From assembly GCA_902786365.1 (NCBI GenBank), contig CADACD010000011.1, positions 1 through 64,000 on the forward strand: a DNA stretch of 64,000 nucleotides, written 5' to 3'. Shown here in pieces: positions 1-64,000 of the stretch; within the stretch, counting starts at the first letter, position 1, and each line of letters begins with the position of its first letter. The DNA is from an uncultured Lachnospiraceae bacterium (GTDB lineage Bacteria > Bacillota > Clostridia > Lachnospirales > Lachnospiraceae). The position numbers and the translations under genes are program-made. The notes under the pieces are model-generated. The model was not told the origin of the DNA, did not search any database, and saw only the letters and a list, made by a program, of their open reading frames with translations.

Positions 1-299
1 CCATCACCATTTTCATCCTTATTTTCTTTAGGATATACTATAAGCAAATACTTATTATCATTGTCATCTTTCTCTTTTTTCACTTCAACTTTAACATATC
101 CTGCTGAGCCAATATATTTTTTTACTTCCCAACAGTCTGTAACCTCAAACTTTTCTCCATATTTTTCTTGCAAATATTGTAATGCAACTTCTTTACATTG
201 ACTTAAATCAAACTCTTTATATCCATCCCCACAGCTATTTAGTAAAAACATTATGCTTATTAATACTGTACCGGCAAATAGCTTTTTTACTTGTTTCAT
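1..299 (-). CDS. Putative lipoprotein, 3' end outside the window
   Basis: The reading frame starts with ATG at 297-299 on the minus strand, 7-8 bases after a clear AAGGAG site, and stays open to the window edge, so at least 99 codons are present and the C-terminus is missing. The N-terminus has two lysines, a hydrophobic stretch and the lipobox-like LLNSC at about residue 24, followed by a charged domain rich in Lys, Asp and Glu. This is the pattern of a membrane-anchored lipoprotein on the outer face of the cytoplasmic membrane. No domain was recognised and no function is assigned. Confidence 0.7.
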   Translation of the reverse strand, partial: MKQVKKLFAGTVLISIMFLLNSCGDGYKEFDLSQCKEVALQYLQEKYGEKFEVTDCWEVKKYIGSAGYVKVEVKKEKDDNDNKYLLIVYPKENKDENGD

Positions 300-398
300 A
301 ATCAATCTCCTTTTCTTTCTAATCAAACTATGCAAATTAAATAACTCCAATTACAGCAACCTTACTATAATTTCCCTCTTTTCTTCACTAAAATTTTT

Positions 399-497
399 TT
401 ATTTTTCTTTCAAACTATCATGTAACCCCTTCCTAAACGGCTCCAGAAAATAATCCATAACAGTTCTGGTTCCTACAATAATATCAATAGTGCCATA
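399..497 (-). pseudogene. Out-of-frame C-terminal tail of the HlyD-family adaptor
   Basis: In a different frame from the upstream adaptor gene, 32 codons plus a stop encode a tail running YGTIDIIVGTR...DYFLEPFRKGL and ending SLKEK. A glycine followed by a beta strand, a GxR turn and a YxxEP-like ending is the usual C-terminus of HlyD-family adaptors. It begins where the annotated adaptor frame leaves off. One more copy of TATG at about 494-500 would join the two frames as GM-YGTIDI, so loss of one 4-base repeat unit (or an equivalent indel) explains the break. Confidence 0.7.
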
Positions 498-1462
498 CCC
501 GGCTTAATATACACAACATAAGACATACCTTTTCCCTCTATATTGACCGGAATCTCGCCTATATGTATTATCTCACCCTCTATGTATTCATATATTTTAT
601 TATAGGCTGCAATCTTAAGCTTAACTATATCACCAATATTTAACTGTGTTATATCTTCATCAGCAACATAAGCCATAAACCTATAGTCATTATCATTACT
701 TGTAATGTATCCCATCACATCGCCTGCATTAACTGTTTTTCCAACATACATCTTATCCTTTGATGTGTATATTCCTTCTTCTGTAGCAATAATCGTTCTG
801 TCATCTAAACTTTTCTGACTGATTTTCAGCTGTGTATTAGCACTCTCTATTTTAGCATCTATACTATTTATATTATTGATTATAGTTAATAACTGATTTT
901 TCTTCGATATATCACTTTCATCTGAATCTAACATATCCAAACTATCTATAAATATATCATTTTCAAGAATAATAGCTTGTGCATACTTACTATTGCTTCC
1001 ATATGCAGTAACATCAATCTCAAGTGATGTATAGTCGTTTTCCTTATATTTGTTATATATTTTTTCATATATTTCTTTTTGTATATGAAGCACTTCAAGA
1101 TTATATTCATACTCATTAAGATTAGCCTCATTCACATCTGATACAAGTGTGCATATCACATCACCTTTATTGACATAATCCCCATCATTAATCTTTACCT
1201 CGCCAATTGTTCCTTCTACCACTGAGTTTAATGTAACCAATGCATTATCCGTATCTACAATTCCCGTAGCTGTTACTGCTATGTCAATCTTTGCACTACA
1301 TGCCCAGATAATAATTGTAATAATTAACGCTATAATTGTATACATTATTATATACACCATTTTACCTGCAGGTCTTTCAATTATTTCTATCATCGATGGA
1401 AGAAAGTCATATCTTAACTTTTCATCCCTGCTTTTAAGTTGCTTTTTCAGGTATTTGTTCAT
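473..1462 (-). CDS. HlyD-family adaptor of a type I secretion system, frameshifted near its C-terminus
   Basis: A 329-residue membrane-fusion/adaptor protein: a short basic cytoplasmic N-terminus, one membrane helix at about residues 34-55, a lipoyl-like beta segment (EGTIGEVKINDGDYVNKGD), a helical middle region, and a C-terminal beta-barrel. It would work with the ABC exporter encoded just upstream; its ATG overlaps the exporter stop by 4 bases (ATGA), so the two are translationally coupled. The last residues (GMALLILL) do not fit the family, while the expected ending is present in another frame just downstream. The protein is therefore probably truncated by an indel near 495-500, or the base call there is wrong. 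Family assignment is firm; activity is doubtful. Confidence 0.85.
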   Translation of the reverse strand: MNKYLKKQLKSRDEKLRYDFLPSMIEIIERPAGKMVYIIMYTIIALIITIIIWACSAKIDIAVTATGIVDTDNALVTLNSVVEGTIGEVKINDGDYVNKGDVICTLVSDVNEANLNEYEYNLEVLHIQKEIYEKIYNKYKENDYTSLEIDVTAYGSNSKYAQAIILENDIFIDSLDMLDSDESDISKKNQLLTIINNINSIDAKIESANTQLKISQKSLDDRTIIATEEGIYTSKDKMYVGKTVNAGDVMGYITSNDNDYRFMAYVADEDITQLNIGDIVKLKIAAYNKIYEYIEGEIIHIGEIPVNIEGKGMSYVVYIKPGMALLILL

Positions 1463-3582
1463 GACTCTACCTCCCCACGCATCTGACTATTATATAGGTG
1501 GGCATACAACCCATTACTCGCAAGCAGCTTATTCGGCGAACCTGCCTCCACAAGCTCTCCTCTATCTATCACTAATATCTCATCAGCAGACGCAAGCGTT
1601 GATAATCTATGTGCTATTATCAACACTGTTCTGCCTTTACAAATTTCCTTAAGGTTGTTCTGAATAACACTTTCTGACTCGTAATCAAGTGCCGATGTTG
1701 CTTCATCAAATATAAGTATTCTCGGATTATTAATAATTGCTCTGGCTATAGCTATTCTTTGCTTTTGTCCTCCTGATAAGGCTACTCCCTTTTCACCTAT
1801 AATAGTGTCATAACCTTCATCAAGATCCATAATGAAATCATGTGCACCGGCAATCTTTGAGATTTCCATGATTCTTTCTATCGTTACTTCCGGACAATGA
1901 ATAGATATATTTTCTGCAACTGTACCATTAAACATAAAGTTTTCCTGCAATACAACTCCAATCTGGCGTCTAAGCAGCTGTGGTTGAATCAACGATATAT
2001 CCAATCCATCTATTGTTATCTTTCCACTCTGAGGTATATATAGTCTCTGTACTAATTTGGATATTGTACTTTTTCCTGAGCCACTTCTTCCAACAAGTCC
2101 ATATATCTTATTCTCTTTCATCTCAAATGAAATTCCATGTAATACATCTGAACCATCTACTCTATATCGAAACCGAACATTATCAAATCGAATCTTTCCT
2201 TGAAGTTTTGGAAGATTCGATACTGCTGTTTCCGGTCTGCTCTCACCGAGAGAATTAAATATATCTCCTATCCGCTGTACAGACAGATTAGCCTGTTGGT
2301 ATTCCTGCCATAATTGCACAAGTCTAAGTACCGGACTACTGACCCTTCCCGAAAGCATTCTGAACGCCACCAGCTGACCTATGCTCATATTACCATCGAT
2401 TACAGCTTTCGCCCCAAATACAAGTATTAATAAATCCACAACATGCTGAATAAAGTTAGCTACTGCACCTGATGTCTGTGAAATAATTGCAGTATTATAT
2501 CCTGCCTTAACATAATTTGCCTGCAGTTCTCCCCATTTTTCTTCAAATTTTTCTTCCAGTGCAAATGACTTTATTGTTTGAATTCCATTAATTGATTCCA
2601 CCAGAAATGATTGTGCCACTGCACCTGTTTCAAATTTTTTATCCAAACTTTTCTTAAAAAGAGGCGTAACCACAAGAGATAATAATGCAAAAACCGGTAT
2701 TGATATTATCACTATCACAGTCAATTTAGTGCTATAAAAAAACATGACTACTATATAGACTATGATAAACACTACATCTATCATTGATGACAGTGGTGTT
2801 CCTGTCAAAAATGATCTTATCTGATCTAATTCTCTTACTCTCGCAACTGTCTCTCCTGCCCGTCTGCTTTCAAAATATTTTAATGGTAACGAAAAAAGGT
2901 GTTTGAATAATCTGGCACTCAATATAACATCTATTCTGTTAGTTGTATGTACAAATAAATATGATTTACACAAACTAATAGCCAATTCATATACATAAAC
3001 AATAAATATTCCAATACCAATTGTGTATAATGTATTCATTGCCCTATGAGTAAGTACTTTATCAACCACTACCTGTGTCATAAGCGGTGTCATTATACCT
3101 AATATTTGTATAACAAACACTGCTATTAACACACTAATAAATTGTTTCTTAAATTTTAGTATTGTAGGTATAAACCAACTAAATCCAAAACGTTTTCCTG
3201 ATATTTCATCATGTTCATTAATAGTTTTCTTTCCTATAATGATACAATTTCCATCTATCATATTTAAAATTTCTGCCCCTGATATTTTTGTCGGACTCCC
3301 CTTCATCGGGTCAAGAATCATCCATTTATCTGCCTGTTTATTAAGGATTAATATGTAATTTTGATCTTTACATTTTGCAATCACAGGAACTGTTAATTTC
3401 TCAATGATTTTTTCTTTAAACTTCGTAGTTCTAACTTTTAATCCCAGTTTCTTTGCTGATTTGATAATTTCCAAATCTATATCATCTGTGTTCATAAATA
3501 ATTCTTCTAACTGCACATTGTTACTTTTAACGCCTAACATTTTAAGAACAATCATGTAGCTTAAATAACCTGTATTTCTCAT
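1459..3582 (-). CDS. Type I secretion ABC exporter with peptidase-like (inactive C39) domain
   Basis: A 707-residue permease-ATPase. Residues 1-120 resemble the C39 peptidase fold but lack the catalytic cysteine near the N-terminus, and the histidine position before DPMKG at about 91 reads QNY, so it is a substrate-docking domain as in HlyB rather than a leader peptidase. Membrane helices start at about residue 145. The nucleotide-binding domain has Walker A GRSGSGKST (498-506), signature LSGGQ (602-606), Walker B ILIFDE (622-627) and the H-loop IIAHR. It should export an unprocessed polypeptide with the HlyD-family partner. No cargo gene is visible next to it. The start has the site AAAGAGG, and a promoter lies about 40 bases upstream. 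Confidence 0.93.
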   Translation of the reverse strand: MRNTGYLSYMIVLKMLGVKSNNVQLEELFMNTDDIDLEIIKSAKKLGLKVRTTKFKEKIIEKLTVPVIAKCKDQNYILILNKQADKWMILDPMKGSPTKISGAEILNMIDGNCIIIGKKTINEHDEISGKRFGFSWFIPTILKFKKQFISVLIAVFVIQILGIMTPLMTQVVVDKVLTHRAMNTLYTIGIGIFIVYVYELAISLCKSYLFVHTTNRIDVILSARLFKHLFSLPLKYFESRRAGETVARVRELDQIRSFLTGTPLSSMIDVVFIIVYIVVMFFYSTKLTVIVIISIPVFALLSLVVTPLFKKSLDKKFETGAVAQSFLVESINGIQTIKSFALEEKFEEKWGELQANYVKAGYNTAIISQTSGAVANFIQHVVDLLILVFGAKAVIDGNMSIGQLVAFRMLSGRVSSPVLRLVQLWQEYQQANLSVQRIGDIFNSLGESRPETAVSNLPKLQGKIRFDNVRFRYRVDGSDVLHGISFEMKENKIYGLVGRSGSGKSTISKLVQRLYIPQSGKITIDGLDISLIQPQLLRRQIGVVLQENFMFNGTVAENISIHCPEVTIERIMEISKIAGAHDFIMDLDEGYDTIIGEKGVALSGGQKQRIAIARAIINNPRILIFDEATSALDYESESVIQNNLKEICKGRTVLIIAHRLSTLASADEILVIDRGELVEAGSPNKLLASNGLYAHLYNSQMRGEVES

Positions 3583-3622
3583 TATTTTTCCTCTTTATAT
3601 GATTCTATAAATTATTCGTGTC

Positions 3623-3651
3623 ATTCTATCATATAATTCTTATAAGTGCAA
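3623..3651 (-). promoter_or_regulatory. Predicted promoter of the type I secretion operon
   Basis: On the minus strand TTGCAC (3646-3651) and TAGAAT (3623-3628) are separated by 17 bases. They lie about 40 bases before the exporter start codon. The match to the housekeeping sigma consensus is fair; no operator was recognised. Confidence 0.5.
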
Positions 3652-3837
3652 TCCTTTTTTGCTTTCTTTTATCTTTCCTTTTATCTTTCCCCTTTTGACC
3701 TTAACTTTTTCTATTATGTATCACTAACTTCTCAATTTGATTTATCCTATCTGTAAACCTATTCCTTTTATGTTTTGGTTATTTCAAAAATAATAATGCA
3801 GAAATCATTATTCACTATAGATGAGCAGTTGTCGAAA

Positions 3838-3990
3838 ATCAGAAATTTATAAGAAATTTCCTTAAAAGCAAAGTGCCTTCGGCACCTTTATACTATCTAC
3901 TACTTTGATGCTTACAATATTAAGGCGGGCCTTAGCCATTCGCGAAGCAGACAGCCATTAGGAAATTCCATGGAATTTCCTAATAAATAA
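3838..3990. repeat. Palindrome-rich intergenic repeat region
   Basis: This stretch in a 460-base gap holds a GTGCC/GGCAC hairpin (about 3874-3887) and the palindrome GGAAATTCCATGGAATTTCC (3961-3980), followed by TAATAAATAAAAA. The words gacagccatt and ggaatttcctaataaa recur at about 44313-44340 after tex, and a looser version (GGAAATT, AATTTCC, aaataaataaaaa) lies at about 58801-58835. All three sit next to a terminator. It looks like a small dispersed non-coding repeat. Confidence 0.5.
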
Positions 3991-4037
3991 AAAATCACTG
4001 CCTTTCGATATCTTTTCCATCAAAAAACAGTGATTTT
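3991..4037 (-). terminator. Rho-independent terminator of the sigma/anti-sigma operon
   Basis: The arms AAAATCACTG (3991-4000) and CAGTGATTTT (4028-4037) are perfectly complementary. On the minus strand the stem is followed by TTATTTATT. It lies 9 bases after the stop codon of the anti-sigma-like gene. Confidence 0.7.
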
Positions 4038-4045
4038 CATTATTT

Positions 4046-4660
4046 TTATTCTTCTATCTGATACAGTGCTGTATTATTTATCACAACATACCCTGAATCA
4101 TATATTTTGATTACCACCTCTTTCTCTTCTATCTGATACACCACATATTCTGTATCACTTTTCAATTCCTCTAATGTGCTTCTTTCCACAATATGTTTCA
4201 CATTATTCAATTTTTCTAATATATTTTTTCTCTCTTTTGTCGAAATATTTCTGCCGGCTGCATCTGTCACAGCAATATTTTTATCCTCTAAAAAATCAAT
4301 TGTTTTTTCAAGCTCCGACTTGCCACCTATGGTTCCTATATAAATACTTGTCTCATCATTTCCTGCATGTACATCTGCTTTTTTGGACGGAGACTTGCTT
4401 TCAACGACATCATGTCTGCCTTCTCTTTCTGACTTTAAGAAAACATCAATACCGGCTATACATACTATCATCAACACTGCAATCACAGCTGCTGTCCTTG
4501 CCAACTTTATTCTTTCATTCCACTGTATCTTTGCTGTTTTTTTTTCACCATCTGCTGCCATTTTTTTTAATTCATTAACAAACTGTTCATCCGGCTTCAC
4601 ATTTTCAGATTCCCTCACAAAATCTTTAAAAAATTTTTCTTCATCCCACATAACCATCAT
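4046..4660 (-). CDS. Putative anti-sigma factor, single-pass membrane protein
   Basis: A 204-residue protein with a charged cytoplasmic N-terminus of about 50 residues, one membrane helix (TAAVIAVLMIVCIAGIDVFL, about 51-70) and an extracytoplasmic domain of about 130 residues. Its start overlaps the end of the ECF sigma gene by 20 bases, the usual arrangement for a sigma factor and its membrane-bound inhibitor. The N-terminus does not show the zinc-binding HxxxCxxC motif of classical zinc anti-sigma domains, so the assignment rests on topology and position. It probably holds the sigma factor at the membrane until a signal from outside releases it. Confidence 0.65.
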   Translation of the reverse strand: MMVMWDEEKFFKDFVRESENVKPDEQFVNELKKMAADGEKKTAKIQWNERIKLARTAAVIAVLMIVCIAGIDVFLKSEREGRHDVVESKSPSKKADVHAGNDETSIYIGTIGGKSELEKTIDFLEDKNIAVTDAAGRNISTKERKNILEKLNNVKHIVERSTLEELKSDTEYVVYQIEEKEVVIKIYDSGYVVINNTALYQIEE

Positions 4661-5150
4661 CCTCCATCATCTTTTTTAATTTTTCGCGACCTCTGTGAAG
4701 ATACGACCTCACAGTAGATGGTTTCTGCTTTATAATATCAGCAATTTGTTCTGTTGAAAGTTGTTCGTAATAGAACAGATTAATCACTATTCTGTATTTT
4801 TCCGGCAGTTTCATCACATATTCATATGCATATTGTTCCGTTTCATTAGGAACTGCCATCTCTTTTACATTTTCCAATCCTTGTGTCTTTCTGTTCCAAG
4901 CCAGACTTATAATAGATTTGCCTCTGTTGATAGCCACTGTCAGAAGCCATGCTTTCAAATGTTCCTCGTCTTTAAATTCATGTCCCTTCTTTATATAGAC
5001 TAACATTCTCATAAATGTATCCTGAACAACATCTTGTGCATCTTCATTGTTATTCATTCGTATCATTGCAAGTCTGAAAAGCATCCCACTATATTGCTCT
5101 ATCACTTTCTCGGCACTATATCTGTTTTTTCCACATATAACTTCCATCAT
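4641..5150 (-). CDS. ECF-type RNA polymerase sigma factor
   Basis: A 169-residue sigma-70 family protein with only regions 2 and 4. Region 2 contains NNEDAQDVVQDTFMRML (about residues 34-50), the usual core-polymerase-binding helix, and region 4 contains EQLSTEQIADIIKQKPSTVRSYLHRGREKLK (in pieces, about 128-160), the -35-binding helix-turn-helix. It would direct RNA polymerase to a small stress regulon. The overlapping downstream gene is a probable membrane anti-sigma factor. The target genes cannot be told from the window; the transglutaminase-like gene just upstream is a neighbour but no shared promoter motif was established. Confidence 0.9.
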   Translation of the reverse strand: MMEVICGKNRYSAEKVIEQYSGMLFRLAMIRMNNNEDAQDVVQDTFMRMLVYIKKGHEFKDEEHLKAWLLTVAINRGKSIISLAWNRKTQGLENVKEMAVPNETEQYAYEYVMKLPEKYRIVINLFYYEQLSTEQIADIIKQKPSTVRSYLHRGREKLKKMMEDDGYVG

Positions 5151-5417
5151 CTTATTCTTCCTCTATTGGTTCCATATATCTCTGTTGTAGTCTCAGTTTG
5201 AATCATTACTAAATAATCATCTATAAACTGACTGCTTTCCACAGCCTCACAAATGCCTTTCGGAAATTTTGTGCAAATAGCAGTGCATATATTCAATCCT
5301 AATGGAAAAAACCTATTTTAGCAAGTCAAAATATCAATTACTATGTATTTTTGCAAGCGTAGTTATCATTGACCAAAACCAGTGAAATAATAACTTGCTG
5401 TCTGTAAAATATCAGCT

Positions 5418-6797
5418 CTATTCTTTAATAATAGAAATAACACCTGCATTATAATAATATTTTCCTGAAGTTAATTTTGCTTCTTTTACAACATTCTTAA
5501 CTATTTCGCTGACATCCTTTTCTTTCATATCTGCATTCACTCGAACTGCTGCTACTTTATTGTCTTTTAATAACTCGGTAAGCATTGATACTGCTTCATC
5601 TTTTTTCTCTGTATAGAGCTTGCTCTTTGTATAATATTCATTATCCATTCCTTTTGCTGTATAATTGCTGATATAACTATCCATAATGGCATCATTACCG
5701 ACCTGATAAATTGTCTGTGCAATTTCATCCGGAACATTGAAGTAACAGTTAGGAAGGTACTCTGAATCATTATTTGTCACATCAAGTATGTACCACTGAT
5801 TATCAATCTTCACTCTGTTCCACTCATGGTTGACACCGCCCATAGAACCTGTCTGTATAATTGCTTCAAGTCCTGCATAATGCGCAACCAGTAAAAATGC
5901 TTCTGAATACGACTCACATACTCCTACATTTTCCACCAATATACCATACGGAGTAAATGAATTTGCATATTTATAGACAACGCTGCCATCAATTGTTCCA
6001 TCACTGTTGATGTAATCAAATATCGCTTCATTATACTCTCCGTTTTCACAAAGGTATTTGTTGATTTCCCATTCTTTTTCATAATCAGACATATCATCAT
6101 CGATAATCTTATCTGCTATCTGCTTTGCTTTTTTCAAAGAATCTTCCTGCATTTTCTGTGTATCTTTTTCATTTAAAACATATTTAACACGAATAGAATC
6201 TGTATCATAATCATAAGAAACTGTTTCTATAATTCCACAAAGCGGATTCTGATTATATGCTTCAAAAAAGGCATCACTTAAATATTCTGTATTGGAACTT
6301 TCCGGAAACATCTCATAAGAAATCACTTCATTGTGCGCTAAAAGATTGTATGCTGTCCACTCACTTAATGCTGAATTGGCATAAATCATCTCTTCCAATT
6401 CTTCTGAAATATCTACCTTATATTTATCTTTATTGCCATCTTTTGTTTCCTGTTCCTTTGTGGTTGTTTCTTCTGTGGTTGTTTCCTCCTCTGTGGTTGT
6501 TTCTTCTTCTGTGGTTGTTTCTTCTTCTGTGGTTGTTTCCTTTTCTGTGGTTACTTCCTCTTTTGTAGTCGTTTCCTTTTCTGTAGTCGTTTCCTTTTCT
6601 GTAGTCGTCTCCTCTTCTTCCGGATTATCACCTTCTCCCGGATTATTGCCTTCATCTTTTTTAGGAACATATGGAATATCAATATCCTCTGCTGCTGTTC
6701 CTGTTTTTCCATCTAATTTTTCTTCCCTGTCTTTCAAAAGATCTGTCTGTGACATAAATTCATCATAGTCAACACCCTTGATTGTTACATTTACCAT
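5418..6797 (-). CDS. Thr/Glu-repeat protein with transglutaminase-like domain
   Basis: A 459-residue protein. Residues about 62-118 are a run of TTTEKE and TTTEEE units, a linker common in surface proteins of Lachnospiraceae. The C-terminal half is transglutaminase-like, with a probable triad Cys294 (GVCESYSEAF), His324 (VNHEW) and Asp339 (YILDVTNND). Such domains act as proteases, peptide cyclases or cross-linking enzymes. Oddly, there is no signal peptide, no convincing ribosome binding site, and an in-frame TAG directly before the ATG. A short out-of-frame MKLKSFILRRW lies just upstream. The gene may have lost its 5' end, or it starts in an unusual way. The domain call is firm, while expression and location are uncertain. 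Confidence 0.75.
   Translation of the reverse strand: MVNVTIKGVDYDEFMSQTDLLKDREEKLDGKTGTAAEDIDIPYVPKKDEGNNPGEGDNPEEEETTTEKETTTEKETTTKEEVTTEKETTTEEETTTEEETTTEEETTTEETTTKEQETKDGNKDKYKVDISEELEEMIYANSALSEWTAYNLLAHNEVISYEMFPESSNTEYLSDAFFEAYNQNPLCGIIETVSYDYDTDSIRVKYVLNEKDTQKMQEDSLKKAKQIADKIIDDDMSDYEKEWEINKYLCENGEYNEAIFDYINSDGTIDGSVVYKYANSFTPYGILVENVGVCESYSEAFLLVAHYAGLEAIIQTGSMGGVNHEWNRVKIDNQWYILDVTNNDSEYLPNCYFNVPDEIAQTIYQVGNDAIMDSYISNYTAKGMDNEYYTKSKLYTEKKDEAVSMLTELLKDNKVAAVRVNADMKEKDVSEIVKNVVKEAKLTSGKYYYNAGVISIIKE
6455..6620. repeat. 18-base coding repeats (Thr/Glu linker)
   Basis: On the plus strand the unit reads roughly GTGGTTGTTTCTTCTTCT and is repeated about nine times with small changes. On the coding (minus) strand it gives the TTTEEE/TTTEKE linker of the transglutaminase-like protein. 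Copy number in such tracts often varies between strains. Confidence 0.8.
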
Positions 6798-6898
6798 CTA
6801 CGTAATATAAAACTTTTCAGCTTCATAAAATGTTGCAAAAAAATTTATTTTTTTCTATTTTCTACCAGCTGTTTCCTTACTATTTTCGCCTGTCACTT

Positions 6899-7165
6899 TT
6901 ACCTGATATGAAAGCCATTTTCATGTTCTTCCGGCTCAATTACTTTTGTAATCATATTGTCAATCTGTATGTAGGGACTTTGATTAATCAGAACAAGCAT
7001 CTTATTTATCAATTCCTGTGAACCTTGTGCTTCCATCTCCACTGAGCCGTCCCATTCATTTTTCACCCAGCCTGTTATGCCAAGCCCGTTTGCTGCATAC
7101 TTTGCCCTATACCTGAATCCCACTCCCTGGACATTGCCCGTTATTTTAAAATGTTTTCTTACCAT
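6899..7165 (-). CDS. acyP: Acylphosphatase
   Basis: An 88-residue protein of the usual acylphosphatase length, which hydrolyses acyl phosphates such as acetyl phosphate or 1,3-bisphosphoglycerate in the cytoplasm. The signature GNVQGVGFRY near the N-terminus carries the phosphate-binding arginine, and GWVKNEWDGSVE carries the catalytic asparagine. An ATG 18 bases further upstream is possible, but the site AAGGAAGGGAGAA directly precedes the ATG at 7163-7165, so that start is preferred. The gene stands alone, upstream of the transglutaminase-like gene on the same strand. Confidence 0.93.
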   Translation of the reverse strand: MVRKHFKITGNVQGVGFRYRAKYAANGLGITGWVKNEWDGSVEMEAQGSQELINKMLVLINQSPYIQIDNMITKVIEPEEHENGFHIR

Positions 7166-7296
7166 TTCTCCCTTCCTTTTCATTCAAATCATACCTTTTG
7201 CATATTTACACCACCTATTTACATATTTGGTGTTTGCACTTTCTTATAAAACATTATATACTATATTCAAATTTTTTAAAGGAGACATTAGAAAAA

Positions 7297-7761
7297 ATGA
7301 AAAAAAATTTTTATACAGTCATTACTGCTGTCATAATATTAGTTCTAATTGTTAGTGCTTATTTTAATTATTCAAATTCAGATTCTAATTATTCTGAAAC
7401 CACCGGTATTTCGGTATCTGACACAATTTCCGAATCTGACATAGTTTCTGAGTCCGATACAGTTTCTGAATCCGGTACAACTTCCACCAAACCGGCTTAC
7501 ACATTCAGAAATGAAAATCTTTTAAACCAGCATTACGAAAAACATGGAATTGATATGGGATTTGCAAATGCAAAAGAATATGAAGCAGCTGCATGTAAAG
7601 TCATTTTAAATCCAAATTCTCTTCACAAAAAAGAAGCTGAAGATAACGATGATGTCTATTATCTTGAAGAGACAAATGAATTTGTGATTGTATCTGTTGA
7701 CGGATATATCCGTACTTATTTTAAACCAGACAGAGGAATTGATTATTATAACAGACAGTAA
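7297..7761 (+). CDS. Small exported protein with possible BECR-type nuclease-like domain
   Basis: The ATG at 7297 follows AAAGGAG by 12 bases; the same frame is open further upstream but without a ribosome site. The 154-residue product has a basic start and one hydrophobic helix (about residues 8-25), so it is a membrane anchor or signal peptide, then a Ser/Thr/Glu/Asp-rich spacer with SES repeats (about 30-65). The C-terminal 85 residues (LNQHYEKHGIDMGF, a Lys-rich middle, then DGYIRTYFKP and YYNRQ) look like the small barnase/EndoU/colicin/RelE-like nuclease-fold families found in phage and toxin proteins. That link is from memory of the pattern and is not proven. It has its own terminator. 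Confidence 0.7.
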   Translation: MKKNFYTVITAVIILVLIVSAYFNYSNSDSNYSETTGISVSDTISESDIVSESDTVSESGTTSTKPAYTFRNENLLNQHYEKHGIDMGFANAKEYEAAACKVILNPNSLHKKEAEDNDDVYYLEETNEFVIVSVDGYIRTYFKPDRGIDYYNRQ

Positions 7762-7784
7762 CTTTGTAAATTTATTAAATTAAT

Positions 7785-7826
7785 AAACAGATTGTATGAG
7801 TTTTTTGATTCTCTTACAATCTGTTT
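7785..7826 (+). terminator. Terminator after the small exported protein
   Basis: AAACAGATTGTA (7785-7796) pairs perfectly with TACAATCTGTTT (7815-7826), followed by CATTTTTT. It ends the plus-strand gene that stops at 7761. Confidence 0.75.
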
Positions 7827-7890
7827 CATTTTTTAATATTTCTTACTATCAGCTGCTACATACTAACACAACCTAAACATGCTATCTGAT

Positions 7891-9606
7891 TTAATATTTA
7901 TATTTTCCAACTTCTACCGCCATCTCTTCACTGTCCTTGGCATTGTTTTCAGCAGTACTGACAAGACTGTCAATTTCTTTTTTTAAATTAATTCCAAAGC
8001 TGTGTACTTCACTGATATTGATAGTGGCATCATTAATAACACTATTGATTTCCTCAACACTCTCACCAATCATTGTGATATTGTCACTAGCCACTTTTGT
8101 AGTTCCACTGAACTGCTCTAACATTTTTGCCATCTTTGCCATATTATCGCTATATTCTTCGCCAATTTTCATGAATCTCATATAGTCTTTCATAATATTT
8201 TTACTCATATAATCCGACATATTATTAGCATTATCCATCAGATTTGCCACTGTTTCTTTAACGGAATTATTTGACTGCCTGATACGTTTGACAAGCTCGC
8301 TGATTTGTTCATTCAGTTTGCTCATATTTCCGGCTATGACAGAAAAACCTCTTCCACTCTCACCAGCTCTCGCAGCTTCTATATAAGTATTCTGTGCAAG
8401 TATTTTGGTAGAATTTGCCACTTTCAAAATTTCACCGACAATCTCATCAATCTTTTCTATTTCTTTTGACTTATCTTCAAGACCACTCATATCTCCACGA
8501 AATTTTGCAATCACATCCATTGCATTTTCATTTGCAACTTTGATACCTTCCTTTGTCTCTCGCGCCGATTTACTGATATGCATTGCATTACTGCTTGATT
8601 CCTCCGCCTTATAATTCAACATTGAAATCTCTTTCACTACATCTTCAAGGTTATCTGATATCAGGCTTGTACTTGCTGATGTTTCTTCCATCTCTGCACT
8701 CAACGTCTCCAAAGACTCATTCATTCTTCCTATATGAACATTGCTGTTTTCTGCCATCAAATTTACATGTATGCTACTGTCTTTGATAATGTCAGTTGCC
8801 TGTGCCACACCCTTTAACAGATTTTGCACTTGCTCAATAAATGTATTAAATTCATTCGCAATTTGTTCTAATTCATCACCACTTGTGATATCCAGCTTCT
8901 GTGTGAGGTCACCGGTTCCGCTATTTAATTCCATCACCTTTCCATGCAGAATCTTCATATTGTGTGTGATTCCCATGCTGATTAAAAATGCACCGGCAAT
9001 ACATAAAATGCAGCATATGAAGCCTATGGTCATGATTGTCACTTTCAATTTGTTCAAATCCTTGTTAATCTTTGCAATTCCGATATCGCATCCTACAATT
9101 CCCACTACATTCTTATCTTCATCAAAAATCGGTGCATAGGCACTGTAATATTTTCCCCATTCATCGCTTGATATCTCTTTGTCACAGCATACCTTTCCTT
9201 CAAATGCCGGTTTCATATCCCTTAAAAATTTGTATTCCGTTCCAACATCTTCCGGATCCTCCAGATCAGCATCCACAACAAATTCTAAAACATCTCCATT
9301 CATTTTCATGGTATAGATATAATCTATACTATTGCTATCTGTATATTTTATCAATGTGTCATACAATTCATCATAATACGCATCATCACTTGATGTAATC
9401 TTCAAAAACTTTTCACCATCTACCTCACCTGCCGCAACCTTCGCAAGTCCCATTGCACCTTCTTTACTTTCATTTACCAGCATTTTACTTCCTTTGATAT
9501 ATGTAAATATGCCGATAATGCAGCAGCATAATATGCTTACAACAGAAATGTATAGTATCAGCTTGATACGTATACTTAGTTTTCTGGTTTTCATCCCCAT
9601 ACTCAT
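7891..9606 (-). CDS. Methyl-accepting chemotaxis protein
   Basis: A 571-residue receptor with a first membrane helix at about residues 13-33, an extracytoplasmic sensor of about 155 residues of single-Cache type (motifs YYDELYDTL, IDYIYTMKMNGD and YYSAYAPIFDED), a second helix at about 190-213, a HAMP segment and a long coiled-coil signalling domain. The hairpin tip reads ILAQNTYIEAARAGESGRGFSVIA in outline, recognisable but diverged from the usual LNAAIEAARAGE core. It senses an external ligand and controls the CheA/CheW complex. No che operon is adjacent; a CheW-like protein is encoded at 46.4-47 kb. A TATAAT box lies at about 9696-9701 on the minus strand. Confidence 0.93.
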   Translation of the reverse strand: MSMGMKTRKLSIRIKLILYISVVSILCCCIIGIFTYIKGSKMLVNESKEGAMGLAKVAAGEVDGEKFLKITSSDDAYYDELYDTLIKYTDSNSIDYIYTMKMNGDVLEFVVDADLEDPEDVGTEYKFLRDMKPAFEGKVCCDKEISSDEWGKYYSAYAPIFDEDKNVVGIVGCDIGIAKINKDLNKLKVTIMTIGFICCILCIAGAFLISMGITHNMKILHGKVMELNSGTGDLTQKLDITSGDELEQIANEFNTFIEQVQNLLKGVAQATDIIKDSSIHVNLMAENSNVHIGRMNESLETLSAEMEETSASTSLISDNLEDVVKEISMLNYKAEESSSNAMHISKSARETKEGIKVANENAMDVIAKFRGDMSGLEDKSKEIEKIDEIVGEILKVANSTKILAQNTYIEAARAGESGRGFSVIAGNMSKLNEQISELVKRIRQSNNSVKETVANLMDNANNMSDYMSKNIMKDYMRFMKIGEEYSDNMAKMAKMLEQFSGTTKVASDNITMIGESVEEINSVINDATINISEVHSFGINLKKEIDSLVSTAENNAKDSEEMAVEVGKYKY

Positions 9607-9996
9607 GTCAATCGCAACCTTTCACTATAGAATCCAGTCTTACTATTGATTGTGATAAAACCTGTAAAACAGGCTGCAAATAGTAATGTTTTTATTATAC
9701 AACAAAAATAAAATTTTCTCTACTTGTATTATTCTATACATAAAGAAAATTTCACCTAAATCTCATCATATCAAAATTTAGAAATCTTTCTCAAATTTGT
9801 GGTAAATTGCATTAATTTGTGTCGAAATACATCTTTTACAAAACAATTCTTTATGTTATATTAAGTTTGTCAAACATATGAGCTTTATTCTGATATTATT
9901 ATTCCTTTCATAAAAAGCAAAGTCAAAAATCAGTAACAGAAAACTGACAGAAACAAATTTAAAAGCATATTACCACATATGTCATGGAGGATTAGC
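9607..9996. other. Gene-free divergent intergenic region
   Basis: An AT-rich spacer between the chemotaxis receptor (minus) and endonuclease III (plus). It contains a likely -10 box TATAAT for the receptor near 9696-9701 and a small CCTGT/ACAGG hairpin in the receptor leader near 9670-9682. No riboswitch signature or small gene was seen. Confidence 0.5.
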
Positions 9997-10779
9997 ATGG
10001 ATAATAAACAGATTTTAGATAAGATATATACAGATAAGAGCAACAACCCCGATACAAATCAATTACAGGATAAAACTAAAAAGAAATGCCACAAAACTGA
10101 TAAAGGCAGCAAATCAGGTAAGTCCTCAAAACTGACAGCTGATGAAAAACGAAAGCGCAAACTTGCCCTTACAATTATCAACCGCCTAAAGGAAGCCTAT
10201 CCTGACGCTGACTGCACATTAGATTATGACAGTGCATGGAAACTTCTTGTGAGTGTCCGTCTTGCTGCCCAATGTACAGATGCAAGGGTGAATATTATAG
10301 TCAAAGACTTATATGCAAAATTTCCTGATGTTGCTTCGCTTGCTGCCGCTGATGTATCTGACATTGAGGAAATTGTAAAGCCATGCGGACTTGGTCACAG
10401 CAAGGCAAGAGATATCAGTGCCTGTATGAAAAGGCTCCATGAAGAATTTCATGATAAAGTGCCCGAAGATTTTGATACTCTTTTATCCCTGCCCGGAGTA
10501 GGCCGCAAAAGTGCCAATCTTATCATGGGGGATGTTTTTGGTAAACCTGCCATTGTCACGGATACTCACTGTATCAGACTGACAAACCGCATGGGATTGA
10601 TTAATAATATCAAAGAACCTAAAAAGGTTGAAATGGAATTATGGAAAATTATTCCGCCTGATGAGGGAAACTCTTTCTGCCACAGACTTGTCTGTCACGG
10701 AAGAGATATCTGTACAGCCAGGACAAAACCTCATTGTGACCAATGTGTACTTGTGGATATATGTGCAAAAAATATCTAA
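9997..10779 (+). CDS. nth: Endonuclease III (DNA glycosylase/AP lyase)
   Basis: A 260-residue base-excision repair enzyme that removes oxidised pyrimidines and cleaves at abasic sites. The helix-hairpin-helix LPGVGRKSANLI carries the catalytic lysine and VTDTHCIRLTNR the catalytic aspartate. Four C-terminal cysteines in the pattern C-X7-C-X2-C-X5-C should bind the 4Fe-4S cluster; the first gap is one residue longer than the common X6. The first 50 residues are a Lys/Ser/Asp-rich extension not found in short forms of the family. The start was set at 9997 because GGAGG lies six bases before it; an upstream in-frame ATG at 9979 is less likely. Confidence 0.95.
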   Translation: MDNKQILDKIYTDKSNNPDTNQLQDKTKKKCHKTDKGSKSGKSSKLTADEKRKRKLALTIINRLKEAYPDADCTLDYDSAWKLLVSVRLAAQCTDARVNIIVKDLYAKFPDVASLAAADVSDIEEIVKPCGLGHSKARDISACMKRLHEEFHDKVPEDFDTLLSLPGVGRKSANLIMGDVFGKPAIVTDTHCIRLTNRMGLINNIKEPKKVEMELWKIIPPDEGNSFCHRLVCHGRDICTARTKPHCDQCVLVDICAKNI

Positions 10780-10844
10780 ATATATTTATCATTCATTCAG
10801 AAAATAGATATTATTGTTTATAACAGAAATATCCACAGATAAAA

Positions 10845-10906
10845 ATATGCTCCATTATATGTGATAAGTTTCCAGTTTTTACTCATCATCATAACATGGA
10901 GCATAT
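10845..10906. terminator. Inverted repeat after nth
   Basis: ATATGCTCCAT (10845-10855) and ATGGAGCATAT (10896-10906) are perfect complements with a 40-base loop. It lies between the converging ends of nth and the FeoA-like gene and may terminate both. The long loop makes it a weaker candidate than the others in the window. Confidence 0.45.
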
Positions 10907-10999
10907 ATTTCTTTACTCATATAGTTTCTTCATTTTCCTAAACCCCAAAATGATATTTTGCACTATATTTTTGTATTTATCTTTTTGTATTTATCTTTT

Positions 11000-11209
11000 C
11001 TATACTTGTATCCTGTCTGCAACTTCATTCCCTATAATGATACGTTTCGTCTCTGTACCTATCAGAAGTCCATCCCGATATTTGTAAATTACTCTGATAT
11101 CCGTTCCAACATTAATATGCATATTTTTCATATACTCAACAACTTCCGGTACACCAAACAGCCATTTGATGGTATAGCTTCCACAATCCGCCTTTGACAA
11201 TGTCTGCAT
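11000..11209 (-). CDS. FeoA-like SH3-fold protein
   Basis: A 69-residue protein of FeoA type: a short beta-rich domain with ADCGSYTIKWLFG, a helix EVVEYMKNMHINVGTDIRVI and the ending ETKRIIIGNEVADRIQV, which matches the closing segment of FeoA domains. The ATG at 11207-11209 follows GGAGG and is preferred over an upstream in-frame codon. FeoA proteins usually assist the ferrous iron transporter FeoB or form the C-terminal domain of iron regulators. No feoB is near, so its partner is unknown. Confidence 0.8.
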   Translation of the reverse strand: MQTLSKADCGSYTIKWLFGVPEVVEYMKNMHINVGTDIRVIYKYRDGLLIGTETKRIIIGNEVADRIQV

Positions 11210-11344
11210 ATTCACTCCTCCAATCTTTACAATATAATTATTTCCCAGATACACGTTTTATATGTTATCAATATTGTAATTCTTAAGAGTAAAATTAGTC
11301 AATACGAATGTGTGTGTGATTAAAGCAACCTTAGTTGTATGTTT

Positions 11345-12760
11345 CTATTCTACTGACTCAACTCGTATCGAATTGGTATTTCCTGTCTGTCCGTTAACCT
11401 GTCCACCTGTAAGGACTACATTATCTCCTTTTTTCAATTGAAATACATTTCTTGCATGGTGCATTGCGTGATAGAACATGACATCCACTGAATTAAATTT
11501 CTCACTTCTTACCGGAGTAACCCCCCAACTTAAATTCAATTTTCTCCATGCTTTATCTGATGTCGTCATTCCCACAATATCAATAGGACTTCTAAAACGG
11601 CTCACCATACGTGCTGTTCTTCCCGTAATTGAACTTACCACGATACATTTCGCTTGAATATCAACTGCCATCGCACATGTTGCATGGGAAACTGCATCAA
11701 TATTATTCTGGATTTTAAACTCTGTTGTCTTGAACCATTCTGTATAATTAATGTTCTTTTCTGTGTATTCTGCAATCTCTGCCATATTTTTCACCGCTGC
11801 CACAGGATATTTTCCTGCTGCCGATTCACCGGAAAGCATGACTGCTGAAGTTCCGTCATAAACAGCATTGGCAACGTCTGAAATCTCTGCTCTTGTCGGT
11901 CTTGGATTATGAATCATTGACTCAAGCATTTCTGTCGCTGTAATGACTCTCTTTCCAAGAAGTCTGCACTTGCTGATAAGATATTTCTGTACAGAAGGCA
12001 CTTCCATAAATGGAATCTCCACACCAAGATCACCTCTTGCCACCATGATTCCATCTGCTATCTCGCATATCTCATCAATATGTTCCACACCGGAACGATT
12101 CTCAATCTTCGCAATGACATCGATATCCTCACCACCATTAGCATCAAGAAAATCTCTTAAATCCTTCATATCCTGCTTTGTAGATACAAAAGAAGCTGCC
12201 ACAAAATCAACATCATTTTTGATACCAAATAATAAATCTGACTTATCCTGTTCACTTAAATACTCATTTGTCATGACACGGTTAGGGAAATTCATACTCT
12301 TTCTGTCTGACAACTCACCACCTGCAATTACCTTACAGATGACATCATTTCCTTTGAGTTCTGTCACTGTAAAAATAACAAGTCCATTGTTGACTAAGAT
12401 AGTATCTCCAACCTGTAATTCACGAACAAGATTTTTGTAGTTAACGGAAACTCTCTCTTCATTTCCCTCGACATCGTCTGTTGTAAAAGTGAATGTATCT
12501 CCATCATTTAATGTAATTCTCTTATTATCAAACGTTTTTATTCTGTATTCAGGTCCCTTTGTGTCAAGCATGATAGCAATAGGCAAATCCAATTTTTCAC
12601 GAACCTTTTTGACAAGGTCAATCTTTTCCTGATGTTCTTCATGTGTTCCATGTGAAAAATTGAGTCTGGCAACATTCATACCGGCAAGACACATCTGTGT
12701 CAGTATCTCTTCATTGTCGCATGCAGGACCTATTGTGCATATAATTTTTGTCTTTCTCAT
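11345..12760 (-). CDS. pyk: Pyruvate kinase
   Basis: A 471-residue glycolytic enzyme that converts phosphoenolpyruvate and ADP to pyruvate and ATP. It shows the N-terminal TKIICTIGPA and NFSHG, the metal- and substrate-binding IAKIENRSGV and MVARGDLGVE, and the active-site segment ATEMLESM followed by NPRPTRAEISDVANAVYDGT. The length is that of single-unit pyruvate kinases without the extra C-terminal PEP-utiliser domain. A TTG at 12764-12766 is in frame, but the GAGG site fits the ATG at 12758-12760. murI ends 47 bases upstream on the same strand, so the two may be cotranscribed. Confidence 0.97.
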   Translation of the reverse strand: MRKTKIICTIGPACDNEEILTQMCLAGMNVARLNFSHGTHEEHQEKIDLVKKVREKLDLPIAIMLDTKGPEYRIKTFDNKRITLNDGDTFTFTTDDVEGNEERVSVNYKNLVRELQVGDTILVNNGLVIFTVTELKGNDVICKVIAGGELSDRKSMNFPNRVMTNEYLSEQDKSDLLFGIKNDVDFVAASFVSTKQDMKDLRDFLDANGGEDIDVIAKIENRSGVEHIDEICEIADGIMVARGDLGVEIPFMEVPSVQKYLISKCRLLGKRVITATEMLESMIHNPRPTRAEISDVANAVYDGTSAVMLSGESAAGKYPVAAVKNMAEIAEYTEKNINYTEWFKTTEFKIQNNIDAVSHATCAMAVDIQAKCIVVSSITGRTARMVSRFRSPIDIVGMTTSDKAWRKLNLSWGVTPVRSEKFNSVDVMFYHAMHHARNVFQLKKGDNVVLTGGQVNGQTGNTNSIRVESVE

Positions 12761-12807
12761 TTTCAATCCTCATTTCTGCGTAAGAACGCTTATTCTGTTT
12801 TATATTA

Positions 12808-13614
12808 TTAATCAACCGGCATATTTAAAAGCTGATAGCTTAATGTTATCATTTCCTCTCTGCCTGTAGAATTTTGTATTTCTACTTTTCCCTTCCTACT
12901 TTCATTTCTTAGCAGATTCTTCTCATTCAATCTTCTTTTCAATTCCAACGAGGTTCCAAGGCTTCCATCTATCAATGAAATTTTTCTTTCTCCCAAAAAT
13001 CTCTTAATATGTTGTTTCAAAAACGGATAATGGGTGCAACCAAGTACAATCGTCTCTGTATCATCTGTAAGATAAGGCTTTAAATGTGTATCAAAATATG
13101 TATCAAGCTCTTCGCCATCTATATTTCCTTGCTCCACAAACTCCATCAGTCCTTCACAAGGAACAGATACAATATCTGCTTCATTCTTATATGTATCAAG
13201 CAGCTTATGATATTTTTTTTGCCTAATCGTCATCGGAGTCGCCATTACAAGAATCCGTCCTCCTCTTGTATTCACTACCGCCGGCTTGATTGCCGGTTCA
13301 ATCCCCACTATTGGAAGTTTGGGATATTTTGTTCTGAGTGGTCTGACCGCTGCACTCGTTGCAGTATTGCAGGCAACTGCCAGTCCCTTTATTCCATAAT
13401 CCAATAACTTTTCTACAGCATGAAAAGTCAGTTCTCTTATCAGTTCCTGTGGTTTTGTGCCATACGGAGCATTGGCAGAGTCTCCATAATAAACAAAATC
13501 TTCGTCTGGCATGATTCTGACTGCTTCTCTTAATACACTTAATCCTCCAAGACCTGAATCTACAAATCCTATCGGTAAATCCTTATTTATCTCTAAATTG
13601 TCTAAATCATTCAT
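12808..13614 (-). CDS. murI: Glutamate racemase
   Basis: A 268-residue enzyme that makes D-glutamate for peptidoglycan. The N-terminal IGFVDSGLGGLSVL is typical, the two catalytic cysteines lie in ACNTATSAA (about residue 81) and LGCTHYPF, and FVYYGDSANAPYG is the substrate-binding loop. Length fits the family. It lies directly upstream of pyk on the same strand. Confidence 0.96.
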   Translation of the reverse strand: MNDLDNLEINKDLPIGFVDSGLGGLSVLREAVRIMPDEDFVYYGDSANAPYGTKPQELIRELTFHAVEKLLDYGIKGLAVACNTATSAAVRPLRTKYPKLPIVGIEPAIKPAVVNTRGGRILVMATPMTIRQKKYHKLLDTYKNEADIVSVPCEGLMEFVEQGNIDGEELDTYFDTHLKPYLTDDTETIVLGCTHYPFLKQHIKRFLGERKISLIDGSLGTSLELKRRLNEKNLLRNESRKGKVEIQNSTGREEMITLSYQLLNMPVD

Positions 13615-13994
13615 GATAATATCTCTTTTCCATACTTCGTTCTAATATGCATTGCCATGCCTGAAAATCACCTGTTACTGTTCACCTGAAATCAGCAGAA
13701 CCACTCTTGCAAATAACTAATCTGTTCTTGTTTAGGATGAATCTTCTCATTGTATCTATCAACGGTAAACAGCAATAATCAATGATATTATATCAAATTA
13801 TATCTAAAATTCATAGAAAAATTTATCTGTTCATTCACTATCTTTTTCGTCAATCTGTAGCGGAACTTGCTGTAATTTACATACCAATAATATGACTCGC
13901 TGCCATGATAAAAAGTTTTTCTGCACTTTTATTCCATGGTTCTCATTATACACAAATCGTACAATTTTATCAATACTTTAGCGAACCAAAAAAA
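13615..13994. other. Gene-free region upstream of murI
   Basis: About 380 AT-rich bases between murI and the terminator of the ThrH gene. No open frame with a ribosome site, RNA gene or repeat was seen. It probably holds the murI promoter, but no convincing -35/-10 pair stood out. Confidence 0.4.
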
Positions 13995-14029
13995 TGATAA
14001 GCCGGAAACACACTGTCTCCGGCTTATCA
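13995..14029 (-). terminator. Strong terminator after the ThrH gene
   Basis: TGATAAGCCGGA (13995-14006) and TCCGGCTTATCA (14018-14029) form a perfect 12-base stem with an 11-base loop. On the minus strand it is followed by TTTTTTT. Confidence 0.9.
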
Positions 14030-14113
14030 TTGTCATAATATCAATCACCAACTCTGAAACCTTTTCACTTCATTATGGCACATTCCTTATGGCATTTTGG
14101 TATTCCACCACTA

Positions 14114-14716
14114 TTAATCCATTGCTTTTTTAATTGCCTCTAACAGCTCATCATATGTCTCATATGCTGCAAGTTCCGGATTATCTGCCTTGATTGTATC
14201 TGTACTCTTAAAAAGGAAGCCTGCCTTACTTGCCTTAATCATTCCCAAATCATTATAGCTGTCACCGCTTGCAATTGTCTCATATCCGATTGACTGCAAT
14301 GCTTTCACTGTCGTGTATTTTGAGTTTTCAACACGCATTTTAAATCCTGTAATCTCGCCATTTTCTGCAACCTCAAGTGAATTACAGAAGATTGTCGGCC
14401 ATCCGAGTTTCTCCATAAGTGGCTTTGCAAACTGTTCAAATGTATCACTGATAATAATAACCTGTGTGAGTGAACGAAGCTCATCTAAAAACTCTTTTGC
14501 TCCCGGAATAGGGTCAATCTTTGCAATTGTCTCCTGAATTTCTTTAAGACCTAATCCATGCTCTTTTAATATTCCTAAACGCCAATTCATCAATTTATCA
14601 TAATCCGGCTCATCACGAGTTGTTCTCTTAAGCTCTGGTATCCCGCTTGCCTCAGCAAATGCAATCCATATCTCCGGTACTAATACACCTTCTAAGTCTA
14701 AACATACTATGTACAT
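14114..14716 (-). CDS. thrH: Phosphoserine phosphatase / homoserine phosphotransferase (ThrH)
   Basis: A 200-residue HAD-family enzyme. The first motif, DLEGVLVPEIW, with Glu in place of the usual second Asp spacing, is characteristic of ThrH rather than SerB. Motif II is IISDTF and the magnesium-binding motif is ASGDSYNDLGM. Known ThrH enzymes dephosphorylate phosphoserine and can transfer the phosphate to homoserine. Homoserine dehydrogenase is encoded at 44.4-45.6 kb, and no homoserine kinase lies in the window, so ThrH could feed threonine synthesis here; that is an inference. The gene ends with a strong terminator and starts 68 bases after purC. Confidence 0.92.
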   Translation of the reverse strand: MYIVCLDLEGVLVPEIWIAFAEASGIPELKRTTRDEPDYDKLMNWRLGILKEHGLGLKEIQETIAKIDPIPGAKEFLDELRSLTQVIIISDTFEQFAKPLMEKLGWPTIFCNSLEVAENGEITGFKMRVENSKYTTVKALQSIGYETIASGDSYNDLGMIKASKAGFLFKSTDTIKADNPELAAYETYDELLEAIKKAMD

Positions 14717-14784
14717 ACTAATTTTTTCCTTTCCTGACTTATATATTGAACATATTACTTTTATATAAATTTGTACAATTCTAA

Positions 14785-15654
14785 TTACAATTTTTCGCCT
14801 GTAAGACGCTCATATCCTTCTAAATATATATCAATTGTCTTCTGAACAATATCATCCGGCAATTTCCAGTCATTATCCGGATTTGCCTTTAACCAATCAC
14901 GTGCAAACTGCTTGTCAAATGAAGGCTGTCCATGTCCCGGCTCATAAACATCTGCCGGCCAGAAACGTGAGCTGTCCGGTGTAAGCATCTCATCACCAAG
15001 AACAATATTCCCCTCTTCATCAAGACCAAACTCAAACTTTGTATCAGCGATAATGATACCTTTCTCTAATGCATAATCTGCACACTTCTTATAGAGTGCA
15101 ATCGTGTAATCACGCAACTTCGCTGCATATTCTTCCCCCTTGCCTGGGAAGTATTTCTCAAGATGTGCCACACTCTGCTCATATGAAATATTTTCATCAT
15201 GATCACCTATCTCGGCCTTTGTCGATGGTGTGTAAATTGGCTCAGGAAGCTTATCAGATTCCTGTAATCCTTCTGGAAGTTGAATTCCACAAACTGTACC
15301 ATTTTCTTTATAACTTGCCCAGCCGCTTCCTGTAATGTAACCGCGGACGATACACTCTATTGGGAGCATTTCAAGTTTTCTGCACATCATACTGTTTCCA
15401 TCAAACTGTGGCTGTCTGAAAAATTCAGGCATATCATTGACATCAACTGAAATCATATGATTTGGCAAAATATCCTGTGTATAATCAAACCAGAACTTTG
15501 ACATCTGTGTCAAAACAGTTCCTTTTTTTGTCACAATATTTTTCAGTATTACATCAAAACAGCTGATTCTGTCTGTTGCAACCATGATAAGGCTGTCTCC
15601 ATTATCATAAATTTCACGAACTTTTCCTTCTTTGATAGGCTTAAGTGTTTCCAT
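14785..15654 (-). CDS. purC: SAICAR synthetase (purine synthesis)
   Basis: A 289-residue phosphoribosylaminoimidazole-succinocarboxamide synthase, which joins aspartate to CAIR using ATP. Recognisable parts are KEGKVREIYDNGD at the N-terminus (nucleotide-binding loop), VRGYITGSGWASY and the family signature IADTKFEFGLD, then DEMLTPDSSRFW. The length (289) is that of the longer yeast-like form. It stands apart from other pur genes. Upstream on the minus strand TATAAT at 15723-15728 may be its -10 box; the start has AGAGAGG. Confidence 0.96.
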   Translation of the reverse strand: METLKPIKEGKVREIYDNGDSLIMVATDRISCFDVILKNIVTKKGTVLTQMSKFWFDYTQDILPNHMISVDVNDMPEFFRQPQFDGNSMMCRKLEMLPIECIVRGYITGSGWASYKENGTVCGIQLPEGLQESDKLPEPIYTPSTKAEIGDHDENISYEQSVAHLEKYFPGKGEEYAAKLRDYTIALYKKCADYALEKGIIIADTKFEFGLDEEGNIVLGDEMLTPDSSRFWPADVYEPGHGQPSFDKQFARDWLKANPDNDWKLPDDIVQKTIDIYLEGYERLTGEKL

Positions 15655-15775
15655 ATCTGTACCTCTCTTTGTTTTACTTATTTAATTTTCGTATTGCAGT
15701 CTGCAATTTTACTTCAGTGCACATTATAGCATATTTTCTGATATATGAGTATAGAAATTTTTCTTAATCAGAAAA

Positions 15776-16903
15776 TTAATATAAATTTATACTGCTTTTT
15801 AATATTCTAAGTCTCTCAAAAAACATTTTCCCTACTCCTGTACCTTGGAGCATCCCTTCCGGTATCTCTTTTATCTGGTTTAATCCAATCTTGGAAACTG
15901 CCAAAATTGCTGCCTCTTTCTGGCTTTGATTTTTCTCAGTATTTGCCCCGGCATCCAAAATGGTAAGACAATTTGCACCTTCAATCGTATCATATGCATG
16001 AAATGCCTGATTAAAGTCCATTAAATCATATAATCTGACGGGTTCATTACTCTCATTATCTATCAACATTCCCCAATTTCCCCAATGCCTGTCCGTATTT
16101 CCTATTAAATAGTCCAAAATATTCATCATGTAATAGGAATACCCATCCAGATTTAATATAAATTCTTTTTTGTTAATGTCATGATTAGTCGCATAAATTT
16201 CAAAATACTCCATAGGAACAATACTTCTTTTTAGTGAAGTAATTATTCTGCTCATTGAAACTTTTTGTTTATCATAAATATATGAATGATAGTGTACCTG
16301 ATTCACTCTGAAACACCTGCATATTTCACTTGCCAGAAGCTCATTCTCAACAAATTTTTCTCCACCATCTTTGATAAGAAAAAACTCCTTTTCTTTTCTT
16401 ATCCATGCCTTTGGATAACATCCCTTTGTTCCCAAGTCAGAAGCTATCAAATGCCGGTTTTGAATCGTCATCTGTTTTCCTCTTAAAGATACATCGACAA
16501 ATGCTTTCTCTAAATGATTTTCATACAAGTTTATCTCACAAAACTGACATTGCTCATTTTCTTCCTTTGTCCAATATATATCTGTAATTGACAGACAGTG
16601 ATAGGATAACGCAATACCTGCCCTCTCTTTATCTGTGACCGCCTGTGCCGCACCTACACTGTTTAAAATTTCTTTCGCATATTCTCTGTCCAATGTCAAA
16701 ACTCTTGATGAACACCAGTAATAAAAATTTTCAAGATTCTGAATTCTTATATCAATATCATCATTATCCCTTGTCACTTCTTCGAAATATAAATTGTATG
16801 GCATAAATTTTGGCAGATATATTTTACATTCTCCATTTTGGGAAATTTTTGCCACTGATTTTTCCCCATGCATAATATGATATGTATACATTATATTTTC
16901 CAT
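15776..16903 (-). CDS. HipA-like protein kinase
   Basis: A 375-residue protein whose C-terminal half contains the HipA/CtkA-type kinase core: YYMMNILDYLIGNTDRHWGNWG (catalytic Asp-Arg-His and the following Asn, about residues 258-279) and LYDLMDFNQAF (metal-binding Asp, about 291-301). The motif TKGCYPKAWI near residue 160 fits the nucleotide-binding loop of HipA-like kinases. HipA proteins phosphorylate tRNA synthetases or related targets, usually with an HipB antitoxin. No HipB-like gene is adjacent, so this is an orphan member. It starts with GGAGG eight bases before ATG and lies 42 bases after a peptidase gene on the same strand. Confidence 0.8.
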   Translation of the reverse strand: MENIMYTYHIMHGEKSVAKISQNGECKIYLPKFMPYNLYFEEVTRDNDDIDIRIQNLENFYYWCSSRVLTLDREYAKEILNSVGAAQAVTDKERAGIALSYHCLSITDIYWTKEENEQCQFCEINLYENHLEKAFVDVSLRGKQMTIQNRHLIASDLGTKGCYPKAWIRKEKEFFLIKDGGEKFVENELLASEICRCFRVNQVHYHSYIYDKQKVSMSRIITSLKRSIVPMEYFEIYATNHDINKKEFILNLDGYSYYMMNILDYLIGNTDRHWGNWGMLIDNESNEPVRLYDLMDFNQAFHAYDTIEGANCLTILDAGANTEKNQSQKEAAILAVSKIGLNQIKEIPEGMLQGTGVGKMFFERLRILKSSINLY

Positions 16904-16945
16904 TGATGATTCCCTCCGATTGTAGGCTAAAACTGATGAATACTT

Positions 16946-17407
16946 TCAATAATTTCTAAGTAATTTTTTTATATTTTTTAGTATTTTTATATTTTTTACC
17001 CTGGATTTCATTTTTTTAATCAATATACGCACAGAGATAGTGTGACTGATGATAAAAGTATATAATCTATATTGCCAGTCCTGTACACTATAATCTTTCC
17101 CATTATGTTTAAAACTTGTCATCACTCCCAAAATATCTTTATCTGTTGTTCCATATTCTTTTCTGATACAATTATCCCCTAGTATTACATAATCCTGTGG
17201 TCTTACCTCTATAATACGATGAAGAACATAATCTTCGCCCCTCTTATATAATACTACATCATTTTTTTTGCATCTCTGGTTTGTTTTCTTCTCAATTGTA
17301 AAAAGGTCCCTTCCCTGTTTTAATAAAGGCATCATACTGACACCTTTGTTGGCATATGTCAGCTTTCCGTTTTTTTTCAAATACTCTTCAATGTTTGTTT
17401 TTTCCAT
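16946..17407 (-). CDS. S24/S26-family peptidase (signal peptidase-like)
   Basis: A 153-residue protein with the S24/S26 motif NKGVSMMPLL (catalytic Ser at about 24), KKNDVVLYKRG, and YVLHRIIEV, where His replaces the usual catalytic Lys as in SipW-type peptidases, followed by YVILGDNC. There is no N-terminal membrane helix; the C-terminal 50 residues are basic and partly hydrophobic and may contact the membrane. Related small peptidases occur near peptide-natural-product genes in Clostridia, but no precursor or modification genes were found here. The order on the minus strand is asparagine synthetase, this gene, HipA-like kinase. Confidence 0.8.
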   Translation of the reverse strand: MEKTNIEEYLKKNGKLTYANKGVSMMPLLKQGRDLFTIEKKTNQRCKKNDVVLYKRGEDYVLHRIIEVRPQDYVILGDNCIRKEYGTTDKDILGVMTSFKHNGKDYSVQDWQYRLYTFIISHTISVRILIKKMKSRVKNIKILKNIKKLLRNY

Positions 17408-17525
17408 TTTGCGCTATCATCTCCCTGCATAGCAATTCATTAATATGATTATAACCAACTTCATATTATAAATCAAATATTACTTCTTTAATACAGTTAC
17501 CATGACAGATTACTTTTAAATTTCC

Positions 17526-19064
17526 TTACCTCTTCACAAAATATTCCTCGTACCATACAAGGAATGTGTAAATCGTCCATACCTTTCTCCAATTATCAGA
17601 GTTTCCGCCGATATAATCATCAAATATCTCATTAATCTTTTCAACATTGAAAAATTTTTCAGCCATAGCGCTGTTAAATTTTGCTTTCACATCTGCATTA
17701 TATCTGTCATCTGCCATCCATATACGAATCGGAACAATGAATCCCAATTTCTTTCTAAATGCGATTTCTTCCGGCAATACCTTCGCTGCCGCAGTTCGAA
17801 ATGCCACTTTATTCTGTTCTTCATTCACTTTATATTTTGACGGCATTCTTGAGGCAATATCAAAAATTCTTGTATCTGTAAGAGGCATTCTGATTTCAAG
17901 TCCTGCCGCTGTACTCATCTTATCAACATTGAGATAAATGTCTCCCTCCAGCCAGAGCTGAATATCCACATCAGACATTTTTGTAAGCGGGTCTAATCCT
18001 TCTGTTCTCTCATAAATCTCTTTTACAAGATTAATAGGAAGGACACCCTCATAATAATTTTTGAGGATTTCTTTCTTCTCCTCTTCTTTCATAATGTTTG
18101 TATTTCCAACATAGAAATTCTTGAGATTGTCGCCATATCTCTCTGCATTGCGGTACATATTGTAACCTCCAAAGAACTCATCCGAACCTTCTCCGGAATA
18201 GCAGAGTTTTGTGTGCTCAGCTGTCGCCTTACATGCAATTGAAAATACAATCGCAGAAGCATCACCAAGTGGCTGCTCCATGTGATACATAACATAAGGC
18301 ACTTCTGCAAAATACTGTTCTGGACTGATAAGACATGTACTATGTCCTCGTCCAAGCAAATCTGCTGTCTTTTTTGCCAGCTTCGATTCGTCAAATCTCT
18401 CATCCTCATATCCACAGGAATCTGTCATCTGTGCATCAGACATTGCAAGAACATAGGAAGAATCTACTCCTCCTGAAAGGAAACTTTCTGCCACTTCCTT
18501 CTCTTCCTTCACTTCCGGGAAAATATTCTTCAATGTCTCATGAATCTCATCTGCCCAGTCTTCTAATGATTTGCTTTCATCAGGATGAAATGTCGGCTCA
18601 AAATATCTCTCTATTTTTAGTTCTCTATTCTTCCATGTAAGATGACATCCTGGCATCAGTTTCTTTACACCTTTGAAAAATGTATCCTCTCCACCTACAT
18701 AAGTAAGTGTCAGATATATCTGTAACATCTCTTCATTCAATTCTTTGGCAAAGCCATCCTGTTCCATAATTTTCTTTATAGTTGTGCCATACAAAAGCCT
18801 GCCATCTGCTGTCTGATAGTAATAAAATGGTTTTGTGCCAAACTGGTCACGAAGACAGAATAATGTATCATCACTGTCATCGAACAATGCAAATGCAAAC
18901 ATTCCATGCATATGACCTGCCATGTCTTTTCCCCACTTTTCATAGGCTGCCACCAAAATTGCTTCTTCTCTTTCTGCACGTTGAAGCGAACTTTCAATTT
19001 TCAGTTCCTCACACAATGATTTCCAGTTTCTGATATGTCCTCTGTACTCAACTACTTTTATCAT
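17526..19064 (-). CDS. Asparagine synthetase-like protein lacking the N-terminal cysteine
   Basis: A 512-residue enzyme. The C-terminal synthetase domain is complete, with the ATP-binding FLSGGVDSSY, the GEGSDEFFGGYNMYR loop and LEIRMPLTD. The N-terminal glutaminase domain is shortened: it starts MIKVVEYRGHIRNWKSL instead of the canonical MCGI, so the nucleophile Cys2 is absent, although MHGMFAFALFDD and LRDQFGTKPFYYY are kept. GGAGG lies six bases before the ATG at 19062-19064, and no MCGI-like sequence exists upstream, so this is the real start. It should be unable to hydrolyse glutamine and may use free ammonia, or do another amidation. A role beyond asparagine synthesis is possible. Confidence 0.9.
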   Translation of the reverse strand: MIKVVEYRGHIRNWKSLCEELKIESSLQRAEREEAILVAAYEKWGKDMAGHMHGMFAFALFDDSDDTLFCLRDQFGTKPFYYYQTADGRLLYGTTIKKIMEQDGFAKELNEEMLQIYLTLTYVGGEDTFFKGVKKLMPGCHLTWKNRELKIERYFEPTFHPDESKSLEDWADEIHETLKNIFPEVKEEKEVAESFLSGGVDSSYVLAMSDAQMTDSCGYEDERFDESKLAKKTADLLGRGHSTCLISPEQYFAEVPYVMYHMEQPLGDASAIVFSIACKATAEHTKLCYSGEGSDEFFGGYNMYRNAERYGDNLKNFYVGNTNIMKEEEKKEILKNYYEGVLPINLVKEIYERTEGLDPLTKMSDVDIQLWLEGDIYLNVDKMSTAAGLEIRMPLTDTRIFDIASRMPSKYKVNEEQNKVAFRTAAAKVLPEEIAFRKKLGFIVPIRIWMADDRYNADVKAKFNSAMAEKFFNVEKINEIFDDYIGGNSDNWRKVWTIYTFLVWYEEYFVKR

Positions 19065-19152
19065 ATGAATCCTCCATCTTGAAACTTTTTGTTTCATACA
19101 TATATTTTTATTTCTTACACCTATCTGCATTCATCATTCATTTCATCTACTG

Positions 19153-19632
19153 TCACTCTCCGACTTTTTCTACCAGATTAAACTCAATCTCTACCATATT
19201 CTCATCAAACCTGACATAAATCTTTATAAAAACATCTTCATGATAATACGTCGTTTTCTTATAAGCAATATAATAATCATCCTCTATCTCAGTGATTGAA
19301 TATTCATCATCATCTCTTAGTGCCTCTAAATATTTTTCTGCCTCCTCAAAACCATCCACATTTTCATAGAGATATATTTTACAATTGATATCTGATGATT
19401 TATCTTTCACTTCCAGTTTTGAATCATCGATCTCCGGCTTAATGGCGCTTCCATAAATCTCGCCTAAAACCTGATCTCTGTGATTGGCATAATCTACCAT
19501 ATACATTCCGGTTTTAACGATATTTCTGTTTCCCTTCTGCACAAAAGTCATTACCAGCACCAGCAGATAAAATAGGATAATTCCGGCTCTAATCTTCCCA
19601 TAATCACTTACTTTCATGATAGTGGTATTCAC
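19153..19632 (-). CDS. Hypothetical single-pass membrane protein
   Basis: A 159-residue protein with one hydrophobic helix (IRAGIILFYLLVLVMTF, about residues 14-30) followed by an acidic extracytoplasmic domain with many Tyr, Asp and Glu. A GTG start at 19630-19632 with a GAGG site about 10 bases upstream is preferred; an ATG at 19617 is in frame but its ribosome site would be too far. It lies 88 bases upstream of the asparagine synthetase gene on the same strand and could be cotranscribed. No family was recognised. Confidence 0.65.
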   Translation of the reverse strand: MNTTIMKVSDYGKIRAGIILFYLLVLVMTFVQKGNRNIVKTGMYMVDYANHRDQVLGEIYGSAIKPEIDDSKLEVKDKSSDINCKIYLYENVDGFEEAEKYLEALRDDDEYSITEIEDDYYIAYKKTTYYHEDVFIKIYVRFDENMVEIEFNLVEKVGE

Positions 19633-19754
19633 CCACTATTCACCTCGGCATTTTCATACACTTAAGTATAACACATGCCGATTAAACCCTCAACGACAAA
19701 ATTCGACATTTACATGCAATCTGCAACACTTAAGCCAAATTTCATTGAGATATG

Positions 19755-19783
19755 TTGACAGTTTTTTTATTCTATTTTAAAAT
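19755..19783 (+). promoter_or_regulatory. Predicted promoter of the TetR-family gene
   Basis: TTGACA (19755-19760) and TAAAAT (19778-19783) are 17 bases apart, a near-consensus pair about 75 bases before the TetR-family start codon. Confidence 0.65.
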
Positions 19784-19859
19784 AAGGATGGTTACAAATT
19801 TTGATCGATAGTCAGATAAACTATCAAATCAGATATTGTTGAAAGGAATCCTAAAAGTT

Positions 19860-20396
19860 ATGGACAAAAGAAAAGAAGCAAATAAACGCGTAAAAACTTC
19901 AATTACAAACGCTCTTTTTTCACTAATGCATATAAAGAGTCTAAGCAATATCACAATCACTGAAATCATCAAAAAAGCCAATGTTGCTCGCGTTTCTTTC
20001 TACAGAAATTATACTTCAAAAGAAGATGTGCTCGTCACACTGGTAAAAGATGTACTTGACGATTTCAGAAATACTGCTGATTATGATTTATCCTTATACT
20101 ATAAGAAGAAACATGTCATCAGGTGTTTTGAATATTTTAAAAGATATAAACAATACATTCTTGATTTATATAATTCCGGGTTTGGCTCCATGTTTCTTGA
20201 AGAGTTAAATGTTTTTCATGAATCGATAGCCGGAACAATGCCTGCCGGATCGCCAAAACGTTATGAAATCTATATTTATATAGGTGCCTTATACAATACA
20301 GGTATCACATGGCTGATGGAAGATCATCCGGCATCCATTGAAGAAGTTGCTGATATCATGATAAAATATACGGATTACATCCATATCTCTGTGTGA
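19860..20396 (+). CDS. TetR/AcrR-family transcriptional regulator
   Basis: A 178-residue regulator. The N-terminal helix-turn-helix runs through ALFSLMHIKSLSNITITEII and ANVARVSFYRNYTSKEDVL, the TetR pattern; the C-terminal 110 residues form the ligand-binding and dimer domain, here rich in Tyr and Phe. The ATG at 19860 was chosen; AAAGGA lies about 13 bases before it, and a TTG at 19836 in the same frame is an alternative. The divergent gene upstream (hypothetical membrane protein and asparagine synthetase-like gene) is a possible target, but no operator was identified. Confidence 0.88.
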   Translation: MDKRKEANKRVKTSITNALFSLMHIKSLSNITITEIIKKANVARVSFYRNYTSKEDVLVTLVKDVLDDFRNTADYDLSLYYKKKHVIRCFEYFKRYKQYILDLYNSGFGSMFLEELNVFHESIAGTMPAGSPKRYEIYIYIGALYNTGITWLMEDHPASIEEVADIMIKYTDYIHISV

Positions 20397-20456
20397 TCGT
20401 ATCACTTTTAATAGTAATATTGGCTTTTCAAATAATACCAGGAGCCATAAACTTAC

Positions 20457-20492
20457 AATACCAACCTGCCTCAATTCTGACAGATTGGTATT
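20457..20492. terminator. Terminator between the TetR gene and pheT
   Basis: AATACCAACCTG (20457-20468) pairs with CAGATTGGTATT (20481-20492) with one mismatch and a 12-base loop, followed by TTTTCAATTT on the plus strand. It can serve the converging TetR and pheT genes. Confidence 0.7.
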
Positions 20493-20566
20493 TTTCAATT
20501 TCTGCATATTAATATTTTTTCTGCAAATTTAATTTTTCATTTTTATTCGTTCTCATATTCTCTTCG

Positions 20567-22987
20567 CTACGAACGCAACAGCACCCCATATTTCTCACCA
20601 AGATTTTTTAATATCTCCGCAACAAATCCGTCCACTGTCTCCGCCTTAAACTCTTCATCCTTCGGGGTAAATACTACAGAAAATGCCATACTCTTCTTTG
20701 TCGGAGGAAGTTGTATTCCCTCATAAACATCAAATAATTTCACGCTTGTAATATAATCACATGACTCTTTTATCACATCTTCCACCTGCTCGCATGTCAC
20801 ATGCTTCTCCATGACAAGTGCCAAATCTCTGTTTTCAACCGCAAATTTTGGCAATGGTGTATATGTTTTTGATTTTCCATAATACTTTGTAAGTGCTTTC
20901 AAATCTATCTCTGCAACATATGCCGGAACTCTCATGTCAAGCTCGCTTTGTATCTCATATGCTAATTTGCCAAGATAACCAACTACTTCACCTTCACAGG
21001 TAATCATTGCTGTCTGGTAAGGGTGAAGGAATGTCTTTTGTGCTGCATAATATCTGAATTCTATTCCAAGTGTATCTGCCACTGTCTGTGTCAATCCTTT
21101 CAATGTATAGAAATCCTCATTTTCTCCAAATACACCGATACAGATTGTCTCTCTCTCATCAGGATACTCCGCAAGTGGCAGTTCTTTTGGAATGAATACC
21201 TTTCCAAGTTCAAAAATCCTTCCTTCTAATGTGCCTCTCTTCTGGTTTCTTGAAATGGCATATAACATTTCTGCGGCAAGTGTTGTTCTCATTATCGATA
21301 AATCCTCATTAATTGGATTCATGATTCTGATGGCATTACGTTCTTTTGCATCCTGTGGAAGTCTCAGCAAATCAAAGTCTGCCGGTGATGTAAATGAGTA
21401 ATGGATACCCTCATATGCACCTGCACTGCACAATGCATTTTTTATCTGCAATTCTGTCTTCTGCTTTAAGTTTCTTCCTCCCAATGTCACCTCAGCTGTA
21501 GGCATGAATGTTGATTTCACATGGTCATATCCATACATACGGATCACTTCCTCTGCCACATCAGGATAAGAATCCATATCCTCTCTGTAAGCAGGTATCG
21601 AAAGTTTAAGTTCATCTCCATTTAACTGTGGTGCAAACTGAAGATTATTTAAAATGCGAACAATTTCTTCATCAGGAACAGTAATCCCAAGTACACCGTT
21701 CACTCGCTTTACGCTGACTGTCATTTCCTGCGGCTCAATGGAATTGCCTGTATTTACATCAATATGTGTAGCGGAAACTTTACCACAGCCGAGCTCTTCT
21801 ATCAGATGCAATGCACGTTTCATCGCCATGACGGTTGTATATTCATTGACACCTTTTGCGTATCTTGAGCTTGAGTCTGATGACTGTCCGAGTGCTCTTG
21901 AACTCTTACGAATATTATCACGTGCAAATTTCGCAGACTCGAACATTACCTCTGTTGTTGTATCAATAATTTCAGAATTAAGACCACCCATAATGCCTGC
22001 AAGTGCAACCGGTTTTACCTTGTCACAGATGACAAGATTTGAATCGTTAAGTTCAAATTCTTTACTGTCAAGTGTCACTATCTTTTCACCATTATTCGCA
22101 CGACGGACATTAATCTCATCTCCTTCCAGATAAGAATAGTCAAATGCATGCATCGGCTGACCAAGTTCCTTTAAGATATAGTTTGTGATATCGACAACAT
22201 TAGAAATGGCATCAATTCCTACAAGTGCCAGACGACGTTTCATCCATGCAGGTGACTCCTCAATTTTTACATCATATACATAATGTGCGATATATCTTGG
22301 ACAGATATCACTTGCACTCACATTAACAGAAAATGGCTCTTTTTTCACTTCTGTCTCTGTAAAGTTAAGTGCCGGCTCTTTTAATTCTTTTCCCAAAACT
22401 GCGGCAACTTCCCTTGCGATACCGAAAATACTCTGGCAGTCCGGCCTGTTTGCCGTGATGGCAATATCAAAAATCCAGTCATCCATTCCAAGAATCGGTT
22501 TCACATCAGCTCCAACCTCGGCCTCATCCGGCAATACCAAAAGGCCATTGTAACCCGCTCCCGGATACAAATTATCATTCAAACCAAGCTCTGTTCCCGA
22601 ACACAACATTCCAAAAGAATCATAGCCGCGAAGTTTGCCCTGCTTAATCTCCATAATTCCCTCAATTGTCTTGTGGTCTTTTGCCGTTGCATAGACGGTT
22701 GCTCCAATCAGTGCCAAAGGATATTTTCCTCCTGCATGTACATTATCTGCTCCACAGCAAATCTGGAATGTTCCATGCTCTCCTGCATTTACTTTGCAAA
22801 GACTTAAATGTGTGTCCGGAATCGGTTCACATTCCTCCACCAAACCTACTACAACATTACTTATCTCTTTTCCTACTTCTGTGAGTTCCTCTACTTCAAA
22901 ACCGCATGAAAACAGCTTGTCCTGTAACTCAAGCGGTGTACAATCTATCTCTACATAATCTTTTAACCAACTCAAAGGTACTAACAT
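20567..22987 (-). CDS. pheT: Phenylalanyl-tRNA synthetase beta subunit
   Basis: An 806-residue bacterial-type beta subunit, starting MLVPLSWLKDYVEI. It contains the tRNA-binding (EMAP-like) domain in about residues 40-150, the B3/B4 editing domain (NYILKELGQPMHAFD region, about 270) which removes mischarged tyrosine, B5, a catalytic-like core, and a C-terminal ferredoxin-like anticodon-binding domain ending near GEKYGVLLRS. It works with PheS as an alpha2-beta2 enzyme. It starts 20 bases after pheS and is controlled by the upstream Phe T-box. Confidence 0.97.
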   Translation of the reverse strand: MLVPLSWLKDYVEIDCTPLELQDKLFSCGFEVEELTEVGKEISNVVVGLVEECEPIPDTHLSLCKVNAGEHGTFQICCGADNVHAGGKYPLALIGATVYATAKDHKTIEGIMEIKQGKLRGYDSFGMLCSGTELGLNDNLYPGAGYNGLLVLPDEAEVGADVKPILGMDDWIFDIAITANRPDCQSIFGIAREVAAVLGKELKEPALNFTETEVKKEPFSVNVSASDICPRYIAHYVYDVKIEESPAWMKRRLALVGIDAISNVVDITNYILKELGQPMHAFDYSYLEGDEINVRRANNGEKIVTLDSKEFELNDSNLVICDKVKPVALAGIMGGLNSEIIDTTTEVMFESAKFARDNIRKSSRALGQSSDSSSRYAKGVNEYTTVMAMKRALHLIEELGCGKVSATHIDVNTGNSIEPQEMTVSVKRVNGVLGITVPDEEIVRILNNLQFAPQLNGDELKLSIPAYREDMDSYPDVAEEVIRMYGYDHVKSTFMPTAEVTLGGRNLKQKTELQIKNALCSAGAYEGIHYSFTSPADFDLLRLPQDAKERNAIRIMNPINEDLSIMRTTLAAEMLYAISRNQKRGTLEGRIFELGKVFIPKELPLAEYPDERETICIGVFGENEDFYTLKGLTQTVADTLGIEFRYYAAQKTFLHPYQTAMITCEGEVVGYLGKLAYEIQSELDMRVPAYVAEIDLKALTKYYGKSKTYTPLPKFAVENRDLALVMEKHVTCEQVEDVIKESCDYITSVKLFDVYEGIQLPPTKKSMAFSVVFTPKDEEFKAETVDGFVAEILKNLGEKYGVLLRS

Positions 22988-23007
22988 TTTGCTTCCTCCT
23001 TACCGCA

Positions 23008-24051
23008 CTAATCTTCTATTTGATTTAATACTCTTAAATCTGATTCGAATAGTAATTTGATATTATTAAATCCGTATTTAAGCATTGCAATTCTCTCAAG
23101 CCCTACACCGAATGCAAATCCACTGTACTCTTCCGTGTCAATACCACAGCCTTCTAACACCTTGTTATTAACTACACCGGCGCCTAATACTTCTATCCAG
23201 CCTGTTCCCTTACAAAGGTTACATCCACAGCCTCCACACTGGAAACAGCTCACATCAACCTCTACCGACGGCTCTGTAAATGGGAAGTATGATGGACGAA
23301 GTCTTGTCGTTGTTCCCTCACCGAAAATCTTCTGTACGATTTCATCTAACATACCCTTTAAATCTCCGAGTGTAATTCCTTTGTCAACAACAAGTCCTTC
23401 CATCTGTGTAAACATCGGTGAATGTGTTGCATCATCATCAGAACGGAATACTTTACCCGGTGATATAATTTTGATAGGCGGCTTTTTTGCCTCCATGACA
23501 TGAATCTGTCCCGCTGATGTCTGTGTCCTCAGAAGAAATTCCGGTGAGAGATAAAATGTGTCCTGCATATCTCTTGCCGGATGGTCCTGTGGTGTATTCA
23601 GAGCAGTAAAGTTATAGTAGTCCGTCTCTATCTCAGAACCCTCATATATCTCAAATCCCATTGAGGCAAATATATCAATGAGCTGATTTGTCACCTGGGT
23701 AACAGGGTGAAGATTGCCATGGACATGCTTCTTTGCCGGCATTGTCACATCAATCTTTTCGCTCTCATAACGTCTTTTAAGCTCCTCTGCCTTAAATTTT
23801 GCGTCAAGCTCATCAAAATGCTCCTGTGCCCATACCTTTAATTCGTTGACCTTCTTACCATAGTCAGCTTTCATTTCCTTTGGCACTTTTCCCATTTGTT
23901 TCATCAGTGAACCTATCTTACCGGTCTTGTTATCAAGAACGCTTTTCTTATACTCATAAACACCTTTGGAACTTTCAAGTTTCTCAAGTTCAGCTTTGAT
24001 TTCCTGCTTAATCGCAGAAACTTTTTCACATAATTCGTGTAATTCTTCCAT
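23008..24051 (-). CDS. pheS: Phenylalanyl-tRNA synthetase alpha subunit
   Basis: A 347-residue class II synthetase subunit: an N-terminal coiled coil (about residues 1-90) that binds tRNA, then motif 1 near [19 protein letters not shown], motif 2 near [13 protein letters not shown], and motif 3 [18 protein letters not shown] Cys-rich loop ([16 protein letters not shown]) in the catalytic domain is typical of this group. Expression depends on the T-box leader between 24.17 and 24.40 kb. The site GAGGAG precedes the ATG. Confidence 0.97.
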
Positions 24052-24167
24052 TACTTTTCTCCTCTTCTCTATTTTTTTAATTCCATTGAAACTGCATATC
24101 TCGTTTAAATTTTCTAAAACACTTTTAAATATTTACAATTCAGACGCATTACCGCCATAATAAAAAA

Positions 24168-24400
24168 TCCCATGACAGCCAATGCCATCATGGGACGAAT
24201 CATCAATCTATTCGCGGTACCACCCACATTCAGATATCAAATATCTGCTCTCTGATATGCTTTAATGCAGCAACTACATCCACTCACATGGAAGACTCCA
24301 ATGTTGAAATTCATATACAGAGCTTATTATCATGCTTTCAGCCGGTGACATGATTCTCTTGAAATGTTTTCTGTATACTACTGACGCATTTTCACAGTCA
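24168..24400 (-). promoter_or_regulatory. T-box riboswitch for phenylalanine, upstream of pheST
   Basis: On the minus strand the leader has the conserved T-box sequence GGGTGGTACCGCG (24213-24225), and upstream a probable specifier codon TTC (24306-24308) followed by A, in the context ATGAATTTCAACAT. It ends in a terminator with arms TCCCATGA (24188-24195) and TCATGGGA (24168-24175) and TTTTTT. Uncharged tRNA-Phe pairing with the specifier and the T-box should favour the antiterminator and switch on pheST when phenylalanine is short. Confidence 0.9.
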
Positions 24401-24406
24401 AATATT

Positions 24407-24435
24407 ATTCTATTGGTAAAACTGAAAATTGTCAA
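24407..24435 (-). promoter_or_regulatory. Predicted promoter of the pheST leader
   Basis: On the minus strand TTGACA (24430-24435) and TAGAAT (24407-24412) are 17 bases apart, placing the RNA start at about 24400 at the beginning of the T-box leader. Confidence 0.7.
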
Positions 24436-24511
24436 TACATAATATAGGGTATTTCTGACATTTTTTGTTATTGATTGCTACTTACAAATACTTTTTTACT
24501 AAATTTCATTA

Positions 24512-24955
24512 TCAATCTAAATACGCCTCATTCTCTGCATCTTTTTTAGTTCTGTGTACAGTTCCCGGCTTATGGTGTGGAGGTGCATAGATTGAAGATA
24601 ATTTTAAATCATTTCTTCCTATATTGATAATATTGTGCCTTGTTCCTGCAGGTACAAATACTGCATCTCCTGCACAGAGTGTCTGCTCATATTCTCTTCT
24701 TTCACAATTTTCACTTTTGCTGCTCTTCATTTTTACCAAGGCATTTCCCTGTTCCACCCTGATGTATTGGTCATTATCTTTATGAACCTCCGAACCGACA
24801 TCTGAACGTGGCGGAATACTCATCACTGTCATCTGCAGGTTGCATCCGGTCCAGATTGTAGTTCTATAATTTCTATTTTGTACTGCCGTTTTCCATACAT
24901 TTAATGCATACGGATAAGGTCCTTTATCTTTTTTCATATCATACTCATTACCCAT
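24512..24955 (-). CDS. Cupin-domain protein
   Basis: A 147-residue single-domain cupin. The first metal-binding motif is seen in GSEVHKDNDQYIRVEQG (His and Glu ligands), and the second in GDAVFVPAGTRHNIINIG (His ligand). Such proteins often bind a sugar, a small acid or a metal, or act as isomerases; the substrate is unknown. The start at 24953-24955 has GAGG eight bases upstream and is preferred to upstream in-frame codons. It is transcribed divergently from the Ku gene. Confidence 0.88.
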   Translation of the reverse strand: MGNEYDMKKDKGPYPYALNVWKTAVQNRNYRTTIWTGCNLQMTVMSIPPRSDVGSEVHKDNDQYIRVEQGNALVKMKSSKSENCERREYEQTLCAGDAVFVPAGTRHNIINIGRNDLKLSSIYAPPHHKPGTVHRTKKDAENEAYLD

Positions 24956-25143
24956 ACAAAAAACCTCTTTAATTATATTTTCCATATTATTATATGAGTT
25001 GCGCATAATTATGTTCATTGTCATGTTATACTACACATAGCATATCCTATAAAATAAATCAGACAATCTGATTCTTCAATACAAAAAAGAAACACACATA
25101 AATCCCTATTTTCCCGGCATAATAACACTATGGAGGTGAAATT

Positions 25144-25914
25144 ATGTCTATTGCACACAAATCTGCAATCTCTGTTGGATTACTATATATTCCGGTCGGA
25201 TTGTATAAGACAACCAGAGATACAAGTATTTCATTTAATCAGTTATGTAAGGATACTCACGAAAAGATAAAGTATAAAAAATACTGCCCCTCATGTAATA
25301 AAGAAGTCAGTAATGATGATATTATAAAAGGATATGAATATGAGAAAGGAAAATATGTAACTTTTTCCACAGAGGAACTCGAATTTATCAAATCAAAAAA
25401 AGATAAGACCATTCACATTGAACATTTTGCAAAGATGTCTGAAATCGATAATCTATTATTTGACAAAAACTATTACCTGATACCTGAACCAGGTGCAGAG
25501 AAGGCATATGAGTTACTCCGTCAATCTTTATTGTCCAAGAAGACTGTGGCAGTTGCGAAAACTGTTCTAGGAACCAGTGAAAACTTACTTGTAGTATATC
25601 CTACTAAAGAATGTCTTATTGCTAAAATTTTATTTTATCAGGAAGAAATTCAGGAGATGCCAAAATCTCCTGTAAAGGTTGACGTTACAAAACAGGAGCT
25701 TGATATGGCTAAAACATTAATTGACAATATGACACAGAAATTTGATATTTCTTCTTATCATGATGAGTATCAGGAGAAATTAAGAGAAGCAATAACGACT
25801 AAAATAAATGGAAATGAAATTGTTGCATCTGATACCGGTTCACAAAACAATATTATCAACCTCATGGAAGCTCTGCAGAAATCTGTTGAAATGTCAAAGC
25901 GTGGTACTGCATAA
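25144..25914 (+). CDS. ku: Ku protein of non-homologous end joining
   Basis: A 256-residue prokaryotic Ku: it opens with the typical SAISVGLLYIPVGLYKTT, has the paired cysteines of YCPSCNKEV, the segment YYLIPEPGAEKAYELLRQSL, and a C-terminal domain without the long Lys-rich tail of mycobacterial forms. Homodimers encircle broken DNA ends and recruit the ligase. The stop overlaps the ligase start (TAATG), so the pair is translationally coupled. The site GGAGGTG precedes the ATG. Confidence 0.95.
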   Translation: MSIAHKSAISVGLLYIPVGLYKTTRDTSISFNQLCKDTHEKIKYKKYCPSCNKEVSNDDIIKGYEYEKGKYVTFSTEELEFIKSKKDKTIHIEHFAKMSEIDNLLFDKNYYLIPEPGAEKAYELLRQSLLSKKTVAVAKTVLGTSENLLVVYPTKECLIAKILFYQEEIQEMPKSPVKVDVTKQELDMAKTLIDNMTQKFDISSYHDEYQEKLREAITTKINGNEIVASDTGSQNNIINLMEALQKSVEMSKRGTA

Positions 25915-26849
25915 TGGATATTTTTGATTATAAAGGCATAAAGCCCATGCTTATATCTGAACAGGTTGAACCATTTGATAATCCTGATTATATATTTGAA
26001 TTAAAGTTGGATGGTTTAAGGTGCATTGCATATTGTGATGAAAATTCTGTTGATTTACGCAACAAACGAAATATAAAATTATTGCCACGCTTTCCGGAAC
26101 TTTCTCAGATTTATCAATGCTGCAATAAAAAATGTATATTGGATGGTGAATTAAATATTTTAGTGCATGGAAAACCTGATTTTTATGAATTACAAAGACG
26201 TTCCTTATTATCTGATCCATTCAAAATCCGTCTTGCTCTTTCCAAATATCCCGCTAATTTTGCAGCCTATGATATTATTTACTACAAGGACAGGCTTGTC
26301 ACATCACTTTCTCTGATGGAACGCAAGAAATTATTATCAGAAATCATAGCCGAAAATGACAAAATCGCAATATCCCGCTATATAGAAAAGGATGGAAAAA
26401 CATTATTTGAATTAGCGAAACAACAGAAACTTGAAGGGGTTGTGGCTAAAAAGAAAAACAGTATCTATACATTTGATAAACGTACAAAAGACTGGTGCAA
26501 AATCAAATGGCTTAAGGATGATGATTTTGTCTGTATTGGATATATACCTAAACAAAACCATATGACAAGCCTTATCCTTGGAAAATATGATATGAATCAT
26601 AATTTTATCATAATGACTCATGTTACACTCGGGGTAAGCTTATCCAAGTTGCAACAGCACAATATTGTTTACTTAGACCGCCCTCGTAATACTCCTATCT
26701 ATGCAGAATACAATAATGCAGTATGGATCAAACCTATTGTCTGCACGATACAATACATGCCTTCCGAGAATATCAATTATCGTCAGGCTGTTTTTAAATG
26801 TATACGCGATGATAAACTGCCTTTTGAATGTGTATGGTTACAAGAATAA
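25914..26849 (+). CDS. ATP-dependent DNA ligase of the LigD type
   Basis: A 311-residue ligase with the adenylation motif FELKLDGLRC (nucleophile Lys at about residue 31), the following RNKRN, DGELN (motif III region), LEGVVAKKK and KDWCKIKW (motifs IV-V), and a C-terminal OB-fold ending. It corresponds only to the ligase domain of multi-domain LigD; polymerase and phosphoesterase domains are absent here. With Ku it forms a minimal end-joining system. It overlaps the Ku gene by one base pair of the stop/start. Confidence 0.92.
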   Translation: MDIFDYKGIKPMLISEQVEPFDNPDYIFELKLDGLRCIAYCDENSVDLRNKRNIKLLPRFPELSQIYQCCNKKCILDGELNILVHGKPDFYELQRRSLLSDPFKIRLALSKYPANFAAYDIIYYKDRLVTSLSLMERKKLLSEIIAENDKIAISRYIEKDGKTLFELAKQQKLEGVVAKKKNSIYTFDKRTKDWCKIKWLKDDDFVCIGYIPKQNHMTSLILGKYDMNHNFIIMTHVTLGVSLSKLQQHNIVYLDRPRNTPIYAEYNNAVWIKPIVCTIQYMPSENINYRQAVFKCIRDDKLPFECVWLQE

Positions 26850-26905
26850 TTTTTCCTACTTTTCCCTATTGACAAATTTATGAAAAAGATAGAAAATATA
26901 CCTAT

Positions 26906-26919
26906 CGAATATATGTTCG
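26906..26919 (+). promoter_or_regulatory. LexA (SOS) box upstream of the Y-family polymerase
   Basis: CGAATATATGTTCG matches the Gram-positive LexA consensus CGAAC-N4-GTTCG at all but one position. It lies about 30 bases before the -10 box TATAAT (26951-26956) and 64-77 bases before the polymerase start, a usual place for repression. Confidence 0.75.
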
Positions 26920-26950
26920 CAATATACATCATTTCATAATGTAACTTTGC

Positions 26951-26956
26951 TATAAT
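26951..26956 (+). promoter_or_regulatory. Predicted -10 box of the polymerase-YolD operon
   Basis: TATAAT is preceded by TTTGC, giving an extended -10 (TG-N). No clear -35 hexamer is visible at the right distance, consistent with a LexA-controlled extended -10 promoter. Confidence 0.5.
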
Positions 26957-26982
26957 CTATCTATTGTTAGAAGGTGAAACAT

Positions 26983-28641
26983 TTGCAGAATTTAAGAAAA
27001 TATATAGCCATTGACCTCAAAAGTTTTTATGCCTCAGTTGAATGTGTTGAACGTGGTCTTGATCCGCTCACAACAAACCTTGTGGTTGCTGATAAAAGTC
27101 GGACAGAAAAAACAATTTGTCTCGCCGTCTCTCCCTCTCTCAAATCATATGGTATCTCAGGTCGTGCGAGATTATTTGAAGTGGTTCAGAAAGTACGTGA
27201 AGTGAACCTGTCCAGGCAACAAAAAGCTCCAAACAGAACTTTTTCAGGTGAATCCTCAATTTCCACTGAACTAGACTCCAATCCCTCATTGAAACTTTCC
27301 TATATAGTTGCATCTCCACAGATGGCACACTATATGCAAGTCAGTACAAAAATCTATAATATTTATTTGAAATACATTGCCCCTGAAGACATTCATGTCT
27401 ATTCAATTGATGAAGTCTTTATGGATGTAACCGATTATCTTACCGTATACCAATGCACACCGCATGAGCTTGCTATCCGGATGATAAAAGATGTCCTTTC
27501 CACTACCGGTATTACTGCTACTGCCGGCATAGGTACAAACCTATATTTGTGCAAGGTTGCGATGGATATCGTTGCAAAACATATGCCTGCTGATAATGAT
27601 GGTGTGAGAATTGCCGAACTTGATGAGTATTCTTACCGTAAGCTTTTATGGTCCCATCGCCCCCTTACAGACTTTTGGCGTATTGGCAGGGGATATTCCA
27701 GAAAGCTGGAGGCTGCCGGACTGTACACAATGGGTGATATTGCGAGATGCTCTATCGGAAAATGGAATGATTATTTTAACGAAGACTTTCTTTATAAAAT
27801 GTTTGGAATCAATGCTGAATTACTGATAGACCATGCATGGGGATATGAGCCTGTCACAATCGCAGACATAAAAGCTTATAAACCTGAAAATAACAGTATC
27901 AGTTGCGGACAGGTTCTCAGTTGTCCTTATACTTTTGAGAAAGCTAAAATTATCATTCGAGAAATGGCTGAGATGCTTTCTCTTGATTTAGTAGATAAAG
28001 GATTAGTAACAAATCAAATCGTTCTTACCATCGGTTATGACACTGAAAATATCAACGATAACAAAATCCGCAATTCATACCGTGGCGAATTGACAACGGA
28101 CCGGTATGGCAGAACAATTCCAAAACACGCACATGGCACTGGAAATATTGACAGAATGACATCCAGCACTAGGCTTATCACCAACTGTGCAATACAATTA
28201 TATGAGAAAATTATTGATAAAAAACTATTGATTCGCAGAATTTATATTGTTGCTAACCATGTTGTGCCGAAAAATATGTCAAACATCGTCAATTCCTCTG
28301 TTATTTCTATAAAACAAAAAACAGAAACAAATACAAAAAATGTCATTAATGATTCTTCTACTATTGACACAAATCCTAAAAGTATTATCAATGATGACGA
28401 GGATATTACAAAATATACAGAGTATGAATATGAGCAGCTTGATTTATTCACAGATTATGAAGAATTCGAAAAGAAACGTCAATTAGAAGAAAAGGAACTG
28501 GAACGAGAAAAACAATTGCAGCATGCCATGCTGGATATCAAGAAAAAATTTGGTAAAAATGCTGTCCTTAAAGGTACAAGCCTTGAAGAAGGTGCAACTG
28601 CAATACAAAGAAATCAACAGATAGGAGGTCATAAAGCATGA
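26983..28641 (+). CDS. Y-family DNA polymerase (UmuC/DinB-like, SOS-induced)
   Basis: A 552-residue translesion polymerase. It has the metal-binding IDLKSFYASVECVERG at the N-terminus, YSIDEVFMDV (second acidic cluster), TATAGIGTNLYLCKVAMD and a little-finger domain beginning near residue 345. The C-terminus carries EQLDLF, a sliding-clamp-binding motif, at about 487-491 and then a charged helix. A TTG start at 26983 fits the AGAAGG site; a GTG at 26974 is also in frame. The LexA box upstream shows DNA-damage control. The stop overlaps the YolD-like gene by 4 bases. Confidence 0.93.
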   Translation: MQNLRKYIAIDLKSFYASVECVERGLDPLTTNLVVADKSRTEKTICLAVSPSLKSYGISGRARLFEVVQKVREVNLSRQQKAPNRTFSGESSISTELDSNPSLKLSYIVASPQMAHYMQVSTKIYNIYLKYIAPEDIHVYSIDEVFMDVTDYLTVYQCTPHELAIRMIKDVLSTTGITATAGIGTNLYLCKVAMDIVAKHMPADNDGVRIAELDEYSYRKLLWSHRPLTDFWRIGRGYSRKLEAAGLYTMGDIARCSIGKWNDYFNEDFLYKMFGINAELLIDHAWGYEPVTIADIKAYKPENNSISCGQVLSCPYTFEKAKIIIREMAEMLSLDLVDKGLVTNQIVLTIGYDTENINDNKIRNSYRGELTTDRYGRTIPKHAHGTGNIDRMTSSTRLITNCAIQLYEKIIDKKLLIRRIYIVANHVVPKNMSNIVNSSVISIKQKTETNTKNVINDSSTIDTNPKSIINDDEDITKYTEYEYEQLDLFTDYEEFEKKRQLEEKELEREKQLQHAMLDIKKKFGKNAVLKGTSLEEGATAIQRNQQIGGHKA

Positions 28642-29096
28642 ATAAAGATTCATATGATGATATATTGAACATGCCTCACCATCAGTCATCAAAACATCCT
28701 CACATGTCAAACCTTGACCGTGCTGCCCAGTTCTCCCCATTTGCCGCTTTAACAGGGTACGAGGACGCTATCAGAGAAACCGCAAGAACTACTGAATCTA
28801 GAATTGAACTTGATGAATATATCATGGACATGATAAATGAAAAACTACAGTTAATTTCCAAAAGCATAGAAGTTTTGAACATTCATCCTTCTGTGTCAAT
28901 TACTTATTTTTGCCCCGATACTGCAAAAAGTGGTGGAAAATATACAACTGTGGAAGGTGTTGTAAAAAAAGTAAATTTGTACACTCGAAAAATCATTTTA
29001 CAAATGAAAAACAGTTCATCAAACGCTGTTTTACCTATTGATGATATTGTTAAGATTGATGATATTGTTTCTGTTGATGGCATTACTTCCTTATGA
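28638..29096 (+). CDS. YolD-like family protein
   Basis: A 152-residue protein with the YolD-like signature SNLDRAAQFSPFAALTGYEDAI near residues 24-45. The middle helix (MDMINEKLQLISKSIEVL) and beta-rich end are as in the family. YolD-like genes commonly follow UV-damage Y-family polymerase genes in Firmicutes; here ATG overlaps the polymerase stop (ATGA). Its biochemical role is not known, but context points to assistance or control of the translesion polymerase. Its last codons lie in the first copy of a 19-base tandem repeat. Confidence 0.88.
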   Translation: MNKDSYDDILNMPHHQSSKHPHMSNLDRAAQFSPFAALTGYEDAIRETARTTESRIELDEYIMDMINEKLQLISKSIEVLNIHPSVSITYFCPDTAKSGGKYTTVEGVVKKVNLYTRKIILQMKNSSSNAVLPIDDIVKIDDIVSVDGITSL

Positions 29097-29132
29097 TGAC
29101 ATTACTTCCGTATGATGGCATTACTTCCGTAT
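29076..29132. repeat. Three tandem copies of a 19-base repeat at the end of the YolD-like gene
   Basis: The unit GATGGCATTACTTCCGTAT occurs at 29076-29094, 29095-29113 and 29114-29132 with one or two changes per copy. The first copy contains the stop codon of the YolD-like gene. The array fills the space between two converging genes. Confidence 0.85.
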
Positions 29133-29138
29133 TTGTCA

Positions 29139-30212
29139 TTACTCTTCCACCCCCCTTTTGTACAGCTGAATATTGATATCCACATTACCTGCAATTCCAT
29201 CGACTCTTCCTTCATTTGTATACTGCCAGTATTCAAATTTGTATGGTGTCTGCGGCAGTGCTTCATAGTCAGCATACCAAATCGGATAATCTGCCAACTC
29301 TTCCAGATTGAGATTGTATGCTTCCCAAAGCATATTCGAATACACCATCGGTTCATATCCTGCTTCTTTCACTCTGTTACAGAATGCCACTGTATTTTTA
29401 GTAAACTGCTCTCCTGTAACATTGTCTGTTCTCGCAATATCATCTAGTATACTTTCAGGATCATATACAACAGGAAGTGTGATATTGTGATTCTTTAGAT
29501 GATTGATAACAAAGTCTGCCTCCTCTATTGCCTCTGCCTCATTCACTGCCTGTGCAAAGAAATAGACTCCAACCTCAAGTCCTGCATTCTTAGCCCCTTC
29601 CACATTATTTTCAAATTCTCTGTCAAGAGAGATATTTCCTGCCACCCCATATCCCCTGTAACCAAGTCTTACTATCACAAAATCATATCCTGCTGCCTTT
29701 ACCTTCTGCCAATCTATTGTTCCCTGATGATGTGATACATCAACACCCAGCCTTGAAGTAAATGTTTCATCATGATAAGAAAGCTTCTCACCTTCTCTTA
29801 CAAATGTATTTAAATCGTACTGATGACTTTCAACATTTGGATTTATCTCTACCTCATACTCCTGCCCAAATACATCAACAAATTTTAACATTCCACTGCT
29901 ATATTTGGATACTACAGAATTTTCCTTGTTTTCAGTTTTCTTATCCTGATTATTTTTTTCTGATTCATTACTTTTATTATCTCTGTCATTTTTTGACTCA
30001 TTACTTTTGCTTTCTATGCCATTATTTTTATCATCAACTAACGAATTATCCGTACTACTGTCTGATGTATCTTCAAAAGAAATCACTGATTTATTTTCGC
30101 TGGCTGTTTGTATATCAATTCCACTTGTTGTAACAGTTTTCTCTTTTCCACATGACTGTAAGAACAGTGCTGATGATAAAATTGTCAATATTACAATTTT
30201 TCTAATCCTCAT
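29139..30212 (-). CDS. GH25-family lysozyme-like lipoprotein
   Basis: A 357-residue exported lipoprotein: basic start, hydrophobic segment and lipobox LFLQSC at about residue 21, then a long Ser/Asn/Lys/Glu-rich linker (about 35-110). The C-terminal domain is glycoside hydrolase 25, with RLGVDVSHHQGTIDW, FVIVRLGYRG, VGVYFFAQA and the acidic VVYDPES that closes the active site. It should cleave peptidoglycan (N-acetylmuramidase) at the cell surface. The ATG at 30210-30212 fits the lipoprotein signal; an upstream in-frame start would add 19 polar residues. Confidence 0.9.
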   Translation of the reverse strand: MRIRKIVILTILSSALFLQSCGKEKTVTTSGIDIQTASENKSVISFEDTSDSSTDNSLVDDKNNGIESKSNESKNDRDNKSNESEKNNQDKKTENKENSVVSKYSSGMLKFVDVFGQEYEVEINPNVESHQYDLNTFVREGEKLSYHDETFTSRLGVDVSHHQGTIDWQKVKAAGYDFVIVRLGYRGYGVAGNISLDREFENNVEGAKNAGLEVGVYFFAQAVNEAEAIEEADFVINHLKNHNITLPVVYDPESILDDIARTDNVTGEQFTKNTVAFCNRVKEAGYEPMVYSNMLWEAYNLNLEELADYPIWYADYEALPQTPYKFEYWQYTNEGRVDGIAGNVDINIQLYKRGVEE

Positions 30213-30302
30213 ATAATCTCTACTATCATCTCTTTCTGTATTCTTTGTATGCTGTCGAATTTTATTCACCGTTTCTGTTTCTGCTATTGAGAATTATCCA
30301 TA

Positions 30303-30683
30303 TTATTTTATTCTATTACCATCTTTATCAAATTGTTTTTTGAGTTCAATTTCAACAGGAATAATTGCACCTATCAGGATAATGCATTGGAGTATCTCAA
30401 CAACTCCTCCCCATATGCCTATTGTATTTTCGCTTTTTCCCATTACCGGAACCATTAAAAGAATTGACACGGGAAGCATAATAATTCCTATACGTTTCCA
30501 CAACTTCCCACAATAATTCTGTGCAAAATCCCATGTTTCCTGACTTTTCTTCGACATTCTTGTCCTATACCCATAGACTCCATTAATCGACTTTGGTGGA
30601 TTTTTCACTAGAACAATACCGAAAATAATCATGATTACAGGCACTAAAAAAGCACTTATCGTCATAAATATCCAAAATCCCAT
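30303..30683 (-). CDS. SdpI/YhfL-like small membrane protein
   Basis: A 126-residue protein with three to four hydrophobic segments and the motif INGVYGYRTRMSKKSQETWDFAQ between the first and second helices, the hallmark of the SdpI family. SdpI itself confers immunity to a killing toxin in Bacillus, but most members have no known role. It stands alone on the minus strand between the lysozyme and glutaredoxin-like genes. Confidence 0.75.
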   Translation of the reverse strand: MGFWIFMTISAFLVPVIMIIFGIVLVKNPPKSINGVYGYRTRMSKKSQETWDFAQNYCGKLWKRIGIIMLPVSILLMVPVMGKSENTIGIWGGVVEILQCIILIGAIIPVEIELKKQFDKDGNRIK

Positions 30684-30704
30684 TTTATTTTTATGATCCT
30701 TTCA

Positions 30705-30944
30705 CTACTTTTGCGGATTTTTTTTCAGCCACTCAATAATATCTAAACTTTCATACATCGGCTTACCATCAATCAATAAACAAGGCACCTGTCTTTTACC
30801 ACCGACTTCTATCAATCGTTTCATGTCCTCATCATTTTTATGAATATCATGCATTTCAATATCTGTACGTCCACTTTCATCAATAAAAGACATCACACGT
30901 CTGCAATAGGGACATGTATCAAATTTATATAATTCTAATTTCAT
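30705..30944 (-). CDS. Glutaredoxin-like protein
   Basis: A 79-residue thioredoxin-fold protein with the redox motif CPYC (FDTCPYCRRV), the cis-proline segment RQVPCLL and the closing MYESLDIIEWL helix. It should reduce disulfides or glutathione-like mixed disulfides in the cytoplasm. The ATG at 30942-30944 fits the GGAG site; a TTG start ten codons upstream is less likely. Confidence 0.88.
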   Translation of the reverse strand: MKLELYKFDTCPYCRRVMSFIDESGRTDIEMHDIHKNDEDMKRLIEVGGKRQVPCLLIDGKPMYESLDIIEWLKKNPQK

Positions 30945-31070
30945 CTTTGTTCTGCTCCAATTCTTTTTAACCAATATTTAGCGAATTAACTCTGTGTTCT
31001 ATTCGTTCTATTACTTTGTATTCTCTCTTATCATTTGCTCCAAAATATATTTTTTAATCACTTCAATTAC

Positions 31071-31748
31071 TTAATTATTTCTTACAATATACCCACTAAT
31101 TGCTCCTGCCACGCTTGAAATTGGCATTGTCTGTAACCATACACGTCCCGGTCCTGTTACCACTGTGTTAAAGAATCCTTCACCACCAAGTAATTTGTTT
31201 TTGAGTCCCGGCACTGACTGTATCTCCATTGTACAAGATTCTGACATTCCGGCAAGATTTCCTGTATCAATCACAATCTGCTGACCGGCTGAAAGGTTGT
31301 ATTCTACAACATGACCATCAAATTCAGCAAAACAGATACCATTTCCTGATATCTTCTGCATAATAAATCCTTCTCCTCCAAATATACCTGCTCCCAGATT
31401 CTTTCTGAAATATACCGACATCTTAACCCCTACTTCGCTTGCCAGAAACGCTGTTTTCTGCAAAATCATACCATTTCCCGGTGTGATTTCAAATGCACGA
31501 ATTGAACCTGGAAAACTAGATGCCATTGCAATCATTCCGGGACCTCCCTGTGCTGTATAAACATTCTGAAACATTGCTTCACCGCTAAATGCTCTTCCAA
31601 ACATTTTGCCTACTCCTCCACCAACAGTCTCCATCTTCATATTTGGCGACATCCATGACATGGCTCCATTTTCTGTAATAATCTGCTCACCTGCATTCAA
31701 ATTACAAATCACAACCGGAAGATTTCCTCCCTGAATTTCGTACTGCAT
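31071..31748 (-). CDS. AIM24/TIGR00266-family protein
   Basis: A 225-residue beta-rich protein starting MQYEIQGGNLPVVICNL, with glycine-rich repeats such as GGGVGKMFGRAFSGE and GAGIFGGEGFIMQ, and an ending LGGEGFFNTVVTGPGRVWLQTMP. This is the conserved AIM24 fold, widespread in bacteria, with an uncertain biochemical role. GGAGG lies eight bases before the ATG at 31746-31748, so a longer upstream frame is rejected. Confidence 0.88.
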   Translation of the reverse strand: MQYEIQGGNLPVVICNLNAGEQIITENGAMSWMSPNMKMETVGGGVGKMFGRAFSGEAMFQNVYTAQGGPGMIAMASSFPGSIRAFEITPGNGMILQKTAFLASEVGVKMSVYFRKNLGAGIFGGEGFIMQKISGNGICFAEFDGHVVEYNLSAGQQIVIDTGNLAGMSESCTMEIQSVPGLKNKLLGGEGFFNTVVTGPGRVWLQTMPISSVAGAISGYIVRNN

Positions 31749-32004
31749 ACCAAATACCTCCATTAGTAAAATTATATTAGATTCATTATACCATATTAAC
31801 TTCAAATTTACATAAAAATGATTCAATATTTAATAAATTTATTTTACTGATTCCACCCCATTTTATTAAATTAATTCAACATTAATTTCCCAATAATAAA
31901 ACCTCATAATGAAAAAACATAAAAAAAGTGGTGAAGTTCAGATTTGTAACAGAGTATCGCGAAAAGCATATAATGTACTAAAACAAAACGGAGAGGTTAT
32001 ATGA

Positions 32005-32232
32005 ATGATTACAACCATGTGTGCAACTATATTAAAAATCAACAGAAACAGCCTTCTTGTACGCGACAATGACACATCACAGGAGGTTATTGTAAATAAT
32101 ATATCATGTGCATGTAATTTTCGTCTAAATGAGAGAATCAATATCGTATATGACGGAAGAATGACAATGAGTATACCACCACAGATTAATGCGATAAAAA
32201 TTATCAAAGCCCCCTTTAACCGCTGCTTATAA
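32005..32232 (+). CDS. Small beta-rich protein of unknown function
   Basis: A 75-residue protein, MITTMCATILKINRNSLLVRD, continuing with alternating hydrophobic residues and ending VPP-like SIPPQINAIKII. The pattern of short beta strands suggests an OB-like barrel, but this is inference. A GAGAGG site lies nine bases before the ATG. The next gene starts 32 bases downstream. No family could be named with confidence. Confidence 0.6.
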   Translation: MITTMCATILKINRNSLLVRDNDTSQEVIVNNISCACNFRLNERINIVYDGRMTMSIPPQINAIKIIKAPFNRCL

Positions 32233-32264
32233 TAATCACTGAGTATAACAAACAAAAAAACAAT

Positions 32265-32630
32265 ATGATGCTTGAGGAAAATGGCTGTCTGTCTGAGCAA
32301 TCTATGAAAAAAACAGAGTGTTTCTGGAACCGGATTATGATGGAGCATGCCATGTTTATCCGCGGACTTCTTGACCCAACTGAAGCTGAATTGTTTGAGT
32401 CGGCTGATGAATTTTCGAAAGACTATGCCAAATTATTGGAAGCATGTGAGAAATCCCAGTCGAAAGCAATGACGGAAGTATCACTGATGGAAACGATGAA
32501 ATTCAGAGATTTCAAAGCTGCAGGAACAGAAGGAATTGAACAATGTAAAATTCGTTCTGTCATTTTACCTCTGCTTGGTGACCATGTGCTTAGGGAGGCA
32601 AATCATTATATACGATTATTGGAATCATAA
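32265..32630 (+). CDS. DUF2935-type protein, probably only the C-terminal half
   Basis: A 121-residue protein with FWNRIMMEHAMFIRGLLDPTE and KIRSVILPLLGDHVLREANHYIRLLES, both typical of DUF2935 proteins. Complete members known to me have two such helical repeats and about twice the length; the upstream repeat is absent here, and no ribosome binding site precedes the ATG. The frame is open upstream to within the preceding gene, so translational coupling or a deletion of the N-terminal half are both possible. Function unknown. A strong terminator follows. Confidence 0.65.
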   Translation: MMLEENGCLSEQSMKKTECFWNRIMMEHAMFIRGLLDPTEAELFESADEFSKDYAKLLEACEKSQSKAMTEVSLMETMKFRDFKAAGTEGIEQCKIRSVILPLLGDHVLREANHYIRLLES

Positions 32631-32656
32631 GACTGCAAAGTAAAGAGAAAAAAAAC

Positions 32657-32699
32657 AAAACCTCTTATCAGATAATGGTATTTTTTGATAAGAGGTTTT
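32657..32699. terminator. Bidirectional terminator between the DUF2935 gene and the recQ locus
   Basis: AAAACCTCTTATCA (32657-32670) and TGATAAGAGGTTTT (32686-32699) form a perfect 14-base stem. It serves the plus-strand gene ending at 32630 and possibly recQ from the other side. Confidence 0.85.
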
Positions 32700-32831
32700 A
32701 ATCTCATAGTGAAATCTTTCTTTTGTAATATCGAGTTCATATCCTTGTGCAGTCATAAATTCATGTATTCGTCTGACTGTTTTCGGCTCATCATATCCCG
32801 GTATAATATCTTCATATTGTTTTCTATTCCA
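32700..32831 (-). pseudogene. C-terminal fragment of a GyrI-like domain protein
   Basis: In a frame different from recQ the minus strand encodes a stretch that includes DIIPGYDEPKTVRRIHEF, then TAQGYELDITKERFHYEI. This matches the C-terminal part of GyrI-like small-molecule-binding proteins, whose usual continuation (YLSDPR) is lost: the frame runs instead into the terminator at 32699. A TGA precedes the fragment, and its first codons overlap the end of recQ. It is a leftover of a deleted gene. Confidence 0.65.
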
Positions 32832-35313
32832 TCAACCCCTGTTTTCTAAGTCTTGCCACAATCGCACCTTTTGTCCTACCATGTTCCTTTGCGATTTCAG
32901 CCACTTTCATACCGGAATGATATTCACTTATCAGTCTGCTATCCTCTTCACCAGACCATATACCCCCGGCATTTCCTTTATCCATTCCTTCCCACACTGC
33001 ATATTGCTCTTTTTCACGCTCCCCAGTAAAGTATTCTACTACCATTTTCTGAACAGTTTCAGGATATAGCAAAACTTGATATTCCGTACCCTTTTGGCTG
33101 ACTCTCTTTTCTACTTTTACCCCCATCTGTAATCCTTTCTCAGTATATGTTTTCCCAAATCCTGTTATCCCCATTGCATTCTCTACCTCATCTATGATAT
33201 TCTCTTCCATGAGAAAATTCAAAATCACAGACGCTGTAATCTTCTTGACACCTTCCACAGTACAGATATCATTCAATTTCTGCTTTATATCTCCAACATA
33301 ATCATATTCTGCATACGGAAATTTCTTTGCATCTTCCTCATTTAGATAAAATGGAGATTTTATCTTTCTATCTCTAGCCTTTCTTCCTAAGCGTGTCCTA
33401 TCTGCTATCTGCCGGTTATCTCCATTACCAAAAACATAATCTGTACTCTCTTCATCCTCTCTTATACTGGTCACTGCATCCGGATTGTCCTCCATATACT
33501 CTTCAATTTCATCAAGAAACCTCTGACCATATTTTTCATATTTGTTTTCACCAACACCTGATACGCTCAACATTTCCTGTTTATTTTCCGGTGTCTTGAC
33601 ACACATATCAATCAGTGTCTTGTCATTGAAAATGATATACGGAGGTATTGCCTCTTCTTTTGCAATCACTAGTCGTAGATTACGCAGTTTTTCAAACAAT
33701 TCGTATCCTTCTCTTGTCAACAAATCTGTACTTCTCTTGTTTTTGCCTCTCTTTGAAAATTCTGATTTTTCTTCTGATTTTCGAATGAAAACATGTGCAT
33801 CTTCATTCTTTAATCTGCTGATATCACCTATTTTCAAGACACTATATCTGTCATCTGTCTGAATAATATATCCTTCCATGAGCATATTATCAATCAGGAT
33901 ACGCATATCACTCTCATTGCTGTCTTTCAAAATGCCATATGACCTATAATCCATCGCACCAATTTCTTTTAATCTGGCTCGATTCGCACCAAGCAAAGTT
34001 CCAAGAATAATATTCTGTCCAAATCTTCCTTTCGATTCTGCGATACAGTTAATCACCCATTTTGCCTCTTTTGTCATGTCAAATTCTAAATAACTGCGTT
34101 CACAATTCCCACAATTATCACATGGCTTAACAGTCTTTTCCCCAAAATATTCTAATATGTAGTTTCGAAGACATGTTGTTGTTTTACAGTAGCCCTCCAT
34201 TACCTGAAGCCTTCGAAAATCCCTTTGCTGCACAATCTCTCTATCCGAATCATCCACTCCATCAAATTCCTTATTCTCTAGAAGGAATTTATTAATCATA
34301 ATATCCTGTGGTGAAAATAACAAAATGCACTGCGAATTTTCTCCATCACGCCCTGCACGGCCTGCCTCTTGATAATAATTTTCCATACTCTGTGGCATAT
34401 TGTAATGAATCACATATCTCACATTTGACTTATCAATTCCCATACCAAATGCATTAGTAGCAATCACAATCTGAACTCTATCATAGATAAAATCTTCTTG
34501 ATTTTTCTTTCGTTCTTCGTTGCCGATTCCCGCATGATACCTTGTCACTGATAGTCCATTTGCCATTAGCTTTTCATACAGAGAATCTACATTTTTCCTC
34601 GTTGCACAATAAATAATACCACTTTCACTCTGATGTTTATGAATATAATCCAGTACAAAATCATCTTTTCGCTTTCCTGTGATATGCTCCACGCTATAGT
34701 ACAGATTTTCCCTGTCAAAACCTGTTATGACAACTTTTGGATTGTTTAGTCTTAAAATACATTCAATATCCGTTTTCACTTCATCTGTTGCCGTTGCCGT
34801 AAATGCACTAATAACCGGTCTTTTAGGCAAGCCTTCTATAAATTTCACAATCTTAAGATAACTCGGTCTAAAATCCTGCCCCCACTGCGAGATACAATGA
34901 GCCTCATCTACTGTTACCATGGAAATTTCCGTATTGAGTGCAAAGTGAATGAAATTGTCACTTTCAAGCCTCTCCGGTGCCACATAGATAATCTTGTATC
35001 TGCCCTGTGAAGCCAAACACAATGCTTTTGAAATCTGCTGCTCCGTCAGCGATGAGTTGATGAATGCTGCATGAATGCCTGCCTCATTGAGTGATTTTAC
35101 CTGATCTTGCATCAGAGATATCAGTGGCGATATCACAAGTGTAATTCCTGATAGCAACAGTGCAGGCACCTGATAACATACAGATTTGCCTGCACCTGTC
35201 GGCATAATTGCCAATGCGTCTTTTCCTGCCAAAATTTCAGTGATAATCTCTTCCTGTCCTTTTCTAAATGAATCATATCCAAAGTATTTCTTAAGTACCT
35301 CATTTCCTGTCAT
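32824..35313 (-). CDS. recQ: RecQ-family ATP-dependent DNA helicase
   Basis: An 829-residue 3'-5' helicase. The N-terminus has the family opening FGYDSFRKGQEEII, Walker A MPTGAGKS, DEAHC (Walker B), SAFTATAT and motif VI QEAGRAGRDG. The RQC part has the zinc-binding cysteines CDNCGNC. An HRDC domain follows (about residues 520-600), and the protein ends with a Myb/helix-turn-helix-like segment (EEDSRLISEYHSG, then EIAKEHGRTKGAIVARL). It acts in recombination repair. GGAGG fits the ATG at 35311-35313 rather than the TTG five codons upstream. Confidence 0.95.
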   Translation of the reverse strand: MTGNEVLKKYFGYDSFRKGQEEIITEILAGKDALAIMPTGAGKSVCYQVPALLLSGITLVISPLISLMQDQVKSLNEAGIHAAFINSSLTEQQISKALCLASQGRYKIIYVAPERLESDNFIHFALNTEISMVTVDEAHCISQWGQDFRPSYLKIVKFIEGLPKRPVISAFTATATDEVKTDIECILRLNNPKVVITGFDRENLYYSVEHITGKRKDDFVLDYIHKHQSESGIIYCATRKNVDSLYEKLMANGLSVTRYHAGIGNEERKKNQEDFIYDRVQIVIATNAFGMGIDKSNVRYVIHYNMPQSMENYYQEAGRAGRDGENSQCILLFSPQDIMINKFLLENKEFDGVDDSDREIVQQRDFRRLQVMEGYCKTTTCLRNYILEYFGEKTVKPCDNCGNCERSYLEFDMTKEAKWVINCIAESKGRFGQNIILGTLLGANRARLKEIGAMDYRSYGILKDSNESDMRILIDNMLMEGYIIQTDDRYSVLKIGDISRLKNEDAHVFIRKSEEKSEFSKRGKNKRSTDLLTREGYELFEKLRNLRLVIAKEEAIPPYIIFNDKTLIDMCVKTPENKQEMLSVSGVGENKYEKYGQRFLDEIEEYMEDNPDAVTSIREDEESTDYVFGNGDNRQIADRTRLGRKARDRKIKSPFYLNEEDAKKFPYAEYDYVGDIKQKLNDICTVEGVKKITASVILNFLMEENIIDEVENAMGITGFGKTYTEKGLQMGVKVEKRVSQKGTEYQVLLYPETVQKMVVEYFTGEREKEQYAVWEGMDKGNAGGIWSGEEDSRLISEYHSGMKVAEIAKEHGRTKGAIVARLRKQGLME

Positions 35314-35491
35314 TATTTTATCCTCCAATATTTACAACAAATTCACCTTATCTTAACCTTCCATAGTTACTGTTCACAGGTATACTCCACCCAGACTATA
35401 TGTCATATCCTCGTTTCGGCTAAATTATTTTATATTGCAGCTCTATGTCACTGCTTTATATTACTACATTATGTAACCAATTGATGCTACT

Positions 35492-36181
35492 CTACTTTCT
35501 TCTCTCCAATATTCCTTTCATCAACAGCAAGTCTTCCGGTGTTGTAATCTTGATATTCTCATATCCTGCCATGATTAGTTTTATCTTTTCGTCTGTATAT
35601 TTTTCCACTGCCATTGCATCATCTGTGATGGTTGTGTCATTATGTTCTTTCATTTTATCATATGCACTCTTTATTAAAGATACATCAAATGCCTGCGGTG
35701 TCTGTATCTGCCACACAAATTTTCTGTTTGGAGTGCTGACAACCATGCCCTCTTCATCTGCAATCTTTATTGTATCTTTCACCGGCATGCCCGCTATACA
35801 TGCAGGGCAGTTTTTGATTTCTTCTATCATTTCATCAATCTGTTCTGTTTTGATAAGTGGTCTTGCTCCATCATGGATAAGCACTTTATCTCCATCATCC
35901 ATGACTGCTAATCCTGCTATGACAGAATCATACCGTTCTTTTCCTCCACTCACCACTTTACTCACTTTACAAAAGCCAAACTTTTCTATGATTTCTTTCT
36001 GCACAAACTCAATATCTTCCTTTGCAGTCACAACAATGATATCGTCTATTTTGCTCTGTTCAAAAGCAGCCAATGTATAATACAATACAGGTCTGTCATC
36101 AACAAGAAGATATTGTTTGCTTACATCACTTTTCATTCGTGTGCCTTTTCCCGCAGAAAGAACTATCGCATTTATTTGCAT
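35492..36181 (-). CDS. ispD: 2-C-methyl-D-erythritol 4-phosphate cytidylyltransferase
   Basis: A 229-residue enzyme of the non-mevalonate isoprenoid pathway that joins CTP to methylerythritol phosphate. The N-terminal AIVLSAGKGTRMKSDVSKQYL is the nucleotide-binding signature, VLIHDGARPL and the VWQIQTPQAF segment are also typical. It ends before recQ, and starts 8 bases after tsaD on the same strand, suggesting cotranscription. Confidence 0.95.
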   Translation of the reverse strand: MQINAIVLSAGKGTRMKSDVSKQYLLVDDRPVLYYTLAAFEQSKIDDIIVVTAKEDIEFVQKEIIEKFGFCKVSKVVSGGKERYDSVIAGLAVMDDGDKVLIHDGARPLIKTEQIDEMIEEIKNCPACIAGMPVKDTIKIADEEGMVVSTPNRKFVWQIQTPQAFDVSLIKSAYDKMKEHNDTTITDDAMAVEKYTDEKIKLIMAGYENIKITTPEDLLLMKGILERRK

Positions 36182-36189
36182 CCTTATCT

Positions 36190-37233
36190 TTACTGCCTTT
36201 CCCCGATTCTTAAGCTCGGTATTGCATTCAAATCATAGCCACTTCTTATTCCACCCACATATTCATAATACGCAGCGGCTCCTATCATTGCTGCGTTATC
36301 TGTGCATAGTATATTTGTCGGACGGTAAAATTGAATATTTCGTTTTTCACATTCACTCTCAAGAGAAGCTCTTATCGCGGAATTTGCCGCTACGCCTCCG
36401 GCTATCGCAAGTTTATTGATGTGATACAGTTCACACGCCCGTAATGCATGTGATGTGAGAACATCCACCACTGACTTTTGAAAAGATGCCGCTATATCTG
36501 CTCTGTTATATTCTATGTTTTTCATCTCACATGAGTTGATATAATTTAGCACTGCGGATTTTAATCCACTGAAACTGAAATCAAGAGGAGCACCTGTCAC
36601 CACTGCCTGTGGAAATTTTATTGCATTTTCATTTCCTTCTTTTGCAAACTTGTCAATCTTTGGTCCTCCCGGATAACCAAGTCCAATGGATCTTGCTACC
36701 TTGTCAAACGCCTCTCCTGCCGCATCATCTCTCGTTCTTCCTATCACCTCATATTTCCCATAATCACTTACAACCACCAAGTGTGTATGCCCTCCTGATA
36801 CGACAAGACATATAAATGGTGGTTCTAAATCCTGATGGGTAATATAATTTGCTGAAATATGTCCTTCAATATGATGCACACCAATCAAAGGCTTATCTGT
36901 TGCAAATGCGATTGCTTTCGCCTCTGCGACACCGACAAGCAATGCTCCGACAAGTCCCGGACCATATGTCACTGCTATCGCATCAATTTCATCCATAGAA
37001 GTGCCTGCCTCTTTAAGTGCCTCTCTTATGACAGGATTGATATTTTCGATATGCTTTCTTGAAGCAATTTCCGGTACTACACCTCCATATAATGTGTGTA
37101 TATCTATCTGTGATGATATGATATTAGATAATACTTCTCTTCCGTTTTTCACTACTGCTGCCGAGGTTTCATCGCATGAACTCTCTATCGCAAGAATAAC
37201 TACATCTTTTTGTTCCTGATTACTATAACTCAT
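36190..37233 (-). CDS. tsaD: tRNA threonylcarbamoyladenosine synthase subunit TsaD
   Basis: A 347-residue protein (formerly Gcp/YgjD) with [15 protein letters not shown] at the N-terminus, the metal-binding [22 protein letters not shown] and a C-terminal nucleotide-binding [11 protein letters not shown]. It transfers the threonylcarbamoyl group to A37 of ANN-decoding tRNAs together with TsaB and TsaE, which are encoded at 39.2-40.3 kb. It precedes ispD by 8 bases. Confidence 0.97.
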
Positions 37234-37328
37234 TTCTCATTTTCTTATCGCACCTATTCATGCGATTATGTCGCAACTGTCTGTATTTGACAAACCGTCT
37301 GACTTTTCCTTTCTTAGTTTTTATTCAC

Positions 37329-37350
37329 ATATCAAAAATTTATTTGATAT
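37329..37350. terminator. Possible hairpin between rnz and tsaD
   Basis: ATATCAAA (37329-37336) pairs with TTTGATAT (37343-37350), with TTTTT following on the plus strand only. It lies after the rnz stop codon on the minus strand, where no T-run follows, so its role as a terminator is doubtful. Confidence 0.3.
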
Positions 37351-37392
37351 TTTTTACCTCTCTCAATCTTCTTTAATTTACTTTCATATTGC

Positions 37393-38304
37393 TCAATCTT
37401 CCTCAAACAATAATTCCAGACTCTTGCCATCTTTTCCCGGATAACTGTGAGGATAAATCTTTTTCACTTCATTCATAAATTCTTCAGGCTTAATAAGCGA
37501 AGGACTGTAATGTGTGAGCCACATCTGTTTTGGTTTCGCCGCTTTCGCAAGCTTTGCCGCCTCATAAAATGTCATATGCTTGTACTCTTTTGCCTTTGCC
37601 TCTTTTCCCTTTTCTCCATACATTCCCTCACAGACAAACAAATCCGCTCTACATGCCATCTCACTGATAACTGGAAGCGGCCTCGTATCTGTACAGTATA
37701 CAACCTTCAATCCTTTTCTCTTTTCGCCCAAAACCATATCCGGTGTATATTCCTTTCCGTCTTCATGAATGATTTCCCCATTCTGAAGTCTGCTCCAATA
37801 TTTTTTAGGAATATTATATTCGTTTGCTTTGTCAATCATAAACTTCCCGTTTCTCTCTATTTCTATCTTGTATCCATAACAGGTTACATTATGATTCACC
37901 TTAAATGCAGTTATCTTATATCCGTTAATAATAAATTCCTCAATATTTTTGTTAATTTCAATAAAATTAATTTTGAAGGGTAATTCCGGTGCAATTACCC
38001 TTAAAGAATTCACTACATTTTCCACACCTTTAGGTCCTATGATTGTCAAGTCTTCTGTTCTCTCTGCATTTCCCATAGTAAGCAGCAGACCCGGAAGTCC
38101 ACTGATATGATCCGCATGAAAATGGGTAAAACAGATAACATCAATTGGTTTAAAACTCCATCCTTTCTTTTTTATGGCAATCTGCGTTCCCTCACCACAG
38201 TCTATCAGCACACTACTTCCATTATATCTTGTCATAAAAGCTGTTAATAAACGCTTTGGGAGCGGCATCATTCCACTTGTACCTAACAAACATACATCTA
38301 ACAT
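37393..38304 (-). CDS. rnz: Ribonuclease Z (tRNA 3' end processing)
   Basis: A 303-residue metallo-beta-lactamase-fold nuclease that trims tRNA precursors at the 3' end. Key features are LLGTSGMMPLP, DCGEGTQIA, the zinc motif THFHADHISGL, and the downstream ligands in YCTDTRP and WLTHYSPS. The ATG at 38302-38304 follows CGAGGAAG; the longer frame upstream has no ribosome site. Confidence 0.95.
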   Translation of the reverse strand: MLDVCLLGTSGMMPLPKRLLTAFMTRYNGSSVLIDCGEGTQIAIKKKGWSFKPIDVICFTHFHADHISGLPGLLLTMGNAERTEDLTIIGPKGVENVVNSLRVIAPELPFKINFIEINKNIEEFIINGYKITAFKVNHNVTCYGYKIEIERNGKFMIDKANEYNIPKKYWSRLQNGEIIHEDGKEYTPDMVLGEKRKGLKVVYCTDTRPLPVISEMACRADLFVCEGMYGEKGKEAKAKEYKHMTFYEAAKLAKAAKPKQMWLTHYSPSLIKPEEFMNEVKKIYPHSYPGKDGKSLELLFEED

Positions 38305-38384
38305 ACTTCCTCGTTTCCTCTCATTTAACAACATTTTAATTCGGTAACATTACCCACGGTAACACTACCCATAACCCGGCACAT

Positions 38385-38642
38385 TTAAATCAATTCACTT
38401 TCTTCATCAATTTCCGGTTCAATCATAAAACTTCCTATCCACTCATCATAACATTTTTCGCATAAATCAAAAGCATGTCTTTCTCCATCTTTATTTGAAA
38501 AAAATCCCCAGCTATATTCTGAATGAAATAGCCCTTCTTTTGGTATTCCGTTTTCGATCTTGATTTCTTTTCCACATTTATTACATCTTGCATTCTCTAA
38601 TGTTTTTTCAATATTTATCTTATACTTTCTCATCTTTGTCAC
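38385..38642 (-). CDS. Small zinc-ribbon-like protein of unknown function
   Basis: An 85-residue protein with two Cys pairs, ARCNKCGKEI near residue 20 and DLCEKCYDEW near residue 64, suited to bind one zinc ion, and an acidic C-terminus. A GTG at 38640-38642 or the ATG at 38631-38633 could be the start; neither has a good ribosome site, and the frame stays open upstream past an AAGGAG. It appears to be a conserved hypothetical of Clostridia, with no assigned function. Confidence 0.6.
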   Translation of the reverse strand: MTKMRKYKINIEKTLENARCNKCGKEIKIENGIPKEGLFHSEYSWGFFSNKDGERHAFDLCEKCYDEWIGSFMIEPEIDEESELI

Positions 38643-38764
38643 AGGTATATCAAAAACAGATACACTTTCTCCTTTTTATTTTTTGAAATGTCATATGTTT
38701 ATTAAGATATATGTTTGTAACTGTTTTCATTATACACGACTATTTTTGATTATAATAGTGGAAA

Positions 38765-39199
38765 TTAAGTACAGTGTTTCCACATAATCACAGCATCTTC
38801 TCTGGGATTATCATAAAAATTCTTCCTGATACCCTCATTTTTAAAACCAAGTTTTTCATAAAGTCTGGCAGCTTTCGTATTAGATATCCTGACTTCTAAT
38901 GTAAATTCTGTGACTCCGTGCTCTTTTGAAACACTTATCATATGTTCTAATAATGCTTTTGCATACCCGTTTCCCCTATATTCTTCTCTGATGGCAACAT
39001 TTGTAATGTCACCCTCAGGATATACGTAATACATACCTGCATATCCCACTATCACTCCATCAATCTCACAGACACAAAATATCGAATCTTTATCATCTGC
39101 ATATCTCATCAGTGAATGCTCCGACCATGGCTGGCTGAAGCATTCTTTTTCTATCTGTGCAACAGCCGGTACATCCTTAGCTTTCATTCTCCTTACCAT
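38765..39199 (-). CDS. rimI: Ribosomal protein S18 N-acetyltransferase-like GNAT enzyme
   Basis: A 144-residue GNAT acetyltransferase starting MVRRMKAKDVPAV, with the acetyl-CoA-binding motif VAIREEYRGNGYAKALLEHM and the ending LEVRISNTKAARLYEKLGF. RimI acetylates the N-terminus of ribosomal protein S18. It overlaps the end of tsaB, the common tsaB-rimI arrangement of Firmicutes. The start was taken as the ATG at 39197-39199. Confidence 0.9.
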   Translation of the reverse strand: MVRRMKAKDVPAVAQIEKECFSQPWSEHSLMRYADDKDSIFCVCEIDGVIVGYAGMYYVYPEGDITNVAIREEYRGNGYAKALLEHMISVSKEHGVTEFTLEVRISNTKAARLYEKLGFKNEGIRKNFYDNPREDAVIMWKHCT

Positions 39200-39887
39200 T
39201 TTCAAGCCGCTCTCTTTCAGCCTGCGACATTCTCATGTATACAGGCGCAAAATTATCTGATACAACAGCCTTTCCTTCTGCCAGTTTCTTTAATCCCAAA
39301 ACGGCAAGTGCTGATGACTGCTGTCTGTTTAAATGCTGTTTTGCATAACAGTGCTTTACCTCAAGTTCTTTATCTATCAGTTCCTGAAACACAGGTATTC
39401 CATCACCTATAAAGATTACTTCTTTCCCTATACTTCGTATCTTATCAATCAATTCTTCGATGGATAACGCAGCATCCTTTTCTACCTGCTTCAACGCATC
39501 CTCTGCACATTCATAAATGCCTGTGTACACCTGATTTCTTCTCGCATCCATAATCGGACAAATAAGCTTGTTGCAGTGATTAAAATTATATGCCATCATT
39601 TCTATGGTAGAAACTCCGACTATCGGTATATCAAGTGCCAACGCCAGTCCTTTTGCTGTAGCAGCACCTATTCTTAACCCTGTAAACGAACCTGGCCCCT
39701 GTGCCACTGCTATCGCACTAAGGCTTTTTTTATCAATGCCTGTCATCTTAAATATCTCATCAATCATCGGTAATAATGTCTGGGAATGTGTCTTTTTTAA
39801 ATTAATTGTGTATTCTGCTATTACTGTATTCTCATCAACAAGGGCCACACTTGCCACTAATGATGAACTGTCGATTGCCAATATCAT
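39177..39887 (-). CDS. tsaB: tRNA threonylcarbamoyladenosine complex subunit TsaB
   Basis: A 236-residue inactive paralogue of TsaD: MILAIDSSSLVASVALVD, HSQTLLPMIDEIF and the invariant VAQGPGSFTGLRIGAATAKGLA. It scaffolds TsaD and TsaE. Its start overlaps tsaE by 4 bases and its end overlaps rimI, forming a compact tsaE-tsaB-rimI operon on the minus strand. Confidence 0.96.
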   Translation of the reverse strand: MILAIDSSSLVASVALVDENTVIAEYTINLKKTHSQTLLPMIDEIFKMTGIDKKSLSAIAVAQGPGSFTGLRIGAATAKGLALALDIPIVGVSTIEMMAYNFNHCNKLICPIMDARRNQVYTGIYECAEDALKQVEKDAALSIEELIDKIRSIGKEVIFIGDGIPVFQELIDKELEVKHCYAKQHLNRQQSSALAVLGLKKLAEGKAVVSDNFAPVYMRMSQAERERLENGKENES

Positions 39888-40345
39888 TTTTTCTCACTAT
39901 CTTCCTCTTCAAAATATCTTATATTTCCTGTCACTTCTATCTTTCTGTAATCATAATCTTTGACAAGAGATCTGCTTATCCTTATTCTTACGGAACTATC
40001 CGGTAATAATCTATTTATCTTTCCTGCCCATTCAATTAAGCATACACCCTCTCCGAAGAAATATTCCTCATATCCAATATCATCCATTTCCTCAACCGAA
40101 CCTAACCTGTAAACATCAAAATGATATAACGGTGCTCTTCCTCCATCATATATCTTCATAATGGTGTATGTAGGACTGTCTATTGTCTGTGTGATGCCGA
40201 GCCCTTTTGCAAATCCCTGTGCAAATACTGTCTTTCCAACTCCCAAATCTCCTTCAATACAGATAATATCTCCGGCACTTACTTTTTTTCCCAGCTGAAA
40301 TCCCATGTCAAATGTTTCTTCTGCTGAATTTGTCTCAAAAATCAT
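39884..40345 (-). CDS. tsaE: tRNA threonylcarbamoyladenosine complex ATPase TsaE
   Basis: A 153-residue P-loop ATPase with GDLGVGKTVFAQGFAKGLG, TQTIDSPTYTIMKIY and LIEWAGKI. It supports the TsaBD complex with ATP hydrolysis. It is the first gene of the tsaE-tsaB-rimI operon and starts 11 bases after the YcxB-like gene. Confidence 0.96.
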   Translation of the reverse strand: MIFETNSAEETFDMGFQLGKKVSAGDIICIEGDLGVGKTVFAQGFAKGLGITQTIDSPTYTIMKIYDGGRAPLYHFDVYRLGSVEEMDDIGYEEYFFGEGVCLIEWAGKINRLLPDSSVRIRISRSLVKDYDYRKIEVTGNIRYFEEEDSEKK

Positions 40346-40356
40346 AATAAATCCTC

Positions 40357-40920
40357 CTATCTTTCCATTTTAAATTGATAACAATTGGTATTTTCACTCA
40401 TCATTGTCTTTATATTTTCAAATTCGTCTGATATATCTTTTTTGGCAATGATAAACGCACGCACGGGTGAAAAATAGATGAGTACAAGATTCTTTGAAGA
40501 TATCACCTTCATCACATCTTCCCACTGCATATGTGAACTTTCTTTTTCTATCTGTATTGTTATTCCTGACTTATCAAAAATGTATGTAATTTCATTTTGA
40601 AAACTTTTCTTAGCCTGTCTGCCTGCCCTTACATAATATTCTATCGGAGTAATCACAATGAACATCAACGACATGAATAACATTAAAACTTTTTGTAATG
40701 GAGAAAACTGCGTCCAATAAACAATTGTTCCCGCTGTTGATATCAGGCTAAATAGAACAGATATCACTCCACGCACAGATACATAGTTATGATACATAAT
40801 AAACTCATATAATTCGGATCTTGTAATCTTCATCTTTACTTGTATTTTGTTATCATTATCTTCTGTGTCATCTTCCAAAAGACTTTGTTCCAATTTCTTT
40901 AAATATTTATTCTCTGCCAT
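40357..40920 (-). CDS. YcxB-like membrane protein
   Basis: A 187-residue protein with two adjacent hydrophobic segments (VISVLFSLISTAGTIVYW and VLMLFMSLMFIVITPIEYYV) and a C-terminal beta-rich domain containing EITYIFDKSGITIQ, SSHMQWEDVMKVISSKNLVLIYFSP, the layout of the YcxB-like family. Function unknown. An upstream ATG at 40945-40947 lacks a ribosome site; the ATG at 40918-40920 follows GGATGAA. It probably shares a transcript with tsaE downstream. Confidence 0.75.
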   Translation of the reverse strand: MAENKYLKKLEQSLLEDDTEDNDNKIQVKMKITRSELYEFIMYHNYVSVRGVISVLFSLISTAGTIVYWTQFSPLQKVLMLFMSLMFIVITPIEYYVRAGRQAKKSFQNEITYIFDKSGITIQIEKESSHMQWEDVMKVISSKNLVLIYFSPVRAFIIAKKDISDEFENIKTMMSENTNCYQFKMER

Positions 40921-40952
40921 AATCAATTCATCCAATCTTTCCATCAATTAAA

Positions 40953-40985
40953 AACTGCAAATCACAGTATATATGATTTGCAGTT
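40953..40985 (-). terminator. Terminator after the membrane-protein pair
   Basis: AACTGCAAATCA (40953-40964) pairs perfectly with TGATTTGCAGTT (40974-40985); on the minus strand it is followed by TTTTAATTG. It separates the duplicated membrane-protein genes from the YcxB-like gene. Confidence 0.8.
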
Positions 40986-41038
40986 GATTATACCATATTT
41001 AATTTATTAATTAAAGTGTGAATTATTTTTTTGTGCTT

Positions 41039-41428
41039 TTAATACCAGCTGCCATACAATTTCTTCACTTCTTTTTCGTATTTGCTGTTGATTGAGCAGT
41101 TGTATGCACATATTGTTACATTAGTAAAAACACCATACAATATAGCAACAGAAGCTACTATAATTGCTACTAATGTAAGTTTATTTAACTGAGTTCCACG
41201 TTCTATTGACAATATTGCAAACACAATACCTACTATTGTTATTATCAAGGCAACAACAACGCCCCATATCCAATTTGACATAACAAGTAATTTACTTACT
41301 GATGCACCTGATTTTGATGCAGCCTGACCTCTTGCACATGTCACAATTGAGAATATAAATGTCAGCAACGCTCCTACTGAAGAACATATAAGACCAACTA
41401 AAGCAAAAGTTTTCTTATTATTATTCAT
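41039..41428 (-). CDS. Unknown membrane protein, paralogue A of a duplicated pair
   Basis: A 129-residue protein with three hydrophobic segments: LVGLICSSVGALLTFIFSIV, WIWGVVVALIITIVGIVFAIL and LTLVAIIVASVAILYGVF. It shares FSIVTCARG, IVGIVFxILSIERGT and TICxYNC with the next gene, so the pair arose by duplication. AAAGGAG precedes the ATG at 41426-41428; an upstream ATG is less likely. Conserved Cys residues flank the helices. No known family was recognised. Confidence 0.75.
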   Translation of the reverse strand: MNNNKKTFALVGLICSSVGALLTFIFSIVTCARGQAASKSGASVSKLLVMSNWIWGVVVALIITIVGIVFAILSIERGTQLNKLTLVAIIVASVAILYGVFTNVTICAYNCSINSKYEKEVKKLYGSWY

Positions 41429-41457
41429 TTCAATCTCCTTTCCAAAAATCAAATATT

Positions 41458-41829
41458 CTAATCATTAAGTACACAATTATATCCGCAAATTGTTGCATTT
41501 GGAACTATTGCCCAAAACAAACCAACTGCTGCTACTATAAGTGCTATCTTTGTTATCTTGCTTATATTTGCTATGCTTGTACCTCTCTCTATTGACAATA
41601 TAGAGAAAACAATTCCTACAATAACAATAATTGCCGCAAGAATTACACCTATTATCCATTTAGACATTTCAAACTTGCCTTCGTCAAAAAATACGTTTCC
41701 TCCACGTGCACATGTCACAATTGAAAAAATGATTGTCAAAAATGTTCCAAAACATGAGCATCCGAATCCAATCCACTCAAAAATCTTCTTAGTGTCAGAT
41801 CCTGATGAACCATTAAAGTTATTATCCAT
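41458..41829 (-). CDS. Unknown membrane protein, paralogue B of a duplicated pair
   Basis: A 123-residue protein with the same three-segment plan as its neighbour: IGFGCSCFGTFLTIIFSIV, MSKWIIGVILAAIIVIVGIVFSIL and KITKIALIVAAVGLFWAIV, and the shared words FSIVTCARG, IVGIVF-ILSIERGT and ATICGYNC. It begins with a Gly/Ser-rich cytoplasmic tail. A perfect GGAGG precedes the ATG. The two genes are 29 bases apart and should be cotranscribed. Function unknown. Confidence 0.78.
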   Translation of the reverse strand: MDNNFNGSSGSDTKKIFEWIGFGCSCFGTFLTIIFSIVTCARGGNVFFDEGKFEMSKWIIGVILAAIIVIVGIVFSILSIERGTSIANISKITKIALIVAAVGLFWAIVPNATICGYNCVLND

Positions 41830-42144
41830 CTTTTTATTTCCTCCTTCTTGTTTAAATATTTTACAATATTTAATTTACTATATCATAACGGGATAAATTT
41901 TACAATATTATTAACTACTAAATTTTTCATAAAATTTTCACATTTTTCCGTTTAATCAACTAAATATTCTTTTTTCATATTGAAAATTAAGCCTATATCT
42001 GCCCATTTCTATTTCTTGTCCCATTTCATTTCAAAAGCCTGCTAAACTTTAATTGACATTTTCCACCTACATAAATTATACTGTTTAAAGCGTATATACA
42101 TTTACAAAATAATAATAAAAATTAACAAGAGAGGTTTTAATAAC
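41830..42144. other. Divergent intergenic region between the membrane-protein pair and tex
   Basis: About 315 AT-rich bases. On the plus strand TTGACA (42053-42058) and TATACT (42077-42082), 18 bases apart, are the likely tex promoter; the site AAGAGAGG lies before the tex start. No other element was recognised. Confidence 0.55.
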
Positions 42145-44289
42145 ATGGCAGCAAATATTTCGCAGATTCTGGCTGATGAACTTGGAATTAAAGTTTCACA
42201 GGTCGATGCCACTATTCAATTAATTGATGAAGGAAATACCATTCCTTTTATCGCAAGATATAGAAAAGAGGTAACCGGCTCATTAAATGATGAGATTTTG
42301 AGAAAGCTTGATGAAAGACTCACATATCTTAGAAATTTAGAAGCGCGCAAAGAGCAGATTATCGCCAGTATTGATGAACAAGGAAAATTAACAGACAAGT
42401 TACGAGCAGATATTGAAAATGCCACAACTTTGGTATCTTTGGAAGATTTATATCTTCCATACCGTCCTAAACGTCGCACCCGTGCAACTATTGCAAAAGA
42501 AAAAGGACTCGAGCCTTTGGCTGAAAGTATCCTTAAAAATTCATTTAAGAACGAAGATGCTGACGCATTTATCAATATTGAAAAGGAAGTGTTCTCTCGT
42601 GAAGAAGCCATCAATGGTGCCAGCGACATCATTGCCGAAAACATTTCAGACAATGCTGATTTCAGAGCATATATCAGAAAGTTTACCTATAATAATGGTA
42701 TTTTAAATTCTAATGCAAAAGATGAAGATGCAGAATCTGTATATGAAATGTATTATAACTTTGAAGAACCTGTCAAACGCATTGCAGGCCACCGTGTTCT
42801 TGCTATTAATCGAGGCGAGAAGGAGAAGGTTTTATCTGTCAAAATCACAGTTGACGAAATTTCAATACTTACCCATCTTGAAAAAATGCTTCTGAAAAAC
42901 AGAGAAGATGAAGGTGCAATCATTATAAGAAATGCAATTGCTGACAGTTATAAGCGTCTTATTGCTCCTGCTATCGAGAGAGATATCAGAAATGAGCTTA
43001 CAGAAAAGGCGGAAGATGGTGCCATTACCGTCTTTGGAAAAAATCTGCACCAGCTTCTTATGCAGCCTCCTATTGCAGGTCAGGTGGTTCTCGGATGGGA
43101 TCCTGCATTTAGAACAGGATGTAAACTCGCTGTGGTAGATGCGACCGGAAAAGTTCTTTATACAACAGTAATTTATCCGACTGCACCACAAAATAAAGTG
43201 GAAGAATCAAAAAAAGTAGTTCTTCAGCTGATAGATAAGTATAATATCACTTTGATTTCTCTTGGAAACGGTACTGCTTCGCGTGAGTCAGAAATGGTGA
43301 TTGTTGATATCATTAAGGAAGCAAAACATAAAGTATCTTATGTGATTGTCAATGAAGCCGGTGCTTCTGTTTATTCTGCCAGTAAATTAGCAACGGAAGA
43401 ATTCCCTAATTTCGATGTTGGACAGAGAAGTTCTGCTTCTATTGCAAGGCGTCTTCAGGATCCTCTTGCTGAGCTTGTCAAAATCGACCCACAATCAATC
43501 GGTGTCGGTCAGTATCAGCATGACATGAATCAGAAAAAATTATCTGAGGCGCTGACAGGTGTTGTAGAAGACTGTGTTAATAAAGTGGGAGTTGATTTAA
43601 ATACTGCTTCTGCAAGTCTGCTTGAATATATATCGGGCATCTCAAAGGCAATCGCAAAAAATATTGTCAAATACAGAGAAGAAAATGGCAGATTTACAAA
43701 CAGAAATCAGCTTTTAAAAGTGGATAAGCTTGGTCCTAAAGCATTTTTACAGTGTGCCGGATTTATGAGAATATCTGGTGGTGATAATCCTTTGGATGCA
43801 ACAAGTGTTCATCCTGAATCTTATGGAGCTGTCTCAATGCTTCTTGATAAATTAAAATTAGATATTAATTCTATGAAAAATTCAAGATTTACAGGTATCA
43901 GCCTAATGGTGAATGATTATGCAAAAACTGCCGAAGAACTCGGTATAGGCGAAATTACACTTAAGGATATTGTGAGTGAATTAGAAAAACCTGCAAGAGA
44001 TCCACGAGATGAAATGCCGAAACCTATTTTAAAAACAGATGTTTTAGAAATGTCTGATCTGACTCCCGGTATGATACTTAAAGGAACTGTAAGAAATGTG
44101 ATTGATTTCGGTGTCTTTGTTGATATCGGTGTACATCAGGACGGACTTGTGCATATCTCGCAGATTACCGACAGATATATCAAACATCCTCTCGACGTCG
44201 TCAGTGTAGGTGATGTTGTTGACGTACAGGTAATGAGTGTAGATACTGCAAAGAAAAGAATTCAACTTACGATGAGAATACAAAAGTAA
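42145..44289 (+). CDS. tex: Tex-family RNA-binding transcription accessory protein
   Basis: A 714-residue protein with the complete Tex layout: an N-terminal helical domain (LGIKVSQVDATIQLIDEGNTIPFIARYRKEVTG), a YqgF-like RNase H fold (about residues 315-440, with WDPAFRTGCKLAVVD), two helix-hairpin-helix units (LLEYISGISKAIAKNIVKYRE and further), and a C-terminal S1 RNA-binding domain (LTPGMILKGTVRNVIDFGVFVDIG). Tex-like proteins bind RNA and affect transcription and toxin or stress expression. It is a single gene, and its terminator is shared with hom. Confidence 0.96.
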   Translation: MAANISQILADELGIKVSQVDATIQLIDEGNTIPFIARYRKEVTGSLNDEILRKLDERLTYLRNLEARKEQIIASIDEQGKLTDKLRADIENATTLVSLEDLYLPYRPKRRTRATIAKEKGLEPLAESILKNSFKNEDADAFINIEKEVFSREEAINGASDIIAENISDNADFRAYIRKFTYNNGILNSNAKDEDAESVYEMYYNFEEPVKRIAGHRVLAINRGEKEKVLSVKITVDEISILTHLEKMLLKNREDEGAIIIRNAIADSYKRLIAPAIERDIRNELTEKAEDGAITVFGKNLHQLLMQPPIAGQVVLGWDPAFRTGCKLAVVDATGKVLYTTVIYPTAPQNKVEESKKVVLQLIDKYNITLISLGNGTASRESEMVIVDIIKEAKHKVSYVIVNEAGASVYSASKLATEEFPNFDVGQRSSASIARRLQDPLAELVKIDPQSIGVGQYQHDMNQKKLSEALTGVVEDCVNKVGVDLNTASASLLEYISGISKAIAKNIVKYREENGRFTNRNQLLKVDKLGPKAFLQCAGFMRISGGDNPLDATSVHPESYGAVSMLLDKLKLDINSMKNSRFTGISLMVNDYAKTAEELGIGEITLKDIVSELEKPARDPRDEMPKPILKTDVLEMSDLTPGMILKGTVRNVIDFGVFVDIGVHQDGLVHISQITDRYIKHPLDVVSVGDVVDVQVMSVDTAKKRIQLTMRIQK

Positions 44290-44312
44290 ACTTTTTCCGT
44301 TTGCGAGTGGAC

Positions 44313-44340
44313 AGCCATTCGAGGAATTTCCTAATAAACA
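44313..44340. repeat. Dispersed intergenic repeat copy after tex
   Basis: This stretch (gacagccattcgaggaatttcctaataaacaaaaa, split here as gacagccatt and ggaatttcctaataaa) repeats the end of the element at about 3948-3990. Both copies sit directly before a terminator stem. Confidence 0.5.
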
Positions 44341-44374
44341 AAAAGCGATATAAGCTATAACTTATATCGCTTTT
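44341..44374. terminator. Bidirectional terminator between tex and hom
   Basis: AAAAGCGATATAAG (44341-44354) and CTTATATCGCTTTT (44361-44374) are perfect complements with a six-base loop. It lies between the converging tex and hom genes. Confidence 0.9.
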
Positions 44375-44395
44375 AATTATTTGCTTGTCACTTAA

Positions 44396-45610
44396 TTACT
44401 CAACTCTTATTCTTGTTATGATTCCGTCAATCTGGCTTGCCGCTTCCTCATATTTCTGTTCACTTATGACATCTGTCATAAATGCAAATTCATCATCTAA
44501 CTCTTCTAACTTGATAACAAGAACATTTCTGAAAACTTTATTGATTTTTGCAAGTTTTTCATCGATATTTCCACTTACTCTGACAAAGAATCTCTTCTTT
44601 GATGTACTAAAATCTGCAATTTCCAATTTTTCCTCTGTCCATTCAACAGCAACATTTGTATTCAGGTTTCGAATTGCTGCAATGATATCTGATACAACAG
44701 CACTTGCTGTAGGTAGTTTTCCTGCTCCGCTTCCATAGAACATGATATTTCCAACAACATTACCATCTACAAGAATCGCATTAAACACACCATTGACACT
44801 GTATAATGCATTATTCTCATCTATCATGACAGGTGCTACGAATACATAGAAGTTTCCATCTTTTTTCTCTGCTTTTCCAAATAATTTGATAGAACGTCCT
44901 AATTTATTGGCATATTTGAAATCTATATCTGAAATCTTTGTGATTCCTTCTGTATAAATGTCCTCATAATTGACATTTTTTCCATAGGCAAGTGAACTTA
45001 AGATAGCAATCTTACGACACGCATCAAAGCCATCAACATCAGCAGACGGATTACGCTCTGCATATCCAAGTGCCTGTGCTTCCTTTAAAACAGTATCAAA
45101 ATCAAGTCCCTGCTTGCTCATCTTTGTCAAAATATAGTTGGTTGTACCATTCAAAATTCCAGTGATGCTCTTAACATCATCTGCTGTCACAGACTGATTA
45201 AGCGGTCTGATAATAGGAATTCCACCACCTACACTTGCCTCAAACATAAAGTTTCTGTTGTGCTCTTTTGCAATTCGGAGTAGTTCCGGTCCATGTGCAG
45301 CCACTAATTCTTTGTTGGATGTACAAACACTTTTTCCTTTTTCAAGTGCAGATTTTACAAAAGTATATGCCGGTTCAATTCCTCCCATCACTTCTGCTAT
45401 GACTTCTACTTCCGGATCATTTAGTATTACATCATAGTCATGCACCAAAATATCCATCACTGGATCTCCCGGAAATTCTCTCAAATCAAGAACATATTTG
45501 ATATTAATTTTCTGTCCGGCATTTTTATTAACAATAGCTTTGTTTGTATTGATAACCTCAACAACACCTGAACCGACTGTACCATATCCTAAAACTGCAA
45601 TATTTATCAT
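44396..45610 (-). CDS. hom: Homoserine dehydrogenase with ACT domain
   Basis: A 404-residue enzyme that reduces aspartate semialdehyde to homoserine. The nucleotide-binding GYGTVGSGV, the EVMGGIEPA and SNKELVAAHG segments, and GGIPIIRPLNQS with NGTTNYILTKM and the catalytic FKYANKLG mark the family. The C-terminal ACT domain (about residues 340-404, FFVRVSGNIDEKLAKI) should give threonine feedback control. It lies downstream of an ACT-domain protein gene on the same strand, the usual Clostridia pairing. Confidence 0.96.
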   Translation of the reverse strand: MINIAVLGYGTVGSGVVEVINTNKAIVNKNAGQKINIKYVLDLREFPGDPVMDILVHDYDVILNDPEVEVIAEVMGGIEPAYTFVKSALEKGKSVCTSNKELVAAHGPELLRIAKEHNRNFMFEASVGGGIPIIRPLNQSVTADDVKSITGILNGTTNYILTKMSKQGLDFDTVLKEAQALGYAERNPSADVDGFDACRKIAILSSLAYGKNVNYEDIYTEGITKISDIDFKYANKLGRSIKLFGKAEKKDGNFYVFVAPVMIDENNALYSVNGVFNAILVDGNVVGNIMFYGSGAGKLPTASAVVSDIIAAIRNLNTNVAVEWTEEKLEIADFSTSKKRFFVRVSGNIDEKLAKINKVFRNVLVIKLEELDDEFAFMTDVISEQKYEEAASQIDGIITRIRVE

Positions 45611-45723
45611 TACTTTAACCTTTTATCACTTGTGTGATACCCTTTCTATTTAATGAACTGTATTAAATTTTTATAACAATCAGTATTTTCAATCCGACAA
45701 CTGATATTCAATGTGCTAATCTT

Positions 45724-46167
45724 CTATTCTCTTGCAAGTATTTTCAAATAATGTATTCCTTTTTTCTCTTCTATAGAATCTAGCATCTGTGATACATTTC
45801 CGGTCTGCGGACCGACATCCACACTCAAGGTAAGCGTTGCGACTCCATTAATAGGAATTGTCTGATGAATTGTAAGAATATTCGCATTATACTCCGCTAT
45901 CAGCTTCAATACTCCTGACAACAAGCCCGGTTCATCATCCATCTGCAATACAAACGTTATTGTCTTGCCTCTTGCATTGTCATGAAACGGAAATATATCA
46001 TCTTTGTACTTATAAAATGAACTCCTGCTGATTCCGGTAATATCAACTGCTTCCTGTATAGACATGGCTTTCTCCGATTCCAAAAGTCTCTTTGCCTCTA
46101 CTACCTTCAGCAGAACTTCCGGAACTGCCTTTTTTTTCAACACATAATATTTGTTTTCATCTGACAT
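45724..46167 (-). CDS. ACT-domain regulatory protein (PheB/YszB-like)
   Basis: A 147-residue protein: an N-terminal helix-turn-helix-like part (SMSIQEAVDITGISRSSFYKYKDDIF in pieces, about residues 35-61) and a C-terminal ACT domain (KTITFVLQMDDEPGLLSGVLKLIAEYNANILTIHQ in pieces, about 68-147). This family is regularly found upstream of hom in Firmicutes and is thought to sense an amino acid. It is 113 bases from hom on the same strand. Confidence 0.88.
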   Translation of the reverse strand: MSDENKYYVLKKKAVPEVLLKVVEAKRLLESEKAMSIQEAVDITGISRSSFYKYKDDIFPFHDNARGKTITFVLQMDDEPGLLSGVLKLIAEYNANILTIHQTIPINGVATLTLSVDVGPQTGNVSQMLDSIEEKKGIHYLKILARE

Positions 46168-46389
46168 TTTTGCTCTCCATATTCAAATTACAGATTTTCA
46201 TTCGTTCGTTTCTTACTTCGTAAAATAATTGTATCACTTATGAATGTTTTTCCCAAAAATACAGTTGTGTTCAACTCAAAGAATTTTACCATACTTTGAG
46301 GTCCATTTCAAGACTAAAATTGCTACAATTTATATCAGCTGTCTGGTTACTGTGTTCACACGCCTCTGAATGTACCAGCAAAATAAATA

Positions 46390-46425
46390 AGCAGCCTCAC
46401 ACATATTTATATATCTGAGACTGCT
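46390..46425 (-). terminator. Terminator after the CheW-like gene
   Basis: AGCAGCCTCA (46390-46399) pairs with TGAGACTGCT (46416-46425) with one mismatch; T-rich DNA follows on the minus strand. It lies 9 bases after the CheW-like stop codon. Confidence 0.6.
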
Positions 46426-46433
46426 CAATTATC

Positions 46434-46952
46434 TTAATAATTCTTTTTTATAATATTAATTTCATTTGCAATTTGATTTTTTTCTTCAGTTGTCAAAAGT
46501 CTTTCTATATCTAATATCATAATGACTCTTTCATCAACCTTTAAAATCTTATCATAACACTGTGTGTGTTCTGTTCGTATAATATCCGGAATATCAAATA
46601 GTTTTTTTTCTCCAGCCATATCAATTTTTTCAACATAATCTGCTTTCATCGCAAACTGTATGTTGTCAATTTCTACTATTATATACCTTATCTCATCGGC
46701 AGCTTGAACATCAATTTTTTCACTTTGGTCACAGCCGAGCTTGTCACTATCCCTCCGTTTTATGAGTGCAAATTTATTTTTCAAGCTAAAAACAGGAATT
46801 TTCTTACCTCTGTAGTTAATCGTTTCCTTTATAGTATCACTTTTTATTACAGACGGATACACATCTGATATAATTTCTATTCCACTAACAAAATTGATAT
46901 CGATACCATATTCTTCATCCTCAATCCTGAATATTAACGGAATAAAATCCAT
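46434..46952 (-). CDS. CheW-like chemotaxis-coupling domain protein
   Basis: A 172-residue protein built as a CheW fold: PLIFRIEDEEYGIDINFVSGIE at the N-terminus (the classic IGxEEYAI-like opening), TINYRGKKIPVFSLKNKF in the middle, and IDNIQFAMKADYVEKI near 110, ending in the LTTEEKNQI helix. It could couple a chemoreceptor to CheA; no cheA or other che gene is next to it. GGAGG fits the ATG at 46950-46952 and rules out the longer frame. Confidence 0.85.
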   Translation of the reverse strand: MDFIPLIFRIEDEEYGIDINFVSGIEIISDVYPSVIKSDTIKETINYRGKKIPVFSLKNKFALIKRRDSDKLGCDQSEKIDVQAADEIRYIIVEIDNIQFAMKADYVEKIDMAGEKKLFDIPDIIRTEHTQCYDKILKVDERVIMILDIERLLTTEEKNQIANEINIIKKNY

Positions 46953-47069
46953 ATCATCAATCCTCCGTTCATATAATATATTACCACTCATCGGATGCAT
47001 CGCACGCCAACGAGGCTTGATGTTATTCTCTTGCTTTCACTTCGGAAACTACTCTGCTTACAGATGCTT

Positions 47070-48183
47070 TTACTGATTATTCAGGTTGTTCCATTTTAAA
47101 TAAGCACTGATAAACGGATCCAAATCTCCATCAAGAACTGCTGAAACATTGCCACTCTCAAAATTAGTTCTATGATCTTTTACCATTGTATATGGCTGCA
47201 TAACATAAGAACGAATCTGATTTCCAAAATTAATATCTTTAATCTCACCTCTGATGTCTGATATTTTTTCCGCATTCTCTGCTTTCTTCAAAAGATACAG
47301 TTTAGCCTTTAACATCTGCATTGCTTTATCCTTATTCTGAAACTGCGAACGCTCATTTTGGCATTGAACAACAATTCCTGTCGGCTTGTGTGTAATTCGT
47401 ATAGCAGATGATGTCTTATTAATGTGCTGTCCACCTGCACCACTACTTCTGTAAGTATCAATTCTCAAGTCATCTTCATTAATATCAATATCGATGTCTT
47501 CCTCTATATCTGGCATCACATCACATGATGCAAATGATGTCTGCCTTTTTCCTGCCGCATTAAACGGAGAAATTCTCACAAGTCTGTGAACACCTTTCTC
47601 TGACTTCAAATATCCATAGGCATTCTCTCCATTAATCTGCATGGTCACTGATTTCAGTCCCGCCTCATCTCCATCAAGAAAATCAAGAACCTCAACCTGA
47701 TAGCCTTTTTTCTCTGCAAACCTCGTATACATTCTAGCTAACATACTTGCCCAGTCACAAGATTCAGTTCCTCCTGCACCGGCATGCAGTGTAAGGATTG
47801 CATTATTTCTATCATACTCTTCTGACAAAAGAGTGGCAATTCTCAAACTCTCAAATTCCTCTTCAAACTTTTCAAACTCTTCTGCCACTTCCTCTACCAG
47901 TTCTATATCTCCCTCTTCATATCCCATTTCAATCAGAGTTTTGATATCTTCAAATGAATTTTGCAGTTTCTGATATTTTTCAATATCATTTTTCAGACTT
48001 TTAAGTTCTATAACCTGCTTGCCTGCCTTTTCTGCATCATTCCAAAAATCAGGAGATTCCATTGTCTTTTCAAGTTCTTCTATCTTTTCACTCTTATTAG
48101 CGAGGTCAAAGTGAATCCCTCAATTCATTAAGCGGATTTTCATACTGTGAAATGCTATATTTGTACTGATCTAATTCTACCAC
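47070..48183 (-). CDS. prfB: Peptide chain release factor 2, with programmed +1 frameshift
   Basis: RF2 recognises UAA and UGA stop codons. The gene starts with GTG at 48181-48183 (site AAGGTGA), encoding MVELDQYKYSISQYENPL and on to LRDSL, then meets CTT-TGA-C: the in-frame TGA is at 48106-48108, preceded by the internal GAGGG. A +1 shift reads CTT-GAC and continues as LDLANKSEKIEEL into the remaining 340 codons. The GGQ motif is seen in SSGAGGQHINKTSSAIRI. Shifting depends on RF2 levels, so the gene regulates itself. It starts 5 bases after secA. Confidence 0.95.
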
Positions 48184-48187
48184 TTAA

Positions 48188-50758
48188 TCACCTTCTTCCA
48201 CAACACTGTTTATATTTCTTGCCACTTCCACAAGGGCACGGATCATTCGGATATACCTTGGCCTCAGCTCTCTTCTTTGGTGTCTTTACTGCTGAGTCAT
48301 CTTTATTGGTTCCTGTCACCTTTGCTACCTGCTCTCTCTCCACCTTCTGTTCTACTTTTGCATGAAGCAGTACCTTAACAGTGTCTTCCTTGATACTTTC
48401 TGTCATATCATTGAACATATCATAGCCTGTCATCTTATACTCTACAAGCGGATCTCTCTGTCCATATGCCTGTAATCCTATACCCTGACGCAGCTGATCC
48501 ATATCATCGATATGATCCATCCACTTTCTGTCAATTACCTTAAGCAAAATTACACGCTCTAACTCTCTTATCTGCTCTGCTTCCGGGAACTCTGCTTCTT
48601 TTGCCTCATACATTTTAACAGCCTGCTCTTTGAGATACTGAACCATTTGTGCTTTTCTAAATGTAGATTTCTGTTCATCGTCTAAAGAGATGACATCAAA
48701 CGGGAATATTGGTATGAGTAATTCGTTAAGTTCTACCATATCCCACTCATCTGCCGACTGATCCGCTGACAGACACATATCTGTCATATTCTCAACAACA
48801 TCTGTTATCATCTTGTAAATCGAATCACGCATATTATCGCCATTCAGAACACGAAGTCTCTCAGCATAAATTGTCTCACGCTGCTCGTTCATAACCTGAT
48901 CATATTCTAAAAGATTCTTTCTTATACCATAGTTATTTCCCTCTATTCTCTTCTGTGCACTTTCAATCGTCTTCGAAAGCATGCTGTGTTCTATCGGCTC
49001 ATCTTCTTCTATACCTAAAGTATTAAATACAGACATCATTCTATCTGAACCAAATAATCTCATCAAATCATCTTCTAACGAAATAAAGAAGCGTGATACA
49101 CCAGGATCTCCCTGTCTTCCGGAACGACCTCTCAACTGATTATCAATACGTCTCGACTCATGTCTTTCGGTTCCGATAATCATCAGTCCACCGGCTTCTC
49201 TTGATTTTTCATCAAGCTTAATATCTGTACCACGACCTGCCATATTAGTGGCAATAGTTACCGCACCAAACACACCTGCTTCTGCAACAATCTCTGCTTC
49301 TAACTCATGGAACTTCGCATTCAATACTTTATGTGGAACACCTTTCTTTTTCAAAAGATTACTCAATTCTTCTGACGCCTCAATCGTAATTGTACCTACA
49401 AGAATAGGCTGTCCTGTTTCATGTGTCTCAACAATCTGTTTTACGATTGCATTCAATTTTCCTTTTTTCGTTTTATAAACAGCATCCGGCAAGTCTATTC
49501 TGGCAATCGGTTTATTGGTAGGAACTTCAACAACATCCATTCCATAAATATTTCTAAATTCCTGTTCTTCCGTAAGCGCTGTACCTGTCATACCACATTT
49601 CTTCCGGTATTTATTAAAGAAGTTCTGGAATGTAATTGTCGCAAGTGTTTTACTCTCTCTCTTCACCTTTACATGTTCTTTTGCTTCAATCGCCTGATGA
49701 AGTCCATCAGAATATCTTCTGCCCGGCATGATACGTCCTGTAAACTCATCTACAATAAGAACTTCATCATCTTTTACAACATAATCCTTATCCTTAAACA
49801 TAAGATAATTGGCTCTAAGTGCAAGGATGATATTGTGCTGGATTTCAAGATTCTCTGGATCTGCAAGATTTTCAATTCCAAAGAATTTCTCTACTTTCTT
49901 AACACCTTCAGCAGTAAGGTTAACAACTCTGTCCTTTTCATTGACAATAAAGTCGCCTTCCTCCTCTATCTCTTCTTTCATAATCGCAGCCATCTTGGTA
50001 AGTTCTGCACTTTCCTTACCTTTCTTTAACTGACGCGCAAGTATATCAGCTGTCTCATAGAGCTTTGTAGACTTTCCGCTCTGTCCCGAGATGATAAGCG
50101 GTGTTCTCGCCTCATCAATCAATACAGAGTCTACCTCATCGACAATGGCAAAGTGAAGTCCTCTCTGAACGAGTTCCTTCTTATATATCACCATGTTATC
50201 TCTCAAATAATCAAATCCAAGCTCATTGTTTGTAATATATGTAATATCACAATTGTAAGCTTCTCTTCTCTCATCATTTTCCATATCATTCAGTACAACA
50301 CCAACTGTCAGTCCAAGAAATCTGTGTACTTGTCCCATCCACTCAGCATCACGGTGAGCAAGATAATCATTTACTGTTACGACATGGACACCTTTTCCTT
50401 CCAAAGCATTCAAATATGCCGGAAGCAGACATGTCTGTGTCTTACCTTCACCTGTCTTCATCTCAGCAATTCTTCCCTGATGAAGAATGATTCCACCCAT
50501 CAGCTGGCACTCGTAATGCTCTGTTCCCAGCACTCTTCTTGCTGCCTCTCTAACAACAGCATATGCTTCCGGCAAGATATCATCTAATGTCTCTCCTTCT
50601 GAAAGTCTCTTTTTAAATTCTGTAGTCTTATCTCTTAACTGTTCATCACTCATCTCCATCATCTCGGGTCTGAGTGCTACTATCTTATTAACTATAGGTT
50701 TTATCCTCTTTATTTCTCTTTCACTATGTGTTCCGAACACTTTTGATATAATGCCCAT
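48188..50758 (-). CDS. secA: Preprotein translocase ATPase SecA
   Basis: An 856-residue motor that drives secreted proteins through SecYEG. Visible are the DEAD-type Walker A in [37 protein letters not shown] (Walker B and preprotein-binding region), [10 protein letters not shown] and [10 protein letters not shown] (second motor domain), and a C-terminal zinc-binding SEC-C motif [17 protein letters not shown] that contacts SecB or the ribosome. It is followed at once by prfB, so the two are cotranscribed. Confidence 0.98.
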
Positions 50759-50880
50759 TACTTATCTCCTAATCTTTTATAGTATTTCAGATTATAAATC
50801 TGGATTTTGTTTACACATGATTAACATTTTAACACTAAACAGTTATTTATTCAACAATTTATACATAAAATATATATAAA

Positions 50881-50916
50881 AAATCGCAATAAATATATTT
50901 TTATTTATTGCGATTT
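50881..50916. terminator. Terminator between hpf and secA
   Basis: AAATCGCAATAAATA (50881-50895) and TATTTATTGCGATTT (50902-50916) form a perfect 15-base stem with a six-base loop. It ends the hpf transcript on the minus strand. Confidence 0.85.
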
Positions 50917-50990
50917 CATAATTTCCTCACTAAATTTTCTTATTTATTCTGTAATTTGTCAAACACTTCATTTTTTAACAAACTATTATC

Positions 50991-51518
50991 TTAAAATTCC
51001 GGTTCGATAAGTCCGTATGTGTTTCCTTTTCTTTTATAAACTACATTAACCTCATCTGTTTCTGAATTAGAGAACACATAGAAATTATGTCCTAATAATT
51101 CCATCTGTACACATGCCTCTTCCGGATCCATTGGCTTGATACCAAATCTTTTTGTTCTGATAATCTTTATGGAATCATCTTCATCATACTCTCTGTCAAT
51201 AAATTCCTGATTGAAACTTTCTCTTAACTGATGCTTATCAACAATCTTGTTCTTATACTTCTTGAGCTGTCTCTCAATAATCTCCTCAACAAGATCTATT
51301 GAGACATACATATCGCTGCTGACCTGTTCTGATCTGATGATGTTTCCTTTAACAGGTATCGTCACCTCAATCTTCTGTCTCTCTTTTTCGACACTCAGAG
51401 TAACATGTACCTCTGTATCCGCTGTAAAATACCTCTCCAACTTCCCAATCTTATCCTGTACTGCGTTTCTTAATCCCTCTGTTACATCAATGTTTCTTCC
51501 TGTAATCACGTATCTCAT
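50991..51518 (-). CDS. hpf: Long-form ribosome hibernation promoting factor
   Basis: A 175-residue protein with the S30Ae N-terminal domain (MRYVITGRNIDVTEGLRNAV, VHVTLSVEKERQKIEVTI) and the C-terminal dimerisation domain (IIRTKRFGIKPMDPEEACVQMELLGHNFYVFSN in pieces) that pairs 70S ribosomes into inactive 100S dimers during slow growth. AAGGAG is at the right distance from the ATG at 51516-51518, not from the ATG three codons upstream. Confidence 0.96.
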   Translation of the reverse strand: MRYVITGRNIDVTEGLRNAVQDKIGKLERYFTADTEVHVTLSVEKERQKIEVTIPVKGNIIRSEQVSSDMYVSIDLVEEIIERQLKKYKNKIVDKHQLRESFNQEFIDREYDEDDSIKIIRTKRFGIKPMDPEEACVQMELLGHNFYVFSNSETDEVNVVYKRKGNTYGLIEPEF

Positions 51519-52183
51519 GCTGTCCATCTCCTTTTCCCATTATTGAACCTTCATAATGTCTCTCACTAAGTCTCTCACTATCCTGCTCAACATTACAAAT
51601 CATCATCACCATTCAATTCCAACTTTGACATTTTCTTTTTCAATGCTATTGATCCTGTTTGAATAGTAACAATTGATAAATAAGCAATACCTTCTTCGTT
51701 TATTGGTTATTTATGTTTTATATTATACCATATTATCATTTTTTTTCAAGAACAATACGCAACATTATATATTAACTTCCTTTCAGCGTTACTATTCAAC
51801 TAAATTGTATCTATATCTTTATTTTGTCAAGTAATTATTTTTGATTTTTGACAATTTATTAATTTTTAACAAAATTTTTGATTATTTTACTTTTAACATA
51901 TCCTTATACAAATTCACACTTATCCATGTGGATAACATGGATAACATTATGCATAACTTTATTTTTTCGATATTTTATGCCAATTTATGTGTTTTTTTCT
52001 TTAAAGTTATCCACGTTTTCTTCATTATATTGTTGATAAATTGTTGTTGACATTCTTACATATGTGTGTTTTTTGATTTTTATTTGTGCATTTTTTACAA
52101 AATTCGCATTATTATATCTCTTTTATGCAGGGCATAAAACGTATACTCTTTTACTCTGGTACATATAAATTTAGCTGTATAAA
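51519..52183. other. AT-rich gap with a cluster of DnaA-box-like sequences
   Basis: This gene-free stretch contains TGTGGATAA (51927-51935), a perfect DnaA box on the minus strand, flanked by TTATCCATG (51920-51928) and CATGGATAA (51936-51944), with TTATCCACG at 52007-52015 and near matches such as TGTTGATAA close to 52031. The surroundings are runs of A and T. It resembles a DnaA-binding region, but the flanking genes do not diverge from it. The hpf promoter also lies here. No small gene was recognised. Confidence 0.5.
51722..51749 (-). promoter_or_regulatory. Predicted promoter of hpf
   Basis: On the minus strand TTGAAA (51744-51749) and TATAAT (51722-51727) are 16 bases apart, with TGG before the -10 box. 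It gives a leader of roughly 200 bases for hpf. Confidence 0.6.
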
Positions 52184-52186
52184 AAA

Positions 52187-52216
52187 ATAGCACACCACAC
52201 AATCATGGTATGCTAT
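52187..52216 (-). terminator. Terminator after the NlpC/P60 gene
   Basis: ATAGCACACCA (52187-52197) pairs with TGGTATGCTAT (52206-52216) with one mismatch; TTTTTTTATA follows on the minus strand. Confidence 0.8.
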
Positions 52217-52253
52217 CTTCTTATTTACTATGTGAATCACAGATATTTATAAA

Positions 52254-53648
52254 CTACTGAATAATTCTTACTGCACAAATAGGTGATCTGTAGAATGCAT
52301 CTGAAACTTTAATTCCTGTTGCAGGTGTACTTGCATGTACAACCTGTCCACCACCTATATACAATGCAACATGTCCAATTCCACTTCCGCCACTTGAGTA
52401 GAACAACAAATCTCCTGGTAATAAAGAGTCTGTAGATACTCTAACACCACATGATGACTGTGAACCCGACTGATGTGGAAGGCTATATCCAAAATGTGCA
52501 TAAACAGACATTGTAAATCCTGAACAGTCTGTACCATTTGTCAAGCTTGAACCTCCATATACATATGGATTACCAACAAACTGTAATGCATATGCAACAA
52601 CTGCCTCTCTCAATGCTGATGATGTAGATGTATCATATACTTCATTCACAACAGGTTCTGGCTCTGTATAAGTTTCTTCATAATAATCGTTGTTACTTTG
52701 TGTCTCTGTTTTGGTTGTCTCTGCAGCCGCTGCCTGTGCTGCTTCTCTGGCAGCCTGTTCTTCTCTTCTCTTCTTCTCTTCTGCTTCTTTTGCTTCCTGA
52801 GCTTTTCTTTCTGCCTCTTCTGCTTCTTTCTTCTTACGTTCTTCTTCTTCTATTCTTGCCTGTTCTTCTTCCAATGTAACCGCTGTATCAAAGGAAACAT
52901 TAATATCAACAAAATCCATTGATACCCAGCCCTGAACATCTTCATCTACATTCAAATAAACCCATCCGTTACCATATTCGATAACATCGAATACTCCGCC
53001 TTCTGGGAGCTGTGTAAGAATAGAACTATCTGTTCCCTGGCTTTCTCTTACATTAAGTGTCTCTGTTTTTACTGTAGCGTTAACATATCCACACTGCACA
53101 GCAATCTCTTTTGCCTCTTCACCTGTAACGAAATAATCTGATTTAATATATCCTGTAACATTGCCTGATACAATCTTATACCAGTCACCTTCCACTGCAA
53201 GGATGGTTGCTGCACAATTATTATATATCTTACCTACTATTTCTGCATCTACACTAGGATTCTCTCTTACATTAACATAATCTTCAACCTTTGTCATAGC
53301 TATTGTATCGTATACAGATTTCGCTTTTTCTTCTTCCTCTGCCCCAGCTGTTTCTTGTTCTTCACCAGATTCTTCTTCTGATTTCTCAGCTTCAGTATCC
53401 TCTACCTCAGCCTCTTCCATTGAATCCTCTGTTGCCATAACTGTCTGATTGATTAACTCTGTAAGCTCTGCCTGTTTTGTATAATTATTTATATCATAAT
53501 TCTGTAATGCAATTGCAATACCTGCATCAGGAATATTAACTGCATACTTTTCTGCTTCACCTTTTGCGTTAGCATTAACATTTGTTCCCATTACTGATGT
53601 TATAACCAAAATTCCGGCTATAATCTTTAAACCTTTCTTTTTCACCAA
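52254..53648 (-). CDS. Secreted NlpC/P60 peptidoglycan hydrolase with two SH3b domains
   Basis: A 464-residue exported hydrolase: signal peptide (about residues 1-27), acidic linker, two bacterial SH3 domains (around YVNVRENPSVDAEIVG at 125 and LNVRESQGTDSSILT at 198), a Lys/Glu/Ala-rich coiled coil (about 265-315), and a C-terminal NlpC/P60 domain with Cys375 (TDCSGFT), His426 (GHVALYIG) and His438 (VVHAS). It should cleave cell-wall peptides during growth or separation. The start is TTG at 53646-53648 or GTG at 53643-53645. A near-consensus promoter lies 100 bases upstream. Confidence 0.93.
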   Translation of the reverse strand: MVKKKGLKIIAGILVITSVMGTNVNANAKGEAEKYAVNIPDAGIAIALQNYDINNYTKQAELTELINQTVMATEDSMEEAEVEDTEAEKSEEESGEEQETAGAEEEEKAKSVYDTIAMTKVEDYVNVRENPSVDAEIVGKIYNNCAATILAVEGDWYKIVSGNVTGYIKSDYFVTGEEAKEIAVQCGYVNATVKTETLNVRESQGTDSSILTQLPEGGVFDVIEYGNGWVYLNVDEDVQGWVSMDFVDINVSFDTAVTLEEEQARIEEEERKKKEAEEAERKAQEAKEAEEKKRREEQAAREAAQAAAAETTKTETQSNNDYYEETYTEPEPVVNEVYDTSTSSALREAVVAYALQFVGNPYVYGGSSLTNGTDCSGFTMSVYAHFGYSLPHQSGSQSSCGVRVSTDSLLPGDLLFYSSGGSGIGHVALYIGGGQVVHASTPATGIKVSDAFYRSPICAVRIIQ

Positions 53649-53749
53649 ACCTCTTCCTTTCTGTGAAATCCAATACCTCTATAGTTACTTTTTGTCGTTT
53701 TCTGTTGTATTTTCTTTAATTTGTTACAATTTTATTAAAATCCTTTTAC

Positions 53750-53778
53750 ATTTTAGCAAATGAAGGTCTACTTGTCAA
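53750..53778 (-). promoter_or_regulatory. Predicted promoter of the NlpC/P60 gene
   Basis: On the minus strand TTGACA (53773-53778) and TAAAAT (53750-53755) are 17 bases apart, followed by a leader of about 100 bases. Confidence 0.65.
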
Positions 53779-53922
53779 GAACTAACATATATATTTATTT
53801 TACTTATTTTCAATTTAGGCTCAGAATGTTATAATTATATGTATAAATTTATCATAATTATTTTTTATGCAGCAATTAATTATATATATTTTCTATCTTA
53901 TTTTTAAAGGAAGGATATTTCT

Positions 53923-54651
53923 ATGTACAATTATACTCTAGTTACCGGTGCCTCCAGAGGTATTGGAAAAGCAATCGCCCTTGAATTTGCCAGTCATGGC
54001 CACAACCTGATTATCTTATCTTCCAAAAGTCCGTCAGAACTTGACATTGTCAAGAGTGAAATTCTCTCATATAATGTGGACTGTAAAAGCTATACTATTG
54101 ATGTTTCTGACTACTTTCAGATTGAAACTCTGAAAAATTCACTTTCTGCTTTTGATATAAATATAGATTGTATTGTCAATAATGCCGGTATAAGTTATTT
54201 TGGTCTGATACAGGATATGAATATTGATGACTGGCATAAAATAATAGACACAAACCTCTCTTCTGCATTCTATACAACAAAAGTATTTTTAGATGATATG
54301 ATTAAAAAAAGAAATGGATGTATCATTAATATTTCTTCTGTTTTCGGAAATATTGGTGCATCCTGCGAGGTTGCCTATTCTGCATCAAAAGGTGGTATTA
54401 ACTCATTTACAAAAGCACTCGCAAAAGAGGTAGCTCCTTCAGGCATTCGTGTCAATGCGATTTCATGCGGCGCTATACACACTTCTATGAATGGCCGACT
54501 TAGTTCTGATGAGATATCCGATTTAGAAAATGAAATTCCAATCGGAAGAATGGGAACCTGTACAGAAGTCGCAAAACTTGCATATTCAATTTACTGTATG
54601 AATGAATACATGACAGGTCAGGTTATTTCTATTGACGGAGGATGGACTTAG
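53923..54651 (+). CDS. Short-chain dehydrogenase/reductase (FabG-like)
   Basis: A 242-residue Rossmann-fold reductase: TGASRGIGKAIALEF binds NAD(P)H, CIVNNAGISYFG is the structural motif, and the Ser-Tyr-Lys triad lies in ISSVFG and AYSASKGGIN. It could be 3-oxoacyl-ACP reductase, but it stands outside any fatty-acid operon and its sequence also suits the EF-P 5-aminopentanone reductase (YmfI) group, which finishes modification of elongation factor P. The choice is open. AAGGAAGG precedes the ATG. Confidence 0.85.
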   Translation: MYNYTLVTGASRGIGKAIALEFASHGHNLIILSSKSPSELDIVKSEILSYNVDCKSYTIDVSDYFQIETLKNSLSAFDINIDCIVNNAGISYFGLIQDMNIDDWHKIIDTNLSSAFYTTKVFLDDMIKKRNGCIINISSVFGNIGASCEVAYSASKGGINSFTKALAKEVAPSGIRVNAISCGAIHTSMNGRLSSDEISDLENEIPIGRMGTCTEVAKLAYSIYCMNEYMTGQVISIDGGWT

Positions 54652-54660
54652 GTTTAACTG

Positions 54661-57357
54661 TTATGAAAGAAAACTGTTCCTTATCATTTGATTTGTATCG
54701 TTGACTTCCCTCTCAAATTCTCTTGCTGAAATAACCCTACATCCCTGACCTGTGATAATAATCTGTTCCAAGCCATCAGATGTTGCCACCATAATATCAT
54801 ATTTTTTTCCATTATCATGTGCAAATCTCTCTATATATCCATCGGCGGTCTGAGCTTCTTTTGTAAATACTACCCATATATTATTGTATCGATTCTTTTC
54901 TCCTCCAAACCCTTTTACTTTGTAGGCATCAAAGACAACCATGAGATTGATATTTTTATACCCCTGATAGTTTGACATGATATCTAAAAGTTTATCTCTC
55001 GCTGCATCAATATTAATTCTTGCAAGTTCATTCAATTCTTTCCACGCAAAAATAATATTGTACCCATCTACAAGTAAATATTTCTGTGCATGTTTAACCG
55101 GTTTATACACATATGGTTTGCTACTATTATCCGTTCTCTTTCTCAATATATCTTTTCTTTCTTTATCCGTTTTTGCTTTATTACTGCCGTACGTTCTTAA
55201 AAATATTTCTTCAAGCTCTTTGTCTTTTTCATATCCATCTTTTTCATTTCTATTTTTTTCATTTCTATTTTTTGAATATTTATTTTCATATCTGATTTTA
55301 TTTTCACTGCCATTTTCCGTTCCATTATTTTCCTGACTTATCTCATAATAGCTTATCTCATCATTAGCCACATAAGTTCGATTGTATATCTCATCGTTCC
55401 CTATATAATCCTTTAAGTATTCCTTTTTCATTTCCACATGCATATATTGGTACACTTCATCCCATGAAATGATATACCCGGCACCATGAGAACAAAATAC
55501 AGAGTCGGGAGTATTTTCAACATCTGAATACACATCATAATTCATCTGTTCAATCACTTCCTGCTGATTATGACATACCTCATAACCTCTGAATGTACAA
55601 TTAAAACTTCCTTTACCGCGGGTATATGCTCCCACTTTAAGTGCATAATCCTGCATCAAACTAACAGGTGCATACCCTGTAAGTTCCGACATTTCAGTAT
55701 CATTGTTTTTCAGTTGAAAATGTGCGGACATCTGTTCTAAATCATTCATGACCTTTCCAACCATTCCTGCCGGAAGCACTATTGTAAAATCATAGTATGG
55801 TTCCAATATCTGTGTTTTTGCATACATCAGTCCCTGTCTCACTGCCCTATAAGTTGCCTGTCTGAAGTCTCCGCCTTCTGTATGCTTTGTATGTGCCCTT
55901 CCTCCAACTACTGTGAATTTAATATCTGTGAGGCAAGAACCTGTCAATACCCCCAGATGTGCTTTTCCCTCAAGATGTGTGACAATTAATCTCTGCCAAT
56001 TTTTCGCAAGCTCATCTTCACTGCATTGCACATCAACCTGTATGCCGCTTCCTCTCTCCCCCTGCTCAATTAGCAGATGTACTTCTGCATAATGCCTCAG
56101 CGGTTCAAAATGTCCCACTCCATATGTCATGCCACAGACAGTCTCTTTGTAAACTATCTTTCCTTTTCCAAAATCAATATTCATTCCAAATCGTTCTTTC
56201 ACAATATTTCTAAGCACTTCTATCTGAATCTGCCCCATCACCTTTACCAAAATCTCTCCCGATTTTTCATTGCGGGTAACACATATTTCCGGAAACTCTT
56301 CTTCAAGCTGTTTTAACTGTTTTTGAGCTTCTGTCAGATTCACATTCTCTTCAAATATCACACTGTACACCATAACCGGTTCCAGTACAGGTATATTTTT
56401 ACATTGTTTTTTGCCAATCATATCCCCCGCTTTCGAATTATCCAGTCCCATTACTTCGCAGATTTCTCCTGAACTCACCTCATTAACACTTTCAAACTTT
56501 TCTCCTGAATACACTCTTATCTGATTAATCTTTTCGTCATATTCTTTTACATAATCTTTTACTTTGATACCTCCACCCGTTATCTTCATATGTGTCAGAC
56601 GGTTATTTTTGCTATCCCTGCTGATTTTATATACAATCGCACTAAACTCTGCGTCGTATTCATTATGCATTGTCAACAAATCAAATCCATCCAGAAATTC
56701 TTCTATTCCCTCCATTTTTAATGCAGAACCAAAAAAGCATGGAAAGATTTTTCTTTCCTTGATTACCTGTTTTATATCATCAATTGAAATATCTCCTGTG
56801 TCTATATACTTTTCCATGATATGCTCATCACTCACAGCAATATTTTCCTTTAATTCATCCGAATATTCTGGTTGTTCTGTTGAAATCTGCGAGAAATCAA
56901 TACACATTTCTGATAATTCCTTCTTTATATTTTTAATAACCTCTTCTTTGTCAGCTATGGGCATGTCCATTTTGTTGACAAATATAAAAACAGGAACATT
57001 ATATTTTTTCAGAAGCTTCCACAATGTTATTGTATGTCCCTGCACCCCTTCTGATGCACTGATGACAAGAACCGCATAATCAATCACACAGAGCGTTCTC
57101 TCCATTTCAGCCGAAAAATCTACATGTCCCGGTGTGTCGAGAAGGGTTATGTCTGTATTCTTCCATTGAAACTTTGCCTGTTTTGAAAAGATTGTTATCC
57201 CCCGCTGTCTCTCCAGACTGTGTGTATCAAGAAAAGTGCTGCCATCATCAACGCGTCCCGCATTTCTAATCACACCACTTTTATATAATATTCCTTCTGA
57301 TAATGTTGTTTTTCCGGCATCTACATGTGCTAAAATTCCTGCCACGATTTTTTTCAT
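54661..57357 (-). CDS. TetM-like translation GTPase fused to a Rae1/YacP-type NYN nuclease
   Basis: An 898-residue two-part protein. Residues 1-640 form an EF-G/TetM-like GTPase: P-loop AHVDAGKTT (10-18), RGIT switch, DTPGH (G3), NKMD (G4) and a domain IV that carries GRAHTKHTEGGDF where TetM has its YSPVST loop. A polar Asn/Lys/Glu-rich linker covers about 645-755. The last 140 residues match the Rae1/YacP NYN endoribonuclease (LLVDGYNIIFAW, VVFDAYKVKGF, ETADERIE-like QTADGYIER, VATSDGLEQ, all acidic residues kept). Rae1 cuts mRNA in the ribosomal A site. The fusion suggests a GTP-driven, ribosome-bound nuclease. AAAGGGA fits the ATG at 57355-57357. Confidence 0.9.
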   Translation of the reverse strand: MKKIVAGILAHVDAGKTTLSEGILYKSGVIRNAGRVDDGSTFLDTHSLERQRGITIFSKQAKFQWKNTDITLLDTPGHVDFSAEMERTLCVIDYAVLVISASEGVQGHTITLWKLLKKYNVPVFIFVNKMDMPIADKEEVIKNIKKELSEMCIDFSQISTEQPEYSDELKENIAVSDEHIMEKYIDTGDISIDDIKQVIKERKIFPCFFGSALKMEGIEEFLDGFDLLTMHNEYDAEFSAIVYKISRDSKNNRLTHMKITGGGIKVKDYVKEYDEKINQIRVYSGEKFESVNEVSSGEICEVMGLDNSKAGDMIGKKQCKNIPVLEPVMVYSVIFEENVNLTEAQKQLKQLEEEFPEICVTRNEKSGEILVKVMGQIQIEVLRNIVKERFGMNIDFGKGKIVYKETVCGMTYGVGHFEPLRHYAEVHLLIEQGERGSGIQVDVQCSEDELAKNWQRLIVTHLEGKAHLGVLTGSCLTDIKFTVVGGRAHTKHTEGGDFRQATYRAVRQGLMYAKTQILEPYYDFTIVLPAGMVGKVMNDLEQMSAHFQLKNNDTEMSELTGYAPVSLMQDYALKVGAYTRGKGSFNCTFRGYEVCHNQQEVIEQMNYDVYSDVENTPDSVFCSHGAGYIISWDEVYQYMHVEMKKEYLKDYIGNDEIYNRTYVANDEISYYEISQENNGTENGSENKIRYENKYSKNRNEKNRNEKDGYEKDKELEEIFLRTYGSNKAKTDKERKDILRKRTDNSSKPYVYKPVKHAQKYLLVDGYNIIFAWKELNELARINIDAARDKLLDIMSNYQGYKNINLMVVFDAYKVKGFGGEKNRYNNIWVVFTKEAQTADGYIERFAHDNGKKYDIMVATSDGLEQIIITGQGCRVISAREFEREVNDTNQMIRNSFLS

Positions 57358-57447
57358 TGTGAGTTCCCTTTCTGTGGTAATAATCATTTGGTATCTTAAT
57401 AATTTATTATAACAATTTCAGATGGCTTTCTCAACATCTTTAAAGCA

Positions 57448-57497
57448 AAAATTCTCCATGCAGATTTTAAAATTCCAAAATCTGTATGAAGAATTTT
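57448..57497 (-). terminator. Terminator after tyrS
   Basis: Two 21-base arms (57448-57468 and 57477-57497) are complementary except for two G-U type positions, with an eight-base loop and TTTTT following on the minus strand. It separates tyrS from the GTPase-nuclease gene. Confidence 0.85.
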
Positions 57498-57527
57498 CAC
57501 TTAAATAACGATTTGTAAAATTTTTTC

Positions 57528-58751
57528 TTACTTTAACACTGCCTTATGGAATGTTTTCTTTCCTTTTCTGATTTTCACCCCATCTTTTAACATATCTTGC
57601 GTAAGCGCAAAATCAATCGCTGCAACCTTTTCATCATTGACAAATACGCCACCCTGCGTTACAAGTCTTCTTGCCTCACTCTTTGATGCTGCCAGTTTAC
57701 ACGCTACCATTGCATCCATGATATTAATTTTTCCATCACTTAACATATCCGCTTCAAATTCTGTAGTAGGCATATTAGAATCATCTCCACCACCTGCAAA
57801 TAGTGCATGACTAGCTGTTTTAGCCTTTTGTGCCTCTTCTTCACCATGTACCATTTTTGTAAGTTCATAGGCAAGTATCTCTTTCGCTTCATTCAACTTT
57901 GCACCTTCCCAGCTATCCATTGCATCTATTTCTTCAAGAGGCAGGAATGTAAGCATTCTAATACATTTGAGAACATCCTGGTCGCCCACATTTCTCCAGT
58001 ATTGGAAGAATTCAAATGGAGAAGTTTTATTGGCATCAAGCCATACAGCTCCATTGGCCGTCTTACCCATCTTCTTACCCTCTGAATTCATAAGAAGAGT
58101 AATTGTCATTGCATATGCATCTTTTCCAAGTTTCTTTCTGATAAGCTCTGTTCCTCCAAGCATGTTAGACCACTGGTCATCTCCGCCAAACTGCATGTTA
58201 CAGCCATATTCCTTGTATAAATGATAGAAATCGTATGACTGCATAATCATGTAATTAAACTCAAGGAAAGACAATCCTTTTTCCATTCTCTGCTTGTAAC
58301 ATTCTGCCCTCAACATGTTATTGACTGAGAAGCATGCTCCTACTTCTCTTAACACTTCAATATAATTTAATTTTAATAACCAGTCTGCATTATTGACTGC
58401 TATGGCACCACCTTCGCCAAAATCAATAAATCTCTCCATCTGCTTTTTGAAACATTCACAGTTGTGTTGTATTGTCTCTGGCGTAAGCATTTTTCTAAGG
58501 TCAGTTCTACCTGAAGGATCACCGATATATCCTGTTCCCCCACCTAATAAAACTACCGGTTTGTTTCCTGCCATCTGGAGACGCTTCATAAGACAGAGTG
58601 CCATAAAATGACCCACATGAAGCGAATCTGCTGTCGGATCAAATCCAATGTAAAATGTAGCCTTTCCTTCGTTTATCAGTGTCTTAATTTCCTCTTCATC
58701 TGTTACCTGTGCAATCAATCCACGTGCAACAAGTTCATCATAAATCTGCAT
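57528..58751 (-). CDS. tyrS: Tyrosyl-tRNA synthetase
   Basis: A 407-residue class I synthetase. The HIGH-like HVGH motif is in FDPTADSLHVGHFM, the KMSKS-like motif is KMGKT (GKKMGKTANG), the tyrosine-binding GGDDQWSNM is intact, and the C-terminal S4 domain (SKSEARRLVTQGGVFVNDEKV) binds tRNA. It is under a Tyr T-box. The ending FHKAVLK is normal for the bacterial TyrS form. Confidence 0.97.
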   Translation of the reverse strand: MQIYDELVARGLIAQVTDEEEIKTLINEGKATFYIGFDPTADSLHVGHFMALCLMKRLQMAGNKPVVLLGGGTGYIGDPSGRTDLRKMLTPETIQHNCECFKKQMERFIDFGEGGAIAVNNADWLLKLNYIEVLREVGACFSVNNMLRAECYKQRMEKGLSFLEFNYMIMQSYDFYHLYKEYGCNMQFGGDDQWSNMLGGTELIRKKLGKDAYAMTITLLMNSEGKKMGKTANGAVWLDANKTSPFEFFQYWRNVGDQDVLKCIRMLTFLPLEEIDAMDSWEGAKLNEAKEILAYELTKMVHGEEEAQKAKTASHALFAGGGDDSNMPTTEFEADMLSDGKINIMDAMVACKLAASKSEARRLVTQGGVFVNDEKVAAIDFALTQDMLKDGVKIRKGKKTFHKAVLK

Positions 58752-58800
58752 GTTTATCTTCCTTTCTCATTTTTATTTTTTCAGTTACATAATCTATAAA

Positions 58801-58835
58801 GGAAATTTCAATCAATTTCCAAATAAATAAAAAAA
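58801..58835. repeat. Degenerate copy of the intergenic GGAAATT/AATTTCC repeat
   Basis: ggaaatttcaatcaatttcc (58801-58820) followed by aaataaataaaaaa resembles the elements at 3961-3990 and 44320-44340, again directly beside a terminator stem. Confidence 0.4.
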
Positions 58836-59095
58836 CCTTTGCAGATTAAAATCTGCAAAGGGCATTATATGCGGTACCACCTTTGTATCAAGAATCTCTC
58901 ACGAAAATTCTCCTCATCGAGTGCTGTCACACTCTAACGCTATATCGGGCGTACCCGTCTATCCCTAATTGAATGAACTTTCAGGAAGCAGCTTGGGGAT
59001 GTATTCATACCAGACTTGCCTATATCCTTTCACCTGCCGGATACTCTCTGAAAAGCTACCATCTGAACTACTTGTTCCCGTCATCGCCTTGCTTT
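58836..59095 (-). promoter_or_regulatory. T-box riboswitch for tyrosine, upstream of tyrS
   Basis: On the minus strand the T-box motif GGTGGTACCGC (58871-58881) is followed by a terminator whose arms CCTTTGCAGAT and ATCTGCAAAGG (58836-58861) precede TTTTTTT. The specifier codon TAC (59001-59003), followed by A, lies in the context ATGAATACATCC. Uncharged tRNA-Tyr should stabilise the antiterminator. Confidence 0.9.
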
Positions 59096-59105
59096 ATTTC
59101 ATGCT

Positions 59106-59134
59106 ATTATACTATTTTAACTTTCAAAATGCAA
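59106..59134 (-). promoter_or_regulatory. Predicted promoter of the tyrS leader
   Basis: On the minus strand TTGCAT (59129-59134) and TATAAT (59106-59111) are 17 bases apart, just before the T-box leader. Confidence 0.65.
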
Positions 59135-59245
59135 GTAATTTTTCTGTTTTTCAATTTTCTCTTCCTGCTGTGTTATTATTCTTAGTGGGATAAATAGACA
59201 AATCGTCATGCCTGCATGTAATATCCTACTGATTTCTAGGATTTT

Positions 59246-59494
59246 TTATTGTGCAGTATCTTTCAAAAGTCTACTGACCCTTTTTGAAGCCTGTATCATA
59301 AATATAACAGCCATAATCGCCGCTGCCAGCTCTGCTATAGGAAATGCAAACCAAATCATTGTTGATGCATTTGTTAATCCTGAGAAAATCCATGCAAGTG
59401 GCAAAACAACAACGAGCAATCTATATGTTTTTGCAAAATCAAAAACTACCGGATTTTTTGTCTGGGTTTTTAAGTAAACATCTACTCCAAACAA
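59246..59494 (-). pseudogene. C-terminal fragment of a MATE-family efflux protein
   Basis: An 82-codon frame encodes FDFAKTYRLLVVVLPLAWIFSG and then STMIWFAFPIAELAAAIMAVIFM, the last two helices of a MATE transporter; WFAFPIAEL is the characteristic end. There is no complete upstream part, and the start overlaps the end of the XRE-family gene. A full MATE protein has about 450 residues. It is a gene remnant. Confidence 0.7.
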
Positions 59495-60243
59495 TCTTCC
59501 TTAACTCCCATCTTATATTTCAATACTTCTATGTACTTTATATAAAATTCTCTTTCTTTATCATCTACCCCCTCGAACACTTCTGTAAGCAGGTAATTAA
59601 TGATATATTGTTTTGGTTCTATGCATTCCATCAAAAAATAGTCTATCGGCACATTTAAAAGAAAACTGATGAAATAAATTTTTTTAAAGGGTATTGATGA
59701 ATTTCCTTTTTCTATATCCTTTATTTTCTTCACTTTAACACCAAGATGCTCTGCTAATGTCTTTTGTGAAATATTTTTCTTCACTCTCTCAAGCATAATC
59801 AGGTAACCTATATTATCTTTATTCAACTCTTCTTTAGTCATACACATATTATCAATAATTTTTTCATTGTAGAGATGAATAATGTTATTTCTTTCGCACA
59901 TCAACCTCATCAGAATTTTTATTTTCTGTGTATCAGAACAATTTTTCAATAATTTTATATCATCATATTGTGGCTCAATATGGCAATTTTGATTTAACAC
60001 AAAATAAATTGGATAATTACCATACTTTGTCAGTCTTGCAAGCAAATCAACCTTAGGATAGTATTTACCAATTTCTACATTTGTCAATGTGCAAAATGAA
60101 TAATCAATTTTTCTTGATAACATATCCCGGTTTACCATCATTTTTTTACATCTGAAATTCTTTATCTCCATTCCAATATTTTTTCTGCACATTTCATCAT
60201 CTTGAATATATTTTTTTACCAATTGTATATTTGAATAGTTCAT
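59482..60243 (-). CDS. XRE-family regulator with two helix-turn-helix segments
   Basis: A 253-residue protein. The first HTH-like segment lies at about residues 24-75 (MEIKNFRCKKMMVNRDMLSRKIDYS) and a clearer XRE domain at about 148-205 (LERVKKNISQKTLAEHLGVKVKKIKDIEKGNSSIPFKKI in pieces). The region between them is helical. Base use is more AT-rich than in the neighbouring genes. It is divergent from the LytTR regulator and shares a 274-base upstream region with it. Regulated genes are unknown. Confidence 0.8.
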   Translation of the reverse strand: MNYSNIQLVKKYIQDDEMCRKNIGMEIKNFRCKKMMVNRDMLSRKIDYSFCTLTNVEIGKYYPKVDLLARLTKYGNYPIYFVLNQNCHIEPQYDDIKLLKNCSDTQKIKILMRLMCERNNIIHLYNEKIIDNMCMTKEELNKDNIGYLIMLERVKKNISQKTLAEHLGVKVKKIKDIEKGNSSIPFKKIYFISFLLNVPIDYFLMECIEPKQYIINYLLTEVFEGVDDKEREFYIKYIEVLKYKMGVKEDCLE

Positions 60244-60366
60244 CTAAAACTTCTCCACTGTAACCTCACAATACTTTAGTTACATTTTAGAGAAATTCAT
60301 TTTTTTATAGAATAACCGTTTTAGGGTTTTTGCCTCAAAATAACCCTTTTAATGAAAATATATGTT

Positions 60367-60417
60367 TTTTTATATAGATTTTTATATTTAAATATTGTAC
60401 TATTTTTATATAGATTT
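60367..60417. repeat. Two perfect 15-base direct repeats upstream of the LytTR gene
   Basis: TTTTTATATAGATTT occurs at 60367-60381 and 60403-60417, 36 bases apart. The core TTTTTATATAG appears twice more at 61230-61240 and 61242-61252, at the end of the LytTR gene. LytTR proteins often bind pairs of direct repeats, so these may be operator sites. Confidence 0.65.
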
Positions 60418-60517
60418 ATCTTTTTGCAGATAATATTATCTTCAAAGAATTAAATATTATAATTTATGTTGTTATTCTAAAAATTGATAGATAGATTTTT
60501 AAGAAAGGTTTTGAATA

Positions 60518-61240
60518 TTGTATATGATTAATGTAGCAATTTGTGATGATGATGATTTTTTTTGTGAAAATTTAACTTCCTTTTTAAAAATAAATTATAG
60601 TGATATAATTAAAAACATTGATGATTTTTCAAATGGTACAGAATTAATCGCTTCCGTATGCCAGTCTGATATCGTATATGATTTTATTTTTCTTGATTTG
60701 TATATGCCTGATGGAGATGGAATTATGACTGGAAGCAAATTGCGAGAGTTAAATTCTCATATCAACTCAATCATTTTTATCATTACTGCATTTGACTGTC
60801 AAGTTACTCAGATAACTGACATACACCCTTTTGCATATATCAAAAAACCTTTAAATTATAGTTTTCTGAAACAAAAAATTGATGCCGCCTTCAATCAATA
60901 TGTATATAATTCAAAATACATTTTAATAGAAACCAAAAAAACTACATCCAGATTTATTCCAAATGATATTCTATACTTCGAATCATCTGGTCGAAAATCA
61001 ATTGTACATTTTTCAAATGGTGAATCACATGTAATTTCTATTTCTTTGTCTGATATTGCTCGTATCATCACCAATGAACATATTCAATTTGTACGTATAC
61101 ATACTTCTTACATTATTAATTTAATTCATGTTGATGAAATCACACACTCTAATGTATGCCTGAAAAGTAGTGCTACACTGCCAATAAGCTCGTCATACAG
61201 AAAAATCTTTTTTAAGAAATTCAGAGAGTTTTTTATATAG
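60518..61240 (+). CDS. LytTR-family response regulator
   Basis: A 240-residue two-domain regulator. The receiver domain contains CDDDDFF at the N-terminus and the phospho-acceptor Asp in FIFLDLYMPDGDG (about 55), plus the conserved Lys in YIKKPL. The C-terminal LytTR DNA-binding domain starts near ILIETKKTTSRFIPNDILYFES and ends FKKFREFFI. Such regulators often control bacteriocin or quorum-sensing genes with an AgrC-like histidine kinase; no kinase is next to it. A TTG start at 60518 with AAGG nine bases upstream fits better than ATG at 60524. The stop lies in a repeat of TTTTTATATAG. Confidence 0.88.
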   Translation: MYMINVAICDDDDFFCENLTSFLKINYSDIIKNIDDFSNGTELIASVCQSDIVYDFIFLDLYMPDGDGIMTGSKLRELNSHINSIIFIITAFDCQVTQITDIHPFAYIKKPLNYSFLKQKIDAAFNQYVYNSKYILIETKKTTSRFIPNDILYFESSGRKSIVHFSNGESHVISISLSDIARIITNEHIQFVRIHTSYIINLIHVDEITHSNVCLKSSATLPISSSYRKIFFKKFREFFI

Positions 61241-61292
61241 CTTTTTATATAGTTTTTAATTCATAATTTTATAGAAAATATTGCCATACTTC

Positions 61293-62072
61293 TTATATTT
61301 TTTTCAAAATGTCTACAGTATGTGCCGCTGCACCAAGCAATTCTATCCGTTCACATGTAGCAAGATGATATTCAATAAATCTGCTATATGTTTCATCGTC
61401 CATTTTATTTAAAACAGGCCTTATATAATCTGCCGGTCCATCGGCTGATATGATTTTAATTCTTTCAATATTTCCCACCGTCTCATTAATTTTCTGAATA
61501 TCCTCTAACCTCACATAGTCATACAAATCTTCTTCTGAAGGATTTACCCTGAAGTCTTTTGTTATCTTCCCATCTTCTATCGCCTGAAGAATATTATTTT
61601 CTTTAAATCCATATGTGATGATACTATATTCATTCATCACATATGCAACCAATATTACACCACCTGTTTTTGTTACTCTCACTGCCTCTTTTAATGCCTG
61701 AACTTTATCTTCAAACCTGCACAGATGATACATAGGTCCAAACAGCAATGTCACATCAAACATCTCATCTTCAAATTTGGACAGTTTAAGTGCATTTCCC
61801 TGATATGCCTTCACATTTGCCCCTTTAGATTTTAGAATCCCAAGATTATATTTCACAAGCTCCACGGCTGTAACATCATATCCCTCATTTGCCAGTGCAA
61901 CTGAGTACCTTCCTGTACCAGCTCCAATATCAATGATTTTGGATTGTTTCTCATCATCAAGATAATCATGTATATATTTCATGGAAGTCACATATTCGAC
62001 ATTCCCATGCCTCCTTAACAACCTCTTATCCTCATTAAATTTATTATAATATTTTTCTATATTTGTCATCAT
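61293..62072 (-). CDS. Class I SAM-dependent methyltransferase
   Basis: A 259-residue methyltransferase with the SAM-binding motif SKIIDIGAGTGRYSVALANEGYDVTAVEL (about residues 45-72 in outline), the acidic NALKLS, and FDVTLLFGPMYHLCRFEDKVQALKEAVRVTKTGGV. The substrate is unknown; the family often modifies small molecules or lipids. It starts 95 bases after the ABC ATPase gene. Confidence 0.88.
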   Translation of the reverse strand: MMTNIEKYYNKFNEDKRLLRRHGNVEYVTSMKYIHDYLDDEKQSKIIDIGAGTGRYSVALANEGYDVTAVELVKYNLGILKSKGANVKAYQGNALKLSKFEDEMFDVTLLFGPMYHLCRFEDKVQALKEAVRVTKTGGVILVAYVMNEYSIITYGFKENNILQAIEDGKITKDFRVNPSEEDLYDYVRLEDIQKINETVGNIERIKIISADGPADYIRPVLNKMDDETYSRFIEYHLATCERIELLGAAAHTVDILKKI

Positions 62073-62167
62073 AGTAGTTGTACCTCATTGTATTTGACTG
62101 TAACCAAAAGCCATTTTGGCATCAGTTTCCACATTTTTTCTCAGTCTGTTCAATATAAATCCTTTCA

Positions 62168-62920
62168 TTATCTAAATCTGTTCACATAAACTTGCAACTT
62201 TTTCTGCATAATTCGTCTATTCCCATCCTCAAGATATAAGATGCGGTTTGCCCGTAGTGCCGCACGGACATCATGTGTCACCATCAAAATACTCTGCCCG
62301 CTGCCACTTAATTCGGTCAAGAGATTTAACACCTCTGTCGTATTTCTTCTGTTTAATGCTCCGGTCGGCTCATCTGCAAACAACAGTTTTGGCTGATTCA
62401 CCACTGCCCTTGCGATAGCACATCTTTGCTGTTCACCGCCGGAAACCTGTGTAGGAAGATGTGTTTTGATATGTGAAATTCCCATTTTGTCCATCAGCTT
62501 GTTTGTCCGTTCTTTCACCTTTGTTGCCGATTCTTCCGGATTTAAATACCCACATACTGCAATATTTTCAAATAGAGTGAGGTTACTGACTAAATGCATT
62601 TGCTGAAAGATAAAACCAAAATCTGTGTGACGCAGTTTTGCCAGGTCATTTTCCTTTGCTGTGACAAGATTGGTGGTATCAATATTATTAGACTTGCCTG
62701 ATTTGCTTTTACAATGGTAGAGTACCTCACCTGAGGTCGCTCTATCCATTCCGCTTAAAGAATATAAAAGTGTTGATTTACCAGAGCCTGATGCTCCCAT
62801 AATGACTGTAAAATCTCCTTCAAAAAGGTCAAGATTGATGTGCTGTATGATATGCAGCTGGCCACCGTTGTGTGCAAAGCTTTTGCACAGTCCCTTTGCT
62901 GATAGAATTGTATTTTTCAT
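62168..62920 (-). CDS. ABC transporter ATP-binding protein, without its permease
   Basis: A 250-residue ATPase of the MacB/LolD/BceA type: Walker A GASGSGKST, Q-loop FIFQQMHLV, signature QVSGGEQQRCAIARA, Walker B LLFADEPTGALN and H-loop VTHD. The partner permease that normally follows is missing: next comes a methyltransferase. The C-terminus (DGNRRIMQKKLQVYV) does not fit the family, while another frame gives GIDELC and later TDLDNERIYIEQ, so a small frameshift may have changed the end. GGAGG fits the ATG at 62918-62920. The two-component kinase just upstream suggests a BceRS-like resistance unit. Confidence 0.85.
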   Translation of the reverse strand: MKNTILSAKGLCKSFAHNGGQLHIIQHINLDLFEGDFTVIMGASGSGKSTLLYSLSGMDRATSGEVLYHCKSKSGKSNNIDTTNLVTAKENDLAKLRHTDFGFIFQQMHLVSNLTLFENIAVCGYLNPEESATKVKERTNKLMDKMGISHIKTHLPTQVSGGEQQRCAIARAVVNQPKLLFADEPTGALNRRNTTEVLNLLTELSGSGQSILMVTHDVRAALRANRILYLEDGNRRIMQKKLQVYVNRFR

Positions 62921-63055
62921 TAGATAAAACCTCCATTTATTAAAAAACAACGTTTTCAATCATTTTTTGTCTTTCTTTTGTGTCTGTAAATGGATTTTAT
63001 CAGAAAAGTTATTAAGAAGTCCTTAAGAAATTAAAATTTTTCTGCAACGATACCT

Positions 63056-64000
63056 TTAACAATCTGCCGGCAGCGACACAACTGCCTCAAGTCCATCTCT
63101 GTGATTGTGCAAAAGTACCTTGCCACCCATTTTTTCTGTCAGATATTTCACGATATACAGTCCAAGTCCTGAACCCTGTTCACCTTCACAATTTTTTCCC
63201 CGATAGAATTTATCAAATATGAATGGCATATCCTCATCTGGTATTCCACTTCCATAATCCCTGAAATGAATTTCGATATATCCATCATCTTTTTTGATTG
63301 AGATATCTATCTGTGACTTCGCATATTTTCTGGCATTATTAATCAGATTTTCCGTAACCTGTAACAGTCTGTTTTTGTCCGCTGATATTTCTGCCATAAA
63401 ATCCGGCATGTTGAAATTGATATCATTTTGCTCTCCTGCCATCTCTCCCACTGCATTTTTGATAAACGAACAAATCTCAAATCTGTATGAATTGATTTTT
63501 ATTTTATCCAAATTAGAGAGTGAATGTAAAAATAAATCATTCGTCAACTTTGTCACCTCATCACATTTTCTCATGAGGATATTCAGATATTTAGTACGTC
63601 TTTCGGGTGTTGTATCAAGATTTGCCTCCAGCCCCTCTGCATAGGCACGAATAGACGCAATCGGAGTTTTGATGTCATGTGAAAGTGTTGCTATCACTGT
63701 CTTATTATTTTCAATTGCTTCCTTTTCATTTGCACGTGATTTTGTAATTTCTCTTCGCATACTGTCAAATGCCCATGTAAACTCACCAAAATAATTTGAT
63801 CGTTCATACTCAAGTGCAACATCAAAATTGCCTTTTGCCACTTCGCCTGCAAAACCTTTCATCTTCTCAAACGGCCGTAAAATAACAAAATAGATATAAC
63901 CGAAAACCACAATCAAAAATAGTATACTAATTATGCATATCATCCATAACTGACTACTGCCCGTACTTCTGACCTCCTCTTTTCTTATACTCTGTTTTAG
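63056..64000 (-). CDS. Sensor histidine kinase, N-terminus outside the window
   Basis: The frame is open to the window edge, so the N-terminal sensor is missing; 315 residues are visible. A membrane helix (IISILFLIVVFGYIYFV) leads into a HAMP-like segment, then the phospho-acceptor TLSHDIKTPIAS, N-box ENLINNARKYA, DYGSGIPDEDMPFIFDKFYRG and GSGLGLYIVKYL. It belongs to the OmpR-partner kinases. It lies 96 bases before the ABC ATPase gene, the usual order in antimicrobial-peptide resistance modules; the response regulator would be outside the window. Confidence 0.93.
   Translation of the reverse strand, partial: LKQSIRKEEVRSTGSSQLWMICIISILFLIVVFGYIYFVILRPFEKMKGFAGEVAKGNFDVALEYERSNYFGEFTWAFDSMRREITKSRANEKEAIENNKTVIATLSHDIKTPIASIRAYAEGLEANLDTTPERRTKYLNILMRKCDEVTKLTNDLFLHSLSNLDKIKINSYRFEICSFIKNAVGEMAGEQNDINFNMPDFMAEISADKNRLLQVTENLINNARKYAKSQIDISIKKDDGYIEIHFRDYGSGIPDEDMPFIFDKFYRGKNCEGEQGSGLGLYIVKYLTEKMGGKVLLHNHRDGLEAVVSLPADC

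Follow-up and report, generated by a model that had tools for sequence, protein, structure and literature searches.

The window, a 64,000-nucleotide stretch of DNA from an uncultured Lachnospiraceae bacterium, encodes a single protein in which an EF-G/TetM-like GTPase is followed by a linker and by a nuclease domain of the Rae1/YacP family. A ribosome-directed nuclease would be the most economical reading of this fusion. Judged from its domains, the protein may be a two-part translation factor, a ribosome-targeted Rae1 that would cut mRNA in the A site and take the place of the free enzyme, and the chances of this are put at about even. The fusion is found at 96 loci including the window's (86 distinct at 90% identity) and is kept across many genera. 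In the window's family it is near-core: of 120 genomes sampled, 96 contain it in a frame of at least 800 amino acids. The frame runs uninterrupted across both parts in 90 of 91 loci, the one exception being the window's own locus again, in a second copy that is cut. The earlier note had considered a sequencing join of two genes and proposed a scan for other proteins with both parts; these uninterrupted frames and the 96 loci rule out such a join, and the single frame stands as real.

Features of the fusion gene and its upstream region, by position in the window
Feature	Positions	Strand	Remarks
Promoter-like site TTGAGA-17-TATAAT, TG ahead of second hexamer	57406..57434	(-)	just upstream of the fusion gene
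Alternative ATG of the fusion gene	57387	(-)	adds 10 aa, giving 908 aa
Whole gene, GTPase-linker-NYN fusion, 898 aa	54661..57357	(-)	frame open, no internal stop
G domain (P-loop, DTPGH, NKMD), residues 5-226	56680..57345	(-)	PF00009, 4.3e-55
EF-G domain II, residues 237-314	56416..56649	(-)	PF22042
EF-G domain III, residues 326-397	56167..56382	(-)	PF14492
EF-G domain IV, residues 418-513	55819..56106	(-)	PF03764
Domain IV tip loop GRAHTKHTEGGDFR, residues 486-499	55861..55902	(-)	
EF-G domain V, residues 517-598	55564..55809	(-)	PF00679, 6.1e-19
GTPase C-terminal extension, residues 599-640	55438..55563	(-)	consensus SVFCSHGAG..V.W.EV..MH
Polar, lysine-rich linker, residues 641-760	55078..55437	(-)	
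Linker motif ELEEIFLRTYG, residues 714-724	55186..55218	(-)	
NYN_YacP / Rae1-type nuclease domain, residues 761-898	54664..55077	(-)	PF05991

Pfam models matched the 898-residue protein in the order GTP_EFTU (4.3e-55), EF-G domains II, III, IV and V, and then NYN_YacP, and the motifs AHVDAGKTT, DTPGH, NKMD and GRAHTKHTEGGDF are present, bearing out the earlier description of a complete EF-G/TetM-like GTPase. Residues D74, H78, N128 and D131 of the G domain are kept throughout the 86 non-redundant fused proteins and K16 in 85 of them, with one gap. H489, K491 and H492 of the tip loop are found in all 86, and this loop is described as an invariant HxKHT. The C-terminal extension is largely common to most of 21 stand-alone GTPases, being absent in one (L103) and shortened in two (L098 and L100). 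In a tree of the GTPase parts, for which 26 of the 96 fused rows were used, these 26 form one clade (SH-aLRT 99) nested among the 21 stand-alone members.

The nuclease part matches NYN_YacP (PF05991) at 5.9e-48, with 163 bits against a cut-off of 24.6, and contains the motifs LLVDGYN, VVFDAYKVKGF, TADGYIER and VATSDGLEQ. Alignment to B. subtilis Rae1, whose catalytic acidic residues we take to be D7, D53, D81 and the Asp of ATSD, shows D764, D810, D839 and D861 kept; across the non-redundant fused proteins D764, N767, D810, D839 and Q865 occur in 86 of 86 and D861 in 85 of 86, and the assignment to this family with its acidic residues thus held. The further claim of an alignment along the full length of Rae1 held only in part, since phmmer matches B. 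subtilis YacP/Rae1 (5mq8/5mq9) over chain residues 3-135 (E = 3.7e-25) and the last ~30 residues of the free enzyme are missing. The C-terminal E..RR tail, which in B. subtilis includes R165/R166, is absent from the window protein; all 59 non-redundant free NYNs but only 14 of 86 fused ones extend at least 24 residues past the window protein's end, and 57 of the 86 extend less than 15. According to passages of PMC6613710 and PMC12320835, Rae1 acts on A-site mRNA, and the former has a replacement of R166 by Pro among the B. subtilis suppressors that were interpreted as loss-of-function changes. Equivalence to Rae1 is therefore incomplete, and since most fused NYNs have no tail holding R166, their cleavage may differ from that of the free enzyme.

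The earlier note gave the linker ~110 residues; measured between the conserved H640 and the NYN domain it has 120, and over the 96 fused loci it ranges from 66 to 157 (median 82). Its lysine content is 12.8%, versus 5.7% in the GTPase part. Within it lies a short motif, and 83 of the 86 non-redundant fused proteins match one of two patterns that were fitted to it after looking at the sequences; these patterns are unmatched in the 21 stand-alone GTPases, and the strict one is unmatched across the aligned portions of 60 free NYNs. In comparison with the nearest relative, dN/dS is 0.079 for the GTPase, 0.048 for the NYN and 0.31 for the linker, at a dS of 1.1-1.6 that is near saturation, and both halves are under purifying selection. 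At one locus (L220, one genome) the gene is split within the linker into two overlapping frames, each complete.

Most simply, the fusion would have arisen once, from a previously separate GTPase, and would have replaced free Rae1 in most carriers, many gut bacteria among them. A tree of 37 of the 96 fused NYNs with 20 of the 60 free ones fetched, weak and with long branches, does not reject a single fused clade (3 changes, AU p = 0.178). Free NYN genes have rlmB at position -1 in 9 and sigH at +1 in 13 of 16 loci, 16 of 20 loci having entered this count. No yacP follows rlmB in the window's genome. Of 15 fused genomes whose rlmB surroundings were checked, 14 showed no yacP there; in one of these 14 (G035) the contig stops 514 bases past rlmB. 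In the order sample, 1 of 44 genomes with a fused frame of at least 800 residues also has a whole free NYN gene (G261), and two have short NYN fragments (48-aa frame in G183, 62-aa frame in G055); in the class sample, none of 50 fused genomes has a second NYN over the cut-off and one (G366) has a weak second match. In the family sample, second pieces were seen in G069, where 139 aa scoring 140 bits lie at the end of a contig and may be a free copy, and, below the cut-off, in G100. The short second pieces in G183, G055, G366, G069 and G100 were left out of the count of free NYNs. Carriers of the fusion rarely retain free yacP.

Among genomes without the fusion, a free NYN is present in 22 of 26 with a stand-alone GTPase of the clade versus 93 of 160 others (p = 0.009, kinship ignored), which would speak for a functional tie between the two parts. 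It is the family sample (5 of 5 versus 1 of 13) that carries this signal; in the order sample the counts, 13 of 13 versus 53 of 66, do not differ significantly (p = 0.11), and in the class sample, where co-occurrence is absent, 4 of 8 versus 40 of 83. The idea that the stand-alone GTPase and free Rae1 strictly depend on each other is rejected, and the GTPase does not need Rae1, because 4 of the 8 class-sample carriers are without any NYN match. This comparison excludes frame-broken fusions, one genome with a contig-end GTPase and no NYN (G214), and G072, G117 and G093 of the family sample; two counted carriers have short GTPase frames (G058, 454 aa; G121, 541 aa). One further genome (G374, 520 bits) was not counted as a carrier, since its protein falls outside the clade in the tree. 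G093 holds a free NYN beside an RlmB-like frame and would add one NYN-only genome.

Of the two candidate starts, ATG 57357 is the likelier, since a Shine-Dalgarno-like AAAGGG precedes it and none precedes ATG 57387. The promoter-like site agrees with the consensus at 11 of 12 positions; since three such sites occur in a 301-base stretch and shuffles give 1.5 (sd 1.2), it is regarded as a consensus match only. The fusion has no conserved neighbours, the commonest occurring in 11 of 96 loci, so that no operon clue is obtained. PADLOC gave no defence-system match. A viral origin was rejected after one single-protein scan of viral contigs, which reaches close relatives only, found no relative. Two 'Bacteriophage sp.' records (H13 and H14) carry the fusion and were given no weight, because neither is annotated and H13 bears an UNVERIFIED mark.

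If the fusion is a ribosome-targeted Rae1, its GTPase would dock at the A-site side of paused ribosomes in which this site contains mRNA, and domain IV would inspect or empty the site. Once GTP is hydrolysed and the GTPase has withdrawn, the tethered NYN would cleave the mRNA within the A site or beside it. Decay of the cleaved mRNA would start from this cut, and the ribosome left behind could be rescued by tmRNA, which the window's genome has. Domain IV and the NYN would not fit into the A site together, so delivery would have to be sequential, or the NYN would work elsewhere, and for this reason the order of the steps is a guess. A bolder version, offered tentatively and with rather less than even expectation, is a GTP-gated two-step A-site nuclease in which the TetM-like GTPase clears or inspects a stalled A site and the tethered Rae1 cuts the exposed codon; the shed tail might then be a docking part whose role the GTPase took over, and the protein might be a housekeeping rescue factor of Lachnospiraceae, carried in databases under the name of tetracycline resistance.

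Three other readings were weighed. The two halves could act independently, the fusion tying only their expression, with an EF-G-like GTPase serving back-translocation, recycling or hibernation exit unrelated to cleavage. Stand-alone GTPases in four genomes without any NYN match, the split gene of L220 with its two complete frames, and a long and variable linker all suit this reading, but it is judged unlikely: the fusion is kept across many genera with both halves constrained, the short conserved linker motif is found only in fusions, and the loss of the free enzyme's tail in most fused NYNs suggests dependence on the partner. It also seems quite unlikely that the NYN half cuts rRNA or tRNA in maturation, decay or stress cleavage, with the GTPase finding ribosomes or subunits rather than A-site mRNA. 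In 9 of 16 loci free yacP adjoins rlmB, whose product is an rRNA methyltransferase, and NYN domains have been proposed to mature rRNA and tRNA, as cited in Atkinson 2015 (PMC4342817), but the tested member, B. subtilis Rae1, cuts A-site mRNA according to the passages of PMC6613710 and PMC12320835.

Least probable is a tetracycline-type ribosome protection protein with an added RNase domain, a reading that follows Atkinson 2015 (PMC4342817), where an RNase-based resistance mechanism, perhaps acting on rRNA, is proposed. The best NCBIfam match is indeed a Tet protection model, and a database record of the fusion (H2) is named 'TetM/TetW/TetO/TetS family tetracycline resistance', but the scores, 436.2 of 775 bits and 287.1 of 1100, lie well under the cut-offs of the resistance models among the 25 listed; the EF-G model TIGR00484 is likewise unmet (294 of 659.4 bits). 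The tip loop of TetM holds the drug-releasing residues, and in the fusions it is replaced by the invariant HxKHT loop: GRAHTKHTEGGDF stands against YSPVST of the Tet references (L136-L138: YYSPVSTPADF) and is also unlike YHxVDSSEMAF of the EF-G references. The earlier view that tetracycline release is not implied agrees with this tip, while the suggestion of drug-bound ribosomes finds no support, the gene being near-core and housekeeping-like (96 of 120), its scores falling below the resistance cut-offs, and some fused genomes (G159, G287, G298 and G379) carrying separate proteins of 643-644 residues with ordinary Tet-type scores. A search on tetracycline-sensitive relatives found nothing. Because the gene is near-core and at least one database record, H2, bears a resistance name, a housekeeping translation factor may be among the genes counted in resistomes. 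For the reading as a ribosome-targeted Rae1, the natural fusion to a ribosomal GTPase is a ready test of how Rae1 finds the right ribosomes, and the lost tail and linker motif offer concrete residues of interest in the free and fused enzymes.

The architecture is not new. Atkinson 2015 (BMC Genomics 16:78, PMC4342817) describes, from ten Clostridiales species, 'Tet proteins' that also contain a YacP-like NYN domain, and the window protein, with the same architecture, is one more member. The resistance reading given there is disfavoured by the present findings on the tip loop, on the distribution and on the replacement of free yacP. Literature searches aimed at the fusion found no other description and no published test of its function, and Condon 2018, on Rae1 distribution, may mention it. 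B. subtilis Rae1/YacP shares the NYN part and acidic residues, but the fusion differs by its attached GTPase and its missing E..RR end of ~30 residues; free yacP often sits in the cysS-rlmB gene group, with rlmB on one side and sigH on the other, and the fusion gene lies outside that group. The five domains stand in the same order in TetM and TetO, and phmmer aligns residues 1-596 with TetM 3j9y at E = 2.1e-70, while the fusion differs in tip loop, C-terminal extension and tree branch and scores below the resistance cut-offs. Also close are the stand-alone GTPases of the clade, with frames of 641-729 residues, ~38-49% identity, mostly the same C-terminal extension and an HxKHT tip in 20 of 21 (HLEHT in L103), but with no linker motif and no NYN; plasmid proteins of Ligilactobacillus salivarius named 'TetM/TetW/TetO/TetS family', at 49% identity and not part of the tree, probably join the same GTPase clade. 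New here are the single clade of the sampled fused GTPases, the rarity of free yacP in carriers and its absence from its old slot in 14 of 15 genomes, the distinct tip, the tail lost from most fused NYNs and the linker motif.

The gene under study (see table) encodes one protein in which Pfam recognizes EF-G domains I to V and then NYN_YacP (5.9e-48), so that the earlier note was correct in placing a ribosomal GTPase and a Rae1-type nuclease in a single frame. By sequence, TetM is the nearest PDB protein to the GTPase part (E = 2.1e-70), and the sole PDB match of the NYN part is B. subtilis YacP/Rae1 (E = 3.7e-25, chain residues 3-135). In the C-terminal extension, four Cys/His residues each reach at least 90% conservation among 81 fused proteins, and may form a metal site. 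A near-consensus promoter-like site lies just 5' of the gene, in a stretch holding three such sites against 1.5 expected, which is weak evidence of a real promoter.

Positions of the fusion gene and of related features
Feature	Record	Position	Strand	Remark
Fusion gene	window	54661-57357	-	single 898-residue protein
C595, C622, H624, H640	window	55438-55575		C-terminal extension
Fusion in record labelled Bacteriophage sp.	MT835514.1	15276-17759		
Fusion in record labelled Bacteriophage sp.	MT835563.1	5421-7964		
Split fusion gene	L220 (G072)	147-719 and 697-2832		overlapping frames, both complete

A sequencing join of two genes was ruled out by an uninterrupted frame across both parts in 90 of the 91 loci first examined, the remaining one being a second, truncated copy of the window locus. 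The check for other proteins with both parts, proposed in the earlier note, yielded after later additions 96 fused loci including the window's, or 86 proteins non-redundant at 90% identity. Among sampled genomes, NYN lies in a frame of at least 800 aa in 96/120 of the family, 44/127 of the order, 50/146 of the class and 11/149 of the phylum; in all 96 of the family genomes the GTPase likewise lies in such a frame. A scan of named genomes gave 140 relatives, and the titles of the best 80 of these are all Clostridia, mostly Lachnospiraceae, Ruminococcus or unnamed Clostridiales as assigned by name. The two Bacteriophage sp. records are unannotated, with MT835514.1 marked UNVERIFIED, and are perhaps misassigned bacterial contigs.

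In the alignment of NYN with YacP/Rae1, D764, D810, D839 and D861 correspond to B. subtilis D7, D53, D81 and the Asp of ATSD, of which D7 and D81 are the reported catalytic mutants. These acidic residues, the loss of which had been considered, are kept: D764, D810 and D839 in 86/86 non-redundant fused proteins and D861 in 85/86, and the DTPGH His of the GTPase in 86/86. Compared with the nearest relative, dN/dS was lowest in NYN (0.048), followed by the GTPase (0.079) and the linker (0.31), at dS 1.1 to 1.6. Because of this retention and the low ratios, both halves are regarded as maintained.

A tail of at least 24 residues past the window protein's end is found in 59/59 non-redundant free NYNs (Rae1 genes without the GTPase) versus 14/86 fused ones, and is shorter than 15 residues in 57/86 of the latter. 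The free tail holds a nearly invariant E..R (97% each, 60 free NYNs) aligned to B. subtilis E162 and R165, adjoining R166; in PMC6613710, R166P is among the Rae1 mutations grouped by the authors as loss of function. Loss of the tail would fit a docking or stabilizing role passed to the GTPase, and is equally a warning that the fused NYN may behave differently from Rae1. The linker (66-157 aa, median 82) contains 12.8% lysine versus 5.7% in the GTPase part across the 96 loci, and carries a short motif, ELEEIFLRTYG in the window protein. One of two patterns, fitted after the data were seen, matches 93/96 loci and 83/86 non-redundant proteins, the strict pattern by itself matching 53/86; shuffled linkers match in a mean of 0.26 of 96 (maximum 3). 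Neither pattern matched 21 stand-alone GTPases of the clade, which have no NYN (the looser was tried on their last 80 residues), and in 60 free NYNs the strict one had no match within the aligned parts.

A GTPase tree built on 60 proteins (26 fused, 21 stand-alone and 13 references) groups the fused ones in one clade (SH-aLRT 99), which is nested within the stand-alone ones. For the NYN part, a tree of 57 sequences (37 fused and 20 free) requires three changes of the fused/free label. The AU test does not reject one clade of all the fused NYNs (p = 0.178), in a tree that is weakly supported and has two long branches meeting. One fusion event would be the simplest reading. In L220, the gene is split within the linker into a GTPase of 711 aa, which includes the linker motif, and an NYN of 190 aa, reflecting either natural fission or an assembly error.

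Free yacP is nearly absent among fusion carriers. Around 16 free yacP loci, sigH follows yacP in 13 and rlmB precedes it in 9, the names RlmB, CysS and SigH having been checked on example neighbors. The rlmB locus was located in 15/15 fused genomes checked, with yacP there only in G261; in 7/15, sigH comes after rlmB and yacP is missing from between them, and in the remaining 7/15 the stretch after rlmB, which in G035 stops 514 bases past it, holds neither. The window's genome has cysS, rlmB and an mrnC-like frame, with no frame of at least 70 aa in the 1.5 kb downstream. Where the fused frame has at least 800 aa, a complete free NYN gene scoring above the cut-off is also present in 1/44 genomes (order) and 0/50 (class). 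Besides the fusion, short NYN fragments occur in G183 (48 aa) and G055. Within the genus g176 (G183, G245, G261), G245 and G261 have both forms, the fused frame of G245 being cut by a contig end and the free copy of G261 lying between rlmB and sigH. These two genomes fall on a long branch (1.18) of the NYN tree, and the free copy in this genus may be decaying or changing role.

Stand-alone clade GTPases occur together with free NYN in 5/5 family, 13/13 order and 4/8 class carriers, free NYN being present in 1/13, 53/66 and 40/83 of the remaining genomes that lack the fusion (respective p values 0.0007, 0.11 and 1). The pooled comparison, 22/26 versus 93/160, gives p = 0.009 uncorrected for shared descent. 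This is suggestive of a tie between the two, although not a strict one.

TetM-type factors occupy the A site with domain IV and place a C-terminal extension at the decoding center; by this geometry, A-site mRNA could come within reach of a nuclease tethered at that point only with domain IV out. We infer a sequence in which the GTPase would bind the ribosome, clear the A site and withdraw, upon which the tethered NYN would cleave and the ribosome would be rescued. tmRNA is present in the window's genome (169.7 bits). Rae1 itself cleaves mRNA in the ribosomal A site, according to PMC6613710 and PMC12320835, and its entry into stalled ribosomes is a proposal in the literature.

The GTPase-NYN architecture was already known, since Atkinson 2015 (PMC4342817) describes Tet proteins with a YacP-like NYN domain from ten Clostridiales species and suggests resistance through RNase action; no experimental or functional study of it was found in the literature searched, Leroy 2017 and Condon 2018 lying outside that search. 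A reading of the fusion as a TetM is unlikely: its tip loop differs, the window protein does not reach the NCBIfam resistance cut-offs among the models listed, and several fused genomes also have separate Tet-type proteins of 643-644 aa. Of two fusions on plasmid records (H1, H2), one is named TetM/TetW/TetO/TetS resistance and the other translation factor GTPase. Large plasmids of Ligilactobacillus salivarius (H3-H12) carry proteins without NYN, 49% identical over residues 1-642 and annotated as tetracycline resistance, which are probably stand-alone members of the fusion's GTPase clade. A further Tet-like group (L139-L143), with a tip of the type H..H(T/S)..DF (e.g. HKFHTHPLDF) and a DPLD/NPLD C-terminal extension, groups with the Tet references in the GTPase tree, outside the fusion's clade.

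The domain IV tip of the window protein is GRAHTKHTEGGDFR, and H489, K491 and H492 are invariant across the 86 fused proteins. The tip motif HxKHT is common to 20/21 stand-alone members, the exception being HLEHT in L103, and KHTEPGDF replaces KHTxGGDF in L101. At the same columns the Tet references (L136-L138) have YSPVSTPADF, bearing out the earlier point that the tip departs from the YSPVST of TetM, whereas EF-G references have YHxVDSSEMAF, with H489 aligned to the EF-G His. Judged by sequence comparison, the new evidence moves the fusion away from a resistance protein bearing an additional domain and toward a Rae1 re-housed on a ribosomal GTPase.
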